Source: Bryobacteraceae bacterium (GTDB taxonomy: Bacteria > Acidobacteriota > Terriglobia > Bryobacterales > Bryobacteraceae). Taken from it: a DNA stretch of 64,000 nucleotides. Position 1 is the first letter of the stretch; every line of letters begins with the position of its first letter. Shown piece after piece: positions 1 through 64,000 of the stretch. Made by a program: the position numbers and the translations under genes. The notes beneath the pieces are model-generated. The model had not been told where the DNA came from, did no database searches, and worked only from the letters and a program-made list of their open reading frames with translations. The DNA is taken from positions 310,001 through 374,000 of the forward strand of contig JAIEMJ010000023.1 of NCBI GenBank assembly GCA_019752335.1, written 5' to 3'.

Positions 1-605
1 AAGTGCAACTGCCGGACACGCGCCGCGGCGGACTGCTGGGGCAAGGCAGCATCCTCACCGTCACCTCGTACCCGAATCGCACGTCCGTCGTGCAGCGCGG
101 CAAGTGGATCCTCGAGAATTTGCTCGGTACGCCGCCCCCGCCGCCGCCCGCTGACGTGCCGGAGTTGCCCGCCAAGGCCAAGGACGGCCGCAAGCTGAGC
201 CTGCGCGAAGCGATGGAGACCCACCGCGCGAACGCCGTTTGCGCCTCCTGCCACAGCCGCATGGATCCGATTGGCTTTGCGCTCGAGAACTTCAACGCGG
301 TGGGCGAATGGCGCGCCGACGATGGCGGGGTCCACGTGGACGCGAAGGGCAAGCTGCCCAACGGCGCTGAGTTCGAAGGGCCCGGCGGCTTGAAGACGCT
401 GTTGGTGAATCAGCATCGCGATGAGTTTGTGCAAACGATGGTGGAGAAGTTACTCACCTACGCGCTAGGCCGGGGCCTGGAAGCGCGGGACCGTCCCACG
501 GTCCGCCTAATTGCCCGGCAAACCGCGGCCGATCAGTATCGTATGGCGGCCCTGGTAACCGCCATCGTGGAAAGTGCGCCATTTCAGATGAGGAGAAGTC
601 GATGA
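1..605 (+). CDS. DUF1588/DUF1585 cytochrome-type protein, C-terminal part (5' cut by window)
   Basis: This is the C-terminal 200 or so residues of a large secreted protein of the DUF1592/1588/1585 type, in which a c-type heme site sits inside DUF1588. The visible part begins in the DUF1588 segment, passes a proline run, then shows CASCHSRMDPIGFALEN, a CxxCH heme-binding motif followed by the typical DPIGFALENF stretch. It ends with a DUF1585-like helical segment (LLTYALGRGLE). The frame is open to the first base, so the gene starts outside the window. Its stop overlaps the next ATG by 4 bp (ATGA), so the two genes are translationally coupled. In the families known so far this protein is always paired with a DUF1552 protein, as here. 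The substrate is not known. Confidence 0.85.
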   Translation, partial: VQLPDTRRGGLLGQGSILTVTSYPNRTSVVQRGKWILENLLGTPPPPPPADVPELPAKAKDGRKLSLREAMETHRANAVCASCHSRMDPIGFALENFNAVGEWRADDGGVHVDAKGKLPNGAEFEGPGGLKTLLVNQHRDEFVQTMVEKLLTYALGRGLEARDRPTVRLIARQTAADQYRMAALVTAIVESAPFQMRRSR

Positions 606-1936
606 TCGTCACCAAGAAGGCTCTTTCGCGCCGCACGCTGTTGCGTGGCGCTGGTACCGTGCTGGCGTTGCCGGTGTTGGACGCGATGCGTCCGGCATTC
701 GCCGCCGCGGCCGCGCCACCGGCGCGGTTGGCGTTCATCTACCATCCGGTGGGCATGATCATGGACCGCTGGACGCCCAGCGCTACGGGCTCCGGCTTCG
801 AGTTCCCCTCGGCGATGAAGCCGCTCGAACCCTTCCGCCAGAACCTCACCGTGCTCACCGGCCTCGCCCAGGTGCAGGGCCGCGCCCTCGGCGACGGACC
901 GGGCGACCATGCCCGCGAAGGCGCCACCTGGCTCACCGGCGTCCATCCACGCCGCTCCGAGACGAACATCGGCTGCGGCATTTCGGCGGACCAGATCGCC
1001 GCGCGCGAACTCGGCAAGTACACGCAGTTGAGCTCGCTCGAACTGTCGCTTGAAGCTCCGGGCCTGGCTGGCGCTTGCGACCAGAACTATAGCTGCGCCT
1101 ACACGAATACCGTCTCTTGGAAGACGCCGACCAGTCCGCTGCCGATGGAGGCCAGCCCGCGCATTATCTTCGAGCGGCTCTTCGGCGAAGGCGGGACCAC
1201 GGATCCGGCAGCCCGGAAGCTCGCGCTCAACCAGCAGCGCAGCATCCTGGACTACGTCGCCGGCAGCATTGACCGGTTGCAGACCGAACTCGGCACCCGG
1301 GATCGTGGCAAGCTCAGCGAGTACCTCGACTCCATCCGCGACATCGAGCGGCGCATTCAGAAAGCCGAGCAACAAAGCGCCTCTTCTGGGCCGCTACCCA
1401 ATCTGGCCCGGCCCGATTCGACGCCGGAGAGCTTCGAAGAGCACGCTAAGCTGATGATCGAGCTGCAGGCGATCGCCTACCAGACCGACCTCACCCGCGT
1501 GATCACCTTCATGCTGGGCCGCGCGGGCAGCAATCGCGCCTATCGCTCCATCGGCATCTCCGACGGCCATCACTCCTTGACGCACCACATGAACGACAAG
1601 GAGAAAATCGACAAGGTGGCGCAGATCGATGCGCACCTGGTGAAGACCTTCGCGGCGTACCTGGACAAGATGAAGTCGACGCCGGACGGCGCTGGAGGTA
1701 CGCTGCTCGATAACCTCATGGTCTGCTACGGCAGCAGCCTCGGCGACGGCAACATCCACACGCACCATGACCTGCCGATCGCGTTGGTGGCCGGCAACCG
1801 TTTCTTTAAAGGCAACCGGCACTTGCGTTACACCTCGGAGACGCCGCTGAACAATCTATTCCTGAATCTCTTCGACGCCGCGCAGGTGCCGTGCGACAAC
1901 TTCGGCGACAGTACCGGACGTCTGGCCCAGGTGTAG
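602..1936 (+). CDS. DUF1552 domain protein with Tat-type signal
   Basis: This 444-residue exported protein is recognised as a DUF1552 protein by its partner, its length and its N-terminus. Residues 9-35 form a twin-arginine-like signal (SRRTLLRG followed by a hydrophobic Ala/Leu run ending AFAAAAAPP). The mature part starts with ARLAFIYHPVGM and contains a long central helical region with a RGKLSEYLDSIRDIERRI stretch. The C-terminal half has conserved-looking DGHHSLTHH and NTLVCYGSSLG-like segments. It is coupled to the upstream heme protein by an ATGA overlap. The pair is common in Planctomycetes and Acidobacteriota and is probably involved in periplasmic redox or polymer breakdown, but the reaction is undefined. 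Confidence 0.85.
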   Translation: MIVTKKALSRRTLLRGAGTVLALPVLDAMRPAFAAAAAPPARLAFIYHPVGMIMDRWTPSATGSGFEFPSAMKPLEPFRQNLTVLTGLAQVQGRALGDGPGDHAREGATWLTGVHPRRSETNIGCGISADQIAARELGKYTQLSSLELSLEAPGLAGACDQNYSCAYTNTVSWKTPTSPLPMEASPRIIFERLFGEGGTTDPAARKLALNQQRSILDYVAGSIDRLQTELGTRDRGKLSEYLDSIRDIERRIQKAEQQSASSGPLPNLARPDSTPESFEEHAKLMIELQAIAYQTDLTRVITFMLGRAGSNRAYRSIGISDGHHSLTHHMNDKEKIDKVAQIDAHLVKTFAAYLDKMKSTPDGAGGTLLDNLMVCYGSSLGDGNIHTHHDLPIALVAGNRFFKGNRHLRYTSETPLNNLFLNLFDAAQVPCDNFGDSTGRLAQV

Positions 1937-1937
1937 C

Positions 1938-3272
1938 GTGCGCGGCCTTCTACTGGCACTTTCTCTTCTGACGCTGCAAGGCGCGACGACCGGCGATTTG
2001 CGTTTGCTCGAAGCGGTGAAGCGCCGCGATACGCCGGCCGTGCTCGCGCTGCTCAGCAACCAAAGCGCCCTCGCGGCGACGGACTCCGATGGCGGCACGG
2101 CTCTGGCGTGGGCCGCCTACCTCGGCGAGCGCGACATCGCGCTCAAGCTACTGGCCTCCGGCGCACCCGCGCACACCGTAAGTGAGTACGGCGAGTCGCC
2201 GTTGACGCTCGCGGCGGCGAATGGCGATGGCGAACTGGTGAGCGCTCTCTTGAAGCAAGGCGCCCCGGCCCAGGCCACTCGCGCTTACGGCGAGACAGCG
2301 CTGATGCTCGCCGCGGGCGCCGGCAGCCTCGACGCCACCCGTGCCCTACTGGACGCTGGGGCCGCAGTGAATCTCGCCGACACCCGCAAGGGGCAGACCG
2401 CGCTCATGTGGGCCGCCGCAGAAGGCCACGCCGATGTCGTCAAACTCTTGCTGGCCAAGGGGGCCGACCTCAAGCTTGCTTCGAAGTCTGGCTTCACCGC
2501 CCTCTTCTTCGCCGCCATCAAGAACGACGCCGCCGCAGTAAGCGCGCTGACCGCCGCGGGCGCCGACGCTAACGCCAAGCTGCCCGACGGCACGAAGGTC
2601 ATGCTCTCCGCCAGTTCGCATCGCAGCACCGCCGCCGCGCTCGCGCTGCTCGACGCCGGCGCCGACCCGAATATCGCCGACCGCACCGGCAACACACCGC
2701 TGCACCTGGCCGCGCAAGCCGGGGACGTGCCGCTGATCCAGGCGCTCTTGCAGAAGGGCGCCCAGAAGGACGCGCGCACCGCGGAGTCCGCAGGCGGTGG
2801 CCGCGGCTTCTTCCGGGGGCCGCCCGGCGGCCAGACGCCCTTGTTCCTCGCCGCGCGCGCGGGCCAGATTCCGGCGATGCGCGCCTTGCTCGCCGCCGGG
2901 AGTGACCCGAAGGCGAAGGCGCCGGATGGCACTTCGTTTCTGATGGCCGCGGTCGGCAGCGCCCAAGTCGCCGCCGTGCGGCTGGCCTACGAACACGACA
3001 GCGATACCCAGGTCGTCAACCGCGACGGCGCCACCCTCATGCACGCTTCGGTCACCGGCACCGCCAAGGACGGCGGACTCGAACAGCAGCAGCGCATCTG
3101 CGAAGTGATTCGCTTCCTGGCCGAAAAGGGCGCGCCGCTCGACGAAAAGAACAAGGCCGGGCTCACCCCGATCGACGCGGCGGACTTCCTGCCCATCGAC
3201 AAAGCCGTGGACCTCTTCACCGAATTGATTCTCAAGTCCGGCGCGAAACCGAAGTCGCCGTCGAAACGCTGA
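1938..3272 (+). CDS. secreted ankyrin-repeat protein
   Basis: This 444-residue protein has a short signal peptide (MRGLLLALSLLTLQGATTGD) followed by about ten ankyrin repeats. They are recognisable from repeated G.TALMWAA..GH.DVV..LL..GAD motifs between residues 20 and 430. A Gly/Arg-rich insert (GGGRGFFRGPPGGQ, about residues 282-295) interrupts the array. The start is GTG, one base after the previous stop. It is the third gene in a run with the DUF1588 and DUF1552 genes, and an ankyrin protein next to that pair suggests a binding or scaffold role in the periplasm. The last stop shares one base with the next ATG. Confidence 0.85.
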   Translation: MRGLLLALSLLTLQGATTGDLRLLEAVKRRDTPAVLALLSNQSALAATDSDGGTALAWAAYLGERDIALKLLASGAPAHTVSEYGESPLTLAAANGDGELVSALLKQGAPAQATRAYGETALMLAAGAGSLDATRALLDAGAAVNLADTRKGQTALMWAAAEGHADVVKLLLAKGADLKLASKSGFTALFFAAIKNDAAAVSALTAAGADANAKLPDGTKVMLSASSHRSTAAALALLDAGADPNIADRTGNTPLHLAAQAGDVPLIQALLQKGAQKDARTAESAGGGRGFFRGPPGGQTPLFLAARAGQIPAMRALLAAGSDPKAKAPDGTSFLMAAVGSAQVAAVRLAYEHDSDTQVVNRDGATLMHASVTGTAKDGGLEQQQRICEVIRFLAEKGAPLDEKNKAGLTPIDAADFLPIDKAVDLFTELILKSGAKPKSPSKR

Positions 3273-4123
3273 TGCAGCTCTGCCTCCATCAGAACACCTC
3301 GGCGGGAGCCGGTTTCGCCGGTTCGCTGGCCGGCTGGGCGCGTGCCGGTATCCAGCAAGTCGAGCTCACCGACGTCCTGCTGGACGGCTTTCTGCACACC
3401 GATACGCTGGCCGCCGCTCACCGCGTCGTCACGGACCTGGGCCTCACTCCCGTCTCCGCCGCCGCCGTGCTCCCCGATTTCTGGCTCCCCAGCCCCGGCC
3501 GCGCCGAACTCCTCGAGATCTGGAAACGCCGCTGCGAGCAGTTCGCGTCCTTCGGCATTCGCCGCATCTATTGCCCGGCGATCACCACGCGCAAAGTCAC
3601 CACTGCGGACTATCAGGCGTCGCTCGCGTGCCTGCGGGAAGCGGGCGAAGTGGCCCGGCAATTCGAAATGACGGCGCTGATCGAATTCGCGCGCAGTTCG
3701 TCGTTCATCTCCACGATCCCCACGGCGCTACAGCTGATCCGCGACGCGGGCCATCCGCACGTGCAAGTCTTATTCGATTTCTACCACTTCTGGACGGGGA
3801 TGAGCCGCTTCGAGGATTTAGACGCGGTGCGCCCCGGAGAGATCGGCCACGTGCATTTTCAGGACGTCCCCGCGATGCCCCGTGAGTTGCTCGACACGTT
3901 CACCCGCGTGATCCCCGGCGATGGCGTCGCCCCGCTCGCAAAAACGCTCCGCAAGCTCGGCGAACTGGGCTACACGGGTCCGCTGTCGGTGGAGCTATTT
4001 CTGCCCGAGTTCACCGCGCGCGACCCTTACGAGTTGGCCCGCGAAATTCAGGCAAAGACCGGGCCGTTCATTCCAGCACGTACTGAAACTCGGCAACCAC
4101 CGCTAGATCGTCGTCAGCCGTAA
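3272..4123 (+). CDS. sugar phosphate isomerase/epimerase-type TIM-barrel protein
   Basis: This 283-residue protein resembles the AP-endonuclease-2-like xylose-isomerase TIM-barrel superfamily. Metal-ligand positions of that fold are visible as ALIEFA, LFDFYHFW, HVHFQD and LSVELF, giving the E-D/H-H-E set expected for a divalent-metal isomerase. No signal peptide is present, so it is likely cytoplasmic. Its ATG shares one base with the stop of the ankyrin gene, which places it last in this run. The 3' end overlaps the convergent S24 gene by about 56 bp. The substrate is unknown; inosose or hydroxypyruvate isomerase-like activities are both possible. Confidence 0.8.
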   Translation: MQLCLHQNTSAGAGFAGSLAGWARAGIQQVELTDVLLDGFLHTDTLAAAHRVVTDLGLTPVSAAAVLPDFWLPSPGRAELLEIWKRRCEQFASFGIRRIYCPAITTRKVTTADYQASLACLREAGEVARQFEMTALIEFARSSSFISTIPTALQLIRDAGHPHVQVLFDFYHFWTGMSRFEDLDAVRPGEIGHVHFQDVPAMPRELLDTFTRVIPGDGVAPLAKTLRKLGELGYTGPLSVELFLPEFTARDPYELAREIQAKTGPFIPARTETRQPPLDRRQP

Positions 4124-4865
4124 GCTCCCAGGCCGCAAACTCCGGGTTCAGCGGCTCAAGGAGAATGCGTTCGTGCCGCCAGTCCCCTTCCGAAGACTGC
4201 GCCTTCTCTGACCGGTAGCGCTTCACCGTATAGCGCTCCCCTGCCCCAGCCGAACGATTTTCCACCAGCACCAACCGGCCTTGGCGCGAACCCGTGACGT
4301 TGGCCTCGAAAACACACAGGCTGCCGTCCGGGATCAGCGGGAGCATGCTCTCGCCCACCACCGTCGCGACGAACTGCCCGGGCTTGAGCCGGTGCCCGCG
4401 CACCTCGATCCAGCCCTCGGGCTCCACCGTCTGCTGGCCGCTGAAGTGGCCGGCGGCCGCGCGCAAGCCATAAAGCGGCAGGTGCGTGCGGTACTCGCGG
4501 ACCTCGGACGTTACCTGCTCCCGATAGAGGCGGCCGAGCGTCTGCTCCGGACGGCCCATCAGCACCCGTTCGCGGTCCGAGATGCGCAGCATGTGGGAGC
4601 AGTGCTCCTCCAGCCACTCAAGCCAAGCCGTGCCGCCCATCTCCCGGACTTTGGCCGCGAAGTCGGCTTCCAACGCCGTGACGAAGTCGAGATCCTCTTC
4701 GGGCACGAACGAGTCCCAATCCTGGCGGAAGCGGAAATGCAGTTCACCGGTTTCGGGCTCATGGAGCGCCACCGCGATCGGCACCGGGCGCTCGCCGGGC
4801 AACGCCAGGTCCAGCCGCAGCGCTTCGGCGAAGGCGAGTTGGGTGGGGGATTTGGTGGAGGGCAT
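4068..4865 (-). CDS. S24/LexA-like autoprotease with an unusual N-terminal domain
   Basis: The C-terminal half is an S24 (LexA/UmuD-type) serine peptidase. It has GESMLPLIPDGSL with nucleophile Ser173 and YTVKRYRSE with general-base Lys215. An Ala138-Gly139 pair lies in LRAAAGHFSG, 35 residues before the Ser, the same spacing as the LexA cleavage site. The N-terminal 110 residues have no visible helix-turn-helix. They start with RLDLALPGERPVPIAVAL, which loosely recalls DUF3037-type domains. The ATG at 4865 is chosen because the longer frame begins with TTG at 4922 and an AGGAG lies upstream of 4865, though at long spacing. Related proteins self-cleave under RecA or act as phage repressors. 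What this one controls is unknown. It is convergent with the TIM-barrel gene. Confidence 0.75.
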   Translation of the reverse strand: MPSTKSPTQLAFAEALRLDLALPGERPVPIAVALHEPETGELHFRFRQDWDSFVPEEDLDFVTALEADFAAKVREMGGTAWLEWLEEHCSHMLRISDRERVLMGRPEQTLGRLYREQVTSEVREYRTHLPLYGLRAAAGHFSGQQTVEPEGWIEVRGHRLKPGQFVATVVGESMLPLIPDGSLCVFEANVTGSRQGRLVLVENRSAGAGERYTVKRYRSEKAQSSEGDWRHERILLEPLNPEFAAWELTADDDLAVVAEFQYVLE

Positions 4866-4941
4866 CAACGGCCGGAAAGCTCCTTTGCCTGCGCGTTCCG
4901 TCAGGCTTATCGACCAAAACAAGGCCTTCCGCTAGTCCCGT

Positions 4942-5961
4942 TTACGGGAGGAAGCGGTAGTACCCCTTGCGCGCGCGGATGGTGACTCCGGGCTGGTTCA
5001 CCTTCACCTCGACCTTGCGGAAGGCCTTCTTGTCGTCCGTCGTCTCTGGCGAATAGCGGATGATGTACTGCGTCACCACCTCGCCCACCGTATCGGCCAC
5101 GGCGCGGAAGAGACCCTGCGCGATCGCGGCCGCGTAGCCGCCCGTCCCGACCTTCAAAGCGTAGTTGCCTTCGTCCGACGGCGTCGAGAGATAGCCCGAG
5201 ACGTCCTTGTAGACGCCCTGCAGCGGCTGCACCACGCGGCCGCCGGTCTCCTCCGCCAGCCGGTTCAGGTTCTTCTCGCCGTCCGAAGCAAAGCCAAAGG
5301 CCGCCGTCGAAACGCAGTAGACGGTCACCAGATTGCGCTGCGCCAGTTCCAGCACCTCTTCCAGGCCCTTCTTGCTGGCGTTGTCGTGGCCGTCGCCGAT
5401 GATGATGATCACGCGCCGCGGCTCAATCGGCTCACCCTTGACGAGGTTGCGGCTGGTGCAGGCCATGTAGATGGCGTCGTACATGGCGGCGCCGCCGCCG
5501 GGCTTCAGCTTGCGAATCTTCTCGAGCAGCTTGTCGCTGTCGGTGGTCGTGTTCACGGCCAGTTCAGCTTCGTTCGAATAGGTGATCAGGTAGCCGGCGA
5601 ACTTCGGATCGCCCGGCAGCAAGCTGAGAACCAGTTCCTGCGCGGCATCCAGGAACTTGGCCCAGTGCAGACGCTGCGCGTTCGACATGTCCAGCAGGAA
5701 CCCCGCGACCAAGGGCTGCTGCCGCTCACGGTTAAAGTAGGTGATCTGCTGCGGACGGCCTTCGTCCAAAATGGTGAAGTCGCCCTTGTCGAGATCGGAG
5801 ACGAAGCGGCCTTTGTCGTCCGTCACGGTGACGGGGACGATCACTTCGCTTACCGACACCTTCAGAGCGTCGACGACGGCGGGGACTTTCGCCGGTTGTT
5901 GCGCCAGAGCGGGTGCAGCGGAACTGGCCGCGAGCGAGGCTAAGAATGAGCGGCGAATCAT
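4942..5961 (-). CDS. VWFA-related acidobacterial domain protein
   Basis: This 339-residue exported protein has the acidobacterial VWFA-related fold (TIGR03436 type). It starts MIRRSFLASLAASSAAPALAQ, a signal peptide. A conserved N-terminal segment follows (VIVPVTVTDDKGRFVSDLDKGDFTILDEGRPQQITYF), then a von Willebrand A core with a degenerate metal site (LLDMSNAQ), VIIIIGDGHDN and TGGRVVQPL. It ends with a QYIIRYSP...GVTIRARKGYYR tail typical of the family. The start at 5961 is preferred over the longer frame because AGGAAACCACC lies just upstream. It is a separate minus-strand gene downstream of the DUF1501 gene. The function is not established; binding of a partner protein or surface polymer is likely. 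Confidence 0.85.
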   Translation of the reverse strand: MIRRSFLASLAASSAAPALAQQPAKVPAVVDALKVSVSEVIVPVTVTDDKGRFVSDLDKGDFTILDEGRPQQITYFNRERQQPLVAGFLLDMSNAQRLHWAKFLDAAQELVLSLLPGDPKFAGYLITYSNEAELAVNTTTDSDKLLEKIRKLKPGGGAAMYDAIYMACTSRNLVKGEPIEPRRVIIIIGDGHDNASKKGLEEVLELAQRNLVTVYCVSTAAFGFASDGEKNLNRLAEETGGRVVQPLQGVYKDVSGYLSTPSDEGNYALKVGTGGYAAAIAQGLFRAVADTVGEVVTQYIIRYSPETTDDKKAFRKVEVKVNQPGVTIRARKGYYRFLP

Positions 5962-6021
5962 GGTGGTTTCCTGAGCTTCCTGCTTGATTATAGCCACCAG
6001 ACGCGGCGCGTGGTGAACTTG

Positions 6022-7386
6022 TTACGCGAGAATCGCTTTCACCACTTCGCCGCCCACGTCAGTCAGGCGGTAGTCGCGGCCGGAATGGCGATGCGTAAGA
6101 CGCGTATGGTCGAGCCCCAGTTGGTGCAACAGCGTCGCGTGGAAGTCGTGGATGTAGACCTTGTTCTCCACGGCGGCGAAGCCGAAGTCGTCCGTGGCAC
6201 CGTGGATGTGGCCGCGTTTGAAGCCGCCGCCGGCCACCAAATACGTAAAGCCGTGGTTATTGTGGTCGCGCCCGTTCTGCGTCTTCACCAGGCCACCGAC
6301 CTCTACCGCCGGTGTCCGGCCGAACTCGCCACCCACGATGACGATCGTATCCTGCAACAGCCCGCTCGACTTCAGGTCGTCAATCAAGGCGGCAATGGGC
6401 GCGTCGGCCTGCTGCGCCAGTTTTTGGTGCAGCATGATGTCGTCGTGGTTGTCCCAGGGCTGAAAATTACCGAAATAGACCTGCACCATGCGCACGCCGC
6501 GCTCGATCAGCCGCCGCGCGACCAACGTGCCGCGGCCAAAGTCCGAGTCGCCGTAGCGGGCGCGGACGGCGTCGGGTTCACGCGAAATGTCGAAGGCCTC
6601 GGGCGCCTCGCTCTGCATGCGGAAGGCAATCTCCGCCGACTGAATACTGGCCTCGAACTGGCGATCATTGCCTTCGCGCTCAATCTGCAGCTCGTTCAGA
6701 TGGCGCATCAAGTCGATCTCCCGGCGCTGCGCGGCGGGCTCCAGCTTCGGATTGCGGATGAACTGGATGAGCTGCTTGGGATCTTTCTCCGTGGTGGGCA
6801 GGTAGGTGCCCTGGTGGACGGCAGGCAGGAAACCAGCGCTCCAATTCTGCGGACCCAGCACCGGCAAGCCCGGGCACAGCACGACGAAGCCGGGCAGATT
6901 CTGGTTGAAGGTGCCCAGTCCGTAGGTGAGCCAGGAGCCCATCGACGGGCGGCCGCTCAACCGGTCGCCGGTGTTGAGCATCATCAGCGAGGGCTCGTGG
7001 TTCGGCCGGTCCGTATGCATGCTGCGGATCACCGTGAACTCGTCGATCCGCTCGCCCAACTGCGGGAAGATCTCGCTCACCGGGATGCCGCTCTGTCCGT
7101 AGGGTTTGAAGGCGAACGGCGACTTCAGCAACGTGCCGGTCTTGCGCTCGGTGCGCAGGTTGGCCGTCGGCATCGGCTGCCCATGGTACTTGTCGAGCAT
7201 CGGCTTCGGATCGAAGGTGTCCACCTGCGAGGGGCCGCCGTTCAGGAAGAGCCAGATGACGTGCTTGGCCTTGGGCGTGAAGTGCGGCGAGCGCGTGGCC
7301 AGAGGATTCTCTCCGGCCGCCAGGGCCCGGAAGCCGGTCATCGCCAAGCCCGCGCCCATCGTCTCCAGCATGCGTCGTCGATTCAC
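6022..7386 (-). CDS. DUF1501 domain protein (exported)
   Basis: This 454-residue protein belongs to the DUF1501 family, which sits in the alkaline-phosphatase/sulfatase-like superfamily. The start is the GTG of VNRRRMLETMGAGLAMTGFRALAAG, a twin-arginine-type signal, with GAGG 7 bp upstream. Diagnostic stretches are HVIWLFLNGGPSQVDTFDPKP, TDRPNHEPSLMMLNTGD, DTIVIVGGEFGRTP, and NGRDHNNHGFTYLVAGGG near the C-terminus. The frame can be read further upstream to 7881, but that part overlaps the DUF1549/1553 gene and is a shadow. The gene lies 23 bp after the stop of that DUF1549/1553 gene. The pairing is the usual one in Planctomycetes and Acidobacteriota, where both are thought to be periplasmic. 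The substrate is unknown. Confidence 0.88.
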   Translation of the reverse strand: MNRRRMLETMGAGLAMTGFRALAAGENPLATRSPHFTPKAKHVIWLFLNGGPSQVDTFDPKPMLDKYHGQPMPTANLRTERKTGTLLKSPFAFKPYGQSGIPVSEIFPQLGERIDEFTVIRSMHTDRPNHEPSLMMLNTGDRLSGRPSMGSWLTYGLGTFNQNLPGFVVLCPGLPVLGPQNWSAGFLPAVHQGTYLPTTEKDPKQLIQFIRNPKLEPAAQRREIDLMRHLNELQIEREGNDRQFEASIQSAEIAFRMQSEAPEAFDISREPDAVRARYGDSDFGRGTLVARRLIERGVRMVQVYFGNFQPWDNHDDIMLHQKLAQQADAPIAALIDDLKSSGLLQDTIVIVGGEFGRTPAVEVGGLVKTQNGRDHNNHGFTYLVAGGGFKRGHIHGATDDFGFAAVENKVYIHDFHATLLHQLGLDHTRLTHRHSGRDYRLTDVGGEVVKAILA

Positions 7387-7409
7387 CGGTTGCCTCGATT
7401 CATGGTGCC

Positions 7410-9971
7410 TCAGTTCACAAACAGAAATTCGTTCGAGCCGAGCAGAGCCCGCGCGTAGGACGTCCAATCGCCACTCGCCAGAAACTCCCGCGCCAGCGAA
7501 ACTTCGCGGTCTTCCGGTTGGCGTCCGTAGAGCAGCCGGTAGAGCCGCGTCACGCGCGCCTCCAGCGGTCCTTCGGCCCGCGCCGCCAGGCTCTTGGCGC
7601 GCGCTTCGACAAACGGGCTGTTCATCAAGAACAGACGCTGCGGCGGGACGTTGGTGGGCATGCGCGCTTCGCTGGTGGCCAGCGGATTCGGAAAATCGAA
7701 GAGCGCGAGCATCGTATCCAGCTTGCGGCGCCCGACAAAGCCGTAAACGGTGCGTTTCTTGAAGCCCTCGTCGTCGAGCTTCACCGCCAGCCCGCCGGGC
7801 GCGAGGTCGAGTTCGCCGCTGACGAAGAGCATCGCGTCGCGCATGCTCTCGGCGTCCAGCCGCCGGCGCGGCGAGCGCCACAGTAAGACATTATCGGGAT
7901 CCTTGGCTAGGTTCGCCGTCATGTTGGCCGTGCCGGCGCTCGCGAGTTGATAGGTCTCCGAGCTCATGATGTCGCGGTGCAGTTGCTTCAGGCTCCAGCC
8001 TTGTTTGACGAAACGGTCCGCCAGCCAGTCGAGGAGTTCGGGATGCGTGGGCCGCTCGCCCAGTTGGCCGAAGTTACTCGGCGTGGCGACGATGCCGCGG
8101 CCGAAGTGCTGCTGCCAGACGCGATTCACGATCACCCGCGCGGTGAGCGGATTCGCCGGGTCCGCGATGGCTTCGCCCAACTCCAAACGGCCGGAGCCTT
8201 TCGTGAAGAGCTTCTGCTTTTCGCTCAGAATCTGCGGGAACCCGCGCGGGGCGAGTTCGCCCAGGTTATTGCGATCCCCCCGGACGGACACCTTGATGTC
8301 CTGCACCTTGTCCTTGTCCTCGATCACCTGCAGAAACGGATACTTGGCCGGCAGGGCCTTTTTGGCCTCCGCCAGACGGCGCTCCAGGTCCTTTGCGTAA
8401 TCGCGGAAGGCGGGAGGCAGGAAGCGATCGACCTTGCCTTTGCCGAAGTAGTAGACGCCTTCCGTCGAAGCAAAGAAGCCGGCCGAATCGCGAATGGAGC
8501 GCTCAAAGAGACTGCGCCACAGGACGTACTTCGAATACTCAATCGACTCGAGCACCAACTGCGCCAGATCGGGATTGGCGGTCTTGCCGCCCTTCTTATA
8601 GTCATTGCGCGTTTCGATTTCGCGCTGCTCGCGGTTCACCGCCAGCACCACCTCCTGGAAGTCATGCGCGGTTTGCGGCGACGGGTCGCGCTGCCAGGCA
8701 TCCAGATAAGCGTGGTCCTTGCGCGGCTGCGCCTGATACGCGGTCCAGCGCTTCAGGATCTCTTCGTCGAGGCCGTCCTTGGGCCCGAGTCCGCGGGCGG
8801 CGAGCAGGTAGCGCGCGGTCTTGGCAGCCTCGATCTCGCCGATCAGTTCGGTCTGCCGTTCGTAGAAGCGTGCGACCTCCTCTTCCATGGACTTCACGTT
8901 CTTCTCGAGCGCCTTCCACTGCGCAACCGTCTCCTTCGGCGCGAGTTCCTTCTCGGCCAAACGGGTGTTAGCGAAGACGCCTTGCAGCGAGTAGAAGTCG
9001 CGGGTCGGAATGGGATCAAACTTATGGTCGTGGCATTGCGCGCAAGCGACGGTGAGCCCCAGAAAGCCGCGCGTGGTGGCATCGACGCGGTCGTCCTGCA
9101 TTTCGGGGCTCAGGGCGTAGAAGCCCAGCGCGGCGGGGTGGCCGGTCTGGTCGCCGGCGATCTGCGCCTTCACGAAGTCATTGTAGGGCAGGTCCTGGTT
9201 GAGCGCCTCGATCACCCAATTGCGATAGCGGAAGGAGTTCTGGTAGGGCTCCTCTTTGGTGGAGTTGAGCAGGTCGTCCGAATAGCGCGCGACATCGAGC
9301 CAGACGCGGCCCCAGCGCTCGCCATAGCGCGGCGAGGCGAGCAGGCGATCCAGCAACTTGGCGTAGGCATCGGGCGACGAGTCCGCCAGAAAGGCGTCGA
9401 CTTCTTCGGGCGCCGGCGGCAGGCCGGTGAGGTCGACGGAGGCGCGGCGGATCAGCGTGCGGCGGTCAGCGCGCGGCGCCTGCTTTAGTCCGTCCTTGGC
9501 CAATCGCGTCTGCACCAGATAGTCGATCGCATTCACGCCGGCGGGCACGTCCGGCGCGCGGACAGGCTGGAAGCTCCAGAAGGCGCGTGCCTCGGGAGTA
9601 ATTCCCTTCCCGGCTTTTGCAGCCACCAGCGCCGATGCCGGCCAGATCGCGCCCTGCCCGATCCACGTGGCCAGATCAGCGATCTCGGCATCGCTCAGCT
9701 TACCGGACGGCGGCATCTTCTTTACGTGGTCATCGGCTTGGCGGACGGCCTTCAGTAAGAGGCTCTCCTCGGGACGCTCCAGCCGGATGCTCGCGCCGGA
9801 CTTGCCGCCCGTGAGCATCGCTTCGCGCGAGTCCAGACGCAAGCCGCCCAAGGCGGCCTCCCGATGGCAGGCGTAGCAATTTTTGGCGAGCACGGGCCGG
9901 ATCCGGGTCTCGAAGAAGTCTCCCGGTTCGGCGGCGGTGAGCAATGCAGGAAATAGAAGAAAGCAGCGCAT
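7410..9971 (-). CDS. planctomycete-type cytochrome c / DUF1549 / DUF1553 protein
   Basis: This 853-residue exported protein has a signal peptide (MRCFLLFPALLTAAEPGDFF). An N-terminal PSCyt1 heme domain follows, with CYACH at residues 32-36 and the KMPPSGKLSDAEIADLATWI tail. A DUF1549 region (RRASVDLTGLPPAPEEVDAFLAD...) contains a second CxxCH in VACAQCHDHKFDPI. A DUF1553 region at the C-terminus has RVIVNRVWQQHFGRGIVATPSNFG and RRRLDAESMRDAMLF. A coiled, basic segment of about 200 residues separates the two DUFs. It is the first gene of a pair with the DUF1501 gene. Such proteins are inferred to be periplasmic redox-linked enzymes acting on polymers. Confidence 0.9.
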   Translation of the reverse strand: MRCFLLFPALLTAAEPGDFFETRIRPVLAKNCYACHREAALGGLRLDSREAMLTGGKSGASIRLERPEESLLLKAVRQADDHVKKMPPSGKLSDAEIADLATWIGQGAIWPASALVAAKAGKGITPEARAFWSFQPVRAPDVPAGVNAIDYLVQTRLAKDGLKQAPRADRRTLIRRASVDLTGLPPAPEEVDAFLADSSPDAYAKLLDRLLASPRYGERWGRVWLDVARYSDDLLNSTKEEPYQNSFRYRNWVIEALNQDLPYNDFVKAQIAGDQTGHPAALGFYALSPEMQDDRVDATTRGFLGLTVACAQCHDHKFDPIPTRDFYSLQGVFANTRLAEKELAPKETVAQWKALEKNVKSMEEEVARFYERQTELIGEIEAAKTARYLLAARGLGPKDGLDEEILKRWTAYQAQPRKDHAYLDAWQRDPSPQTAHDFQEVVLAVNREQREIETRNDYKKGGKTANPDLAQLVLESIEYSKYVLWRSLFERSIRDSAGFFASTEGVYYFGKGKVDRFLPPAFRDYAKDLERRLAEAKKALPAKYPFLQVIEDKDKVQDIKVSVRGDRNNLGELAPRGFPQILSEKQKLFTKGSGRLELGEAIADPANPLTARVIVNRVWQQHFGRGIVATPSNFGQLGERPTHPELLDWLADRFVKQGWSLKQLHRDIMSSETYQLASAGTANMTANLAKDPDNVLLWRSPRRRLDAESMRDAMLFVSGELDLAPGGLAVKLDDEGFKKRTVYGFVGRRKLDTMLALFDFPNPLATSEARMPTNVPPQRLFLMNSPFVEARAKSLAARAEGPLEARVTRLYRLLYGRQPEDREVSLAREFLASGDWTSYARALLGSNEFLFVN

Positions 9972-10008
9972 CGCGGTTCTGCCGCCTATTGTACAGCCGT
10001 CCTGAGCC

Positions 10009-10659
10009 CTACAAGCGTCCAGCGCCTAAGCCGCCCAACTGACAGGCGCGGCAGACGCCGAATCCGAGGCCATTGGCGTTGATGAACGTGCAGAGTTGGG
10101 TGAGCCGCGCGAGTTCGCCAATGTTATCGCCGGGGCCGGGCAGGACACTCAGAGTTGACGGGGAGAAGGGCGTTTCGGTGGCTTGCAGGACGTCGCCGCC
10201 CTCCGGGCGCCTCCGCGTATGGACCGTGGTCGCCCAGGCGAGGAGACCCGGCACTTGTGTCCCGGGACTGGAGGCTGACGCCGCGCAGCCGTTGGCTCCT
10301 GCGCTCGGTAGGGAGGCCAGTAGTTTGATCACCAGCGAAATGGGCGCGGCGGGTGTGAAGGTGTTGCTCAGCAGGTCCCGTTGCACCGACAAAGACACCA
10401 GGCCATTGGGCGTCACCGGGCAAGAGCAGCACGACACCATCTGTTCGTCGGGCGAAAAGGCGTAGACGTTGACACAGATGGCGCCGACGGTGGAGGACGA
10501 AGTACCGGCTGCGGCGCCTGCGCCCATCGCGCCGCTATTCGTGAAGTTGAGCACCGAGTCGCCCTTATCCAGATTGGCGGCGTAACGCACCTGATACGGA
10601 TCATCCGCGGCGACGGCCCCAGGAACGAAAGCCAACAGGAAAAGCAAGGATCGACGCAT
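10009..10659 (-). CDS. secreted hypothetical protein, Cys-rich at two sites
   Basis: This 216-residue protein has a clear signal peptide (MRRSLLFLLAFVPGAVAADDPYQ). The mature part begins VRYAANLDKGDSVLNFTNSGAMG. It contains a Cys cluster VSCCSCPVTPNGLVSL and a C-terminal CTFINANGLGFGVCRACQLGGLGAGRL. No domain is recognised. The Cys-x2-Cys spacing near the end could bind a metal or form disulfides in the periplasm. It faces a divergent PEP-CTERM gene across a 113-bp gap. It is a real gene by its signal peptide and start context, but its role is unknown. Confidence 0.65.
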   Translation of the reverse strand: MRRSLLFLLAFVPGAVAADDPYQVRYAANLDKGDSVLNFTNSGAMGAGAAAGTSSSTVGAICVNVYAFSPDEQMVSCCSCPVTPNGLVSLSVQRDLLSNTFTPAAPISLVIKLLASLPSAGANGCAASASSPGTQVPGLLAWATTVHTRRRPEGGDVLQATETPFSPSTLSVLPGPGDNIGELARLTQLCTFINANGLGFGVCRACQLGGLGAGRL

Positions 10660-10772
10660 GACTGGCCAAAGCGTACCACTAGGCTAACCAGAACGAAAGT
10701 ACTGAACTCGTGCCGGCGAAGATTTTGTGAATACCAGGACTTAGCGCTGTTCTGGCATGCTACCATCCTCCA

Positions 10773-11618
10773 ATGGCGATTAAATTTCTATCTTTTCCCT
10801 CGATTCGTGGATTCCTTTTTCTGTCAATGATAGGTGTCGCCGACGGCGCGACAATTAATTCTCTAACTATTGGTGGCTGCACAAATCAAATAACCATCGT
10901 TAATAGCGCCCAGACGATCACTTCTCCAGTGCAGGTACTAAACTATGGCGGAGGGGCCGGCGTGGCATCCTGCTCTTCAGGCGCCACGGTTTCAGCGGGC
11001 AAACTGGGAGTCTCCCTAGACGTCAACGGAACCCTGATTAGTGGAGGCCTGGGTAATATAGACCGGCAGGTTGTTGCTGACTTGAATTCGACCGATCAGA
11101 TAACGGTCGGCATGGCGCCGTCGAGCGGCACCATCAGATTCTTTGTTCGACTTGAAGGAACCATCCAGAACCAGACCTCTGGTATTGGGTCGCCCTTCGC
11201 TTCATCAACGCTCCAGTATTTTTTCGGCGGGCAGAATCTCGTAACGAATAACGGACGCTCAGACGTCACGCCAGTCCAGAACCTCAATCTACCGTTTGTT
11301 GTTGACATGCCTTACTCGGCGAACACCCTCAACTTGAATACATATCTGTCGGCAAATGTGTCCTGCCGAACGTTTCAGAATGGGGACGCCTGTGCATCAA
11401 GCATTTCTGCATTAAATTCAGCTAGCGTTCTCCGAGCTATTGTGTTGAATGCTGGAGGTGTGGAGGTTTCAGGTGCCACCCTGTTCGGCGACTCTGGTTT
11501 CAACTATCGGCTTGGAATACAGGGCAATGAAGTGCCTGAACCAGGTGCCGCAGTATTAATTGGAATAGGACTGTCGGCAGTATTAATTGGACGGTTGATT
11601 CAAAGGCACAGACAGTGA
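10773..11618 (+). CDS. PEP-CTERM sorted extracellular protein
   Basis: This 281-residue protein begins with a signal peptide (RGFLFLSMIGVADGA). It ends with a PEP-CTERM sorting tail: VPEPGAAVLIGIGLSAVLIGRLIQRHRQ has the VPEP motif, a hydrophobic helix and a basic end. PEP-CTERM proteins are cleaved and sorted by exosortase and are linked to exopolysaccharide. The body is Ser/Thr/Asn-rich, with beta-type segments and a few Cys. Base composition is visibly poorer in GC and richer in ATT/TTA/AAT codons than the neighbours, which hints at transfer or at relaxed selection. No exosortase gene is in this window. Confidence 0.8.
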   Translation: MAIKFLSFPSIRGFLFLSMIGVADGATINSLTIGGCTNQITIVNSAQTITSPVQVLNYGGGAGVASCSSGATVSAGKLGVSLDVNGTLISGGLGNIDRQVVADLNSTDQITVGMAPSSGTIRFFVRLEGTIQNQTSGIGSPFASSTLQYFFGGQNLVTNNGRSDVTPVQNLNLPFVVDMPYSANTLNLNTYLSANVSCRTFQNGDACASSISALNSASVLRAIVLNAGGVEVSGATLFGDSGFNYRLGIQGNEVPEPGAAVLIGIGLSAVLIGRLIQRHRQ

Positions 11619-11768
11619 TCAGAAGGCCAGTGCCATTCACTAGGCGCGACGATACAAAGGGGCAGACCGGTGCTGGCCACGCCCCCATAACAGTTCAGTC
11701 GCAGGGTGCGGGGAACGTACGTCGAGCTTATTGTCGGAACTGCGCCAGGTAATTCTGGAATGTAACCG

Positions 11769-12578
11769 TTACAGAATTTCGACTTTGGCGGGCAGACTGA
11801 AGTAGGCGTCGGTCAGCCCGGTGTTCACCTTGGCCTCGTCAGCGAACATTTCGAATTGCTTCTCGCCATTGCGTTGCCGCGAATAGACCAGCGGCCACTT
11901 CACGCCGCCCCCGATGTCCTTGTACTTGTCGAAGACAGCGATCTCCTCGTCGTTGTCCCCCCGCGCCTTGTTCTTGCGGACGAAGCGCTGCTTCACGGGA
12001 AACTTCGTGGCGCGGTTGAAGTAGACCGTGGTCACCAGATTGTCGGCGTCGGTGAAGTTGACGATCTCCATCGGCTGGTAGTCCACCACATCCGAACCCT
12101 GATGCTCAATAATCAGCCCCGGCTCGCCGAGGCGCTGGCGCAGCAGGTAGAGGATGTTGCGGCGCGTCGAATCCCGGTAGCGCGTAGCGACTTCGGGATC
12201 GAGTTCCTTGGCGCCACGATAGGTGACGTCGTAGCATTTGTCTTCGAGATACAGGTAATAGGGAAGGTCGCCGAGGTCTTTATCCTTGCGCGCGAAGGAC
12301 TGCCGCTCGCGTTGGCCGAAGAAGCCCGCCTGGGGCGGCTCCGGCCGCAGGAGATAACGCGTGGCGATGCGGGCCCGGGAGAGGCCCGTCATACGGTCGT
12401 TGTGAAACGAGTAAGCGCGACCGGTTTCCACGCGGTCGCGCATCGCCAGGAAGGCCGGTCCGCCCAAAGCAGCAAGCGCGTCATCGACCACTTGCCGGCC
12501 GCGCTCTTCCATCTTGGACAACTTCTGAGCGAACAGCGGAGCCCCGAGTGAGGCGAGCATTTGGCGGCGGTTGATCAT
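11769..12578 (-). CDS. exported LolA-like protein
   Basis: This 269-residue protein has a short twin-Arg-like signal (MINRRQMLASLGAPLFAQ). The start at 12578 is chosen over the longer frame because that signal begins there. A helical start (MEERGRQVVDDALAALGGPAF) is followed by a beta-rich body and a tail FDKYKDIGGGVKWPLVYSRQRNG. This last motif is shared with the C-terminal domain of the next upstream protein. It is the third gene of an M16 operon, starting one base after the peptidase-like stop. A role as a LolA-type carrier or substrate-holding partner is inferred from the shared domain only. Confidence 0.75.
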   Translation of the reverse strand: MINRRQMLASLGAPLFAQKLSKMEERGRQVVDDALAALGGPAFLAMRDRVETGRAYSFHNDRMTGLSRARIATRYLLRPEPPQAGFFGQRERQSFARKDKDLGDLPYYLYLEDKCYDVTYRGAKELDPEVATRYRDSTRRNILYLLRQRLGEPGLIIEHQGSDVVDYQPMEIVNFTDADNLVTTVYFNRATKFPVKQRFVRKNKARGDNDEEIAVFDKYKDIGGGVKWPLVYSRQRNGEKQFEMFADEAKVNTGLTDAYFSLPAKVEIL

Positions 12579-12579
12579 G

Positions 12580-14718
12580 TTATGGCTTCTTCGACAGTTC
12601 CTCAAGCGACAGGCCAACGTTCGACTTCATCTCGGTCACCGTCTGCTCGTTCGTTTGCTTGCCGCCCTGGAAAACGACCGACTTGAAGGGGAACTTCAAG
12701 CCGCCGCCGATGTCGCGGAAGTCAGAGAATTCTACCTCCGTCAGCATCGGGCCCTGCGGACTCGCGGCGTTCATGACGCTCTTTTTCGGCGCGCCCGTCG
12801 CTTCATCCACCACCAGCTTGGCCGTCAGCGGACCATCCGATACCTCGACGATGCCCTCGCCTGCATAGTTGACGACGCGGCTGGCGATTTGGTTGCTGCG
12901 AAGCAGGCTGAGCAACTCGGCAAACAACTGCTGCTGAATCATGCCCACCATCGCGCCGGGGATCACCTGCTCGCCCTGCGGCGCCTTCATCCAACCGGAC
13001 TGCCCATCGAAGAACGTGCTGATCTTGCCGAAGGGCAGCGTCACGTCCTGCCGCAACTGGCCCGGCGCGATCCAGGAGTTCTTCTGGATGAGCGACATGC
13101 CGTTGCCCATCTTCGCGTCGACGGACTGGACATAGTCCTTCAGCGCCGCCAGATTAGCCGCGCCGCCGACGTAAGCCACGGCCTTATCGATCAACTGGCG
13201 GCCCTTGGCGATGGAGCCGGCGTCGCTCTTGGCCTTCTCCTGCTTCGGCTGCGGGATAGTGATGTCGAGCTTCTCCACCGGCATGCCCAGCGCTTTCAGG
13301 TCCTTGCCTTCGAACTTCTTCGCGTCACCGACGACCACGATGGTGAAGTTCTCCGGCCGCACGTACTGCTTGGCCACGCGCAACACTTCCGCTTTGGTGA
13401 CACCCTCCACGGCCTTCTTGTATTGATTGAGGAAGTCTGCCGGGTAGCCCCAATAGTCGTAAGCGACCATGCGGTTCAGCGTCTTCGCCGGCGAGTCAAA
13501 GTTGAAGACAAAGCTATTCAGCGCCGTGCTCTTGGCGGTGGACAATTCCTGGTCGGTCACTTCCAGGTTGCGCAGCTTCGATACCTCTTCCTGAATGGCG
13601 GAGAGGGCGTCGATGGTGCTCTTGCTTTCGATGCTGCCGCCGATGGAGAACTCACCGGGATGGTCGTAATTCGCACCCCAGTTTGAGTAGATGGAATAAG
13701 CCGCGCCCATCTCCGAACGGACCTTGCGCACCAGCCGGCTGGGGAAGCCGCCGCCGAGAATCGACGACATCACTTCGAGCGCCGGGTAGTCCTTATCGTT
13801 GAGCTTGCCGCTGAGATGGCCGATACGGATGAAAGCCTGGGTAACGTCGGTCTTTTCGACGTACTTCACTCCGGGCTTCGCGGTTTCGCTCACCTTGGGC
13901 ATGGCCGGCACCGGCGGACGCTGCACCTTCCAATTGCCAAAGAGCTTCTCGAGACGCTCCTTCATTTCAGCGGTCTTGAAGTCGCCGTAGACGGAAAGCA
14001 TCATGTTCGCCGGGAAGAAGTGCCGGTCGTAGAAAGCAACCATGTCGTCACGGGTGATCGCGTCGAGCGTGGCGTACTCCATCTGAGTACCGTAGGGCGT
14101 GTTGGGACCGTAAAGAATGCGGGAGAACTCGCGGCCGGCGATGCCACCGGCGTCGTCATTGCGGCGGGAGATACCGCTGCGCTCGCGGATCTTGGCGTTG
14201 TCGATCTTGTCCTGGCGGAAGGCGGGCTGCGTCAGGATCTCGGCAAAGAGCGCCATCACCTGATCGGAGGTCTCGGCCAAGGCCGAGAAGCCGACATTGC
14301 CCGAGGTCTCGCCGATACTGCTTTCGACGGATCCGGCGATGCCTTCCAGCGCTTCGTTGATCTGCTCCTGGGTCTTGGCCTTGGTGCCGCCCGAGCGGAT
14401 GAGTCCGCCGGTGAGGTCAGCGAGACCAGCCTTCCCGGCGGGGTCAAATAAGTTGCCGACGCGCACCAGGGCGCGGCCCGAGATCAGCGGCAGTTCGTGA
14501 TTCTCGAGCAAGTAGACCTTCATGCCGTTCGAGAGCGTGAACTTCTCTACCTGCGGAATCTCGACGTCGCGCAACGGCGGGAAGACGAGGTTCTTGTAAC
14601 GCGCGGCCATGCCGGAAGGGGCGGCAGCCGCTTTCGCGGGAGCCTTAGCGGGCGCCTTCGCGGCTTGCCCAAAAGCCAATCCGAGGACGGCGGAAAAGAT
14701 GAGTAGATGGCGCAACAT
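12580..14718 (-). CDS. M16 (pitrilysin-type) peptidase homologue lacking the zinc site, with C-terminal LolA-like domain
   Basis: This 712-residue protein has a signal peptide (MLRHLLIFSAVLGLAFGQ), an Ala/Lys/Pro linker and two M16 half-domains (about residues 50-470). It lacks the catalytic HxxEH: the aligned place reads AGKAGLADLTGGLIRSGG. The R/Y substrate-binding motif of inactive subunits is present (RLVRKVRSEMGAAYSIYSNW). A further domain of about 240 residues follows and ends FSDFRDIGGGLKFPFKSV, like the neighbouring LolA-like protein. AGGAGG lies about 12 bp upstream of the ATG. It is transcribed 3 bp after the active M16 gene. The two probably form a heterodimer with this as the non-catalytic partner, as in mitochondrial processing peptidase. 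Confidence 0.85.
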   Translation of the reverse strand: MLRHLLIFSAVLGLAFGQAAKAPAKAPAKAAAAPSGMAARYKNLVFPPLRDVEIPQVEKFTLSNGMKVYLLENHELPLISGRALVRVGNLFDPAGKAGLADLTGGLIRSGGTKAKTQEQINEALEGIAGSVESSIGETSGNVGFSALAETSDQVMALFAEILTQPAFRQDKIDNAKIRERSGISRRNDDAGGIAGREFSRILYGPNTPYGTQMEYATLDAITRDDMVAFYDRHFFPANMMLSVYGDFKTAEMKERLEKLFGNWKVQRPPVPAMPKVSETAKPGVKYVEKTDVTQAFIRIGHLSGKLNDKDYPALEVMSSILGGGFPSRLVRKVRSEMGAAYSIYSNWGANYDHPGEFSIGGSIESKSTIDALSAIQEEVSKLRNLEVTDQELSTAKSTALNSFVFNFDSPAKTLNRMVAYDYWGYPADFLNQYKKAVEGVTKAEVLRVAKQYVRPENFTIVVVGDAKKFEGKDLKALGMPVEKLDITIPQPKQEKAKSDAGSIAKGRQLIDKAVAYVGGAANLAALKDYVQSVDAKMGNGMSLIQKNSWIAPGQLRQDVTLPFGKISTFFDGQSGWMKAPQGEQVIPGAMVGMIQQQLFAELLSLLRSNQIASRVVNYAGEGIVEVSDGPLTAKLVVDEATGAPKKSVMNAASPQGPMLTEVEFSDFRDIGGGLKFPFKSVVFQGGKQTNEQTVTEMKSNVGLSLEELSKKP

Positions 14719-14721
14719 GAG

Positions 14722-16233
14722 TTACTTCGCCTCCTGGGTGGTGGACTTGGTCATAAACGCGACCGTGCGGCCCTTGGCCGTGAAATAGGTCTGGGCGACG
14801 CGCTGGACGTCGGCGGCGGTGATCTTCTCGACGTCGTCGAGCGCCGAGTAGAGTTTCTTCCAGTTGCCGTAGCCGACATGCGCGGAGGCCAACGCGTTGG
14901 CCATGCCCATGTTCGAATTCAGCGCGCGGATGAGGCCGGCGCGGACGTTGATCTTCACGCGCTTCAGCGTGGCGTCGTCCACCGGCTCCTTCTTCAGCTT
15001 CTCCACGATCTCGTAGGTCGCCTTTTCGAGTTCCTCAATCGTCTTGCCGGAGTTCGGCACGGTGAAGAGGATGTACAGGTTGTCTTGCTTGCCGCCGGGG
15101 AAAGTGGCATAGGCGGCGGCGCCGAGGGCGATTTTCTTCTCCTCGACGAGTTCCTTATATAGGCGCCCGGTGCGGCCCTGCGAGAGGATGCCGGAGATGA
15201 CGTCGAAGACGGGGTCGTCGGCGTGGAGGGCGTCAGGGCGCTTGTAGCCGATAGCCATCATGGGCTGCGCGTCGGTCTCAATGGCGACACGTTTCTCGCC
15301 GCGCTGCTCCTGCTCGCGCGAGATCACCGGAGGTGGCAGCGGTCCGGCCGGCATCGGTCCGAAGTACTTGGTGGCCAGGGCGCGGACCTGCTTCGGATCG
15401 ACGTCGCCGGCCACGACGATGGTGATGTTGCCTGGCACGTAGTACGTCTTGCGGAAGGCGAGCGCGTCGGCGACGCGCAGATTCTCGATGTCGCTCGGAA
15501 TGCCCGCGTAGCCCACGTGATAGGGGCTATCGGCGAAGGCGGTGTTCATCAGCGCGGTAATCAGGCGGCCTTGCGGATCGCTCTCGATGCGCATGGCGTA
15601 CTCATTGCGGACCACGCCGCGCTCCTTATAGAACTCGCGAAAGACGGGCGTGATGAAACGGTCGCTTTCGAGCATGAACCACATCTCCAGGCGATTGGCC
15701 GGCAGGTTCATGAAGTAGACGGTGGAATCCATGGAGGTGCCGGCATTCAGGCCGACAGCGCCGTTTTCCTCCACCATGCGGGTGAAAGCGTCCTGGTCCA
15801 CCTGGGCAAACGTGGCGTCGATGCCGCTCTTCACGTCGGCTTCCAGCTTCTTGATGCGAGCTTGGTCCGCCCGCGGACCCTTGCGGCGCTCTTCTTCGAG
15901 CAGGTCGTAGGTCTTTTCGAGGGCGTCCATGGCGGCCTTCTCGGCGGCGTAGTTCTTGCTGCCGATGGAGGGAGTACCCTTGAAGGCCATGTGCTCGAAC
16001 ATGTGGGCGATACCGGCTTTGCCGGCCGGGTCGTTGGCGGCCCCGGCGTTCACGAAGCTCAAACCGGCGAAAACCGGGGCCGTGTGCCGCTCCAGCACGA
16101 TAAAGTGCAGGCCGTTGGGCAGGTCAAACTCAGTGATGCGCTTCTCAAGGTCGGCGACGTTTTGCGCGGTGGCGGCAATCACGCAGCCGAACAGACCAGC
16201 GAGGAGTCTATTACGGTTGGGATAGATACTCAT
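14722..16233 (-). CDS. M16 family zinc metallopeptidase, catalytic subunit
   Basis: This 503-residue exported peptidase has a signal segment (RLLAGLFGCVIAATAQ), then the inverted zinc motif HMFEH at residues 77-81 in AGIAHMFEHMAFKGT. The distal M16 domain includes GILSQGRTGRLYKELVEEKK. Catalysis is periplasmic peptide-bond hydrolysis by the M16 mechanism. It is the first gene of the operon; the inactive homologue follows 3 bp later. The full Zn-binding set cannot be confirmed by eye, but the HxxEH is intact. The upstream gap separates it from the divergent thioesterase gene. Confidence 0.9.
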   Translation of the reverse strand: MSIYPNRNRLLAGLFGCVIAATAQNVADLEKRITEFDLPNGLHFIVLERHTAPVFAGLSFVNAGAANDPAGKAGIAHMFEHMAFKGTPSIGSKNYAAEKAAMDALEKTYDLLEEERRKGPRADQARIKKLEADVKSGIDATFAQVDQDAFTRMVEENGAVGLNAGTSMDSTVYFMNLPANRLEMWFMLESDRFITPVFREFYKERGVVRNEYAMRIESDPQGRLITALMNTAFADSPYHVGYAGIPSDIENLRVADALAFRKTYYVPGNITIVVAGDVDPKQVRALATKYFGPMPAGPLPPPVISREQEQRGEKRVAIETDAQPMMAIGYKRPDALHADDPVFDVISGILSQGRTGRLYKELVEEKKIALGAAAYATFPGGKQDNLYILFTVPNSGKTIEELEKATYEIVEKLKKEPVDDATLKRVKINVRAGLIRALNSNMGMANALASAHVGYGNWKKLYSALDDVEKITAADVQRVAQTYFTAKGRTVAFMTKSTTQEAK

Positions 16234-16261
16234 AGGACTTTGTGGGGGGTCTCCAAAATAG

Positions 16262-16723
16262 ATGGGGCTTTCTTCAGTTTACGCGAATCGGCTACTCTCA
16301 GGGTACGTGAACCTTCCAATACGTGAGACGCGCGTACGCGTAAGATATGCCGAAACTGATCAGATGGGTGTCGTTTATCATGCCAATTACCTGGTGTGGA
16401 TGGAGGTCGGCCGGACAGACTACGGCAAGAGCGATGGCTTCTTCTACACTGACCTGGAGAAGGACGGCATCGTGATGGCCGTCGTCGAGGCCTCGGTGCG
16501 GTACGGCCAGGCCGCCCGGTACGACGACGAGGTGACGATCCGCACGCGCGTCGCCGAGGCCACGCAGCGGACCATTACCTTCGCCTACGAGATGCTGTGC
16601 GGCGACCGCAAGCTCGCCACCGGCACCACCAAACATCTCTTCTGCGCCCTGAGCGCCGACAAACGCGAGTTGCGGCCGTCGCGACTGCCGGAGAAGTATC
16701 GTGGCTACTTCGGTATCCGCTGA
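16262..16723 (+). CDS. hotdog-fold acyl-CoA thioesterase (YbgC/FadM-like)
   Basis: This small thioesterase (153 residues from the ATG) has the YbgC-type signature RVRYAETDQMGVVYHANYLVWMEVGRTD, where the Asp is the likely catalytic residue. Two starts are possible. The ATG at 16262 gives an extra 15 residues (MGLSSVYANRLLSGY) with little family character. The GTG at 16307 starts VNLPIRETRVRVRYAE, close to typical length, with AGGG just upstream at short spacing. I list the longer one. Its stop overlaps the next gene by 23 bp. It likely hydrolyses short or medium acyl-CoA in the cytoplasm. Confidence 0.85.
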   Translation: MGLSSVYANRLLSGYVNLPIRETRVRVRYAETDQMGVVYHANYLVWMEVGRTDYGKSDGFFYTDLEKDGIVMAVVEASVRYGQAARYDDEVTIRTRVAEATQRTITFAYEMLCGDRKLATGTTKHLFCALSADKRELRPSRLPEKYRGYFGIR

Positions 16724-17402
16724 GATCCTCGACGTCGCCAGCGGCAAGCGCCTCTGGCACGATGGACCGGAGGCACCGGCCTCGCGACCGGGGTCCACAG
16801 TAAAGCCGTTCACCTTGCTGGCCCTGCTCGACGCTGGGCTCGACCCCCAACGCCGCCTGCCCTGCCCCCAGCGGCTGACTCTGGACGGCCGCCGCTTCGA
16901 CTGTACGCACCCGCCGATTCATTCCTTGAACGCGCGCGAGGCGCTGGCCTATTCCTGCAACCACTACTTCGCCACGGCGTCGGCGCGGCTGGGCCCGGGA
17001 GTATTAGCCAAGACCTTCGCTTCGTTTGGTCTTGCGGTCTCCATGTCTGACTCCCTGGCTGACCCTCGTCTGACGGCCCTAGGGGAGGCGGGCCTGCTGG
17101 TGACGCCGCTCGAGCTGGCGCGCGCCTACCGCCTGCTGGCCCTGGCCGGGAATCGTGTGATTCAAGAGGGCTTGGAACTGGCTACGACGGCCGGAACGGC
17201 GCGGTTGGCGGGGCCCGCGTTTGTGGGGAAGACCGGTACCGCGGCCAGCCCGAATCGCATTTCTTTACATGCCTGGTTCGCCGGATGGACGCCCCGCGAG
17301 AGGCCGGAACATGTTATGGTCGTGTTTCTGCCGGTTGGAAGGGGCGCCAGCGACGCTGCTCCCGCCGCCCGGCGCTTGTACGAAACATGGCATCGCGGCT
17401 GA
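16701..17402 (+). CDS. compact penicillin-binding transpeptidase domain protein
   Basis: This 233-residue protein carries the three penicillin-binding motifs: SxxK as STVK (Ser32, Lys35) in RPGSTVKPF, SxN as SCN (85-87) in AYSCNHYF, and KTG (177-179) in GKTGTA. It has no signal peptide or membrane segment and no N-terminal domain, so it is about half the size of a usual class B PBP. It starts with GTG inside the end of the thioesterase gene. It is followed with overlap by a SpoIID-type gene. Because the catalytic serine faces a periplasmic substrate in all known PBPs, how this would be exported is unclear. It could also be a degenerate domain with another role. Confidence 0.75.
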   Translation: MATSVSAEILDVASGKRLWHDGPEAPASRPGSTVKPFTLLALLDAGLDPQRRLPCPQRLTLDGRRFDCTHPPIHSLNAREALAYSCNHYFATASARLGPGVLAKTFASFGLAVSMSDSLADPRLTALGEAGLLVTPLELARAYRLLALAGNRVIQEGLELATTAGTARLAGPAFVGKTGTAASPNRISLHAWFAGWTPRERPEHVMVVFLPVGRGASDAAPAARRLYETWHRG

Positions 17403-18889
17403 TCATTTTCGCCTTCTTGGGCACGGCGCTCGCCGCCCGACTTCCCAACAGCGAAACCGCCCTCGAAATCCGCCTCTTTTCCCGGACGAACGTCACCGAA
17501 GCCCGCGTAAACGGGCAGCGCATTCATGCTCCGCATCAAGGGGTATATCAGGGTCAGGTAGTGCTTGAAGTTAAGGGCACTAAACCACTCTATCTAAGCC
17601 ATTTGAATGTATCGACGCGAAGTGGACATCTCATCTTCCTGGCGAACATTCCCCTAGAGCAATATGTCGCCAGTGTGTTAGCTGGCGAACTAAACGGCGT
17701 CAGTAACCCGGAGACCCTAAAGGCCATGGCGATCGCGATCCGCACCTACGCGATTCGCCATCGTAGCGCCCACGCGCGCGAAGGCTACGACCTCTGCGAC
17801 ACGACGCACTGCCAGAACGTCTACTGGAGCCAACGTAGCAAAATCCATCAGGAGGCAGCCGAGTCCACCGAGGGACTCTTGCTCTGGTGGAAAGGCGAAC
17901 CGGCCGCCACGTACTACCACGCCCACTGCGGCGGGATGAGCGAGGCGTCGCCGATGGGGACGTACCTCCCCGCAAAAGCGGATGCGCACTGCGTCACCCG
18001 CGGCAACGACCATTGGCGCGCCGCCTTCACCGGCGAGCAACTCGCCGACGCGCTCAGCCTCAAGGTGCCGGCGATGACCGTCGAGGTGACGGACCGTTCC
18101 CCCTCCGGCCGGGCGAATTACCTCAGCGTGAACGGCCGCCGCATCGGCGCCAATCAGTTTCAGTCGGCGCTGGGAAGCCGCTTCGGCTGGCAGGTGAAGA
18201 GCCTGCTGTTCGATGTGACGCGGGTCGGCGACAAGTTCGTCTTCGCCGGACGCGGACGCGGCCACGGCGTCGGGCTGTGCCAGATCGGCGCGATCCAGAT
18301 GGGCGCCACCGGACACACGGCGCGAGAGATTCTGGAGACCTACTACCCCGGCACCCGCATCGGCCTAACGGCGCAAGGTCTCGACTGGGTGTCGCGCCGA
18401 GGCGAGCGTCTGGAACTTCTCTCGACTGACCCCGCGCAAGAAGAATTCGTCCTCAGCGCCGCCGAACGCGCCCTGAAGGAAGCCGAGTCCCGCACGCGGC
18501 TGCAACTCACCGGCCGCGTGCAACTGAAGCTCTTCCCCACGGTAGCCACCTTCCGCAACGCGACCGGCGAGAGCGGCACGGTAGCGGCGTCGACGCGCGG
18601 CCGCGTGGTGCGACTGCAGCCGGCGAAGACGCTGCAAGCGAAGCAAGTGCTCGAAGCCATCCTGCTGCACGAACTGCTTCATGTCGTGCTCGAAAGCCAA
18701 GGCCAAGCCGGACAACCGTGGTGGTTCCGCGAGGGGCTCACCCTCGCACTCAGCGGCGACAAGCCCACCGACGCCCGCTACACGCAGGCCTTGCAGCGCG
18801 TCCGCCAACTCGTCTCCGAACACGGCCTGGACCGCGTGTTAACGTTCTGGCGTCAGGGTCTTGGCACGGCAATAGCCCGCGAAAACTAG
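17387..18889 (+). CDS. SpoIID/LytB-like protein with C-terminal HExxH region
   Basis: This 500-residue exported protein starts with MASRLIIFAFLGTALAARL, a signal peptide. The N-terminal half is SpoIID-like: IPLEQYVASVLAGELNG with candidate catalytic Glu101, LKAMAIAIRTYAI, HCGGMSEASPMG, and GRGRGHGVGLCQIGA. The C-terminal 150 residues carry LLHELLHVVLE, an HExxH at about 428-432, followed by QPWWFREGLTLAL. This looks like a gluzincin or peptidase-MA-type metalloprotease site. The longer frame upstream of 17387 is a shadow of the transpeptidase gene, which overlaps by 16 bp. SpoIID proteins are lytic transglycosylases; the fused protease site is unusual. The 3' end overlaps the convergent membrane gene by 51 bp. 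Confidence 0.85.
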   Translation: MASRLIIFAFLGTALAARLPNSETALEIRLFSRTNVTEARVNGQRIHAPHQGVYQGQVVLEVKGTKPLYLSHLNVSTRSGHLIFLANIPLEQYVASVLAGELNGVSNPETLKAMAIAIRTYAIRHRSAHAREGYDLCDTTHCQNVYWSQRSKIHQEAAESTEGLLLWWKGEPAATYYHAHCGGMSEASPMGTYLPAKADAHCVTRGNDHWRAAFTGEQLADALSLKVPAMTVEVTDRSPSGRANYLSVNGRRIGANQFQSALGSRFGWQVKSLLFDVTRVGDKFVFAGRGRGHGVGLCQIGAIQMGATGHTAREILETYYPGTRIGLTAQGLDWVSRRGERLELLSTDPAQEEFVLSAAERALKEAESRTRLQLTGRVQLKLFPTVATFRNATGESGTVAASTRGRVVRLQPAKTLQAKQVLEAILLHELLHVVLESQGQAGQPWWFREGLTLALSGDKPTDARYTQALQRVRQLVSEHGLDRVLTFWRQGLGTAIAREN

Positions 18890-19507
18890 CCACGCACCGA
18901 CGTAAAGAACGAAGGCAGCGCCCGCGCGCAATACGAAGCTCGCCATTTGGCCCGCAAAAGAGCTAACGGACGGGATCCACCAGAAGAGTTTCCACGGCAG
19001 CCAGCTGCCCACGACGGCCCAGGCAAAGACCGCCGCCAGGTAAGAGACGCTGAGCGGTACGGCGCGCCAGTCCCGCAGACCGCCCGCGCCATTCGCCACT
19101 CGGACCGCGACGGGCAGCAGCGTACGCAAAGTCAGAACCAGCAGGAGAATGGCGAGCACGGTGCGCGGGAGGAAGTCCAACTGCACCGGAGTGCGCGTCG
19201 CGAAGGTGAGCGCGGAGCCGAGCCACTGGCCGACGGCCGTCGTGTAGGAGTCGAGGTAGGCGAAGACGCCCAACACCAAAGCGACAATGCCGAGCCAGGC
19301 CAACATCGGCAAAGTGCGGCGAACCGCGGCGACCGGTTCGCGGTTGAAGGCGAGCGCCATCAGGTAGGCGACGAGCGTGAGCAGCCCCGCAGCCAGCAGG
19401 ACGGAGACTGCCGTGTTCCCGATGCTGGAGAGCCGCAGCCCGAGCCAGTAGTAAGCGAGCGCGAAGAAGACCAAGTTGCCCACGGCGTCGATCAGAAAGA
19501 GGCGCAT
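18839..19507 (-). CDS. multi-pass membrane protein, unknown function
   Basis: This 222-residue protein has about six hydrophobic segments (for example LVFFALAYYWLGL, VSVLLAAGLLTLVAYLMALAF, WLGIVALVLGVFAYL, TVLAILLLVLTLRTL, LAAVFAWAVVGSWL, FVLYVGAWLVFAGY). No domain is recognised. Its ATG shares one base with the stop of the alpha-2-macroglobulin gene, so it is translationally coupled to that gene and probably acts at the inner membrane in the same system. The 3' end overlaps the convergent SpoIID gene. Confidence 0.75.
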   Translation of the reverse strand: MRLFLIDAVGNLVFFALAYYWLGLRLSSIGNTAVSVLLAAGLLTLVAYLMALAFNREPVAAVRRTLPMLAWLGIVALVLGVFAYLDSYTTAVGQWLGSALTFATRTPVQLDFLPRTVLAILLLVLTLRTLLPVAVRVANGAGGLRDWRAVPLSVSYLAAVFAWAVVGSWLPWKLFWWIPSVSSFAGQMASFVLRAGAAFVLYVGAWLVFAGYCRAKTLTPER

Positions 19508-22500
19508 TACGGCTTCACCTGCACCGCGAGGGATTCGGTCGTCGACAGATACTCGGGCTGATACATGGGCATCACCCGCGCGGGGCTCGCGCGGAACTTG
19601 CCGGGGTTCACGACCTTGAAGAGCGAGAAGAAGGTGCCCTGGCCCGCGCTGAAGTAGGTCTTGAAGAGCGCGGCGCGGTCGTCGCGCAGTTCACGGCGCG
19701 TGGAGTAGCTGGTCCACCAGTCCGGCTTGTCGGCGAGTTCGTAGAGGTCGTCGCGCTCAATCAGTTCGACGCCGGCGGGCAGCGGATCTTCGAGCAGCAG
19801 ATAGCGCCAATCGCCGCCCGTGAGCGTCAAGCGGCTGGCGACGATGTCGCCGCTGTTGAGTTCACCAGTGACGCGTTCGAGCTGATAGACGATGCGGCCC
19901 GCGCGCTTCGAAGGCACCAGCCGGAAGTAGTCGCGCAAGAGATTCAAGGCGACTTTGCCCGTCTTCTGATACTTGTCCTCGGTGGAATAGTAGTTCGCGC
20001 GGGCCGACCAATAGAGCCGGCCATTGCCGGTGCGCGAGATGCTCACCTGGTTGCTCAGCGACGCGGGAATCTTCAGCGTCGCCGTACGGATGCCCATCAC
20101 GTCCTCCTGGGTGAAGCGCCGCGAGAGGACGCGCTTGCCGTTCACATCGACGTTCACCGTGAAGTCCGCCGCCAGTTCGCCGCTGCGCTTCAGGTATTCG
20201 GTGAGGCCGTCCACGGCCATCGCGGTCTGCTTGGTGGACGACCACCAGTAGCCTTCATTGCGATGCTCCGTGAGCCACAGCGCCGCCTTCGCCACCAGCG
20301 GACTCTCGGGCTTCACCCGCGCCAGCAGCTTCAAGCTCATGGCGGTGGCTTCGGTGGAAGTATCAAAGACGAAGCCGAGCACGTCGTCTCGGTCCCAGTT
20401 CCACCAGGCCTCCTGGCCATTCTGACGAGCCAGCTTCTCCAGCATGGTGACGGCCTCCTTCAGGCGCGCGTCCTTGCGGCGATCCAGTTCGAGCGCCAGC
20501 TGCGCCAGCGCCTGCGGTGAGAGGCGATCCCGCGCGGCCCAGACGCTGTCCACCTGTTGCGGCGTGGCTTGACCGGCCAGCCCCAAGGCATAGACCATGT
20601 AGGCGCGCGCGTCGGGGACGGCGCGCTCTTCGCGTTCGAACTCCTTCTTCAGCCAAGCCGCGCCCTTGTCTCGCGCTTCGTTCTGATTGGGCCGCGCGAA
20701 GCCCGCAGCGGCGGCGCGAGAGAAGCCTTCGACGACGAGGGCGGTCATATAGACCGACGAGTCATCCGTTTGCCACCAGCCCCAGCCGCCGTCGGGATGC
20801 TGGAAGTCGAGCAGGCGGTCGAGCCCGTCGTTCACCTTGGCTTGGAGGAGCTTGGGGTCCTGCGCGGACTTCAGCTTCAGTTCCTCAAAGGCCTTGGCGA
20901 CGATGAGATTCGGCAGCACGCTGGACATGGTCTGCTCGGTGCAGCCATAGGGGAACGTCGTGAGATAGTCGAGCGCGCCAAACAAAGCGCCGCCGATGGA
21001 AGGCGCCAAACGAAGCTCCACTTCGCGCGACTGGGGCACGGACGCGGCGGGAATCTCCAGCGTCGTCGACGCGCTGTTGCCGCTGAGCGCGCCGGAGCGA
21101 GAGACGCTAAGCGGCACGCCAAAGGGCTTCACCGGCAGCTTCAACTCCACGGCGTCGCTCTCGCCGGTGGAGAGCGCCTTGGCGAGAATCGTGGCCTCAC
21201 GCACCGACTTGGCCCGCACGCGGAAGCTGGCCGTCGCCGTGCCCTTCGAGGCGACGGTAACGTCGCGCGCGCCACCGTCGAGCAGTTCCAGGCCCGTCGC
21301 TTCCAGCGTCACTTTGACGCTCTTCTCGCCCTCCAGGTAGTTCTGCACCACCATGGTGAGCGTCACTTCGTCTTCTTCCGTGAAGAAGCGCGGCACCGCC
21401 GGACGCAGGATTAGATTCTTGCGGACGATCACCTTGTTGACCCCTTGGCCGACCCGCGTATCGCGGGTGACGCCCCGCGCGGTGGCGCGCCAGGTCGTCA
21501 GCGAGTCCGGGAATTCGAGCTTCGCCGTGGCGCGGCCGTCGGCGCCGGTAACCACGGCGGGCGCCCAATAGACCGTATCGGGGAAGGCCTTGCGGATGCG
21601 CGGCTCCGGCATCCGGTCCGGCTTCAGTTGCGCGAGCGAACGGCCGCTGGCCTGCGCCAGCAGCATGGCGCGCTCGCCGGCTTCGCCCGAGAAGAAATAC
21701 GAGAGCGAACTCTCTGTCGAGACGACGCTATAGACGCGCCCGTAGAAGTGCCGCAACGGGTCCGGCATGGTTTCGGGTCGAATGGCGTAGATGGCCTCAT
21801 CGACCACGCCCAAGGAGAGCTCCGCGCTGACGGGTTTACCCTGCCAGTCCTTCGCTTCCACGCTGTAGCTGGCCGCTTCGCCGGGCTTAAACTGCGCTTT
21901 CGACGGCGTCACCTTAACGTTAAGTTTTTGCTCCGTGGGAGGCACCTTCAGGCTCTTCGTGCCCTGGTAAAGCTGGCCCTTTTGGATGAAGGCCGCTGAG
22001 ACGTAGAAGTTCGGCGCGTAGTCCTGCCGGATGGGAATCTCGTAGATGAACGAGCCCGACGTGGCCGCGCGCGCTTCGTGCTGATGCAGGTCACGCCCCT
22101 CGACGCTGAGCAGCACATGCGCGCTGGGCACCCCGGTGACGATCAGCACTTTCGCGGTCTCGCCCGGCCGGTAGCTCTTCTTGTCGGGAACGATTTCGAT
22201 GGAGTTATCGCGCGCGGATTCGCTGCCGCCCTCCACCCAGAGGTAAGCGTAGCCCACGGCGTCGCGGCCTTCGGGAGTCCGCGCCACGACGCGCAAGCGG
22301 TAGCTGCCAGAGGCTGGCGCCGGAAACTCGGTGGTCGCCTCGCCTTCGAACGTCCGCCCGGCGTAGGTGGCGAGCACCTTCTGGGTCTTCTCGCGCCAGT
22401 CCGAAGTCAGCACTTCCACGCGGTAAGCCCCGGCTACCGGCGCACCCTCCAGGTCGCGCAGATTCACCTTCACCTGCACCGTCTGCCCCGGCGCGTAGAC

Positions 22501-24081
22501 GTAGCCGTTCGGCCGCGCGGTAACCGAGTAGCTCGCGTACGGCGCCACCACGACACCGGAGCCGCTGATCTCGCGCCGCGCGGCGTCGGTGACGCGCCCC
22601 TCAATGCGATACACCCAGCCGTGGCGGTCCTCTTCCTTCTCCGCCACCGGGTTCTCCACGCTGACGCTCAGCTTGCCGTCCGCGTTCGTCTTGCCGTCGA
22701 ACTGCGCGATCTCCTGCTGGCCCCAAGCGCTGGGATCGTCTTCGTCCTCCGCGTCGTCCCAGGGCGCCCAGTAGCGCGAGCGGTAGACAACGTACTTCAC
22801 CGCCGCCCCGGCCACCGGTTCGCCAAAGTAGTACTTGGCCTCGATCTCGGCCTCAATCGACGTGCCCTGCAGGAAGCGCTTTTTGTTGGGCGTCACCTTC
22901 ACTTCGTACTCCGGCTTCTTGTACTCCTCCACCTCGAAGTTGCCGGAGACCTTGCTCTCGCCGAGCTTCATCTCGACCGAGTACATGCCCAACGCGGCGC
23001 CATCGGGGACGGCGTAGTCGCCATGAATCGTACCGAAGCCCGAGACGTTGCGGACCTCGCGAAAGACGGACTTGCCTTCGGGATCCGTGATCTCGACGGT
23101 GGCTTTGGTATCGGACGGCAGGTCATAGCCCTTCGCCGTGGGCGCGCGGACGATGGCGCGATAGCCCAGCTTGTGGCCGGGCCGGTAAACGGGGCGATCG
23201 GTGTAGACGTAGCCGGTAAGCGAGTCGCGGTCGCCGCGATGGAAGCTGTAGCCGGGCAGCGCGTTGATGGCAAAGTCACTCTTCGGCGTGGCCATCACCA
23301 GGACGTCGTCGCCCTTAAAGTCAGCGAGCTTCAGCGTCACCAGTCCCAGCGCGTTCGTACGGCCTTCAGCGATGCGGCTGCGCTTCACCACCACGCTGAC
23401 GTCGCAGTTCGCTGCGGGCGCGCCGCTCTGCCGATCCACCACCATCGTTACCACTCGCCCCGGCAGGCTTTTGGTGATGAGCGCATAGTTCGACACGGAA
23501 ACAATCGTGTAAGCGCGCAGCACGCCGTTCGTCGCTTCGACCAGATACACTCCGGCCTTCGGCAAGTCCAGCGGCACGGTGACCGAGTCCCAGGGATTCT
23601 GTTTGGTTAACGACTGGCGGAACTTCGTCACTAGTTGCTGCTGATTCAGCAGCGGCACCAAGGCAAAGCTCGCCGGACCCCGCACCGCCGGCTTCGGCGT
23701 CGTGAACTCATGAATCCGCGTGCGCGATTCCCGCGTGAACTGCGCGCGGAAAGCATCCCGCACCGCCGACCGGTAAGCTTGCTTCCAGTCCTCAAACCGC
23801 TCGAGCCAAGTCAACTCGCGCGCCGGCCGCGGACTCTGCCCGCCAAACTGGTGCGGGTCCTCCAACTGCTCAAAGAACTTGCGCGGATCGTTGACGCGGT
23901 AGACGCGAAACTCCAGCGTGCCCAGGCCCGAACTCGACACCGTCACCGACGCCTTCTCGCCCACGCCGAACGTGCGGTTCGAAAGCAACGAGAAGTAGCG
24001 CGACTCGCCCTCTTCCTGCGCGGCAATCGGACAGGCGAGAAATACTGCGGTCGCCCACAGGAGCGGCTTAAGGCGCGGCAC
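19507..24081 (-). CDS. bacterial alpha-2-macroglobulin with intact thioester
   Basis: This 1524-residue periplasmic protein has an N-terminal signal (MPRLKPLLWATAVFLACPIAAQ) in which a weak lipobox FLAC is possible. A series of MG domains follows, with repeated YVYTDRPVYRPGHKL, EYKKPEYEVKV and GYVYAPGQTVQVKV stretches. A bait-like segment and the complement-like region come next. The thioester motif is present as FPYGCTEQTMS with Cys1047 and Gln1050, followed by a helical alpha-alpha toroid (LDRLLDFQHPDGGWGWW). In known bacterial A2Ms this traps proteases and may guard periplasmic repair. E. coli YfaS, of similar length, is reported to lack the thioester. The start is GTG at 24081, inside the DUF1175 gene by 14 bp. 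Confidence 0.9.
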   Translation of the reverse strand: MPRLKPLLWATAVFLACPIAAQEEGESRYFSLLSNRTFGVGEKASVTVSSSGLGTLEFRVYRVNDPRKFFEQLEDPHQFGGQSPRPARELTWLERFEDWKQAYRSAVRDAFRAQFTRESRTRIHEFTTPKPAVRGPASFALVPLLNQQQLVTKFRQSLTKQNPWDSVTVPLDLPKAGVYLVEATNGVLRAYTIVSVSNYALITKSLPGRVVTMVVDRQSGAPAANCDVSVVVKRSRIAEGRTNALGLVTLKLADFKGDDVLVMATPKSDFAINALPGYSFHRGDRDSLTGYVYTDRPVYRPGHKLGYRAIVRAPTAKGYDLPSDTKATVEITDPEGKSVFREVRNVSGFGTIHGDYAVPDGAALGMYSVEMKLGESKVSGNFEVEEYKKPEYEVKVTPNKKRFLQGTSIEAEIEAKYYFGEPVAGAAVKYVVYRSRYWAPWDDAEDEDDPSAWGQQEIAQFDGKTNADGKLSVSVENPVAEKEEDRHGWVYRIEGRVTDAARREISGSGVVVAPYASYSVTARPNGYVYAPGQTVQVKVNLRDLEGAPVAGAYRVEVLTSDWREKTQKVLATYAGRTFEGEATTEFPAPASGSYRLRVVARTPEGRDAVGYAYLWVEGGSESARDNSIEIVPDKKSYRPGETAKVLIVTGVPSAHVLLSVEGRDLHQHEARAATSGSFIYEIPIRQDYAPNFYVSAAFIQKGQLYQGTKSLKVPPTEQKLNVKVTPSKAQFKPGEAASYSVEAKDWQGKPVSAELSLGVVDEAIYAIRPETMPDPLRHFYGRVYSVVSTESSLSYFFSGEAGERAMLLAQASGRSLAQLKPDRMPEPRIRKAFPDTVYWAPAVVTGADGRATAKLEFPDSLTTWRATARGVTRDTRVGQGVNKVIVRKNLILRPAVPRFFTEEDEVTLTMVVQNYLEGEKSVKVTLEATGLELLDGGARDVTVASKGTATASFRVRAKSVREATILAKALSTGESDAVELKLPVKPFGVPLSVSRSGALSGNSASTTLEIPAASVPQSREVELRLAPSIGGALFGALDYLTTFPYGCTEQTMSSVLPNLIVAKAFEELKLKSAQDPKLLQAKVNDGLDRLLDFQHPDGGWGWWQTDDSSVYMTALVVEGFSRAAAAGFARPNQNEARDKGAAWLKKEFEREERAVPDARAYMVYALGLAGQATPQQVDSVWAARDRLSPQALAQLALELDRRKDARLKEAVTMLEKLARQNGQEAWWNWDRDDVLGFVFDTSTEATAMSLKLLARVKPESPLVAKAALWLTEHRNEGYWWSSTKQTAMAVDGLTEYLKRSGELAADFTVNVDVNGKRVLSRRFTQEDVMGIRTATLKIPASLSNQVSISRTGNGRLYWSARANYYSTEDKYQKTGKVALNLLRDYFRLVPSKRAGRIVYQLERVTGELNSGDIVASRLTLTGGDWRYLLLEDPLPAGVELIERDDLYELADKPDWWTSYSTRRELRDDRAALFKTYFSAGQGTFFSLFKVVNPGKFRASPARVMPMYQPEYLSTTESLAVQVKP

Positions 24082-24928
24082 TCAGAATCCTCCAACGATA
24101 CAAACCCAGAAACACGGGGTTCGCTTCCAGCGGCCGCCAGCGCGGCTGCGGATGCGCCAAAAGCTCCTCACGCGACAGCCTGCGCATCTCACCTGGCCGC
24201 CCTTCTACCGGTCCCGTATGGTACACAATCCACGCTTCCGGCCCTCGCGTAAACTCGCTCTTCCCGAGATAGATCATCGCATGGAAGGGCATGCGTTGCC
24301 CAACCTGTTCGAAAAAGAGCAGGTCGCCGGGCCGGGCGTCGGCCAGGCGGCGGCTGACGAAAGCGGCGTTCCACTGGCGCAGCGTCCGCGCATCGGCGAA
24401 CTGGCCGTACGTGCCAGCGCCGGTGCGAAACAGGCGCGTCCCTGGATTCACCGCGGCATCAATCGGCGGCAAGGCCGGCAAAGCCGGCAGATCGATCGTC
24501 TTCAGCCACGCGGCGTCGTGCTTGCGGAGCGTCTCCCGGTAGGCGAAGCGCAGCAGCGCCGCGCAGTCAATGACGTCCTTGGCGCGCCGCGCGGGCGGCA
24601 AATGGTATTGGCTCTCGGCCAGAAACGTGAACCAGAGCCGGAACGCGCGCTGGTCAGCCGGATGAGTGAGCCGGGCACTGTCGTTTTCCTGGGAAACGAA
24701 GCGAAATCTGGAGAGCCCGCCGCGTGAGCGGCGGGGCGCGTTTCGACGTTGATCCGCAAAAACGCCCCTAAAACCGCCATATTCCGTGTCGGAGGCCCCA
24801 TCGCTCACGCGATGGGCTCTTACGGTCGTGCGAGCCAGACATATCTTTTCTGAGCCGCTGACGCGACGGTCTGGAGACTCCGGCTGCGCGGGCCACAGCA
24901 GGAGGGCGAATATAAACAGTCCGGGCAC
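24068..24928 (-). CDS. DUF1175 (YfaT-like) NlpC/P60-like protein with an in-frame insert
   Basis: This 286-residue protein is like E. coli YfaT (DUF1175), which travels with A2M genes. It has a signal peptide at residues 1-15 (MPGLFIFALLLWPAQ, from a GTG). The catalytic part starts at about residue 71 (SRFRFVSQENDSARL), with a DCAALLRFAYRE motif holding the Cys and a FHAMIYLG segment with the His. That is an NlpC/P60-like Cys-His pattern. Residues 16-70 have no family character and coincide with a 152-bp run of GC-rich hairpins. The frame stays open through it. Without it the protein would be about 230 residues, close to the YfaT length. It is upstream of and coupled to the A2M gene. Confidence 0.75.
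   Translation of the reverse strand: MPGLFIFALLLWPAQPESPDRRVSGSEKICLARTTVRAHRVSDGASDTEYGGFRGVFADQRRNAPRRSRGGLSRFRFVSQENDSARLTHPADQRAFRLWFTFLAESQYHLPPARRAKDVIDCAALLRFAYRETLRKHDAAWLKTIDLPALPALPPIDAAVNPGTRLFRTGAGTYGQFADARTLRQWNAAFVSRRLADARPGDLLFFEQVGQRMPFHAMIYLGKSEFTRGPEAWIVYHTGPVEGRPGEMRRLSREELLAHPQPRWRPLEANPVFLGLYRWRILSAAP
24716..24867. repeat. REP-like cluster of three GTGA/TCAC-loop hairpins inside the DUF1175 frame
   Basis: Three short palindromes lie here. The first is CCCGCCGC-GTGA-GCGGCGGG (24716-24735), with an 8-bp stem. The second is CCCATCGC-TCAC-GCGATGGG (24797-24816), with an 8-bp stem. The third is GCCGC-TGAC-GCGAC (24854-24867), with a 5-bp stem containing one C-A mismatch on this strand. 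All have 4-base loops of GTGA/TCAC/TGAC type. The first two are in opposite orientation, as in REP pairs (BIMEs). The unit lies within the DUF1175 gene, between signal peptide and catalytic part. I cannot see a second copy in the window, so calling it a dispersed repeat is inference. Confidence 0.55.
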
Positions 24929-24951
24929 GAAAATAAAGTTTACCCCGCCGC

Positions 24952-24983
24952 TTGACTCCGTAGCACGGTACGGAGTTTAGAGT
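24952..24983 (+). promoter_or_regulatory. MerR-family operator/promoter for the metallothionein-like gene
   Basis: A -35 TTGACT (24952-24957) and a -10-like TAGAGT (24978-24983) are separated by 20 bp, the long spacer typical of MerR-activated promoters. Inside lies a perfect inverted repeat, ACTCCGTA (24955-24962), 6 bp, TACGGAGT (24969-24976), 22 bp in all. The layout and the ACTCC...GGAGT ends match the ZntR/CadR/PbrR operators, where the dyad begins within the -35. It is followed by AAGGAGGG and an ATG at 25009. This would make transcription respond to Zn, Cd, Pb or a similar ion. Confidence 0.85.
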
Positions 24984-25008
24984 TAAGGTGAAAGGAGGGT
25001 CAACGAAG

Positions 25009-25152
25009 ATGACCCCAACGAATGACACTGCTAAGAAATGCTGCGACAAATGTACCTGCGCGGAATGCCATGGTACCGCTTGTAAGTGCGACCAGAGCAA
25101 AGGCAAGTGCGGCTGCAACTGCGGCTGTGGCTGCGCCTGCTGCGAAAAGTAG
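25009..25152 (+). CDS. metallothionein-like Cys-rich protein, 47 residues
   Basis: This short ORF encodes 47 residues with 14 Cys and one His. The first 10 residues are MTPTNDTAKK. After that, Cys occur at 11, 12, 15, 17, 20, 25, 27, 34, 36, 38, 40, 42, 44 and 45, largely as CxC steps (GCNCGCGCACC). A strong ribosome site AAGGAGGG (24992-24999) lies 9 bp before the ATG, downstream of the MerR-type operator. The 3' end overlaps the MerR gene. Composition and context support a cytoplasmic metal-binding metallothionein-like protein. The Cys spacing is not that of SmtA/BmtA, so the family may be new. Confidence 0.85.
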   Translation: MTPTNDTAKKCCDKCTCAECHGTACKCDQSKGKCGCNCGCGCACCEK

Positions 25153-25543
25153 AACCATCGCCCAAGCGGCGCGCGAGGCGGGGGTGCATGTCGAGACGAT
25201 CCGCTACTACGAGCGCCTCGGCCTGATTCCCCGCCCCGAAGCGCGTTCGGGCTACCGCCAATATCCCCAAGCCACGGTCGAACGCATCCGCTCCATCAAG
25301 CGCGCCCAGGACTTCGGCTTCTCCCTACGCGAAATCAACGAACTCTACGCCATGACCGCCACCAGCGACTCCTCCTGCCAGGCGATGTGCGCCAAGGTGG
25401 AAGCGAAGGTCCGCGAAATCGAGACCCGGATCGCGGCCCTGGTGGAACTGCGCGACGAACTGCAAGGCATGGTGAAGCGCAGCACCAAGCAAGGCCCAGC
25501 GACAAATTGCCAGGTCTACCAAGCCCTGCGCCGCGCCACCTGA
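25127..25543 (+). CDS. MerR-family metal-responsive regulator
   Basis: This regulator of about 138 residues has the MerR N-terminal helix-turn-helix RTIAQAAREAGVHVETIRYYERLGLI, a wing (RSGYRQYP), the long dimerisation helix and a C-terminal loop. Possible metal ligands are Cys84 and Cys88 (SSCQAMC) and Cys128 (GPATNCQVYQAL). Cys84 and Cys128 match Cys82 and Cys126 of mercury MerR, while the middle Cys117 is replaced by Ser119. The start is uncertain. GTG at 25127 gives a typical length; ATGs at 25070 and 25022 are in frame but read through the metallothionein-like gene. It lies downstream of that gene and probably controls the dyad at 24955-24976 and itself. Confidence 0.85.
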   Translation: MAAPAAKSRTIAQAAREAGVHVETIRYYERLGLIPRPEARSGYRQYPQATVERIRSIKRAQDFGFSLREINELYAMTATSDSSCQAMCAKVEAKVREIETRIAALVELRDELQGMVKRSTKQGPATNCQVYQALRRAT

Positions 25544-25773
25544 CTGATGGTCCTCTGGCTGAATCATTTGGCAGTAGCCCAGCCGAGTATCGCCACAAGG
25601 CTGGCTACGCAGACCCGGAGGCTGTGCGCTTCTGGCTTTCCTGCGTCCCGGAGGCACAGGGTAGATCTCGTCGAGCGTGCGCCTCCCCAGTCGCTACCGG
25701 CAGGTTCATCCCCTGTGGTTTGGGCCGACCACGCCACCATCGCCGATATTCTGACCGTTTTGGAGCCAACGCC
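25544..25773. other. non-coding gap with a bulged hairpin
   Basis: This 230-bp stretch lies between the MerR and transglutaminase genes. It contains an inverted repeat GTAGCCCAGCC (25574-25584) and GGCTGGCTAC (25599-25608), a 10-bp stem with one bulged C and a 14-base loop. It is near the 3' end of the metal operon and could be a transcript stabiliser, but there is no T-run after it. I see no other coding or RNA gene. Confidence 0.5.
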
Positions 25774-26622
25774 GTGAAGATTTCCGTTACCCACCTAACC
25801 GTTTACCGGTACCAGGCTCCCGTTCTCCTGGAGCCCCACATCTTCCGCTTGCGTCCGCGCAACAATGGCGCCCAACGATTGCTTGCGTTCGATCTGCAAG
25901 TTTCCCCGGCTCCGGCCGGCACCACCGAGTGCCTGGATCAGGATGGTAATCTCGCTCTGAACGCCTGGTTCAACGCGCCCACCAGCGAACTCAGGGTGCA
26001 GAGCAACTTCGTGGTGGAAATGCTGCGGGAGAATCCGTTTGACTATCTGCTCGACGGCGAATCCTTGCAGCTTCCGCTGTGGTACCGCGAGCCGCTCTGC
26101 GCCGCGCTGACGCCCTATCGCGAAGATCGCCACGTGGACGGGGCCGTGAAGCAGTACGCCCAGGCCATCTCCACCGGCGCGCAAGCGAACGTCCTGTGGT
26201 TTCTTACGGCGCTCAGCCGCCAGATCCATCGGGATTTTCGCCAGGTGGTCCGGCCCCAGGGTGATCCCTGGACCTCGGATCAAACGCTGAGGGCGCAGGA
26301 AGGATCTTGCCGCGATCTGGCCGTTCTGTTCTGCGACGTTTGCCGGGTGATGGGCATTGCCGCGCGCTTCGTGAGTGGCTATGAATCGGCCTCGGCTGGC
26401 CGGAACGATGCCTACATGCACGCGTGGGCCGAAGTCTACCTTCCGGTCATCGGCTGGCGTGGCTACGATCCTGCGCGCGGTTTGGCTGTCGCGAATGGCC
26501 ACGTGGCCATCGCCGCCGGGTTCCACTACGAGTTGGCATCGCCTGTGGCGGGTTGGTACTCTGGCGCCTCGGGCTCGGTAATGGAGACCTCCCTCTCCAT
26601 GCAGGTAGACGATGCCGGGTAA
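25774..26622 (+). CDS. transglutaminase-like cysteine peptidase family protein
   Basis: This 282-residue protein has an N-terminal bacterial transglutaminase-like region (MKISVTHLTVYRYQAPVLLEPHIFRLRPR) and a transglutaminase core. The catalytic triad is visible as Cys in EGSCRDLAVLF, His in YMHAWAEVYLP and Asp in RGYDPARGL. It has no signal peptide, so it is likely cytoplasmic. The start is a GTG at 25774 with GGAG upstream; the longer open frame has no support. Such proteins act on peptide or amide bonds. It stands alone on the plus strand, convergent with the sulfatase. Confidence 0.88.
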   Translation: MKISVTHLTVYRYQAPVLLEPHIFRLRPRNNGAQRLLAFDLQVSPAPAGTTECLDQDGNLALNAWFNAPTSELRVQSNFVVEMLRENPFDYLLDGESLQLPLWYREPLCAALTPYREDRHVDGAVKQYAQAISTGAQANVLWFLTALSRQIHRDFRQVVRPQGDPWTSDQTLRAQEGSCRDLAVLFCDVCRVMGIAARFVSGYESASAGRNDAYMHAWAEVYLPVIGWRGYDPARGLAVANGHVAIAAGFHYELASPVAGWYSGASGSVMETSLSMQVDDAG

Positions 26623-26655
26623 GAAGATCGCTAGGCTGGCAACGGCGTAGGGGAG

Positions 26656-28011
26656 TTAGGGCTTCGCGCGGCGGTTGCCATACCGGTCGGCTTCTTCATC
26701 GCTGTAAGACTCGTGCGAGTATACGGCCGAATCCTCGGGCAGCATGCCCGCATTCCAATGCTCCCAGGCTTGGCTCAGGCGGGCGAAGACTTCGGGATGG
26801 GCCGCGCGCAGATTCGCGCGCTCCTGCGGATCGCGCCCCACATCGAACAGGAACGAATTGCCCGCGATCTTGAGCAGCTTCCAATCGCCCTCGCGGACGG
26901 CGCGTTGCTGCTGCCAGCGGTAGCGCCAGAACAAAGTCCGGGCGACGGGTTTGCCAAAGAGGTTGATGCCGTCGGGCGGGTACGCCGGATCGGGCGCGGC
27001 GCCAGCGGCGGCCAACAGAGTCGGCATCCAGTCCATGGTGACGGCCGTTTGCGCAGTGGTAGTGCCAGCGGCGACGCGGCCCGGCCAGCGCACGATGGCG
27101 GGCACGCGCAAGCCACCTTCGAGGAGTTCAGTCTTGCGGCCAGAGAAGGGCCAATTGTCGGAGAAACGCTCGCCTCCGTTGTCGCTGGTGAAGACGACGA
27201 GCGTGTTCCGCGCCAGGCCGAGCTTCGCCAGGTGATCGAGCACGCGCCCGATGCGCTCGTCCATCCGCTGCACTATGCGCGCGTAGGTGGCGGCACTGCC
27301 GCCTCCGTAATCGGCCAGATTGCCGATCTTCCCGGCGCGGGCTTCGTCTTCGGGCGCTTGCCAGGGCCAATGCGGCGCACTGAAGTGCAAGCTGAGCAGA
27401 AAGGGACGCCGGTCCTGGGCGCGGCTGGTGAGGATGCGCTCGGCGCGGTCGCCGAGGAGATCGGTGAGGTAGCCGGGCCGCGCCACCAATTGGTTGCCTT
27501 CCCAAAGATCCGGGAACGCGGGCCGGGCGCCGCCGCCGGCCTGATGCGTAAAGTAGTCGACGCCGCCCGTGCGGTAGCCGAAGAAGTCGTCGTAGCCGGC
27601 GTCGAGCGGGCCAAAACCCGGCTGGACGCCGAGGTGCCACTTACCGACAAGACTGGTGTGGTAGCCGGCCTGGCGCAGCAACGAGGGCAGGGTCGGATGG
27701 TCCTTCGGCAGCCCGCCCGTGAAGCCGTAGGTAGGAATCGGCTCCGGCAGACCGACGGGCAGGCGATGCGGATAGCGGCCGGTGATCAGCGCGACCCGAG
27801 TCGGCGAACAGACGCAGGAGCTGGCGTAGGCGTTCGTGAAGCGGACGCCCTCAGCGGCCAGCCGGTCCAGCTGCGGCGTGCGATAGTCGCGGCGGCCGTA
27901 GCAGGAGAGGTCGGCGTAGCCGAGGTCGTCAGCCATGATAAAGAGGATGTTCGGCCGGCTGGACGGGGCGGCCAAGCCGGCGAGGGCAGCAAAGGTGTCG
28001 CGGCGAGTCAT
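26656..28011 (-). CDS. arylsulfatase-type sulfatase (exported)
   Basis: This 451-residue sulfatase has RPNILFIMADDLGYADLSCYG at the start of the fold and the formylglycine site CVCSPTRVALITGRYPHR, in which the second Cys is converted by the maturase. A TSDNGGERF metal-binding loop follows. The N-terminus (MTRRDTFAALAGLAAPSSRP) is a Tat-like signal. The start at 28011 is an ATG overlapping the upstream nitrilase stop (ATGA, 4 bp), and longer versions lie inside that gene. It is the second gene of a pair with the nitrilase. The substrate is likely a sulfated polymer or phenol. Confidence 0.9.
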   Translation of the reverse strand: MTRRDTFAALAGLAAPSSRPNILFIMADDLGYADLSCYGRRDYRTPQLDRLAAEGVRFTNAYASSCVCSPTRVALITGRYPHRLPVGLPEPIPTYGFTGGLPKDHPTLPSLLRQAGYHTSLVGKWHLGVQPGFGPLDAGYDDFFGYRTGGVDYFTHQAGGGARPAFPDLWEGNQLVARPGYLTDLLGDRAERILTSRAQDRRPFLLSLHFSAPHWPWQAPEDEARAGKIGNLADYGGGSAATYARIVQRMDERIGRVLDHLAKLGLARNTLVVFTSDNGGERFSDNWPFSGRKTELLEGGLRVPAIVRWPGRVAAGTTTAQTAVTMDWMPTLLAAAGAAPDPAYPPDGINLFGKPVARTLFWRYRWQQQRAVREGDWKLLKIAGNSFLFDVGRDPQERANLRAAHPEVFARLSQAWEHWNAGMLPEDSAVYSHESYSDEEADRYGNRRAKP

Positions 28012-28736
28012 GTGAGGGGCACTACCTTGCCTTGCCATCTGCCTTCGACCTGCGAGGCGATGACGAGACACTCTGCGTCATCATCTGCCGCGACCACCGT
28101 CTGGCCGTCCTCATCCCAGAACGCGCTCTTCCCGACCGCGACCCCGCCGCACGCATTCGCCATCAGCGCCGCCATCCGGTGCCGCCGGGCGGACTCTGCC
28201 AAGGCGACGATTTTCGCAGCGTAGTCGGCCTGATCTACCATCACGCCCGCGGCGTAGACCCTGGCGCCCATCGCGGCGGCCTGTGCCGCGTGTTGCGGCT
28301 GCCTGGCGTCGCGGCAGATGGCCAGGGCGACGCGGACGCCATTGACGTCAATGGGATCGCCGCCAGCGCCCGCGTCGAAATAAGGGAGTTCGGTCTCGTG
28401 TACATTCACCTTCGAGTGGACCGAGACTCCGGCGGGCCGGAAGACGATGGCGGCAATGTGATGCGCACCACTCGGATGCCGGACCGGCGCCCCAACCGCG
28501 AGAGTGAACGGGAAGCGACGTAACGGATCCAGCAGCGGGCTATCGACGGTGAGGGCGCTCGCTCGAGCCAGCCGCAGGTCGTAGCCGGTAAGGGAGAGTT
28601 CGGGAAACACCAATAGCCCTACGTTGTTTTCGGCCGCCAGTTCGGCCACCCGAACATGATGGGTGACGTTTTCGGCCAGGATACAGCCGTTAGAACTCAC
28701 CTGAGCGGCGGCGATGATAAATGGTTTCTGAATCAA
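28008..28736 (-). CDS. carbon-nitrogen hydrolase (nitrilase superfamily)
   Basis: This 242-residue enzyme shows the nitrilase catalytic triad: Glu in LLVFPELSLTGYDL, Lys in VSVHSKVNVHETELPYF, and Cys in VALAICRDARQPQHA. The start at 28736 is a TTG in TTGATTCAG. It falls in the direct repeat at 28729-28761, and no ribosome site is visible upstream. In the other copy of that repeat the same bases form the ctaA stop. The gene may therefore once have been coupled to ctaA and lost the link when the toxin-antitoxin segment was inserted. It probably hydrolyses a nitrile or amide. Confidence 0.82.
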   Translation of the reverse strand: MIQKPFIIAAAQVSSNGCILAENVTHHVRVAELAAENNVGLLVFPELSLTGYDLRLARASALTVDSPLLDPLRRFPFTLAVGAPVRHPSGAHHIAAIVFRPAGVSVHSKVNVHETELPYFDAGAGGDPIDVNGVRVALAICRDARQPQHAAQAAAMGARVYAAGVMVDQADYAAKIVALAESARRHRMAALMANACGGVAVGKSAFWDEDGQTVVAADDDAECLVIASQVEGRWQGKVVPLT

Positions 28737-28761
28737 TGGCTTGATTGATGATATCGAAAGT
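28729..28761. repeat. 33-bp direct repeat, copy 1 (nitrilase side)
   Basis: This copy starts TGAATCAATGGCTTGATTGA. The other copy is at 29431-29463 and differs only at two adjacent bases (AT versus GC). The repeats frame about 670 bp holding the antitoxin gene and the broken toxin gene. In this copy the repeat contains the nitrilase start. Confidence 0.9.
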
Positions 28762-28800
28762 AATTACCCCGTGCAGGCCTAGCGGGCGTACCGCCGCTCG

Positions 28801-29119
28801 TCACTCCATGTCTAGCGCGAAGGCGAGTGCACGTTTCAAGTCAGTCATGGTCGGTTCTGATACTCGCCCAAGCCTGCGCTCCAGGTAAGAAGTTGGAATC
28901 GAAGCTAGGCCTTGTACGTTCGCTATGGAATCTTGATGAAGAAACGGGAACCTTGGCAGAGGTACCTCATACCTGCTTGAACGATTCTGAGTCGTTAGTG
29001 GGATGTAGAGCACCAGCGCGCGCGGTGCTTCGGGATCGTGCCGCGAAACGATGACTCGGCCTAGTCTTTGCGGCCAGGCCGAGATCCGCCAGCCAAACTT
29101 CACCGGGTTGGGGGCTCAT
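28801..29119 (-). pseudogene. MazF/PemK-type toxin, broken by a +1 frameshift
   Basis: The gene encodes a MazF/PemK-type protein in two frames. The N-terminal frame reads MSPQPGEVWLADLGLAAKTRP. The rest, in a different frame, reads VIVSRHDPEAPRALVLYIPL, then TTQNRSSRYEVPLPRFPF up to the stop at 28801. Joining them at one extra A (plus-strand position 29056) gives the usual family sequence with P-V-I-V-S. MazF-type toxins cut mRNA at short motifs. The start at 29119 overlaps the antitoxin stop by 20 bp. Either it is a true pseudogene or frameshifting restores it. If it is dead, the antitoxin has outlived the toxin. Confidence 0.8.
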
Positions 29120-29285
29120 CGAGAATGTCCAGCACCGCCTGCTCGCGTGCTCGCGAGCGCATGAGATCGAGAATACCGGAGTCCGCCAACTCAATCATTT
29201 CGGCGACGCGCTGACGAACTTCGGCTGCAGTCGCCGGTTTCCACGTGCGCAGTTTGGTATCAAGCTTTTCCGCAAGGGCGTCCAT
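29100..29285 (-). CDS. antitoxin of a MazF-type pair, 61 residues
   Basis: This short acidic protein (MDALAEKLDTKLRTWKP..., ending RSRAREQAVLDILDEPPTR) sits upstream of a MazF-type toxin and overlaps it by 20 bp, the standard antitoxin-first order. AAGGAAA lies just before the ATG at 29285. No DNA-binding fold is evident in the first residues. The role as antitoxin is inferred from position and the EQAVLDILDEP ending seen in such partners. Confidence 0.75.
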   Translation of the reverse strand: MDALAEKLDTKLRTWKPATAAEVRQRVAEMIELADSGILDLMRSRAREQAVLDILDEPPTR

Positions 29286-29430
29286 AACAGTTTCCTTGTC
29301 CTCAGTTTACGGGATCGCGTGCGAATAGCGAACGACAAACAATCCAGACATCTGTGGATTGGTACCCGGACGCTCGATCCGCGTCATCAGGTTACGGAGA
29401 CGCCCCCGGTCGAGCCGGGAACATGAACCT

Positions 29431-29463
29431 TGAATCAATGGCTTGGCTGATGATATCGAAAGT
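29431..29463. repeat. 33-bp direct repeat, copy 2 (ctaA side)
   Basis: This copy differs from the one at 28729-28761 at two adjacent bases. It contains the stop codon of the heme A synthase gene (TGA, minus strand at 29435-29437). The segment between the copies (28762-29430) holds the toxin-antitoxin genes and about 145 bp of non-coding sequence on the ctaA side. Confidence 0.9.
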
Positions 29464-30364
29464 GAAACCAGAACGACAACACGCCCAGCCAGAGCACCAC
29501 CCACAGGCATTGGCTCACCAACAGATGGACGATCTGCATCCAGGGCGGCGCCGCCAGGGCGACATTCAACAATCCCAGGCAAACCTGCGTCGCGACCAGC
29601 CCAAGCCCCACTTGCGCAAGCCATCCCCCGCCCCGCAACAGCAATCTCAGGAGCAGCGCCGCGGTGCCGAACGCCGTGGTTGCCGCCACCAGCGGATGGA
29701 TCATGCGCAGGCGAACCAGGAAGTGCTGGGTGGGCGAAAGGTCGTCGCGTAGCCGCGCCCACAGGTCGCCGTTCAGGGCCGGCTGCACCGGGAAGAGCGT
29801 ATCGCCCAGGGCCGTCACCGCGCCGGTCATATTGGTGACCACGAAGGCGGCGATCACCACCAGCCACACGCCGCCGGCCATGCGCACCGCCGGCGCGGCC
29901 TGTTGGCCGCGGGCGAACCAGGCGACGGAAGCGGTGGTCGCGGTGAGCAACATCGTATTCACCAGATGCAGCGCGACTACCAGGGCTCGCGATGCCGAAG
30001 CGTCGTTCGCGACGAGCTCTTTCTTCACCAGCACCGCGCCGATGAAAGCTTCCAGCAGGAGGAACACGAGCGCCGCCAAAGAAGCGCGAAAGAGCCATCG
30101 ATGCACAGCCCGTTGCTGCCACGCCCAGCCCAGCAACACCAGCCCGAAGATACCGCTGAGTCCGCTGGTGAGGCGATGCGTGAATTCGATGACCGTCTTC
30201 ACGCTGGGCGCCGTTGGCAGGATCTCTCCGTTGCACACCGGCCAGTGATTGCCGCAGCCATTGCCCGAGCCGGAAATCCTCACCCAGGCGCCGAAAAGAA
30301 TCACGGCGAACAGATACGCCAAATACAGCCAAGCGAATCTTTCGAGGGAACTTCGTTTTGTCAT
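29435..30364 (-). CDS. ctaA: heme A synthase (CtaA/COX15)
   Basis: This 309-residue inner-membrane protein oxidises heme O to heme A for cytochrome oxidase. It has about eight membrane segments and the four conserved His regions: EFTHRLTSG, VVALHLVNTM, LRMIHPLVA and QIVHLLVSQ. The signature WVRISGSGNGCGNHWPVCNGEILP is near the N-terminus. The start at 30364 (MTKRSSLERFAWL) has GAAGAGAGC upstream; the longer frame to 30676 overlaps the divergent radical SAM gene. The C-terminus lies in the 33-bp repeat. Confidence 0.92.
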   Translation of the reverse strand: MTKRSSLERFAWLYLAYLFAVILFGAWVRISGSGNGCGNHWPVCNGEILPTAPSVKTVIEFTHRLTSGLSGIFGLVLLGWAWQQRAVHRWLFRASLAALVFLLLEAFIGAVLVKKELVANDASASRALVVALHLVNTMLLTATTASVAWFARGQQAAPAVRMAGGVWLVVIAAFVVTNMTGAVTALGDTLFPVQPALNGDLWARLRDDLSPTQHFLVRLRMIHPLVAATTAFGTAALLLRLLLRGGGWLAQVGLGLVATQVCLGLLNVALAAPPWMQIVHLLVSQCLWVVLWLGVLSFWFHFRYHQPSH

Positions 30365-30383
30365 GCTCTCTTCCAGATTAGCC

Positions 30384-30413
30384 TTGACATTGGGCGAACA
30401 TAAGGCGAAGATA
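30384..30413 (+). promoter_or_regulatory. candidate sigma70 promoter for the radical SAM gene
   Basis: A TTGACA at 30384-30389 is followed after 18 bp by AAGATA (30408-30413). The ATG is at 30419, so transcription would begin at or next to the start codon. The gap to the divergent ctaA start is only 54 bp. The -35 is a perfect match, the -10 is weak. Confidence 0.4.
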
Positions 30414-30418
30414 CTCCC

Positions 30419-31366
30419 ATGCTGCGCGGAATAGCGAAATTTGCGGCCAATGCACCGGTGCTGGAAGCCAAAGCCCGGGTGGACTACTTCGAGTTGGCGG
30501 CGCGCAGTTTGCTGAATCGCTGCGCCAACGCCAACATGCCCTTCTCCTGGACCATCAACCCCTACCGCGGTTGCGAATTCGCCTGCCGCTACTGCTACGC
30601 CCGCGCGACGCACGAGTTCCTCGAACTGCACGACCCCAAGGACTTCGAGACCAAGATTTACGCGAAGAGCTTCCATGCGCCGGCCTTTGCCCGGGAATTG
30701 GCCAAAGTGGGCGCGCGAGAGAGCATCGCGCTCGGCACCGCGACTGACCCTTATCAGCCCGCCGAGCGACGCTACGGACTAACGCGCCGCATCCTCGAAG
30801 TCTTCGCCCGCCGCACCGGTTACCAGCTTTCGATTACGACGAAGGGCGACCTGATTACCCGCGACATTGACCTGCTGGACGAGATCCGTCAGCGCAACGC
30901 CGTTAGCGTAAACATGACGGTGACCACCCTCGACGCGGCTTTGGCGCGCGCGCTGGAGCCGATGGCCCCGCGGCCGGACTTGCGCATCGCCGCCGTGGCC
31001 CGGCTGGCGGCGCGCGGCCTTCACACCAGCGTGTTTGTGAGTCCGCTGATGCCGCGCATCAACGACGGCCGCGCGGCCGTCGAGGCGATTGCGCGGGCGG
31101 CGCGGGACGCCGGCGCCCAACGATTTGGAGGACGCGTGTTATATCTGGACCCGGTGCCCCGCGCGACGTTCTTCCGGTATCTCCGCGAAGAGCGCCCCGA
31201 ACTGTTGCGCTTCTACCAGGATCAGTTCGCCTTCCGGACCGGCCTGCGGCCCGAGGAGACAGAGCGGTTGAAAGGCCTCGTCGACGAGGTCCGGGCACGC
31301 TTCCAGTTTCCAGCCGGTGCAGTGCTGCCGGTGGAACCGCCGCCACAGTTGGCGCTATTTGCCTAG
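30419..31366 (+). CDS. radical SAM protein, Rv2578c/SPL-like family
   Basis: This 315-residue enzyme has a radical SAM cluster motif CxxxCxxC in YRGCEFACRYCYARATHEF (Cys52, Cys56, Cys59). Further features are LGTATDPYQPAERRYGLTR and a TTKGDLITRDIDLL stretch typical of the COG1533 (SplB-like, Rv2578c) family. The C-terminus ends in PPPQLALFA. It binds S-adenosylmethionine and a [4Fe-4S] cluster; spore photoproduct lyase is the best known relative, but the substrate here is not known. It is divergent from ctaA and convergent with the hybrid kinase gene. Confidence 0.88.
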   Translation: MLRGIAKFAANAPVLEAKARVDYFELAARSLLNRCANANMPFSWTINPYRGCEFACRYCYARATHEFLELHDPKDFETKIYAKSFHAPAFARELAKVGARESIALGTATDPYQPAERRYGLTRRILEVFARRTGYQLSITTKGDLITRDIDLLDEIRQRNAVSVNMTVTTLDAALARALEPMAPRPDLRIAAVARLAARGLHTSVFVSPLMPRINDGRAAVEAIARAARDAGAQRFGGRVLYLDPVPRATFFRYLREERPELLRFYQDQFAFRTGLRPEETERLKGLVDEVRARFQFPAGAVLPVEPPPQLALFA

Positions 31367-34300
31367 CAGGCAGAGGCCGTAGGGGCGAGGGACTGCAGGA
31401 GCCGCTCGAGTTCGGAGGAGTCGAGCGGCTTCGACAGGTAATACTGCATGCCCGCCGCCAGGCAGCGAGCCTGGTCCTCGGGAAGGGCGGCGGCGGTGAG
31501 GGCCACGATGGGCAATTCCGCGAGGCGGCCGCCGCGGGAACGGATCTCGCGCGTGGCTTCGTAGCCATCCATCCTGGGCATATGGCAATCCATCAGTACG
31601 GCATCGTAGTGGTGCTGTTCGATGAGTCCGACGGCAGCGAGCCCATCGGCCGCCGCCGATACCTCGCAGCCTAACCGTTCGAGGAAAGCGGTGGCGACAC
31701 GCAGGTTGACGGGGTTGTCTTCGGCCACTAACACGCGGAGTCCGAGTTGGGGATACGGATCCCGGGTGAGCAGTTCCATCGGCGAGCGAGAAGTTGACTC
31801 TCCGCGGCGGATTCCGGCCAGCGTGGCGTACAGATGATCCGGATGCTGCGGCCGGGTTAACACGCGCCATCCCCCGGCCAGCGCCACCGCTTGCTCGCGT
31901 TGGTCCGGCCAGACGAGCAAAAGGGCCCTGCCCAGAGCTTCCTCGGACAAGCCAGCAGGAAGACTTACCGCACCGGCGGGCGCGACCACCACGAGTTCCC
32001 GCTCCTCGCCGTGCAACTGCTCAAACTGGCGGAGGGCACGATCGAATTCTGTGGTGAGCACCGCCCGCACGCCGAACGAGCGCAAGAGATTCTGCCAGGC
32101 GTTGTGGCGAGCAAGCGCAGTGTCAGCGACGATTACCGTGCCGCCCAAAGGGGCGTACACCGAACGCGCAGTCTCCGCCGCGGCGTCCACCGGCAGAGGC
32201 AGCCAGCAGCGGAAGCAGGAGCCTTGCCCTTCGGCGCTCTCCACCTCGATCCGGCCTCCCATCAGTTCGACGAGGCTGCGGGTGATCGCCAGCCCCAGGC
32301 CGCTGCCGCCGAAGCGTCGCGAAGAAGAGTTATCGAGTTGCTGGAATTTCTGAAATAGCAGGGGCAGTTTCCCGGGGGGAATGCCGACACCGCTGTCCTC
32401 CACCGCGATGCTGACCATGGGCGCCGTGTAAGAGACCACGAGCCGGACATAGCCCTGCTCGGTGAACTTGAGCGAATTGCCCACCAGGTTGAGGAGGATT
32501 TGCCGCAAGCGGCCGCCATCGGTGACGAAGTGGCGCGGACAGTCCGGGTGGTAGTCGACGATGAGCTCGAGGTGCTTCTCGCCGGCGGCGAAGCCCAGCA
32601 GATCGACGACGTCCTCCAGGACGCGGCGCAGGTCCACGGGCCCGCTTTGGATCTCCACCATTTCGGCTTCGAGCTTCGAGAAATCCAAAATGTCGTTAAT
32701 GACGCGCAGCAGGGCGGCGGCGGAGTCACGAATGGTGGCGGCCATGTTGCGCTGGCGGGCGTCGAGTGGCGTATCGAGCAGGAGTTCGGTCATGCCACGC
32801 ACGCCGTTCATGGGCGTGCGAATCTCGTGGCTCATCTTGGCGAGAAACTCGCCCTTCGCCAGATTGGCTTCCTCCGCCTTCTGGCGAGCCCTTTCCAAGG
32901 TCTCTTCCAGACGCTTGCGTTGCGTGATATCGCGGCCAATCACCTGCACGGTTAGCGGCTGGGAGTCGGAGCCGGGGAAGATCCGGCAGTTGAACTCGAC
33001 CGTGACGATCTCGCCGCAACGCGCGGTGAGATGGCGCTCGGTGCGTAGGGTAAGTTCGCGCGACGCCATCGAGCGCTCAATGAAACGCCGCCAGCGCTCG
33101 CGTGAGCCATCCGGCAGCAGCAGCGTGTAGTCGGCGCCGGCGAGTTCCTCGGGCGGATAGCCCGTCAGCAGGCTGGCCGCACGGTTGCTGAAGAGAATGC
33201 GGCCGTCGCGGTCGAAGGTGAAGATCAGGTCCGAGGCGTTCTCGCAAAGCTCCTGGAAGCTCGAATGTGCCTGCCGCTCCTGCGCCAACGCCTCCCGCGC
33301 CAACGCTGACTGTGCCCGCACGCGACGCCGCAACATCAGAATCCAGACCAGCGCTGCCACTACGCCGGCCACCAGCCCGAGGGCGAGGCGGCTCACCCGG
33401 TCACCGTTCCAGAAAGCGGCCGCGGCCAACAGCCGCAAATCGTCCGGGGTACGCAACTGAAGGCGAAACCAGATGCGGTTGGCGTCGCCATAGGCAAAAC
33501 CCGTCAGAAACGCGACACCCGTCACCGCGAAGCGAGCGCCCGGCTCAATCGAGGCGGGCAACTGCTGGTCCGGGTCAAGATCGGCGGAGAACTCCCGGCC
33601 ACCGCTCAGAAAGCGCAGACTCACCCCACCCGTGGCGCTCGGCGAGATCGATTCGAGCGTACCTTCCAACCTCACCAAGCGGGCCTGCCAACGCTCGGCG
33701 ACGATATCGAGCGGCGTGGTCGGGTTGGGCTGTAGCGCCGGCGCGGACGGAATCGCGGTCACCGCGGCGTCCGTAAGCGAGGGCGCCAGGGGGTCCAGTT
33801 TCTCAAAACCAGTCACCTCCACCGGCGAGCCCAACGGCAAATGGACGGGGCCGGAAGACTCAATCACCACGCCACCGGAGGCATCCTGCACGACGTGCAT
33901 TCGGTCCTGGCGGCTATAGGTGAGGCGGCCGGCAATGCGCACGCCGGGGTCAGCCGTTTCGCCGGGAGTGAAGGTGAGGATGCTGCTGATGGGCGCTAAG
34001 GCAGGCGGCTGATAGGCCTTGCCCGCCACGGCGCTCAGATCCGCGTCTGACGAGGCAATCAGAATGGCGTCCGTCAGTTGCCCATGCCGGTTGAAGATGG
34101 TCGCCGCGACACCGGTCGCCCGTAAGGTCCGCCCTAACCAGGACTGCGCACGGTCCGGAGACAGCGAGTCCAGCCGCACGCGAAACACGTGCCCCGCGTG
34201 GTCCAACCTCAAGTACGGCTTCGACTGGCCATAATCCACGGATCGCAAGGGCCCCTCCAGTTGCACCCGCACACAGTCGTAGTTTCCCTGGAGTAGTTCA

Positions 34301-34662
34301 TGCGGGCCCACCAGCAAGGGCGCCGGCAGTTGGCCTGCCCCGACGACTTCCACCGCCTCAGCCTCGAGCGACGGCGCGTACCCTCCCGGGTAAAGCCGCG
34401 CGCGCACGCGCACCCGGTCTCCCGCCTTCACCAGCGACTGGTGGGCGTCCATCACATAGATTCCGTGGCGGCCGTCCTGCAGAAAAAACGCGCGCCGGGG
34501 GGTGGTGACGTAGGTCACGATCCCGCTGGTCGTTACTTCGACCCGATTCTGCGCCTCCGCCTGCCCGATTTGCCGCAGTCGCGAAAGAGGTACCTCTAGC
34601 GGCGCACACACCGCCAGCGCGGTGACCAACACGACCCCGGCCATAGTGCGACGAAAAGCCAT
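31363..34662 (-). CDS. hybrid sensor histidine kinase with OB-fold sensing region
   Basis: This 1099-residue membrane protein has an N-terminal signal and membrane anchor. A periplasmic part holds OB-fold-like segments (for example VEVTTSGIVTYVTTPRRAFFLQD and ADPGVRIAGRLTYSRQDRMHVVQDA). A transmembrane helix lies near 430-447 (LALGLVAGVVAALVWILML). Next come a PAS domain (FQELCENASDLIFTFDRDGRILFSN), HisKA with His612 in KMSHEIRTPMNG, and HATPase (GGSGLGLAITRSLVELMGG). A first receiver-like region lacks a phospho-Asp (VVVAPAG). A normal receiver at the end has Asp1025 in AVLMDCHMPRMDGYEATREI. It probably phosphorylates its own receiver. The output partner is not in the window. Confidence 0.9.
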   Translation of the reverse strand: MAFRRTMAGVVLVTALAVCAPLEVPLSRLRQIGQAEAQNRVEVTTSGIVTYVTTPRRAFFLQDGRHGIYVMDAHQSLVKAGDRVRVRARLYPGGYAPSLEAEAVEVVGAGQLPAPLLVGPHELLQGNYDCVRVQLEGPLRSVDYGQSKPYLRLDHAGHVFRVRLDSLSPDRAQSWLGRTLRATGVAATIFNRHGQLTDAILIASSDADLSAVAGKAYQPPALAPISSILTFTPGETADPGVRIAGRLTYSRQDRMHVVQDASGGVVIESSGPVHLPLGSPVEVTGFEKLDPLAPSLTDAAVTAIPSAPALQPNPTTPLDIVAERWQARLVRLEGTLESISPSATGGVSLRFLSGGREFSADLDPDQQLPASIEPGARFAVTGVAFLTGFAYGDANRIWFRLQLRTPDDLRLLAAAAFWNGDRVSRLALGLVAGVVAALVWILMLRRRVRAQSALAREALAQERQAHSSFQELCENASDLIFTFDRDGRILFSNRAASLLTGYPPEELAGADYTLLLPDGSRERWRRFIERSMASRELTLRTERHLTARCGEIVTVEFNCRIFPGSDSQPLTVQVIGRDITQRKRLEETLERARQKAEEANLAKGEFLAKMSHEIRTPMNGVRGMTELLLDTPLDARQRNMAATIRDSAAALLRVINDILDFSKLEAEMVEIQSGPVDLRRVLEDVVDLLGFAAGEKHLELIVDYHPDCPRHFVTDGGRLRQILLNLVGNSLKFTEQGYVRLVVSYTAPMVSIAVEDSGVGIPPGKLPLLFQKFQQLDNSSSRRFGGSGLGLAITRSLVELMGGRIEVESAEGQGSCFRCWLPLPVDAAAETARSVYAPLGGTVIVADTALARHNAWQNLLRSFGVRAVLTTEFDRALRQFEQLHGEERELVVVAPAGAVSLPAGLSEEALGRALLLVWPDQREQAVALAGGWRVLTRPQHPDHLYATLAGIRRGESTSRSPMELLTRDPYPQLGLRVLVAEDNPVNLRVATAFLERLGCEVSAAADGLAAVGLIEQHHYDAVLMDCHMPRMDGYEATREIRSRGGRLAELPIVALTAAALPEDQARCLAAGMQYYLSKPLDSSELERLLQSLAPTASAC

Positions 34663-34701
34663 ACAAGCGAAGTATCGGCTTTTATCTTAGCGTTATTAAC
34701 C

Positions 34702-37434
<2,733 letters not shown>

Positions 37435-37446
37435 CTCAGTCTGATT

Positions 37447-37478
37447 ACTCCCCTCCCGGCCACTGTCGGGAGGGGAGT
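37447..37478 (+). terminator. hairpin terminator or attenuator between eno and gpmI
   Basis: A perfect 12-bp stem, ACTCCCCTCCCG (37447-37458) and CGGGAGGGGAGT (37467-37478), flanks an 8-base loop. It begins 12 bp after the eno stop. The T-tract is short (TTCG after the stem), so read-through into gpmI is likely. Confidence 0.7.
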
Positions 37479-37497
37479 TTCGTAGGAATACACACTC

Positions 37498-39000
37498 GTG
37501 AAGAAAAAAGTAATTCTCACCATCCTCGACGGGATGGGCTATCGCGTAAACGGCACCGGAAACGCTGTAGAGGCGGCCCAGAAGCCCACGTTTGATTTTC
37601 TGCAGAGCCAATATCCTTGGACGCTGATTGAAGCTTCTGGACCCTGGGTCGGCTTGCCGCCCGGGCAGATGGGTAACTCCGAAGTGGGCCACCTGAATAT
37701 CGGCTCCGGCCGCGTGATTCAGATGGATGTTACGCGGATCGACACCAGTATTTTGGAAGGCAAGCTATTTACGAATCCGGTGTTACTCGAGGCCATGCAT
37801 ACCAAGCGTCTGCATTTCTTTGGCTTACTGAGTGACGGCGGCGTGCACTCGATGAACACGCACTTGTACGCGTTACTCGAAATGGCGAAGCGGCAAAGCG
37901 TAGAAGAAGTCTTTGTTCACGTCTTCACCGACGGCCGCGATACGCCGCCCAATTCCGGCGCCGGCTTCGTCGCGGAACTCGAGGCCAAGATGCGCGAGTT
38001 GGGAGTTGGCAAAATCGCCAGCGTCAGCGGGCGTTACTACGCCATGGACCGGGACCAGCGCTGGGAGCGCGTCGCCAAGGCTTATACGGCCATCGTCCTC
38101 GGCACCGGTGACCATGCGCCCAGCGCCACCGCGGCAATCGAGGCGGCCTATGCCAAGGGCGTCACGGACGAGTTTATTGAGCCGGTCACCATTCTGGACG
38201 AAGGCCTGGTGCAAGACGGCGACTCCATCATCTTCTACAACTATCGCGCCGACCGCGCGCGCGAGTTGACGCAGATGGTGCTGGACCCGGTCGTCGCCAA
38301 AGCCGGTGGCGTGCCGCAGCGCCTGCGGCTGCGCTACACGCAGATGACCGAATACGACAAAAGTTACGGCCTGCCCTATGCCTTTGGTCCGCTCACGCAC
38401 ACGGGCTTGCTCGCGGACGCCTTGGCCGCGCACGGCAAGACGAACCTGCGCGTCGCGGAAACCGAGAAATACCCGCACGTGACTTACTTCTTTAATGGCG
38501 GAAACGAGAATATCCCGGGCGGCGAGTCGCGCAAGATGGTGAAGTCACCCAAGGTGGCCACTTACGACTTACAACCGGAAATGAGCGCGCCCGAAGTGTG
38601 CGACGTGGTGGTCCACGCGATCACCGAGGGCGACTATGACGTCATCGTGGTGAACTTCGCGAACCCGGACATGGTGGGCCATACCGGCGTCTTCGCGGCG
38701 GCGGTGGAAGCCGTCGAAACCTGTGATGCCTGCCTCAAGCGCATTTGGGAAGTGCTGCAAACGCACCCGGCCATCTGGATGATCACCGCCGACCATGGCA
38801 ACTCCGAGACGATGATCGATCCGGAGACGGGCCTGGTACACACCTACCATACGACGAACCCCGTGCCCTTTATTCTGGTGGACCCGGCGAAGCCCAAGCT
38901 GCGCGAGGGTGGGAGTCTGCGAGACATCGCCCCCACGATTCTCGGCGTGCTGGGAGTGCCGCAACCCACGGAGATGACGGGACGGGATTTGCGGGCGTAG
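37498..39000 (+). CDS. gpmI: 2,3-bisphosphoglycerate-independent phosphoglycerate mutase
   Basis: This 500-residue manganese enzyme interconverts 3- and 2-phosphoglycerate. The alkaline-phosphatase-like site is visible as ILDGMGYR (Asp11), PGQMGNSEVGHLNIGSGRV with the catalytic Ser61, FTDGRDTPP, VSGRYYAMDRD, NFANPDMVGHTG and ITADHGNSETM. The start is a GTG with AGGAA upstream. It follows enolase, so the two form a small glycolytic pair. Confidence 0.96.
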   Translation: MKKKVILTILDGMGYRVNGTGNAVEAAQKPTFDFLQSQYPWTLIEASGPWVGLPPGQMGNSEVGHLNIGSGRVIQMDVTRIDTSILEGKLFTNPVLLEAMHTKRLHFFGLLSDGGVHSMNTHLYALLEMAKRQSVEEVFVHVFTDGRDTPPNSGAGFVAELEAKMRELGVGKIASVSGRYYAMDRDQRWERVAKAYTAIVLGTGDHAPSATAAIEAAYAKGVTDEFIEPVTILDEGLVQDGDSIIFYNYRADRARELTQMVLDPVVAKAGGVPQRLRLRYTQMTEYDKSYGLPYAFGPLTHTGLLADALAAHGKTNLRVAETEKYPHVTYFFNGGNENIPGGESRKMVKSPKVATYDLQPEMSAPEVCDVVVHAITEGDYDVIVVNFANPDMVGHTGVFAAAVEAVETCDACLKRIWEVLQTHPAIWMITADHGNSETMIDPETGLVHTYHTTNPVPFILVDPAKPKLREGGSLRDIAPTILGVLGVPQPTEMTGRDLRA

Positions 39001-39012
39001 AATGTAAGCACT

Positions 39013-39873
39013 ATGCTTACCCGTCGCGGCCTGGTAGCCGCCTCCGCCGCTGTTACGCTCCAGTACCGCCTGCAGGCCGCCGATACGGCCAGCGGCATGA
39101 AGGGCCGGGTAAACCACTCGGTCTGCAAATGGTGTTACGGCAAGGTGCCGCTCGAAGACTTGTGCAAGCAAGCCAAGGACCTGGGCTTGAACTCCATCGA
39201 GTTACTCGGCCCCAACGATTGGCCGACGCTGCATAAGTATAACCTCACCTGCGCCATGGCCGCCAACCCGGTGGTGGATGGCCTGGGCGGTATCACCAAG
39301 GCCTTTAACCGCGTCGAGCATCACGACAAGCTGGCGCAAGCCTACGAGGACTGGATCCCGAAGGCGGCCGCCGCCGGGCTCAAAAATGTGATCTGCTTCT
39401 CCGGCAACCGCGATGGCATGTCCGACTCGCAGGGATTGGAGAACTGCGCCCAGGGCCTGAAGCGCCTGATGGCGGTTTGCGAAAAGCACAAGATTACTTT
39501 GGTGATGGAGTTACTCAACAGCAAGGTGAATCACCCGGATTACATGTGCGACCACACCGCCTGGGGCGTGGAATTGTGTAAGCAAATCGGCTCCGAGCGG
39601 TTCAAATTGCTCTACGACATTTATCACATGCAGATCATGGAAGGCGACGTGATCGCGACGATTCGGAAACAGCAGAATTACATCGCGCACTACCACACGG
39701 GCGGCGTGCCAGGCCGCGCCGAGATCGACGAGACGCAGGAATTGAACTATCCGGCGATAATGAAGGCGATTGTCGATACCGGCTTCAAGGGCTTCGTGGC
39801 GCAGGAGTTTGTACCCAAGCGCCCAGAAGTCCTGGCGTCGCTGAAGCAAGGCGTCCGCATTTGCGACGTTTAG
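39013..39873 (+). CDS. hydroxypyruvate isomerase-like TIM-barrel protein (exported)
   Basis: This 286-residue protein has a twin-Arg-type signal (MLTRRGLVAASAAVTLQYRLQA) and a xylose-isomerase-like TIM barrel. Metal-binding positions are visible as LVMELLNSKVNHPDY, LLYDIYHMQIMEGD, AHYHTGGVPGR and GFVAQEF. It is like the Hyi/OtnI group. The enzyme would act in the periplasm, which is unusual for the fold but common in this phylum. It ends 3 bp before the stop of the convergent Gfo/Idh/MocA gene. Confidence 0.85.
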   Translation: MLTRRGLVAASAAVTLQYRLQAADTASGMKGRVNHSVCKWCYGKVPLEDLCKQAKDLGLNSIELLGPNDWPTLHKYNLTCAMAANPVVDGLGGITKAFNRVEHHDKLAQAYEDWIPKAAAAGLKNVICFSGNRDGMSDSQGLENCAQGLKRLMAVCEKHKITLVMELLNSKVNHPDYMCDHTAWGVELCKQIGSERFKLLYDIYHMQIMEGDVIATIRKQQNYIAHYHTGGVPGRAEIDETQELNYPAIMKAIVDTGFKGFVAQEFVPKRPEVLASLKQGVRICDV

Positions 39874-39876
39874 TAT

Positions 39877-40983
39877 CTACGCCATCATCTGTTGCCAGGT
39901 GACTTCGCGTTTGGCGTCGATGGCTTGCTGGCCGAGGATCGCCGTTAAGGTACTCTCCGCCGCGCGGACTCCAACATTCTCTGGTTCGCCGGCTTGCACG
40001 CGGCGGACGAATTCCTCGAGCGCGTCCGCGGTGATGTCGCGCGTGGATTTCTCAGTAACCGGGCCGGCGCCCGTATTGTAAGTCCAATACTCGCGCGCCG
40101 TTTCGATAAAGCCGTTCTCTCCAATGTAACGTTCGCGGTTGGAGCGGAAGAAGCGCGGCGTCATTTGCGATCCGGCGAAAGTCATTTGGACGTTGCCGGG
40201 ATAATCGTAAGTCACACTGAGGTGGTCGAGCAAGTCGCCACGCTTTTCCACGGTCCGGCCGCCGGTGCCGATTGCCTGAAGCGGGTGCGCGCCCAGGAAC
40301 CAGTTAATGGCATCCAGATTGTGGACGTAGGTTTCGACAATTACCTCGCCAAAAGTATTCCGCCAAAGTTTCCACTGCTCTAATTTCTCTTTCTCGTTAC
40401 GCGGCTTGGGCAGAGGCGGCTCATTGCCTTGTAGGGCGAACTTGAGAAACTCGCCGTGGACTTCGCGCACCTTACCAATCGCGCCACTATCCAGCATCTG
40501 CTTGGCCTTGACATAAACGCCACCGTAACGCTGCTGGAAGCCAAAAGTGATATTGATCTTGCGGTCGGCGCTATCGGCGGCGCGCATGACGCGCTTACAA
40601 CCGGCGACGTCGAGCCCGGCGGGCTTCTCCATATAAATGTGCTTGCCGGACTTCACCGCCGCCTCGAAATGCTCGGGGTGCAGGTAAACCGGCGTCGCGA
40701 TCATCACGGCGTCGACGTCGCGCGAATTCAGAACATCCTGAAAATTCGCGTAGCTCTTGGCGTCCGGGACGCCGATCTTGGCTTTGGCCTTCTCCGCCTG
40801 CTCGGGTACGACGTCGCAGACGGCCACGACCTTGGCGCGCGGGTCCTTGGCGACGGTGCTGGCGGTGTAAGTGCCCCGGCTACCGGCCCCGATGAGTCCG
40901 ATGCGGACGGCGGAATTCTGCGCGCTGCCGCGAACGGCTTGGAGCGGCACCAATAAGGCGGTACGGCGAGTAAGTGGTGACAT
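39877..40983 (-). CDS. Gfo/Idh/MocA-type oxidoreductase (exported)
   Basis: This 368-residue protein has a Tat-like signal (MSPLTRRTALLVPLQAVRGSA) and a Rossmann start (VRIGLIGAGSRG). The family EKPAG with catalytic Lys is in HIYMEKPAGLDVAGC, and VETYVHNLDAINWFLGAHP holds the His/Asp of the C-terminal domain. It probably oxidises or reduces a sugar with NAD(P). The start at 40983 is preferred as it begins the signal. It is the last of three minus-strand genes (cupin, oxidoreductase, this), with which it shares a likely sugar-acid pathway. Confidence 0.87.
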   Translation of the reverse strand: MSPLTRRTALLVPLQAVRGSAQNSAVRIGLIGAGSRGTYTASTVAKDPRAKVVAVCDVVPEQAEKAKAKIGVPDAKSYANFQDVLNSRDVDAVMIATPVYLHPEHFEAAVKSGKHIYMEKPAGLDVAGCKRVMRAADSADRKINITFGFQQRYGGVYVKAKQMLDSGAIGKVREVHGEFLKFALQGNEPPLPKPRNEKEKLEQWKLWRNTFGEVIVETYVHNLDAINWFLGAHPLQAIGTGGRTVEKRGDLLDHLSVTYDYPGNVQMTFAGSQMTPRFFRSNRERYIGENGFIETAREYWTYNTGAGPVTEKSTRDITADALEEFVRRVQAGEPENVGVRAAESTLTAILGQQAIDAKREVTWQQMMA

Positions 40984-40996
40984 CTGGTTTCTCCTG

Positions 40997-42022
40997 TTAG
41001 AGCATTTGGCAAGCGGTAAGTAACACCTCATGCGTCATGAGGTCGTGTTCGGCGGAGTAAGTGGGTTTCGCGCCCTGGCGGATGATAGCCGCCATTTCGA
41101 TAAAGTCCGGAGTATAGGGCAACCCGGCGGGAGGTGGGGGCTCCATCCATTTCTCGCCGGCCTCATAGGGTCCGGCGGCCTGCTTAAGCTGCACGTGCAG
41201 ACGGGCTTGCTCAAACGGCTGCGCACGCATGGAACCGTTGGTGCCCAGGATTTCGACGTACCGGTGCGAGTTCCCGTGCGGATCAAAGCCAGCCAGGGAA
41301 ATCTCGGCGATGGCGCGCGGATATTCGAGAATCACCAGGTTATTGTCGGCCAGTTGATCGTTGAGTTTCCCGTGATGGTGGATGAAGCCAGTAACTCGGG
41401 TCGGTTTGCCGAGCAACCCGGTCGCGCGGTCGACTAAGTGACACCCTTCGGAGAACATCATCCCGCCGCGGTATTTGGCCAGATGGGCTCGCTCGTCGGC
41501 CAGAATCGGCTTGTCGATCGACGCGCGAAAGCGGTAGATGTCGCCGAGCCAGCCTTGCCGCGCCGCCTGCATGGCCGCTTGCATGGCTGGGTGATAGCGC
41601 CACTGGAAGCCCATCTGCACGACGTGCTTCCGGCGGGTGGCGTCCTCCAGCAATTTTCGCAGGCCGGCCAAATTAGCGCCCGGGGGCTTATCCAAATGGA
41701 CAAACTTACCGGCCGCGACGGCGCGGGTGGCCCAAGCCAGATTGTCGGCGGCGTCGGCGCCTTCCACGGCGATTAGTTCGATGCTGGGGTCGCGCAGGAC
41801 ATCTTCGAAGCGCAACATGGGAACCTGCGAGAAGATCGCGCCGACAGCGGGATCGTGCGGGTCGGGACGGCAGAGCCCGGCAAAGTCGTAGGCGGGGAGG
41901 CTCTGGAGGGCGCGGATCTTGCTGGCGGCGTGGCCGTGTCCGGTGCCCACCATGGCCACGCGAATCTTCGCGGCCGGAGCCTGGGCCGCGAGCGCGAACA
42001 AAGAGAAGTGGCGGCGAGTCAT
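40997..42022 (-). CDS. Gfo/Idh/MocA-type oxidoreductase (exported), second copy
   Basis: This 341-residue protein has a Tat-like signal (MTRRHFSLFALAAQAPAA) and a Rossmann motif VAMVGTGHGHAASK. The catalytic Lys is present as VHLDKPPGANLAGL, with MFSEGCHLVDRATGLLG as the C-terminal-domain metal or His segment. The EKP is changed to DKP. It starts 4 bp after the stop of the cupin gene. It is followed by the other oxidoreductase in the same direction, so the two may work in sequence or as alternatives. Confidence 0.85.
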   Translation of the reverse strand: MTRRHFSLFALAAQAPAAKIRVAMVGTGHGHAASKIRALQSLPAYDFAGLCRPDPHDPAVGAIFSQVPMLRFEDVLRDPSIELIAVEGADAADNLAWATRAVAAGKFVHLDKPPGANLAGLRKLLEDATRRKHVVQMGFQWRYHPAMQAAMQAARQGWLGDIYRFRASIDKPILADERAHLAKYRGGMMFSEGCHLVDRATGLLGKPTRVTGFIHHHGKLNDQLADNNLVILEYPRAIAEISLAGFDPHGNSHRYVEILGTNGSMRAQPFEQARLHVQLKQAAGPYEAGEKWMEPPPPAGLPYTPDFIEMAAIIRQGAKPTYSAEHDLMTHEVLLTACQML

Positions 42023-42026
42023 GTGG

Positions 42027-42761
42027 CTAGGGCGCCTCAATCTGAATCAATTCGACGTCGCTTTCGGCCGTCACGTCAAGCTTCGCCGCGCCCTGGACGA
42101 AGACGCTGTCGCGTTCGCCGGCCGCGTAAGTCTTTTGGCCGTCGTTCACCTTCAAGGCGCCTCGCCAGACAAAGAAGACAGCTTCCCCGCCCGCGGCTAC
42201 CGTGGCGCGAAAGTGCTGCCCGGACTTCAACTGGCGATGGGTACCGGTGGCGCGAAACGAACCCAACGCCGCGTTGGTAAAGGCGCCGTTCTTGCGGCTG
42301 AAGTTGACATACTTCACGGCGCCGGGCGTGATTACGCCTTGAGGGGCCGCGGCGCCGGGCTTCTTCGAGTCCCGCGCGCCGGTGTACAGAATCAGGTCTG
42401 GCGGATTCTGAAAGCTGATCATGGTGGCTTCGCCTTGGCCGGCAGTGACCGTGCCGTGAATCTGACCGGTGGGCACGAAGGCGCATTCGCCCGCCTTGAA
42501 GAGACGGAGCGAATCGCCCTGCCGGAGATTCACTTCGCCCGCGAGCACGAGGATCGTGTCGTCAGAATAGTCGTGTACGTGCTGGGCGAACTCGTTGCCC
42601 GGCTTCGACACCGACAAGTTCAGAGTGGTCTTCTTGGCGCCGAGCCCGGGGTGAATGATGCGCCGCGATGTGACTTCGCCCATCTGAAAGGGGACGCTCT
42701 CCGCGAAGCGGACGACGCGGATGTCGGCGGCGAGCAGACTCAAGAATAAGAACGTAAGCAT
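42027..42761 (-). CDS. secreted bicupin protein
   Basis: This 244-residue protein has a signal peptide (MLTFLFLSLLAA) and two cupin folds. The first is clear: EFAQHVHDYSDDTILVLAGEVNLRQG with the His/His/Glu metal ligands and FVPTGQIHGTV. The second (HFRATVAAGGEAVFFVWRGALKVNDGQ) lacks a clear HxH. The start at 42761 is chosen for the signal peptide. It lies upstream of the two oxidoreductase genes and is likely part of the same sugar or lactone pathway. The reaction is unknown. Confidence 0.8.
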   Translation of the reverse strand: MLTFLFLSLLAADIRVVRFAESVPFQMGEVTSRRIIHPGLGAKKTTLNLSVSKPGNEFAQHVHDYSDDTILVLAGEVNLRQGDSLRLFKAGECAFVPTGQIHGTVTAGQGEATMISFQNPPDLILYTGARDSKKPGAAAPQGVITPGAVKYVNFSRKNGAFTNAALGSFRATGTHRQLKSGQHFRATVAAGGEAVFFVWRGALKVNDGQKTYAAGERDSVFVQGAAKLDVTAESDVELIQIEAP

Positions 42762-42792
42762 AGGCCAGTGTCGAAATGATATAACAAGCCCG

Positions 42793-43659
42793 ATGCTCCG
42801 ACGTACCGCCCTCACCCTGCCCTTGGCCCTAGCGGCCGCGAAACGAGCGTTACGGCTTTCGGTCCGCGTGGAGGCACTGTTTCCGGGCCAGACACTAACG
42901 GCGCAGATGGAGCGCGTCGCTGAGGCGGGCTACGACGCTTTCGAATTCGGCGACTGGCGGGCGGCCGACGCCAAAGCCATCAATGCACGGAAGCGGCGCT
43001 TGCGGCTGGAGTGCGCTTGCCTTGTCGGCAATCGCAGCGTGAACCCGGTGGGCATGGGGCTCTGCGATCCGGCGGAGCGCGCGGGCTTCCTGGCCGAGAT
43101 CCGCGCATCGACGCAGGCGGCGGTGGAGTTCGAAACGAAGCAAATCGTCGTGCTAACCGGCTTCAAGGCCCCGCACCTCAGCCGTAACCAACAGCGGGCC
43201 AGCATCGTGGAGGGCTTGAAGCGGGCTTGCGACGTGGTGAGTCCAGCGGGGGTGACGATCATTCTGGAGCCCATCAACACTTTAGCCAAGGTGGAGCCGC
43301 TGAATCCCAAGGGCAACAACCACGCCGACTACTTCCTGGACCATGTCCCCGAAGCGCTCGACCTGTTGCGGCAAGTGAACCATCCGCACGCCAAGCTGCT
43401 CTATGACCTTTACCACGCGCAGATTATGAACGGGAATCTGATTGAAACGATCCGGGGGAACATCGCGCAGATCGCGCATGTCCACGTGGGCGATGTACCG
43501 GGGCGGCATGAGCCGGGCACGGGAGAGATTGACCATCGCAACGTATTCCGGGCCTTGCGAGACGCAGGCTTCGGCGGGTATGTGGCGATGGAGTATGTGC
43601 CTCAGGGAGACGCGATGGCGACTCTGCGGGCGGTAAGGAAGCTGGTGGAGGGCCTGTAA
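42793..43659 (+). CDS. hydroxypyruvate isomerase-like TIM-barrel protein
   Basis: This 288-residue protein is the paralogue of the gene at 39013. It has the barrel motifs VTIILEPINTL, LLYDLYHAQIMNGN, AHVHVGDVPGRHEP and GGYVAMEYVP, which supply the Glu/Asp/His/Glu metal set. The N-terminus MLRRTALTLPLALAAAKRALRL could be a short export signal. It is divergent from the cupin gene by 31 bp. An inverted repeat follows its stop. Confidence 0.83.
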   Translation: MLRRTALTLPLALAAAKRALRLSVRVEALFPGQTLTAQMERVAEAGYDAFEFGDWRAADAKAINARKRRLRLECACLVGNRSVNPVGMGLCDPAERAGFLAEIRASTQAAVEFETKQIVVLTGFKAPHLSRNQQRASIVEGLKRACDVVSPAGVTIILEPINTLAKVEPLNPKGNNHADYFLDHVPEALDLLRQVNHPHAKLLYDLYHAQIMNGNLIETIRGNIAQIAHVHVGDVPGRHEPGTGEIDHRNVFRALRDAGFGGYVAMEYVPQGDAMATLRAVRKLVEGL

Positions 43660-43704
43660 TGTACGAAACCGGCGTCGCGGGAGGCTGCGCCGGTTGGAGG
43701 TACA
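43660..43704. terminator. two-part inverted repeat between convergent genes
   Basis: An inner stem AACCGGCG (43667-43674) and CGCCGGTT (43688-43695), and an outer stem TGTAC (43660-43664) and GTACA (43700-43704), form one nested hairpin directly after the TIM-barrel stop. It lies between that gene and the convergent DksA gene, so it could end transcripts from both sides. There is no T-run, so the terminator call is moderate. Confidence 0.5.
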
Positions 43705-43728
43705 GCGAAGGAAACTTGTGGGTTCGCT

Positions 43729-44112
43729 TTAGGCGGCGGTAACGAGCATCTCTTCGAGATCCTCGACACCCATTTCCTGATTGCGGTCGGCCTGCTCCTG
43801 GCAGGAGATGCAATAAGGGGTCCAGGGTACCGCGTTCAAACGCTTGGGCGAGATGTCCTCTTCGCAGTGCAGACAGACGCCAAAGGCGCCGTCGTCGATC
43901 CGGCGCAGCGCGCCGCGGACCTGCGCCAGAAGCTTGCTCTCGCGGTCCAGGTTACGGATCGCGAGCTCTCGCTCGGCGGCGTGCTGAACTTCGTCAAGAG
44001 CATCAGGGCTCTTTTCGATAACGATGCCATCACGGTTTCGCACTACTTCGGACAACTCGGCCGCCTTGGCCTCGAGAATGTCACGGAACTTATTGATTTC
44101 GCTCTTAGTCAT
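43729..44112 (-). CDS. DksA/TraR-type zinc-finger protein
   Basis: This 127-residue protein has a coiled-coil N-terminus (MTKSEINKFRDILEAKAAELSEVV and LLAQVRGALRRIDDGAF) and the DksA zinc site CLHCEEDISPKRLNAVPWTPYCISCQ, a C4 pattern. DksA-like proteins bind RNA polymerase in its secondary channel and tune transcription with ppGpp. The start at 44112 is supported by GAGGAG 10 bp upstream. It stands alone after a long non-coding gap. Confidence 0.9.
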   Translation of the reverse strand: MTKSEINKFRDILEAKAAELSEVVRNRDGIVIEKSPDALDEVQHAAERELAIRNLDRESKLLAQVRGALRRIDDGAFGVCLHCEEDISPKRLNAVPWTPYCISCQEQADRNQEMGVEDLEEMLVTAA

Positions 44113-44710
44113 GTTGTTACTCCTCAATCTTTGTTTTTGTTTTTACTGTCTTTTTCTCTCGTCCACGGTATAGACGCAGGATGGGGGGAAAAGTTGCAAA
44201 CATTTTAGTCGCCCTAGCTCAGGTTTTCTGAGCGCAACAGGCTTCCTAAACACAACCTCATCTGAAAACGGTACGACCCTGGGAGAGAACCTGGTTTCGG
44301 CCGTTCGGCCCATCCGAATCTTCAAATTTCAAACAACCCGTAGTGGAGGAATACATTCCAGCCACTCGTTCATTCCCCGAGAAGTCATTCCCGGGCGCTT
44401 CTTCGCCTCACCTTCGATTAGTGAGCACTAGCCCCAAGGCACCAAGTATCGTAGCACAGGTCTATAGCAATTTCATGGCCAATAATGTGGGTACCTGTAT
44501 TCTTTTACGCGTGTAGCCCATCGGCGGATTTAGTTTACTTTGGTGAACTCTCCGCTAACCCAGTGATTATCGGCACCGTTAGCCATTCCAATAGTCTTTC
44601 GTCATCATTAGAACGGGAATCGGGCGAAAAAGTTTCAGGGTCTCGGAAATCTTTACCGGTTCTGCAGCCGTGTGCCATTTTCGGCCACCGGTGGGGCAAA
44701 TCAGCCACCC
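44113..44710. other. 598-bp non-coding region, AT-richer than its neighbours
   Basis: The region upstream of the DksA gene, up to the stop of the next minus-strand gene, has no supported ORF. The short frames seen lack a good start context or family character. It is visibly richer in A/T than the coding DNA on both sides and contains only weak inverted repeats, such as TAGTG-AG-CACTA. It may hold the DksA promoter, remnants of a lost gene or a small RNA; I see no recognisable one. Confidence 0.5.
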
Positions 44711-46567
44711 CTAGCGGACCTCCAACCGCCGCACGATCAGAGCGTGCGGACGGCCCCGCTCCTGGATAACGCGAGAAAAACGCAGTTGGAGGCTCATTTC
44801 TGAGACGCCGACTAGCGAATCCGGTAACGGAATCGACAGGGTGGTGGCGGTGTTCTGCAACGGAAAAAGTACCGGTACCAATTCCTCGCCGTTCGCGGAC
44901 ACCGTGATGCGCTGCTCGCCGACGCTGGAGGGCAGAAACCCGGTAATCCAGAGCGACTCGCCCTTGCGGCGCGGTCCACCGATACGTACCTCGGCGACGC
45001 CCTCGCACCAACGCGCCCGGTTCGACACCGGATGCCAGCCCGCGCCCAGCAATTCCGTGTAGGCCGGCCGGGCCACCTCCACAAAGCGGGGGAGGCCGGT
45101 GGCCAATTCGCCCTCCATCCGGGAATGGTACGCCCGGGTGACGTTGCGCAACGGCCCCGGTCCTACCGCATAGACCTGTGCCGCCTCATGCTCCAACAGG
45201 TAGCGCGTATCCTCGGGCGACATCGTGAGGCGCGAGAGCTCTTCTGCCATCCCCTGACTGTGGATGCGCCGCTCGGAACCGGGCGTCAGATAGACGTCGA
45301 AGACCAGATAGAGCCGGAAAGGGTCGTCGACGACGGCGTCCCAGTAGAGCGGGTCGTCCACCTGATCGATGAGCAGAATGTCGTTCGGATGGAGGCGCCG
45401 GGCCTCCACCACCCCCCGGACGAGGCGCTCGGTGGCGGCGGCGTGCGAATCGAACCAGGCCATGGTAGTACCACGCACCTGCCAGCAGACCACCGCCATG
45501 ACGGCGACCAGGAGCCCGCCGGCGAGGCCGAGGGCGCGGTGAGCCTTTGCGGCCTCGACGGCGCCCACGCCGAGCAGGACGGCCATACCGACCGACGCGG
45601 AGGCTAAGTAATAGTCAGAAAAGTGGTTGCGCAGCGGCAGCACGGGCAGCAAGAGGGCGACGAACCAGGCCAAACCAAACAAAGCCAATTTCGCGCCAGG
45701 CTGATTCCTCCGCCAGACGGCCCACGCGGCGGTGGCCAGGCCGAGCGCCGAAAGTGCCGGGCTGCCGATGCGCTCCCAAATGACGGGCTCGCCAACGAGT
45801 TCGACGTAGCGCCAGAAGCCGAGTCCCCATTTCCAGTAGCGGATAAGGCGGCGTGGGAGGTCGAGGTCGAAGAAAAGCTGATAGGTCGGATCCTGCGCGT
45901 TCTTCGGGATGACAAAGAGGTGCAGGCCTACGAAGATCAGCGCCGGCGCGAAGAAGAGCCACACCTCCCGCAGTCGCTCCCGTTCGTAGAGCCAAACGTA
46001 GACCAGGAGAAGTCCCGGAAAGACGATGTTGAGTTCGAGGGCGCCAAAGCCCAGCAGGTAACAGGTCCAGCCGAGCCAGGTGCGCCGCTCGATGAAACTC
46101 AGCAGAGCCGCCAGCAGAAAGAAGACGACCAGCAGTTGGTTCCAGGTGGAGAGCCAGGTCATGCTGACGGCCGTCCCGGGGTTGAGGAGCCAGAGGCTCG
46201 GCACCAGCGCGGCGGCGGCGAGGCTACCGCCACTCAGCCGCAGGGTGAGCCGCCACAGGAGGCCGACGTTGGCCAGTTGCAACAGGAAGACGACGATGCG
46301 CATCGGCAACGGGTCATTCCCGAAGAGGCTCGATGAGACCAGGAAGAAGAGGCGCTCGCTCAGCACCCGGACCGTGCCCTGCGCCATGGGCTGAAAGAGT
46401 GCGCGGCCGAGGCCGGAAAGGTCGTGGACGGGCAGACGGAGCCCGAGCCAGGCGAAGTCGTCGGCGCGGAACCAAATGCCCCACACGGGCCAGTACGCGA
46501 GTACCAATAGAATGACGGGCGCCAGAAAACTGGCCCACCGGACGCGGGGCGAGGCAGAAGAACTCAT
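44711..46567 (-). CDS. multi-pass membrane protein, GT-C-type glycosyltransferase-like
   Basis: This 618-residue protein has about ten membrane segments in its first 380 residues. A GT-C-like N-terminal loop carries an acidic pair (IWFRADDFAWLGL). The C-terminal 230 residues are soluble, with a beta-rich end (GEQRITVSANGEELVPVLFPL). GT-C enzymes use lipid-linked sugars at the outer side of the inner membrane. The assignment rests on the DD motif after TM1 and the topology. It faces the methyltransferase operon divergently across 67 bp. Confidence 0.65.
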   Translation of the reverse strand: MSSSASPRVRWASFLAPVILLVLAYWPVWGIWFRADDFAWLGLRLPVHDLSGLGRALFQPMAQGTVRVLSERLFFLVSSSLFGNDPLPMRIVVFLLQLANVGLLWRLTLRLSGGSLAAAALVPSLWLLNPGTAVSMTWLSTWNQLLVVFFLLAALLSFIERRTWLGWTCYLLGFGALELNIVFPGLLLVYVWLYERERLREVWLFFAPALIFVGLHLFVIPKNAQDPTYQLFFDLDLPRRLIRYWKWGLGFWRYVELVGEPVIWERIGSPALSALGLATAAWAVWRRNQPGAKLALFGLAWFVALLLPVLPLRNHFSDYYLASASVGMAVLLGVGAVEAAKAHRALGLAGGLLVAVMAVVCWQVRGTTMAWFDSHAAATERLVRGVVEARRLHPNDILLIDQVDDPLYWDAVVDDPFRLYLVFDVYLTPGSERRIHSQGMAEELSRLTMSPEDTRYLLEHEAAQVYAVGPGPLRNVTRAYHSRMEGELATGLPRFVEVARPAYTELLGAGWHPVSNRARWCEGVAEVRIGGPRRKGESLWITGFLPSSVGEQRITVSANGEELVPVLFPLQNTATTLSIPLPDSLVGVSEMSLQLRFSRVIQERGRPHALIVRRLEVR

Positions 46568-46634
46568 GAAAGACGGATGAACTTACCGGCGGCGGCAGGT
46601 ATCATAGAAGATCGTAGCAAGCGAAACTCGAATC

Positions 46635-47360
46635 GTGGCAATTCCGGGCAACATTTCCGTCTCTTCCGACTATACGGTGGCTGACCAGCAGCGCATGACG
46701 CAGGCGAAGCGCTATTTTGCCTGGCAGTCTGAGTTGTCGCAAGCCCAGCTCGGCCGCCGGGTGCTCGAAGTCGGCTGCGGCCTGGGCAACTTCACCGAAC
46801 GTCTGCTCGATCGGGAACTGGTGATCGGCATCGACATTGACCCGAACTGCATTGCACATCATCGCGCGCGCTTCGCGCAGCAGCCGCAAGTGCAGTCGCG
46901 GGTGCTTGACGCGCTCGACCCGGCCTTTCTCGCGCTGCGCGACGAGCGCATTGACTCCATCGTGTGCCTGAACGTCCTTGAGCACATCGAGCAGGACCAG
47001 ACGGTGCTCGAACGCATGCAGCAGGTGCTGCCTTCGGGTGGCCGCGTGGTGCTGATGATTCCGGCGTTCATGGCTCTTTACGGCCCGATTGACCACCACC
47101 TGGGCCACTACCGCCGCTACACGCGCCAAGGGCTGGTCGCGACGGCGGCCCGCGCGGGCCTGCGTCCACGGCTGCTGCACTACATGAACACGGTGGGCTT
47201 CTTCGGCTGGTGGCTGAATGCGAAGATGAAGCGCCAGGAGCAGAGCTCAGCGCAGATCGCGACGTTCGACAACTACATCGTGCCGGTGATGGCGAAGTTG
47301 GAAGGCTGGGTGCGCCCGCCTTTTGGCCAGTCCTTATTTGCCGTGCTGGAGAAGCCATAG
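46635..47360 (+). CDS. SAM-dependent methyltransferase (class I)
   Basis: This 241-residue cytoplasmic enzyme has the SAM-binding motif VLEVGCGLGNFTERL, the acidic end of strand 2 (VIGIDIDP) and motif II/III (DSIVCLNVLEHIEQD, LPSGGRVVLMIPAF). The target is not known. Position in a glycan gene run suggests methylation of a lipid or sugar intermediate. The start is GTG at 46635. The next gene begins at the very next base. Confidence 0.87.
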   Translation: MAIPGNISVSSDYTVADQQRMTQAKRYFAWQSELSQAQLGRRVLEVGCGLGNFTERLLDRELVIGIDIDPNCIAHHRARFAQQPQVQSRVLDALDPAFLALRDERIDSIVCLNVLEHIEQDQTVLERMQQVLPSGGRVVLMIPAFMALYGPIDHHLGHYRRYTRQGLVATAARAGLRPRLLHYMNTVGFFGWWLNAKMKRQEQSSAQIATFDNYIVPVMAKLEGWVRPPFGQSLFAVLEKP

Positions 47361-48116
47361 ATGCGCGTCTCCATCGTAATTCCGGTCTATAACGAGGTAA
47401 ACATCCTCGACGAGGTGCTGGCGCGCGTGATGGCAGCGCCTCTGCCCCCGGGCTGCGATAAGGAGATCATCGTGGTGGATGATGGGTCCACCGATGGCAC
47501 GTCGCAGATGCTGGCGCAGTATCGCGAGTTGGTGCTGGTGCATCATTCGGTGGTGAACTTCGGGAAGGGCGCCGCGACGCGGATCGGCATCGCGAAGGCG
47601 ACGGGCGAGATCATTCTGGTGCAGGACGGTGACCTCGAGTATGACCCGCGCGACTATGTGAGCGTGCTGACGCCGCTGGTGGAGGGCAAGGCGACGGTGG
47701 TTTACGGGTCGCGCTTCCTGCGCCGCTTCGAAGGGATGAAGTGGGCGAACTGGGTGGCAAACCGTCTGCTAACCCTGACCGCGAACGTCCTTTACGGAGC
47801 GCGGATCACGGACGAGGCGACGGCTTACAAGGCGTTCCGGACCGACGCGATTCGGGGAGTCCGCCTGCGGTCCATGCGCTTTGAGTTCTGCCCGGAGGTG
47901 ACGGCCAAGCTGCTGCGGGCGGGCCATCGGATCCACGAAGTGCCGATCAGCTATAACCCGCGCGGGATTCTGGAAGGCAAGAAGATCCGCTGGCAGGATG
48001 GCTTCCACGCGCTGTGGACGCTAGTCCGTTACCGCTTCGGGCCGCTCGAAACCGTGCCGTCCCCCCAACACTCGCCGCTCTCGGCCCGCGGCCAGGGGGC
48101 GGGCGCCAACCGTTGA
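47361..48116 (+). CDS. GT2-family glycosyltransferase (dolichol-phosphate-mannose-synthase-like)
   Basis: This 251-residue enzyme has the GT-A fold signature of family 2: [46 protein letters not shown] and the YGSRFL and [10 protein letters not shown] segments of polyprenyl-phosphate sugar transferases. It likely transfers a sugar from a nucleotide donor to a polyprenyl phosphate at the cytoplasmic face, supplying GT-C enzymes such as the next gene. There is no gap to the methyltransferase; its stop overlaps the TTG start of the following gene. Confidence 0.88.
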
Positions 48117-50062
48117 ACCGCTTCCCCTACGAGCTTCCCCTGTGGTGGGAACGCACCCTGCCGCAACTGTCGCGCGCCCTGCAATCCCCGGAATTTAATC
48201 CTCTGCTGCTCCTTCGCTGGAGCATCCAGTCACAGTTGGTAAGCCTGCTGATCTTCGCCGCTGATTTTCTACTCGGCATGGCTCTGCTGCATCCCTTGGA
48301 GAAGCGCTGGTCTCTTCGGATGCCTTCGCCGCTACGCTTCGCGCTGCGGCTGGCGCTGGGCAATGGAGTGGGTGGCCTGCTGGTGTTCGGGCTCGGACTC
48401 GTCCATCTGCTGACGCCGGCGTGGATGACCGGCGTCGTGGTCCTCAGCGCGTTGGCCGCGGCGGTGTATCTCTGGCGGGAGAAAGCACTGCACGCGCCGC
48501 GCTATCGCCGTCCTTCGTGGCTCGCCATCGGACTACTGATGCTCTTCCTGCCGGCCGTGGTGATGCTGCAAATGGACCTGCTGCTGCCGGTGATCGAAGG
48601 CGACTCCATGCTCTACCACCTCTCGGCAGGACGCTGGTACGCCGAGCACCACGCCCTCACTTATCATCCTGGCATCCGCTTCAACGCGCAGCCGCAGCAT
48701 ACGGTCCTGCTCTATCTGCGCCACTGGCTGCTGACCAGTGAAGAGACGAATCTGAAGCTGCTGAACTGGGAGTACCTGGCGATTCTGGTGGGCACGCTGA
48801 TGGGCGGCGCGCGGCTGCTGGCCGCCGGGCGATTGGTTCCTGTAGGCCTGCTGCTGGTGGCCGCTTCACCGGTCTTCTGTTGGATCGCGCGGGTCGAGAT
48901 GGCCGATCTCGGCTTGGCGACGTATCTGACCCTGGGGCTCGTATTGCTGCTCCGCGCCTTGCGGCAACCGCACTGGATCTGGTGCGCGCTGGCTGGGCTG
49001 ATGCTCGGCTTCGCGGGGGCGAGCAAGCTACAGGGCATGGTAACGGTGGCGGGCTTCGTGGTGGCGTGGCTGCTGGTGGCCGGGGTGAGCCGGTATTGGC
49101 CCTGGCGTTTGCTGTGGGGCGCGGCCATGGCGATCGGCGCGGGCATTGCGGTGCCCGGCATCGGCTGGTGGATCCGGTCTTTGTATCACACGGGCAGCCC
49201 CGCGTATCCTTTCTTTACGGGCAGCAGCGAGTCAAAGGCGCTCTTTGCGGCGAGCGTCCGCTATGGCTTCGGGCACGACGCCTTGGCGCTGCTGCTGCTG
49301 CCGTGGAGGATGATCACGGAGTCGTCATTCGCCTTCGCTGACTCTTACATCTTCGGCTTCCCGTTTCTGCTGCTGATTCTCTTCGGGCTTGCCGCGGTGT
49401 TGCGTGTGAGGGGGCACGTGTCGCCGGGGGTCGTGTTTCTGGTGGGCGGACTCTTGTTGTACTTCTCGTTCTGGTTCATGACCGGACAGGTGATGCGGTA
49501 TCTGGTGAGTCTGCTGCCGGTGATGGCGTTGCTGTTTCTCTCGGCGCTGGTAGCGCTGGGCGCAAGGCGAACGCGTTGGTGGGCCATCGTGCCCTTGTTG
49601 CCGGTGGCGCTGCTCGCCACGCTGACGCCGAGCCGGGTGTTGCTGCACGGAGTTCCGCCGCCGGTGACGCAGCAACAACTGGATGTGGTGCATGTGACGG
49701 CGTTGCCCTTTTTCCGCGTCGTGCGCGCGCTCAACTGGCAGAGCCATCCGAAGGAGCGTGTGTACCTCTGGTTCTGTGAAGATATGCGCTTCCACGTGCG
49801 TTCCATGAGCTATGGCGATTGGTTCGGCGAGTATAACTTCTTCTGGCTGGGGCGCGGCACGACCAAGATTCAGCAAATGCTCGATCGCTTGCGCAACGCG
49901 GGCTTCCGCTATATCGTCGTCGATCAGGACCGCACGCGGCGCGGCGGCTCGATCTACGAGAACGACTTCCTGCAGTCGGGCTTTGTGCGCGAAGAAGGAC
50001 CCACCGGCGACGCGCAATTGATCCTCCGCGAAGGACGGATCCGCGTATTCAAGTTAGACTAA
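48113..50062 (+). CDS. large multi-pass membrane protein, GT-C-type glycosyltransferase-like
   Basis: This 649-residue protein has about 12 membrane segments, an extracytoplasmic loop with [24 protein letters not shown] and a C-terminal soluble part with [18 protein letters not shown]. It looks like a lipid-linked-sugar-using enzyme of the GT-C superfamily. The start is a TTG at 48113 overlapping the GT2 stop (TTGA), with GGGGGCGGG upstream. The longer frame beginning at 48014 lies inside the GT2 gene and is rejected. It is part of a five-gene envelope-glycan run. Confidence 0.7.
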
Positions 50063-50069
50063 AAGTCTG

Positions 50070-50738
50070 ATGAAAATGCGTATTGTGTTTGCCCTGTTGC
50101 TGACTCTGTTCCTCACCGCGTGCGTAAGCAAGGAGGAGCGCGCCGAGAAGAAAGGCGCGGCGCTCCGGATTGACCGGCTGATGCCCGACAAAGTGATGGC
50201 CGGCGCCGACTTCAACTTTCAGGCGAACCAGAACTCGGCGATGAGCATCGTGGGAGCGAACCTCGGCGCGGGAAGCCGCATCAAGATCAATGGCGAGCCG
50301 CTTGAGACCAGCGTCGGCACGGACGGGCAGAGCCTGGCCGCGCTGGTGCCGCGCCGCTTCTATGCCAAAGAAGGCACGTTCGCTGTCAGTGTGGATATGC
50401 CCGACGGACGGACGTCGAATACCCTGCCCTTCATCGTACTGCCGACCACGGGACCCGCGCCGTCGATCACCCAACTCTTCCCGGACACCGCTCAGGCGGG
50501 GAAAGCCTTCAATGTCCAACCCGGCAATATCGCCGCGATGGGACTTACCGGCGCGAATTTTCTGCCCTCGGCCAAGATTCTTTTGAATGGCGAACCGCAG
50601 GAGACGAACTTTGGCGACATCGACAGGCTCGGCTGCGTCTTTCCCGCCAAATTCTTCGCCAAGGCCGGCGTGGTGAAGGTGACCGTGAAGAACCCGGACG
50701 GCAAAGTATCGCCGGCCGTCGATTTCGTCGTGAAGTAG
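50070..50738 (+). CDS. lipoprotein with two IPT/TIG-like domains
   Basis: This 222-residue protein has a lipoprotein signal (MKMRIVFALLLTLFLTACVSKEERAEKK) with lipobox LTAC. Two beta-sandwich repeats follow (MSIVGANLGAGSRIKINGEPLETSV and MGLTGANFLPSAKILLNGEPQETNF), which look like IPT/TIG domains. The repeats share G-A-N and NGEPxET stretches. It sits between two GT-C-like genes and may be an anchor or scaffold at the membrane for the glycan system. Confidence 0.8.
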   Translation: MKMRIVFALLLTLFLTACVSKEERAEKKGAALRIDRLMPDKVMAGADFNFQANQNSAMSIVGANLGAGSRIKINGEPLETSVGTDGQSLAALVPRRFYAKEGTFAVSVDMPDGRTSNTLPFIVLPTTGPAPSITQLFPDTAQAGKAFNVQPGNIAAMGLTGANFLPSAKILLNGEPQETNFGDIDRLGCVFPAKFFAKAGVVKVTVKNPDGKVSPAVDFVVK

Positions 50739-50744
50739 AAGTAA

Positions 50745-52547
50745 GTGCGCCGCGCGGAGCTACTCTTCCTCTTCGCCGCCGTAGTGGCGTTACTTGCTTC
50801 GGCTGCAGGATGGATGGGTAAGTTAGGCGTCGAGTACGACGAAGCGCATTTCCTTCCTGCCGCCGTCAAACTAGCGCGGGGCAGTCCGGAGTTACTCCGT
50901 CCGCCCGCGGGACTCTACGTAGCGCACCGGCCCGTGCCCTTTATGACGATGGCCTACGTAGGCGGGATCGACGTACCGATTTACGCGGCGGCCTATGCTC
51001 TCTTCGGTACGGGCCCCCTCGTGCATCGCGTAGTGAACTTACTCCTCGGTGTGCTGGTTTTGTTGTTGGCGTACGCGCTGGCGCGGCGGCTGCACTCGCC
51101 TTTAGCCGGAGTATTCGCCGTGATCCTGCTGCTGGTGGATCTCGAGTTCCTGTTGCATGTGCCGACGAACTTCGGCCCATTCCTTTTGCAGATGCTGTGT
51201 GCCGCTGGAGGTGTCTGGTTACTCGCAGCTTGGTGGGAGGGGCGGCAGGGCAAGTACTTACCAGCGGCCGCCGCATTGCTCGGCTTGGGCGTGCAAGAGA
51301 AGCTGACTTTCTTCTGTGTAATTGCGGCGATCTTCGCGGGCTGCCTCGTCTACGCGAAATCAGTTTGGCGGGCGTGCCGTTGGTATAGTCCCTTGGCCGC
51401 TGGTTTGGTGTTCGCCTTGGCGATGTCACCGGTGATTTGGTATGCGTGGGGATTTCCGCAGGTGGTGTTTGGCTACGCCAAGTCCAGCGCCGGCGTCGCG
51501 AACGCGGGAGACAAGATTCAGCAGTTGCGCCTGTTACTCGATGGACAATTTACGCCGGGCTTTTTGCTGGGCAATGCCGCGCCGCCGTTTGCCCGATATT
51601 CCTACCTGTCTTTATTGTGGCTACTAGCCTTCGCGAGCCTAGTAATCTTTCGCCGCAGCGCGCCGCGCGCCGCCTGGTTCGGGGTGTGGTTTACGCTGGC
51701 GCTGTTTGGGTGTAACTTACTCTTCCCCGAAGCTGGCCGACTTCACCATTTCCTGTTGCTTTATCCGATCTTTCAGGTCGGCTTGGGCGCGACGTTAGCG
51801 TGGTGGTGGCAGTCTAAGTGGCTGCGGCTGCCGATCACGCTTCTGCTGGGTCTCAGCGCGGCGTCAAGCGCACAGCACTTAGTCTGGTTCCAGGGTGAAG
51901 TCGCGCGGACGGGCGGAGGCAAGCATTGGTCAGCGGAAATCAATCAGTTAGTACGCTGGGCCGAGGCGCGACCGCGTCTGCATTTCTACACCGGAAGTTG
52001 GGGACTCGCCCGCCAACTGATGACGTTCCCCGCCACGACGCTCAGCGTCCACGAGCGCTACTTCCAACTGGTGGCGGATCGCGATGCCGAACTGAAGCTC
52101 TCCGCGCCCCGGCGCGACGCTGTCTGGCTGTTCTCCTCCGTGCTGCCGGTTTACGAAGAACAGCGCGACCGTTTCCTCGCATGTGCCCGCCGGATGGGCT
52201 ACCAACCGCGGCTGATCGCTCGGATTGGCACGCTCTATCAGGCCTATGCACTGCTACCGGAAGAAGACACGAAGCGCTTTCGCGTCGCGGTTTCGGGCGA
52301 TTGGGCGAAAGCGGAATCGCTGCGGGCGGAGTTACTCGACCAGGAGGGCCACTTAGTGGAGAGTTACTTCCGGCCGTTCGAGTACTTCCCACCGATGGAG
52401 CAAGAGCTTACCCTCGAATTTGGCGCGTCACTCTACCCGGACTACTTTCTGCCGTTGCAACGCAATCCCGGCCAAGTAGCGTCTTTACGGGTGACGGCCA
52501 GCGGCCCAACGCCGCTCACGGTCCGCGACGTAGCCAGCCAAAGGTGA
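50745..52547 (+). CDS. GT39/ArnT-like membrane glycosyltransferase
   Basis: This 600-residue protein starts at GTG 50745, 6 bp after the lipoprotein stop. The GT-C acidic motif is seen in KLGVEYDEAHFLPAAVKLARG, after TM1, followed by about ten membrane segments and a soluble C-terminal region of 200 residues. ArnT/PMT-like enzymes transfer a sugar from a polyprenyl-phosphate donor. TTA leucine codons are notably frequent here, unlike the GT2 gene nearby. It converges with the next gene and overlaps it by 32 bp. Confidence 0.75.
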   Translation: MRRAELLFLFAAVVALLASAAGWMGKLGVEYDEAHFLPAAVKLARGSPELLRPPAGLYVAHRPVPFMTMAYVGGIDVPIYAAAYALFGTGPLVHRVVNLLLGVLVLLLAYALARRLHSPLAGVFAVILLLVDLEFLLHVPTNFGPFLLQMLCAAGGVWLLAAWWEGRQGKYLPAAAALLGLGVQEKLTFFCVIAAIFAGCLVYAKSVWRACRWYSPLAAGLVFALAMSPVIWYAWGFPQVVFGYAKSSAGVANAGDKIQQLRLLLDGQFTPGFLLGNAAPPFARYSYLSLLWLLAFASLVIFRRSAPRAAWFGVWFTLALFGCNLLFPEAGRLHHFLLLYPIFQVGLGATLAWWWQSKWLRLPITLLLGLSAASSAQHLVWFQGEVARTGGGKHWSAEINQLVRWAEARPRLHFYTGSWGLARQLMTFPATTLSVHERYFQLVADRDAELKLSAPRRDAVWLFSSVLPVYEEQRDRFLACARRMGYQPRLIARIGTLYQAYALLPEEDTKRFRVAVSGDWAKAESLRAELLDQEGHLVESYFRPFEYFPPMEQELTLEFGASLYPDYFLPLQRNPGQVASLRVTASGPTPLTVRDVASQR

Positions 52548-53031
52548 AGCGCCAGAGTAAGCCAGGCAAGTCCTGCATGTCCTGGGCGAAGCCGCGCTCG
52601 CCATGCCCCACGACAAAAGTCCCCTCGCGCATGGCGAACCAGTTGAAGAGCGACGCCCACACGGTGATGACGGTAGCAATCAGCAAGCTTAAGCCCAGCC
52701 TCGGAGTGCCCTGCCACCAATGGACGCCGGCGTCGAGGCCTTGGTTCAGCGCCGGCAACACGAGCAGCACGGCCACCATCGAGACCCGCTTCGGCTCCAC
52801 GCGGCTCAGCACTTGAATCAGCGAGCCGAAGAAGCCGCTGGTGGCAATCCGGTAAGCGAATTCGACGCCGAGCGCCGTCCAGGCAGCCCGGCTACCGGCG
52901 GAGCGATTCGTGAAGTAGAAAACCAGCGCGCGCAGCAGGGCGCTCAACGCGGCCGCCTTCCAGTTCCATTGCCGGACGAAGATACGGACCGGGTTCGCCC
53001 CCATGAGGCGGAATGCTTCTCGCAAGCTCAC
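52516..53031 (-). CDS. integral membrane protein, unknown function
   Basis: This 171-residue protein has about four hydrophobic segments. It starts MSLREAFRLMGANPVRIFVRQWNWKAAALSALLRALVFYFTNRSAG, a basic amphipathic start followed by a helix. I recognise no domain. The start is GTG at 53031. It converges with the GT-C-like gene. Confidence 0.6.
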   Translation of the reverse strand: MSLREAFRLMGANPVRIFVRQWNWKAAALSALLRALVFYFTNRSAGSRAAWTALGVEFAYRIATSGFFGSLIQVLSRVEPKRVSMVAVLLVLPALNQGLDAGVHWWQGTPRLGLSLLIATVITVWASLFNWFAMREGTFVVGHGERGFAQDMQDLPGLLWRFTFGWLRRGP

Positions 53032-53381
53032 AGCCTATGGTACCCCCTTCATCCGCATAGCGCTCCAGGCGCGACCACAGCCAGTGGCTGAGGAAAGCCA
53101 GCGTCGCCCACGCCTGCCAATGTGACCAGATTCCGTCATCAATGCCAAATTTATGGCCCCAGCGCAGCTCGTACAGGATCCGCCAGCCCGCCATCAGATA
53201 GCCACACAGCATCAATGGCCGGCAAACACTACCCGCCAAACCGGCCGCCGCGCGGTCCGCTTGGCGGGCTCTCCGTGGCCGGACCCCGGCCTTCATGGGA
53301 ATTCGCACTCTCATCACGAATGAATTTGCAATTTCATCGCCACGGCGCAATACGCTTGCGATACACTCAACCGAAGAAGCT
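53032..53381. other. gap of 350 bp with a doubtful minus-strand frame
   Basis: A minus-strand frame covers 52892-53437, in which LMLCGYLMAGWRILYELRWG and HWQAWATLAFLSHWLWSRLE look like a membrane helix and a tryptophan-rich stretch. It has no good start and runs over the next gene, so I do not call it. A candidate promoter for the plus-strand oxidoreductase lies at TTGCAA (53325-53330) with AATACG 17 bp later, ending just before 53355. Confidence 0.4.
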
Positions 53382-54521
53382 ATGAAACGCATCCAAATCG
53401 CTATGCTCGGTACCGGCTTTATGGGCACGGTCCACACGGAAAATGTCAGACGCCTGGGTTACGTGGACGTAGTCGCGGTGGCCGGCAGTACGCCCGCCAA
53501 GGCCGCCAAGTTCGCGAAGGACCACGACATTGAACGGTCCGGCACTTGGCAGGAACTCTGCCAGGACCCCACCATCGACGCCGTACACATCTGCACGCCC
53601 AACGTGCTCCACTTTCCGCAGGCCAAGCTCGCGCTCGAAAACGGGAAGCACGTGCTATGCGAAAAGCCTCTGACCATGAACGCCGCCGAAGCCAAGGCGC
53701 TAGTGGCCTTGGCGGAGAAGAAGGGCCTGGCTAACTGCATTCAACACAATCTGCGCAATTACCCGCTGGTGCAGAACGCGCGCGCCATTATCGCCGCGGG
53801 CGATATCGGCGAGGTGCTGGTGGTGCAAGGCACTTACTCCCAGGATTGGCTGCTCTACGACACCGACTATAACTGGCGCATTGAAAAAGAGCACAACGGC
53901 GTGTTGCGCGCCATGGGCGATATCGGCTCGCATTGGATGGACCAGATTCAATTTCTGACGGGCCAGAAAATCACCGAAGTCTGCGCCGATTTGACGACGG
54001 TCCACACGACACGCAAAAAGCCGAAAATGTCCATCCAGACCTTTGCGGGCAAGAAGCTGAAGCCGAGTGACTATGAAGAAGTGCCGATCGACACCGACGA
54101 CTTCGGCATGGTGATGCTGAAGCTGGGCGAGCGCGCCAAGGGTTGTTTCACGGTGAGCCAGGTGTCGGCCGGCAATAAGAATTCCTTCCGCTGGGAAGTG
54201 TACGGCACCAAGGGTGGCCTTTCCTGGAACCAGGAGCGGCCGGACGAACTTTGGCTCGGCCATCGCAATTCGCCCAATCAGGTAATCATCAAGGACGGCT
54301 CCCTGATGAAGCCCGCCGCGGCGGCTTACGCGGATTTGCCGGGCGGCCATAGCGAAGGCTACGACGATTCGCACAAGCAGATGTTCAAGCATTTCTACGC
54401 GCACATCCTGAACCCGAAAGCGAAGGCCGACTATCCCACCTTCGCCGACGGCTTGCACGGCATGAACCTACTCGCCGCCGTCCTCAAGAGCCATCAGAAG
54501 CGCGCTTGGGTGAAGACCTAA
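53382..54521 (+). CDS. Gfo/Idh/MocA-type oxidoreductase (cytoplasmic)
   Basis: This 379-residue enzyme has a Rossmann motif IAMLGTGFMGTVHTENV, the catalytic Lys in HVLCEKPLTMNAAEA, and a C-terminal domain with AMGDIGSHWMDQIQFLTG holding a conserved Asp/His. It has no signal peptide, unlike the two copies at 40-42 kb. The start at 53382 (MKRIQIAML) is the natural one; the longer frame to 53295 has no signal. It shares four bases with the stop of the convergent VWFA gene. The substrate is likely a sugar or sugar acid. Confidence 0.88.
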   Translation: MKRIQIAMLGTGFMGTVHTENVRRLGYVDVVAVAGSTPAKAAKFAKDHDIERSGTWQELCQDPTIDAVHICTPNVLHFPQAKLALENGKHVLCEKPLTMNAAEAKALVALAEKKGLANCIQHNLRNYPLVQNARAIIAAGDIGEVLVVQGTYSQDWLLYDTDYNWRIEKEHNGVLRAMGDIGSHWMDQIQFLTGQKITEVCADLTTVHTTRKKPKMSIQTFAGKKLKPSDYEEVPIDTDDFGMVMLKLGERAKGCFTVSQVSAGNKNSFRWEVYGTKGGLSWNQERPDELWLGHRNSPNQVIIKDGSLMKPAAAAYADLPGGHSEGYDDSHKQMFKHFYAHILNPKAKADYPTFADGLHGMNLLAAVLKSHQKRAWVKT

Positions 54522-56575
54522 CGAACCACCATAATCCAGGCGCGCCAGAAGGCCGCCTTCTTCGTGGCGGGGTCCAGGACGGTTACCTGGCAGAGATACT
54601 CGCCACCGTCGAGCCCGGCGAGCGGAAAGCTGAACTTCAGCGACATCGTCTTCAACCGGTTTGCGGCGGCATCCACGGCTTGTAAGGGAGCCGTTTCGAA
54701 GACCCTCTGGCCTTGTCGGAAGAAGGTGACATAAGCCACCAGCGGATGCGGCGGCTCGGCGTTTTGCTGGTAAGCCTCCAGCAGGACGTACATCTCCTTC
54801 GTTTGGCGAAACACGCGCGTCACCGACGGAATCAACTTCTGGCCGTCCTGCACGAGCGGACTGAGCGCATGCGTTTGCTGGCCTTTTTCTTTGCCGGCCG
54901 TAAACAGCGCTTCCCGCATGGGCACGCGTTGGCTGCCGAGGACTACGGAGCTGATGGCCAGGCGGTCCTCTACCCGATTCAGATTCGGGATCTGAAAGGG
55001 CATTTCGTAAGTACCGATCCGGCCCGTTTCTGCGTCGCGCGCGAGAAATTTGATTTTGTATTTTCCGGGCAACAAAGTAAAGCCGGTATCGTATTGAATC
55101 GGACGGGTCGCCAATTCAGCGGCCGTAGCGCCGGTGAGCTTGATATCGACTTTGTCGCGTAAGTTCGTCACCGTGGTGCCAAACTCGTCTTTGATTTCGC
55201 CGACAAAGTCGATGAGCGTACGGTCGGCGCCGCGCCGGCGGGCCAGCGTGAGCTCACTACCCGGAATCTTTACGGCGAGGGGGACAAAGTACTCGGCGCG
55301 GTTCATCTGAAAGTACCCGAGTTCCAGGGCGATGGTCAGCTCGGTGATTGGATCGCCGAGCAGCAACGCGTCTTCCAGTTGGCGCTCTTTGTCGGCTGCG
55401 GTAAAGCGTCCAAAGACTTTGCCAGCGTAGAATCCTTGCCGGTAGTCGAGCGTGGCGAGTAACTTACTCTCGACGCTGATCTTCACTTTGCGGAATTTGC
55501 CGTCGGCCTTCTCGTTCGTCGAATAGTAACCGAGAATATAGTAACTGCTGGTGGCTTGCTGCGCCGCCACAATGCCCATGGCGAGGTCGTTGTTGTCAAG
55601 TAACGCGCGACCGCCGGTGTCAGCGCCAAGCGTCCAGAGCGTATCCTGGGAGCGCTGCAAGGCGCTGGTATTGGCGTTCGCCAAGACGCCGGAGTACACC
55701 GCGTTCCCGCCCGGCGAACCCGTGGTGGCATCACCCAGCGGCGCCTGGGCCACTAAGCCACGCGCATCCACCGGCCAGAAAGAGACGCCTGCGCGGATCG
55801 CGGCGTTAATCGTGGCCTGCAACTGTGCCTGATTGTTCGTGCCATTGAGGCGGAGGCCACTGGCGAAGTAAATCAGCGACTTCTTCTCGTTCAACCGGCC
55901 CAACATTTGCGAGGCCGTTTGGAGGGCAGCCAATTGCCGATCAGTGAAGAAGATGCTGAACTCGGCATCGTTCTGGCCGAAGGCTGCGCCGTTATCGGCC
56001 TTGAGTGCGTCATCCACCGGAGCGTTTTCGTCTTCGCCGACGATCAGCGTCTCGATGGTGCTGAGTAGCCGTTCCCGGTCGCTGGTGAAGTCCTGCAGAA
56101 CTTGCACGGACCCACTGGCGAAGGTCATGATCGCGACTAAGTCCGCGGCTTGCATTTGCTGGCGAAGGAATTTCCTGGCTGCCGAGAAGGCTCGCATCTG
56201 GTCAGGCGGCGGCATGGCACTCAGATCAAAGTACAGCGCCAGCAGGCGATGATCGCGATAGCGGGTGTCACCCGGCGCGGGGGCCGCGATCTGCGTATGC
56301 GGCAGACGCGCATAAGCCGGCACGCGCTGCGTATCGGGCATGGGCATCGCCGCGCCCGCCGCCACCTGCTGAAACTCGAAGAATTTGATCTCCTGAGGGA
56401 CGCCGTCTTCGGTAAGTGTAAAGTCCTTGGCGGTGAGACCAGCCATTGGCTGGCCGGATCTATCCTTCACCGTGACCGTCTCGATGACTAACTGCGTATT
56501 CGATTTGAAGGTGACCGTCTCTTGGGCTCTATTGGTACCGGTCTGCGCCAGAAACAAAAGGAGTAAGTCGAGCAT
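54518..56575 (-). CDS. VWFA-related acidobacterial domain protein, large
   Basis: This 685-residue protein has a short signal (MLDLLLLFLAQTGTNRAQ). The family N-terminal segment follows (LVIETVTVKDRSGQPMAGLTAKDFTLTEDGVPQEIKFFEF), then a VWA core (RLLALYFDLSAMPPPDQ, SLIYFASGLRL) and a C-terminal beta-rich half of about 280 residues. The VWA metal site is degenerate (DLSAMP). It follows the TonB-receptor-like gene by 2 bp and is the last gene of a four-gene operon. The protein probably binds a partner in the envelope. Confidence 0.85.
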   Translation of the reverse strand: MLDLLLLFLAQTGTNRAQETVTFKSNTQLVIETVTVKDRSGQPMAGLTAKDFTLTEDGVPQEIKFFEFQQVAAGAAMPMPDTQRVPAYARLPHTQIAAPAPGDTRYRDHRLLALYFDLSAMPPPDQMRAFSAARKFLRQQMQAADLVAIMTFASGSVQVLQDFTSDRERLLSTIETLIVGEDENAPVDDALKADNGAAFGQNDAEFSIFFTDRQLAALQTASQMLGRLNEKKSLIYFASGLRLNGTNNQAQLQATINAAIRAGVSFWPVDARGLVAQAPLGDATTGSPGGNAVYSGVLANANTSALQRSQDTLWTLGADTGGRALLDNNDLAMGIVAAQQATSSYYILGYYSTNEKADGKFRKVKISVESKLLATLDYRQGFYAGKVFGRFTAADKERQLEDALLLGDPITELTIALELGYFQMNRAEYFVPLAVKIPGSELTLARRRGADRTLIDFVGEIKDEFGTTVTNLRDKVDIKLTGATAAELATRPIQYDTGFTLLPGKYKIKFLARDAETGRIGTYEMPFQIPNLNRVEDRLAISSVVLGSQRVPMREALFTAGKEKGQQTHALSPLVQDGQKLIPSVTRVFRQTKEMYVLLEAYQQNAEPPHPLVAYVTFFRQGQRVFETAPLQAVDAAANRLKTMSLKFSFPLAGLDGGEYLCQVTVLDPATKKAAFWRAWIMVVR

Positions 56576-56577
56576 CG

Positions 56578-59445
56578 TTAAAACCTCGCCCGCAGAGTCA
56601 CCTGGACGCTACGCATGGGGTTGGTAGCATTCGGCAAGCCAAATTGGGCATGGCCGGCGACGGTATTCCAACTGGGGAAGGTGGGCGTATTGGTGGAATT
56701 CGCGGCGTCGAGCCTGAGGTCCATGCTGATGCGTTCGGCGGAACGAAACGTGCGCCCTAGAAAAGAATTCACGACAAACTGCGGCGGGCCCGTGATCGAG
56801 TTACGACTGGCATTGCCCCACGTACCGGCCGCGGGCGGAGCATAGGCTTGAGGATTGAGCGAGAATCCTGGGGGCGCGGCGTAAAGCGGCGCTCCGGTGT
56901 ACTGTGGCCGCAGGTTTCCCGTAACACCCGTGCCGGCCACGGCGCCGACGTAGATCGGCGTAAGCGGGAGCCCGGTGCCCCAAGTTACTTGTGAGCCCAG
57001 GGTCCATTCTTTCCAGAGCCGGGCAGCCCAGCCCTTGGCCAGTGCCCCGCCCCGCAGGCCCATTCCGCTCGTGTACTGCCAACTGGCTGCCACTAAGTGG
57101 CGCTGGTCGAAATTCGAGCGGCCGCGCTCTGCTTGTAAGTTCAACCAGTCCTGCGCAATCATGGGGCGGCCGCGGCCACCGAGGAGCGCGTTGTCGAGTG
57201 CCTTGGCCCAGGTGTATTGCACCTGCGCCGTCATGCCGCTGCGCATGCGGCGGCGGAGTTGGAATTGCCCAGCGTGGCGGCTGGAGTTGCCGTTGGACGT
57301 TAAGTAAGTGAAGCCGGATGGCGCAAGGCTACGGCCGGGAAAAGTATTCGGCAGTGACTGTTGCTGGGAGCGGGTCCCCTTGCCGCCATTGTAAGTGGCG
57401 GTGACTTGGAGCGCGAAGGGCAAGTCACGCTGCAAGGATAGCTGCCACGTCTGTAGGTATCCGACGCGGAACCGCGGATCAACCGCGTAAGTGGTCGCAC
57501 TGGTCGCGCCGCTGGAGGAGAAGCCATTCGCCAGAGTGAGCGGCGTCAAGGGCGTGTTCGCCACGCGCAGGCTCTTCGAAAGCGGCGCCTGCTGCGCCAT
57601 CTCCATGGCGATGGGCTGGTAGATCGAGGTGTCGTAGTAGACTCCGTAGCCGCCACGAACAATGGTGGAGACAGCTCCCGCGGGCCTCCAGGAGAAGGCT
57701 AAGCGTGGGGCTAAGTTATTGCGATCCGGCTGCGGCAGCAGATAACGCGGCGTGGCCGACGTGATACCAGGACCAAGGTCCAGGTTCACGAGGCGTCCGT
57801 ACTTCTCACTCAACGGCGACCAGTACTCCCAGCGCAGGCCCACATTCATGGTGAAGCTGGGATTTACTCGCCAATCATCATTGATGAAGGCTTCACTGAT
57901 GCGACCGCGCAGATACTTGTCGGCGTTGCCGAAGGCGATGGCGCTGGTGTCCGGCGTGCCGAGCAGGAAGCTGGCGAAGTCATTGCCGGTGGTAGCGCCG
58001 TTGAAGCTGAAGGTACCGCGAGCATCCTGCTGCGAAAGCACATTAAACTGTTGCCGCCGCAGGTTTACGCCAGTTTGTACGTTATGTCCGCCACGGTTGA
58101 AGAAAAGATCCGCGGACACACCCACGGTTTGGTTTCTCAGCCGCGCAAACTGCGCCTGCAGCAGCGGACTGATGCCATTTAGGAAGACCAGATTCGGCGA
58201 ACCCCAGTTACTCGCTTCCTGGTTATTCCCGCCGATGCCCGCTTCCGCGGAGACATTGCGCCGGTTGGCGAAAAATGGAGTCGCCTGGGTGGCAAGGCTG
58301 CTGTAAGTGGTTCCGGTATTCAGAAAAGTCCGCGAAGTGAAGAAGCGGCGGTAACTGGCACCGGCATTGAAGCCGCGCACACGGCCCGTGTCCAGGAAGC
58401 CGAAGAGATCTGGCGTGCTGGAGCGGGTGCTTTGCCAGGCAAAATTCCCGGAGAAGCCATGGCGCCTCACTTGCTTGTTGGCTCGCGCCTGTAAGTCGTC
58501 CTGATGCAGGCCACTGACGAGGGGGACTTGAAAATTGTAGCGGGAGTTGCCGGCAAAGTTGGGCGTGGGGTACAGGCCGAGGAGGACCCGCGCCGCCGGG
58601 TGAATCCGGCTTGCGGGGATCCGATTCCCGGCGAACGGTGCGCCGTTCAGGGGATCAGTGACCGGACGGCCGAATTCACCCGTGCGCTCCAGCGCCGTGG
58701 GCATCAGGCCGGTCTGCGTGGCAGCGTTGCTGTTGCGAGTCCACTGGTAACTCACCGTGAAGTTCGGCCCATTGCGCTTCAGGAACCAGGGAAAACGCAT
58801 GGGGCCGCCGAAGGAGAAGAGCCCTTGAGCGCGGTTGTAAGGCGGTTTCGGCGTATTCTGGCCCGTCAGCGAAAACGCGCGCGCGTCGAACAACGCATTG
58901 TTGAGAATCAGCCCGAGGCTGCCATTGTAGAGCGACTTCTGCCCACGACGGTTATTGCCGAAAGCCGGTAGCTGCGCAAAGGGCGAACTCGTGGCGTTAC
59001 TCACACTGCCATTTACTAACAGACCGTCGGCGGCCCGTTGAACTAACTCAGCCGCCGCGGCTGGATCCGGCGTCTCGGCGCGGGCCGGCTGCGCGGCGAC
59101 CTTCACTTCGCTGCGTTGGAAAGCGGCCGGAGTCGCGCGGACAGCGGTGATGGGGAGTAACTCGAAATTCCATTCTGCGGCTGGCGTGGCGACGGTGAAT
59201 TCGCTACGCTGGGCAGCGAAGAGTTGCATCTCGAGTTCGACGGTAAACGGCGCGGCTACCTCGACGGAGTAAGTCCCGTCGAGGCCAGTGATCGCATTCA
59301 TCCGGAAGCCGGATTGCTGCGTCACCGTCACCGAGACGCCCGGCAAAGGCAGGCCGCCAAACTTCACGACACCCCGATGTTCTGCCGCCAGACACACCGC
59401 CGCGAGGGCAGCGCCGCAGCACCACCCTAGGAAGACTCTGATCAT
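56578..59445 (-). CDS. TonB-dependent receptor-like protein with carboxypeptidase-regulatory N-domain
   Basis: This 955-residue outer-membrane protein has a signal peptide (MIRVFLGWCCGAALAAVCLA). A carboxypeptidase-regulatory-like domain follows (EHRGVVKFGGLPLPGVSVTVTQQSGF...GLDGTYSVEV), then a plug-like region and a long beta-barrel (repeated W/Y/N strands such as NDDWRVNPSFTMNVGLRWEYWSPL) ending in Phe (VTLRARF). I see no clear TonB box. The barrel type is the Oar-like one abundant in Acidobacteriota. It follows the M56 gene by 6 bp and lies under a BlaI-type regulator. The ligand is unknown. Confidence 0.88.
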   Translation of the reverse strand: MIRVFLGWCCGAALAAVCLAAEHRGVVKFGGLPLPGVSVTVTQQSGFRMNAITGLDGTYSVEVAAPFTVELEMQLFAAQRSEFTVATPAAEWNFELLPITAVRATPAAFQRSEVKVAAQPARAETPDPAAAAELVQRAADGLLVNGSVSNATSSPFAQLPAFGNNRRGQKSLYNGSLGLILNNALFDARAFSLTGQNTPKPPYNRAQGLFSFGGPMRFPWFLKRNGPNFTVSYQWTRNSNAATQTGLMPTALERTGEFGRPVTDPLNGAPFAGNRIPASRIHPAARVLLGLYPTPNFAGNSRYNFQVPLVSGLHQDDLQARANKQVRRHGFSGNFAWQSTRSSTPDLFGFLDTGRVRGFNAGASYRRFFTSRTFLNTGTTYSSLATQATPFFANRRNVSAEAGIGGNNQEASNWGSPNLVFLNGISPLLQAQFARLRNQTVGVSADLFFNRGGHNVQTGVNLRRQQFNVLSQQDARGTFSFNGATTGNDFASFLLGTPDTSAIAFGNADKYLRGRISEAFINDDWRVNPSFTMNVGLRWEYWSPLSEKYGRLVNLDLGPGITSATPRYLLPQPDRNNLAPRLAFSWRPAGAVSTIVRGGYGVYYDTSIYQPIAMEMAQQAPLSKSLRVANTPLTPLTLANGFSSSGATSATTYAVDPRFRVGYLQTWQLSLQRDLPFALQVTATYNGGKGTRSQQQSLPNTFPGRSLAPSGFTYLTSNGNSSRHAGQFQLRRRMRSGMTAQVQYTWAKALDNALLGGRGRPMIAQDWLNLQAERGRSNFDQRHLVAASWQYTSGMGLRGGALAKGWAARLWKEWTLGSQVTWGTGLPLTPIYVGAVAGTGVTGNLRPQYTGAPLYAAPPGFSLNPQAYAPPAAGTWGNASRNSITGPPQFVVNSFLGRTFRSAERISMDLRLDAANSTNTPTFPSWNTVAGHAQFGLPNATNPMRSVQVTLRARF

Positions 59446-59451
59446 GGCAGC

Positions 59452-61086
59452 TTAATTCTCGCTGGGTTTATCAATCTTCTCGACAATCAACACGGACACC
59501 GGCGCCTTCTTCGGCTCCAGCTTCAGGCCAAGTTGCTCCTGGATCGCCGTGAAGACGGAGGGGCCGGAGGCGTCGGCAGGGGCAGCTTCGCCGGGGGCGC
59601 CATCGGGCGTCCATTCCAGATTGAAGTCGTAGTGGCCCTTCATTCCGGTTTCGTCAAGGATGGGGCGGCCCAGCATGTTCGCCAGTGAGCGCACAAACAT
59701 GTCCACGGTAGCGCCGGAAGCGGTCACACGTCCGCGTTGAACCCGAAGATTGGGCCCTCGGTTTCCTTCCGGGGCGGTGGCTACCTTGGAGCCGCCTTTT
59801 CCGATGCTCAGGACATAGACCGGCAGCTCTTTCGTGTCGGCGCGCAGCACCAAACCGAAGCGCTCCGCCAGCAGGGACTGCACCCGTTGGCGATCGCGCT
59901 CAAACCTGCCCTCCATGGGTCCCCGCGGGGCGTTGGGGCCTGGCGAGTCCTCCGCCTGATCGGGAGTGCCGTTGATCGTGTAGCGCTCCGAGCGAATCCA
60001 GGCGGGTCCGCCCGTGATCTGGAAATCGCGCTGATCGTAGGCGAAGGCGATGAGTTGCAGGACGCTCATGTTTTCGATCCGCAGACCGCCTTGCGGTCCA
60101 GGACCGATGCGGACCATCTGCGACGCCGGATCGCCAGGGCGAATCGTCGCCACCTCGAACTTATACTTGGGCGGCGGCGGCAGCGTCTGCGCGCGCAGAA
60201 TGCCGATCAACACCGGCAAGGAGAGGGCCGCCAAGCCGGCCACGGCCAGTAGCGACAGTCGCGCCATGGTGAGGCGCAGGGGATTTCGTTCACTCATAAT
60301 CATCTCGATTCTCTTTCGTAAATTGGCGCCGCTGACACCCGCGGCACAGGTGAGCGGCGACTCGACATAGAACTTACAGACATTCACGATGCCCTGCGCA
60401 TACACCTGCGCGCGGCTACCGTCCGCAAGCACGGCTTCGTCACAGGCCTGCTCGCGCTCCTCCACCAACTTGGCGCCGATCCACCAGACCAACGGATGAA
60501 ACCAGAAAACGGCCTGCACCAGCATGTGCAGCGCAGCTGCAAGATTGTCGTGCCGGCGCACGTGGGCCAGTTCGTGAGCCACGATCGCGTCGAGTTCCTC
60601 GCTGGCCAGCCGGCTGGTGATGCCCTCGGGCAGCAGCAGTACGGGGCGGAAGAAGCCGAAGACTCCCGGCTCAATCGCATTGGAAGACGAGAGCACCGGA
60701 ATCGGCGCGGCCAGCGGCAAGGGCGTCGCCTGGCGGCGCGCTTGCACGAGAATGAACCAGTGGCGCAGCCAATGCGCCAGCAAGAGTCCGCTGCCGGTAA
60801 GCCAGATTGCCGTCAGCGGGAGCCGGGCGGGAGTTTCGCGAGGCGCGGGTAAAGGCGCGAACGAAGTCGTGATTTGCTCGACGACCGTGGCCTTAACGGC
60901 GGACGGCACCACGCGCGTTTCTACCTGTGTGCCCAGCGTCACCAGGAGCGAAAACGGCACCAGGAACTTGACGGAAGCCGTCAGCCAAAGCGCATGGCGC
61001 AGCGCGGCCGAGTTGCGCCGCAGGAGCAGATTCGCCAGCGCCACCAGCGCGGCGAAGAGCGTGGATTGCCAGAGGTGATTCGTCAT
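59452..61086 (-). CDS. M56 (BlaR1-like) peptidase fused to a TIGR03435-type domain
   Basis: This 544-residue membrane protein has about four membrane helices with the zinc motif HELAHVRRHDN at 171-181, typical of BlaR1/MecR1. EREQACDEAVL is the downstream Glu site. After the last helix (about 270-300) a TIGR03435-type domain of 240 residues begins at YKFEVATIRPGDPASQMVRI and ends near LGLKLEPKKAPVSVLIVEKIDKP, replacing the beta-lactam sensor domain. Its ATG overlaps the BlaI-like gene by 4 bp. It is inferred to sense an envelope signal and cleave the repressor. Confidence 0.9.
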   Translation of the reverse strand: MTNHLWQSTLFAALVALANLLLRRNSAALRHALWLTASVKFLVPFSLLVTLGTQVETRVVPSAVKATVVEQITTSFAPLPAPRETPARLPLTAIWLTGSGLLLAHWLRHWFILVQARRQATPLPLAAPIPVLSSSNAIEPGVFGFFRPVLLLPEGITSRLASEELDAIVAHELAHVRRHDNLAAALHMLVQAVFWFHPLVWWIGAKLVEEREQACDEAVLADGSRAQVYAQGIVNVCKFYVESPLTCAAGVSGANLRKRIEMIMSERNPLRLTMARLSLLAVAGLAALSLPVLIGILRAQTLPPPPKYKFEVATIRPGDPASQMVRIGPGPQGGLRIENMSVLQLIAFAYDQRDFQITGGPAWIRSERYTINGTPDQAEDSPGPNAPRGPMEGRFERDRQRVQSLLAERFGLVLRADTKELPVYVLSIGKGGSKVATAPEGNRGPNLRVQRGRVTASGATVDMFVRSLANMLGRPILDETGMKGHYDFNLEWTPDGAPGEAAPADASGPSVFTAIQEQLGLKLEPKKAPVSVLIVEKIDKPSEN

Positions 61087-61472
61087 TTCTTTTTCAACTC
61101 CTTCCTGGCCAGATCCTGAATGAGTTTTTCGGCGTCGCGGACGTCGTCCATGGTGAGTTGGCCCGATTCCACCAGATGGGCCATCACCGGTTGGGTGCGG
61201 CCGCCAAAGAGGCTGAGCAGTTCGTCGATCAAGCGTCCGCTGGCCGCCGAGCGCGTCACCACGGCTTCGAAGATATGGGCATTGCTAATCTTCTTGGCGC
61301 GCCGGACGGCACCCTTATCTTCCAGGCGATAGACGGTGGTCTGCACGGTGGTGTAGGCCGGCCGGTCCTTTGCCGGGAAGGACTCCTGGATCTCGCGAAT
61401 CGACAGGGTGCCCTGGTTCCACAAGGCGTCCATGATTTGGAGTTCGAGCTTGGTTAACTTGGGTAGCGCCAT
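61083..61472 (-). CDS. BlaI/MecI-type repressor
   Basis: This 129-residue winged-helix protein starts MALPKLTKLELQIMDALWNQGTLSIREIQESFP and continues PAYTTVQTTVYRLEDKGAVRRAKK, the BlaI/MecI DNA-binding domain. A C-terminal dimerisation helix follows, rich in Leu (LIDELLSLFGG). It is cleaved or inactivated by the M56 partner in known systems. It is the first gene of the operon. A partial dyad TACTATA and TATGTA lies just upstream (61480-61500), possibly its own operator. Confidence 0.92.
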   Translation of the reverse strand: MALPKLTKLELQIMDALWNQGTLSIREIQESFPAKDRPAYTTVQTTVYRLEDKGAVRRAKKISNAHIFEAVVTRSAASGRLIDELLSLFGGRTQPVMAHLVESGQLTMDDVRDAEKLIQDLARKELKKK

Positions 61473-61599
61473 CAGATCTACTATATCTGTATGTAAGACT
61501 ACTACGCCACAGTTTGGTTAGATTTTTTCTTTACGTCCTTAACCAAGCCCTTACCGAATCTTGACCACCGGCTTACACAGCGCACGCGTCTAGGGGAGC
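61473..61599. promoter_or_regulatory. divergent promoter region with a partial BlaI-like dyad
   Basis: This gap of 127 bp lies between the BlaI-like start and the dioxygenase start on the other strand. TACTATATCTGTATGTA at about 61481-61497 is a partial dyad. It is placed where BlaI operators are found, close to the first codon of the repressor, but its symmetry is imperfect. A T-rich run follows at about 61515. Confidence 0.4.
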
Positions 61600-62973
61600 A
61601 TGAGCACCTCACGACGTAACCTTCTGCGCAGCGCCGCCCTCACCCCGGCCCTGTGGTTTACCAAGGGCGCCTTCGCCCAGCAACTGGTCTCGACGCCAGC
61701 CCTCACCATTGGGCCCTACTATCCGGACCGGCTCCCGCTGGACCTCGACAACGACCTCCTGCTGATCAACGACTCCATCACCCCGAGCGTCGGCGAGATT
61801 CTGTGGGTACAAGGCCGCGTGCTCGATTCGACTGGCGCCCCCGTCCGCGGCGCGGTAGTGGAAATCTGGCAGGCCGACAACAATGGCGCCTACATCCACA
61901 CCGCGAGCCCGGTAACCAATCGCGAGCCCAACTTCCAGGGCTACGGCAAGTTCGAGACGGCCTCCGATGGCCGCTATCTCTTCCGCACCGTGAAGCCCGG
62001 CATCTATCCGGGCCGCACCCGCCACATTCATTACCAGATCAAGGCGCCGGGACGCGGCAATCTGGTGACGCAGTGCCACTTCGAGGGCGAGGCCCTGAAC
62101 GCCAACGACATGGTGCTGAATGGCATCACGAATGCGGCTCAGCGGGCCTCCGTGGTGCGGCCGATTGAAGCAGTGAGTGGTTCGGCCATCGGTGAGAAGC
62201 GCGTGACGTTTGACGTCGTGATGGGTGTCACCCCGGAGGATGCGCCGGCCGGGACGTTGCCGGTGGTCTCGACGCGCAGCGGCGTGGTGAACGCCGCGAG
62301 CTCTGACGCGGGCGCGACGCCCGGAGCCTGGATCAGCATTCACGGCTTTCGCTTGGCGAACAATACGCGCGTGTGGAACGCGGGAGATATCGCCAACGGG
62401 CAACTTCCCACCAGCCTGGACGGAGTGAGCGTCACGATCAATGGCAAGCAGGCGTTTGTCTATTTCATCAGTCCCAAGCAGATCAACGTGCAGGCGCCGG
62501 CGGACTCACTCAGCGGCAGCGTCCAGGTGGTGGTGAGCAATGCCAACGGCACCTCCGCCGCTACCAGCGTGCAGCTACAAAGCGTGTTGCCGGGCTTCTT
62601 CCGGCTCAGTGAGGACTACATTACCGCAACGGATGCGCTGGGCGGCTACGTCGCGCCGCCCAATCTGGTGAGCGGACTGCTCACCCTGCCGGCTAAATCC
62701 GGCGACACCATCACGCTGTGGGGCACCGGCTTTGGTCCGACAAACCCGGGCTTCACGGCGGGCGAGGTGATCACGAATGCCAGGCCGCTGATGAATCCGG
62801 TGAAGATTCGCGTCGGCCAAAGTCCCGCGCTGGTGACCTACGCCGGGGTGACGACCGCCGGCGTTTACCAATTCAATATGGTGGTGCCGAACCTGCCAGC
62901 GGGCGACTACCCGGTGCGGGCCGAAGTGGCCGGAGTCCGCACGGCCAGCGTCGCCAAGCTGCGGATTCAGTAG
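61600..62973 (+). CDS. intradiol dioxygenase-like protein fused to a Solibacter C-terminal (TIGR03437) domain
   Basis: This 457-residue exported protein has a twin-Arg signal (MSTSRRNLLRSAALTPALWFTKGAFAQ). The N-terminal 215 residues form an intradiol-dioxygenase fold with the iron set Tyr98 (GAYIHT), Tyr136 (GIYPGRTRHIHY), His142 and His144. The region GEILWVQGRVLDSTGAPVRGAVVEIWQADNNGAY is the family signature. After about residue 225 a TIGR03437-type beta domain follows (VVNAASSDAGATPGAWISIHGF ... FISPKQINVQAP), known from Solibacter. It may be a periplasmic dioxygenase tethered to a surface or complex. Confidence 0.87.
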   Translation: MSTSRRNLLRSAALTPALWFTKGAFAQQLVSTPALTIGPYYPDRLPLDLDNDLLLINDSITPSVGEILWVQGRVLDSTGAPVRGAVVEIWQADNNGAYIHTASPVTNREPNFQGYGKFETASDGRYLFRTVKPGIYPGRTRHIHYQIKAPGRGNLVTQCHFEGEALNANDMVLNGITNAAQRASVVRPIEAVSGSAIGEKRVTFDVVMGVTPEDAPAGTLPVVSTRSGVVNAASSDAGATPGAWISIHGFRLANNTRVWNAGDIANGQLPTSLDGVSVTINGKQAFVYFISPKQINVQAPADSLSGSVQVVVSNANGTSAATSVQLQSVLPGFFRLSEDYITATDALGGYVAPPNLVSGLLTLPAKSGDTITLWGTGFGPTNPGFTAGEVITNARPLMNPVKIRVGQSPALVTYAGVTTAGVYQFNMVVPNLPAGDYPVRAEVAGVRTASVAKLRIQ

Positions 62974-62976
62974 GTA

Positions 62977-63309
62977 CTATGCGGCGCGGTTCGTTTCGGC
63001 TCGCCGAATCCACTTGGCGATTGCGGTGGGGCTGGCCCCGATGCGTAACAATGACTTGACCAAGAGGTCCAGCGAAACCGACCGATCGCCGGCTTCCATC
63101 TTGGCGACGCGCGACTGGCTGGAGCCCAGCCATGCAGCGACCTCCGTCTGCGTCAATCCGTTTTTCTGTCGTAATTCCCGTATTCCGGCTGCGAGAGCGA
63201 GCTTCAATTCGATGAAGCTGGCCTCCTCCGGGCTCAGTTGCAGGAAGTCAGTAGCGCTACCGACAGCCCAGCCGTTTCGCTGAAGGCGTTTCTTCTTTTC
63301 GATATCCAT
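62977..63309 (-). CDS. XRE-type DNA-binding protein
   Basis: This 110-residue protein has a helix-turn-helix ELRQKNGLTQTEVAAWLGSSQSRVAKMEAG and a C-terminal basic tail (IAKWIRRAETNRAA). The start at 63309 (MDIEKKKRLQ) is supported by CAGGGA upstream; the frame is open to 63381. It lies 65 bp downstream of an AbiEii-like gene in the same direction, so it may act as an antitoxin or autorepressor. Such pairs are common as toxin-antitoxin units, but the toxin-first order is not universal. Confidence 0.78.
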   Translation of the reverse strand: MDIEKKKRLQRNGWAVGSATDFLQLSPEEASFIELKLALAAGIRELRQKNGLTQTEVAAWLGSSQSRVAKMEAGDRSVSLDLLVKSLLRIGASPTAIAKWIRRAETNRAA

Positions 63310-63374
63310 GCTTATTCCCTGGTAGCCTCCGCTTTCAAGTAGCGAGACTCGATTCGGCTTTGGATCGTCGATCC

Positions 63375-64000
63375 CTACCATTGCGGTCGGTCCACTAGAC
63401 TACCGCTCTCGATGGTGAGTCCGCGTCGAAATGCCTCCATCAAGCGGCTCGTCGATTCGCGTGTTTCCGGCATGGAAGAAGTTTGCAGAACCTGGTCCAC
63501 AAGTGAGCCATAGCCAGCGTCCCCGGCAACTAGCCCCGCGATCAACTCTCGCGTCGAGGGGCGGGATAGCTCAGCGGCGTCACGCCCCAACAAGGCCGCA
63601 CCAGCCAATTGTGTGTCGAACTCGTGCACTTCGAGCAGCGCCATTTCTTGGTCGTATAGCCGGTCCGCGATCCCCGCATCTCCATACGTTGCGATGAGCC
63701 GGTAAAGATCCGCCGCGTCTTTGTTCGTGATGTTGCGGCGATCCATCCAGGCGACCAACTTCAAGACGGCCAAACCCGGAATGGAAGCCACCCGAACCGG
63801 CAAGCCGTCCTCCACAAGAAGCGCAACGGATGAATCCAGCGCCTCCTCAAAGCCAGCAACGTTCATCACGACATCTCCATTCGGCGGCCATTCAATCCTG
63901 TAGTCGGAAGAAGTGACACCACGAAATGGAATCAGGTCCACCGGCAACTCAACACCGGTTTCCGCGTCGTTGAAAACCAGCCGCTGCATCGCGTGTGGAT
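63375..64000 (-). CDS. AbiEii-like nucleotidyltransferase, cut by the window end
   Basis: The frame stays open to the last base, and an ATG at 63989 is the first one seen. The visible part starts with LVFNDAETGVELPVDLIPFRGV, in which VDLIPF looks like the third acidic strand of a nucleotidyltransferase. RIEWPPNGDVVMNVAGFEEALDSS, IPGLAVLKLVAWMDRR and NKDAADLYRLIATY follow, the KxxAW..R...KDxxDL pattern of the AbiEii/COG4849 group. The catalytic GS...DxD should lie beyond the window. AbiEii-type proteins are toxins of type IV systems, and here an XRE gene follows. Full identity needs the missing start. Confidence 0.75.
   Translation of the reverse strand, partial: PHAMQRLVFNDAETGVELPVDLIPFRGVTSSDYRIEWPPNGDVVMNVAGFEEALDSSVALLVEDGLPVRVASIPGLAVLKLVAWMDRRNITNKDAADLYRLIATYGDAGIADRLYDQEMALLEVHEFDTQLAGAALLGRDAAELSRPSTRELIAGLVAGDAGYGSLVDQVLQTSSMPETRESTSRLMEAFRRGLTIESGSLVDRPQW

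What the first reader, a model, noticed from the sequence alone, without database searches (positions are those of the whole stretch)
24952..25543. Unreported metallothionein-MerR metal-response operon with a ZntR/CadR-like operator
A 47-residue protein with 14 Cys (mostly CxC steps) sits between a textbook MerR-type promoter and a MerR gene. The promoter has TTGACT, a 20-bp spacer and a perfect 8+8 dyad; the MerR gene overlaps the Cys-rich gene out of frame. Known bacterial metallothioneins such as SmtA are controlled by ArsR-type SmtB; a MerR-controlled one with this Cys layout is unusual. The gene is short enough to be missed by standard annotation. The Cys set of the MerR (C84, C88, C128) also lacks the middle ligand of mercury MerR.
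Basis: partly seen in the sequence, partly recalled or inferred. Interest (0 to 1): 0.85.

Follow-up and report, generated by a model that had tools for sequence, protein, structure and literature searches.

The report
Mercury-type regulator driving a metallothionein gene
A soil-type bacterium carries a two-gene unit in which a metal-sensing switch related to the mercury-resistance regulator appears to turn on a tiny metal-trapping protein and itself, a pairing conserved in relatives that I did not find described in print.

Summary
Window 25009-25152 (+) encodes a 47-residue protein with 14 Cys, between a MerR-type promoter (24952-24983; 20-bp spacer, perfect 8+6+8 dyad) and an overlapping MerR gene (25127-25543). 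I found 17 distinct loci with this order: 15 Acidobacteriota, 2 Deinococcota. The short ORF is under purifying selection. The linked MerRs fall on one side of a branch, and 17 of 17 share C84, C88 and C128; Cys88 is absent from 22 of 22 unlinked MerRs. One relative keeps the Cys-rich gene without such a MerR, and its operator dyad is degraded.

Best reading: a self-contained, autoregulated sequestration operon switched on by a soft thiophilic metal (Hg, Cd or Pb are my candidates). Metal identity, metal binding and DNA binding are untested. The peptides scanned match no Pfam (13 peptides) or NCBIfam (5) model. Ten searches of an open library found no MerR-controlled metallothionein operon; nearest is CadR-controlled Zrd.

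The parts
24952..24983 (+). MerR-type promoter: -35 TTGACT (24952-24957), 20-bp spacer, -10 TAGAGT (24978-24983)
   Evidence: same spacing in 17 of 17 linked loci, 14 of which came from the MerR protein search and so were not selected for spacing
24955..24976 (+). predicted MerR operator, perfect 8+6+8 dyad ACTCCGTA-gcacgg-TACGGAGT inside the spacer
   Evidence: only such dyad in the window; promoter 26 of 32 bases identical to pRA2 merT promoter, 19 of 32 to zntA; dyad degraded in G191, which has the Cys-rich gene but no linked-type MerR
24991..24999 (+). Shine-Dalgarno AAAGGAGGG of the Cys-rich gene
   Evidence: comparable site in 13 of 17 linked loci, absent in the four 9-Cys loci where ATG lies 6 nt after the -10
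25009..25152 (+). metallothionein-like gene, 47 aa, 14 Cys, KCCxxCxC near the start and CxCxCxCxCC at the end
25127..25543 (+). MerR-family regulator, 138 aa from GTG, overlaps the Cys-rich gene by 26 nt out of frame; C84, C88, C128
   Evidence: AlphaFold2 model mean pLDDT 86.9; solved matches CadR, PbrR691, CueR, Tn501 MerR

Best explanation
This is a self-contained metal-sequestration operon. Apo-MerR sits on the dyad inside the over-long 20-bp spacer and keeps the promoter off. A soft thiophilic metal ion (I favour Hg(II), Cd(II) or Pb(II)) binds a Cys site made of C84 and C88 at the start of the dimerisation helix and C128 in the loop before the last helix. MerR then untwists the promoter and transcription starts. 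The first product is a small, nearly all-thiolate metallothionein that buffers the metal in the cytoplasm. The second is MerR itself, translated from a start inside or just after the metallothionein gene, so that sensor and buffer rise together. Shown here: gene order, promoter geometry, conservation, purifying selection, co-inheritance, the shared Cys set. Inferred: DNA binding, activation, metal binding, metal identity, translational coupling.
For: 17 distinct loci with promoter + Cys-rich ORF + MerR. Of 43 MerR matches at E<=1e-20 in 257 genomes of the order, 14 have both the Cys-rich ORF directly upstream and Cx3C, 27 have neither, one is a decayed copy of the window's own pair, one (L111) was not read by my script. 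Linked MerRs are one side of a branch, support 82/73, 80% of bootstrap trees. C84, C88, C128 in 17 of 17; Cys at 88 in 0 of 22 unlinked. dN/dS 0.03-0.50 in 10 of 11 pairs of peptides genes (not all independent), the eleventh saturated. In the predicted MerR fold C84 and C88 start helix 84-118 and C128 directly precedes helix 129-137. The window's operator resembles a mer promoter, and the dyad is degraded in the one genome without the MerR.
Against: No expression, binding or metal data exist here. The tree split has moderate support, no AU test was run, and the Deinococcota pair sits on the far side of the midpoint root. G191 keeps the Cys-rich gene without the MerR, so the pair is not obligatory. 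Dyads in the distant loci are weaker: 6-8 of 12 mirrored pairs in 8 of 17, worst L080 with 248 of 5000 shuffles as good. Cys are not always kept: L033 against L083 keeps 10 of 15. The unit is patchy: the peptide profile found 2 of 396 sampled Acidobacteriota genomes, both in the window's family, and 2 of 111 Deinococcota, though this profile is weak. The promoter does not identify the metal: unlinked MerRs of the order have similar 20-bp promoters, and so do two plasmid MerRs that stand ahead of P-type ATPase genes (25 of 32 bases shared with the window). By fold, CadR ranks above mercury MerR, within a tie.
Confidence: 0.8

Rival explanations
1. The Cys-rich peptide is not a metal store but a metal-handling partner of the sensor: it delivers metal to, or withdraws it from, MerR, as a buffer or feedback damper tuning the switch.
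For: Overlap or tight spacing of the two genes behind one promoter; no metal pump or mer gene recognised by eye beside the pairs listed; MerA over its cut-off in only 1 of 17 genomes.
Against: 9-15 Cys in 31-47 residues exceeds what a one-ion chaperone needs; six columns are invariant among 18 peptides and all are Cys, so no shared non-Cys surface is seen.
Confidence: 0.12
2. A redox or electrophile response: the Cys-rich peptide is a thiol sink and the MerR senses oxidation through the C84-x3-C88 pair.
For: An extra Cys specific to the linked MerRs; the P. aeruginosa metallothionein PmtA is reported in oxidative stress (abstract start in listing).
Against: C128 is kept as well, which fits a three-thiolate metal site; SoxR model scores 53.7 bits for the window MerR against 108.4 for mercury MerR; operator is mer-type.
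Confidence: 0.06
3. Chance open reading frame upstream of a MerR gene, or an artefact of Cys/Gly-rich overlapping frames.
For: The region is open in two frames, and two other short ORFs of at least 20% Cys occur in the window.
Against: 17 linked loci, low dN/dS, Cys kept while codons swap TGC/TGT, Shine-Dalgarno at a fixed place in 13 of 17.
Confidence: 0.02

Closest known systems
Mercury MerR (TIGR02051; Tn501 MerR 5crl, B. megaterium MerR 4ua1) and the mer promoter
   Same: Highest-scoring NCBIfam model for 8 of 8 linked MerRs tested; best solved sequence match 4ua1; window promoter 26 of 32 bases like pRA2 merT; first and last Cys ligands in place
   Different: 103.5-119.1 bits against a cut-off of 150.85; extra C88; middle Cys replaced by Ser in the window; linked gene is metallothionein-like, with no merT/P/A recognised beside it
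CadR-controlled Zrd of Pseudomonas aeruginosa (PMC12301328, passages read)
   Same: MerR-family sensor driving a small, previously unannotated Cys-containing protein proposed to sequester metal
   Different: Zrd has two zinc ribbons (CXXC-N10-CXXC), lies between opdD and PA1026, and CadR is reported not to autoregulate; not a CxC-rich peptide in one operon with its sensor
SmtA/BmtA-type metallothioneins (PF02069) under ArsR/SmtB-type regulators such as SmtB, AzuR, BxmR
   Same: Small Cys-rich metal-buffer protein under a metal sensor
   Different: No PF02069 match; at most one His per peptide; sensor of another family; one transcript direction, while smtA and smtB are divergent (PMC7387436 passage)
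MymT of Mycobacterium tuberculosis under RicR (CsoR family) (passage)
   Same: Copper-protective metallothionein under a metal sensor
   Different: Different regulator family; sequence relation not tested

Membership tests
MerR-family metal sensors | N-terminal MerR winged HTH, long dimerisation helix, short C-terminal metal loop | tested here: met
   PF13411, PF09278, PF00376 over cut-off; AlphaFold2 model and matches to CadR, PbrR691, CueR, MerR with Z 12.0-13.2, rmsd 1.8-2.3 over 118-129 residues for most of the top rows
MerR-family metal sensors | operator dyad in a 19-20 bp promoter spacer (spacer range recalled) | tested here: met
   20 bp in 17 of 17 linked loci; dyad strong in the window, weaker in distant loci
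Mercury MerR (TIGR02051 equivalog) | score over curated cut-off 150.85 bits | tested here: not met
   window 108.4; 8 linked MerRs 103.5-119.1; pRA2 MerR as positive control 178.8
Mercury MerR (TIGR02051 equivalog) | three Cys ligands C82/C117/C126 (Tn501 numbering, recalled) | tested here: not met
   first and last present (C84, C128), middle is Ser in the window; C88 added
CadR/PbrR (TIGR02047) and ZntR (TIGR02043) | score over curated cut-offs | tested here: not met
   87 against 151.45 and 75.5 against 167.95 bits for the window MerR
Prokaryotic metallothionein SmtA type (PF02069) | match to Metallothio_Pro over its cut-off | tested here: not met
   0 of 13 peptides match any Pfam model (5 of the 18 peptides not scanned); 0 of 17 genomes over cut-off, none of the 8 weak matches at these loci; 4 of 14 control genomes ring, Synechococcus elongatus among them, one over cut-off. 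Composition filters may lower sensitivity for Cys-rich queries
Metallothionein in the general sense | small, Cys-rich, with CxC/CC/CxxC arrays | tested here: met
   31-47 aa, 9-15 Cys in 18 peptides
Metallothionein in the general sense | binds several metal ions in thiolate clusters | not testable with these tools
   needs purified peptide and mass spectrometry

The most novel reading that the evidence does not exclude
A separate branch of MerR sensors has moved a metal ligand from the middle position onto the dimerisation helix (C84-x3-C88 with C128) and works with its own family of metallothioneins. Bacteria that mostly lack mercuric reductase would thus answer mercury-class metals by autoregulated sequestration in place of reduction or export, in two phyla.
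Probability: 0.4. Interest if true: 0.75.

Novelty: new variant of a known kind. Interest (0 to 1): 0.62.

Why it matters
In the papers I saw, bacterial metallothioneins are reported from few lineages and sit under ArsR/SmtB-type repressors or CsoR-type RicR. A metallothionein-like family in one operon with a MerR activator would add a regulatory class, and the conserved change in Cys ligands gives a natural set of 17 sensors for asking how MerR proteins change metal selectivity. The genes are short enough to be skipped by annotation, so the family may be undercounted. The operon is also a compact candidate for a metal biosensor.

Tried and rejected
Rejected: (a) 'ZntR/CadR-like operator' for the window: 26 of 32 bases like pRA2 merT, 19 of 32 like zntA. 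This is not uniform: of 17 linked promoters 14 are nearer merT than zntA, L071 and L073 tie at 22, and L080 is nearer zntA (23 against 20). No cadA promoter was compared. (b) Chance ORF. (c) SmtA-type metallothionein: no PF02069 match. (d) Relatives with solved structure: the A1 profile matched no PDB chain at E<=10. (f) A mer operon nearby: none recognised among ORFs read by eye; MerA over its cut-off in 1 of 17 genomes, G164, which does carry the pair. (g) A wider regulon in the own genome: a strict 22-base operator pattern matched once, at this site; its backward control also matched once, so this is weak. (h) The second MerR copy in the own genome (G000:C4) is decayed: 90.9% over 453 bp, 3 gaps, no promoter in the matched part, first Cys changed to Arg.

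Led nowhere: the weak peptide matches (E 0.005-0.1) were only screened for ORFs with at least 6 Cys and 13% Cys. Profile A2 searches were weak. 6 of 22 genome contigs pattern matches (L075-L078, L084, L085) had no MerR and look like chance. L111 was left out of the MerR count because my script's motif did not match it. One search used a dyad centre off by one base; one search replaces it.

Selection to note: the genome contigs pattern imposes the 20-bp spacer and the CC..C.C start, so loci found only there (L074, L081, L089) do not test those features; the other 14 came from the MerR protein search. Alignment A2 includes the G191 orphan, making 18 peptides for 17 pairs. Duplicate loci of one contig (for example L038 and L079) were counted once, judged by equal contig length and sequence.

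Literature: ten searches; passages read of PMC12301328, PMC12193353, PMC10141476, PMC7387436, PMC11591864; all other papers as search listings only. Nothing I saw described a MerR-controlled metallothionein operon. Subscription journals and preprints are mostly not held.

Full report
What is there. At 25009-25152 (+) lies an ORF of 47 codons with 14 Cys and one His, preceded by AAAGGAGGG and by TTGACT-20 bp-TAGAGT. The spacer region holds ACTCCGTA-gcacgg-TACGGAGT, the only perfect 8+6+8 dyad in the window, in the only TTGACY-N20-TA...T site. A MerR gene follows: GTG 25127 to stop 25543, overlapping the first gene by 26 nt out of frame. It is a MerR by Pfam, NCBIfam and predicted structure.

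Conservation. One-sequence search of 257 genomes of the order gave a clear match to the peptide in a same-genus genome (64%) and weaker ones, later borne out, in G191 and G194. The MerR was more telling: 43 matches at E<=1e-20. 14 have a Cys-rich ORF of 31-47 codons directly upstream and a MerR with Cx3C; 27 have neither; one is a decayed second copy in the own genome; one (L111) my script did not read. A pattern scan of genome contigs (one genome for each of 84,980 species; MerR promoter followed by CC-x2-C-x-C codons) gave 22 matches, 16 of them such pairs. Together there are 17 distinct pairs, window included: 15 Acidobacteriota (titles Bryobacter, Bryobacteraceae, Bryobacterales or Acidobacteria) and 2 Deinococcota (Truepera, uncultured Meiothermus). 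A profile of 18 peptides found 2 of 396 genomes sampled across the phylum, both in the window's family, and 2 of 111 Deinococcota, so the unit is patchy; that profile is weak.

Selection. In 10 of 11 close pairs dN/dS was 0.03-0.50; the eleventh was saturated, and not all pairs are independent. Window against its same-genus relative: dN/dS 0.14, Cys kept in 14 of 15 columns with five TGC/TGT swaps, 16 of 32 non-Cys columns identical. The loosest pair, L033 and L083, keeps 10 of 15 Cys. The alignment has invariant C11, C12, C15, C17, C40, C45.

The regulator. The 17 linked MerRs among 39 rows are one side of a branch (support 82/73; 80% of bootstrap trees). C84, C88 and C128 are in 17 of 17. 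At position 88 none of 22 unlinked MerRs has Cys, while all 22 have the middle Cys that the window has replaced with Ser; the first Cys is in 19 of 22. Eleven of the 17 linked MerRs still have a Cys at or near the middle position; the window and five near relatives do not. In the model C84 starts the long helix 84-118, C88 is one turn on, C128 precedes the last helix. I infer that C88 took over a ligand role. All 8 linked MerRs tested score best with mercury MerR, 103.5-119.1 bits against 150.85 needed; CadR/PbrR and ZntR models score lower. The best solved sequence match is B. megaterium MerR; by fold, CadR leads within a tie.

The operator. All 17 promoters have the 20-bp spacer; 14 were found by protein search, without selection for it. 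The window's promoter shares 26 of 32 bases with the merT promoter of plasmid pRA2, whose MerR passes the mercury cut-off, and 19 of 32 with E. coli zntA. Across the 17, merT identity is 20-29 and zntA identity 17-23; 14 are nearer merT, two tie, L080 is nearer zntA. Similar 20-bp promoters also precede unlinked MerRs of the order and two plasmid MerRs ahead of P-type ATPase genes (25 of 32 bases shared with the window), so the promoter places the system in the mercury-type group without naming the metal. Dyads range from 6 to 11 of 12 mirrored pairs; the weakest, L080, is matched by 248 of 5000 shuffles. A natural test: G191 (99% complete) has the peptide gene but its only match to the linked-MerR profile at E<=1e-8 is a Cys-less, HspR-like protein (name recalled), and there the dyad is gone (5 of 12, reached by 1075 of 5000 shuffles), while its congener G194 with the MerR keeps it (9 of 12; 5 of 5000). 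It is one case.

Surroundings. The flanking large ORFs differ between lineages and are shared only among close relatives; I recognised no metal pump, reductase or mer gene, reading ORF starts by eye without a family scan, and one SulP-like permease lies about 3 kb from the Meiothermus pair. MerA passes its cut-off in 1 of 17 genomes (G164) and PF02069 in none. In G164 a separate locus with that MerA match has its own mer-like promoter. In the own genome a strict operator pattern matches only here, but its backward control also matches once.

Mechanism. Best supported: metal-bound MerR activates a bicistronic transcript giving a thiolate buffer and more MerR. The candidate MerR starts nearest the helix-turn-helix lie from about 35 nt inside to about 18 nt after the end of the peptide gene, which suggests translational coupling. 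In the four loci with 9-Cys peptides the ATG lies 6 nt after the -10, suggesting leaderless messages. These last steps are inferred; activation by untwisting of a long spacer is established for the MerR family (recalled).

Known or new. Control of known bacterial metallothioneins by SmtB/ArsR-type regulators and RicR is in the passages; AzuR is in a title (listing). The nearest published case I saw is CadR-driven Zrd, a zinc-ribbon protein. Ten searches of the open library found no MerR-metallothionein operon. I rate it a new variant of a known kind: known sensor family, known functional class of peptide, new combination, with a changed ligand set and a peptide family that matched no curated model where scanned (Pfam 13 of 18 peptides; NCBIfam 5 of 18).

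Noticed in passing
L061 2222-2673 (-), G000:C4 of the own genome: Decayed second copy of the 3' end of the Cys-rich gene and the MerR: 90.9% over 453 bp, 3 gaps, C84 changed to Arg; it follows a ClpB-like gene (judged by eye).
   Followed up: partly
L064 4734-4862 (-), genome G191: Orphan Cys-rich gene with a MerR-spaced promoter whose dyad is degraded; a second 52-residue Cys-rich ORF (11 Cys) lies just upstream at 4922-5080 (-).
   Followed up: partly
L070, L073, L086, L089 (9-Cys type loci): The peptide ATG lies 6 nt after the -10 hexamer with no Shine-Dalgarno, which suggests a leaderless message.
   Followed up: no
window 24068-24928 (-) and 19507-24081 (-): A DUF1175 gene (PF06672) ends its 5' side 23 bp from the -35 of the operon, divergently, and overlaps a long gene that looks like an alpha-2-macroglobulin (by eye); whether the MerR site affects it is untested.
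   Followed up: no
L096, L097 (Leisingera and Methylobacterium plasmids): Among the plasmid MerRs nearest to the window's, these two are followed by P-type ATPase genes (the first also by CcdA) and have mer-like promoters.
   Followed up: partly
L115 623-654 (+), genome G164: G164 carries both the linked pair and a MerA match over cut-off; near that match lies a mer-like promoter, so the two MerRs could share operators.
   Followed up: no
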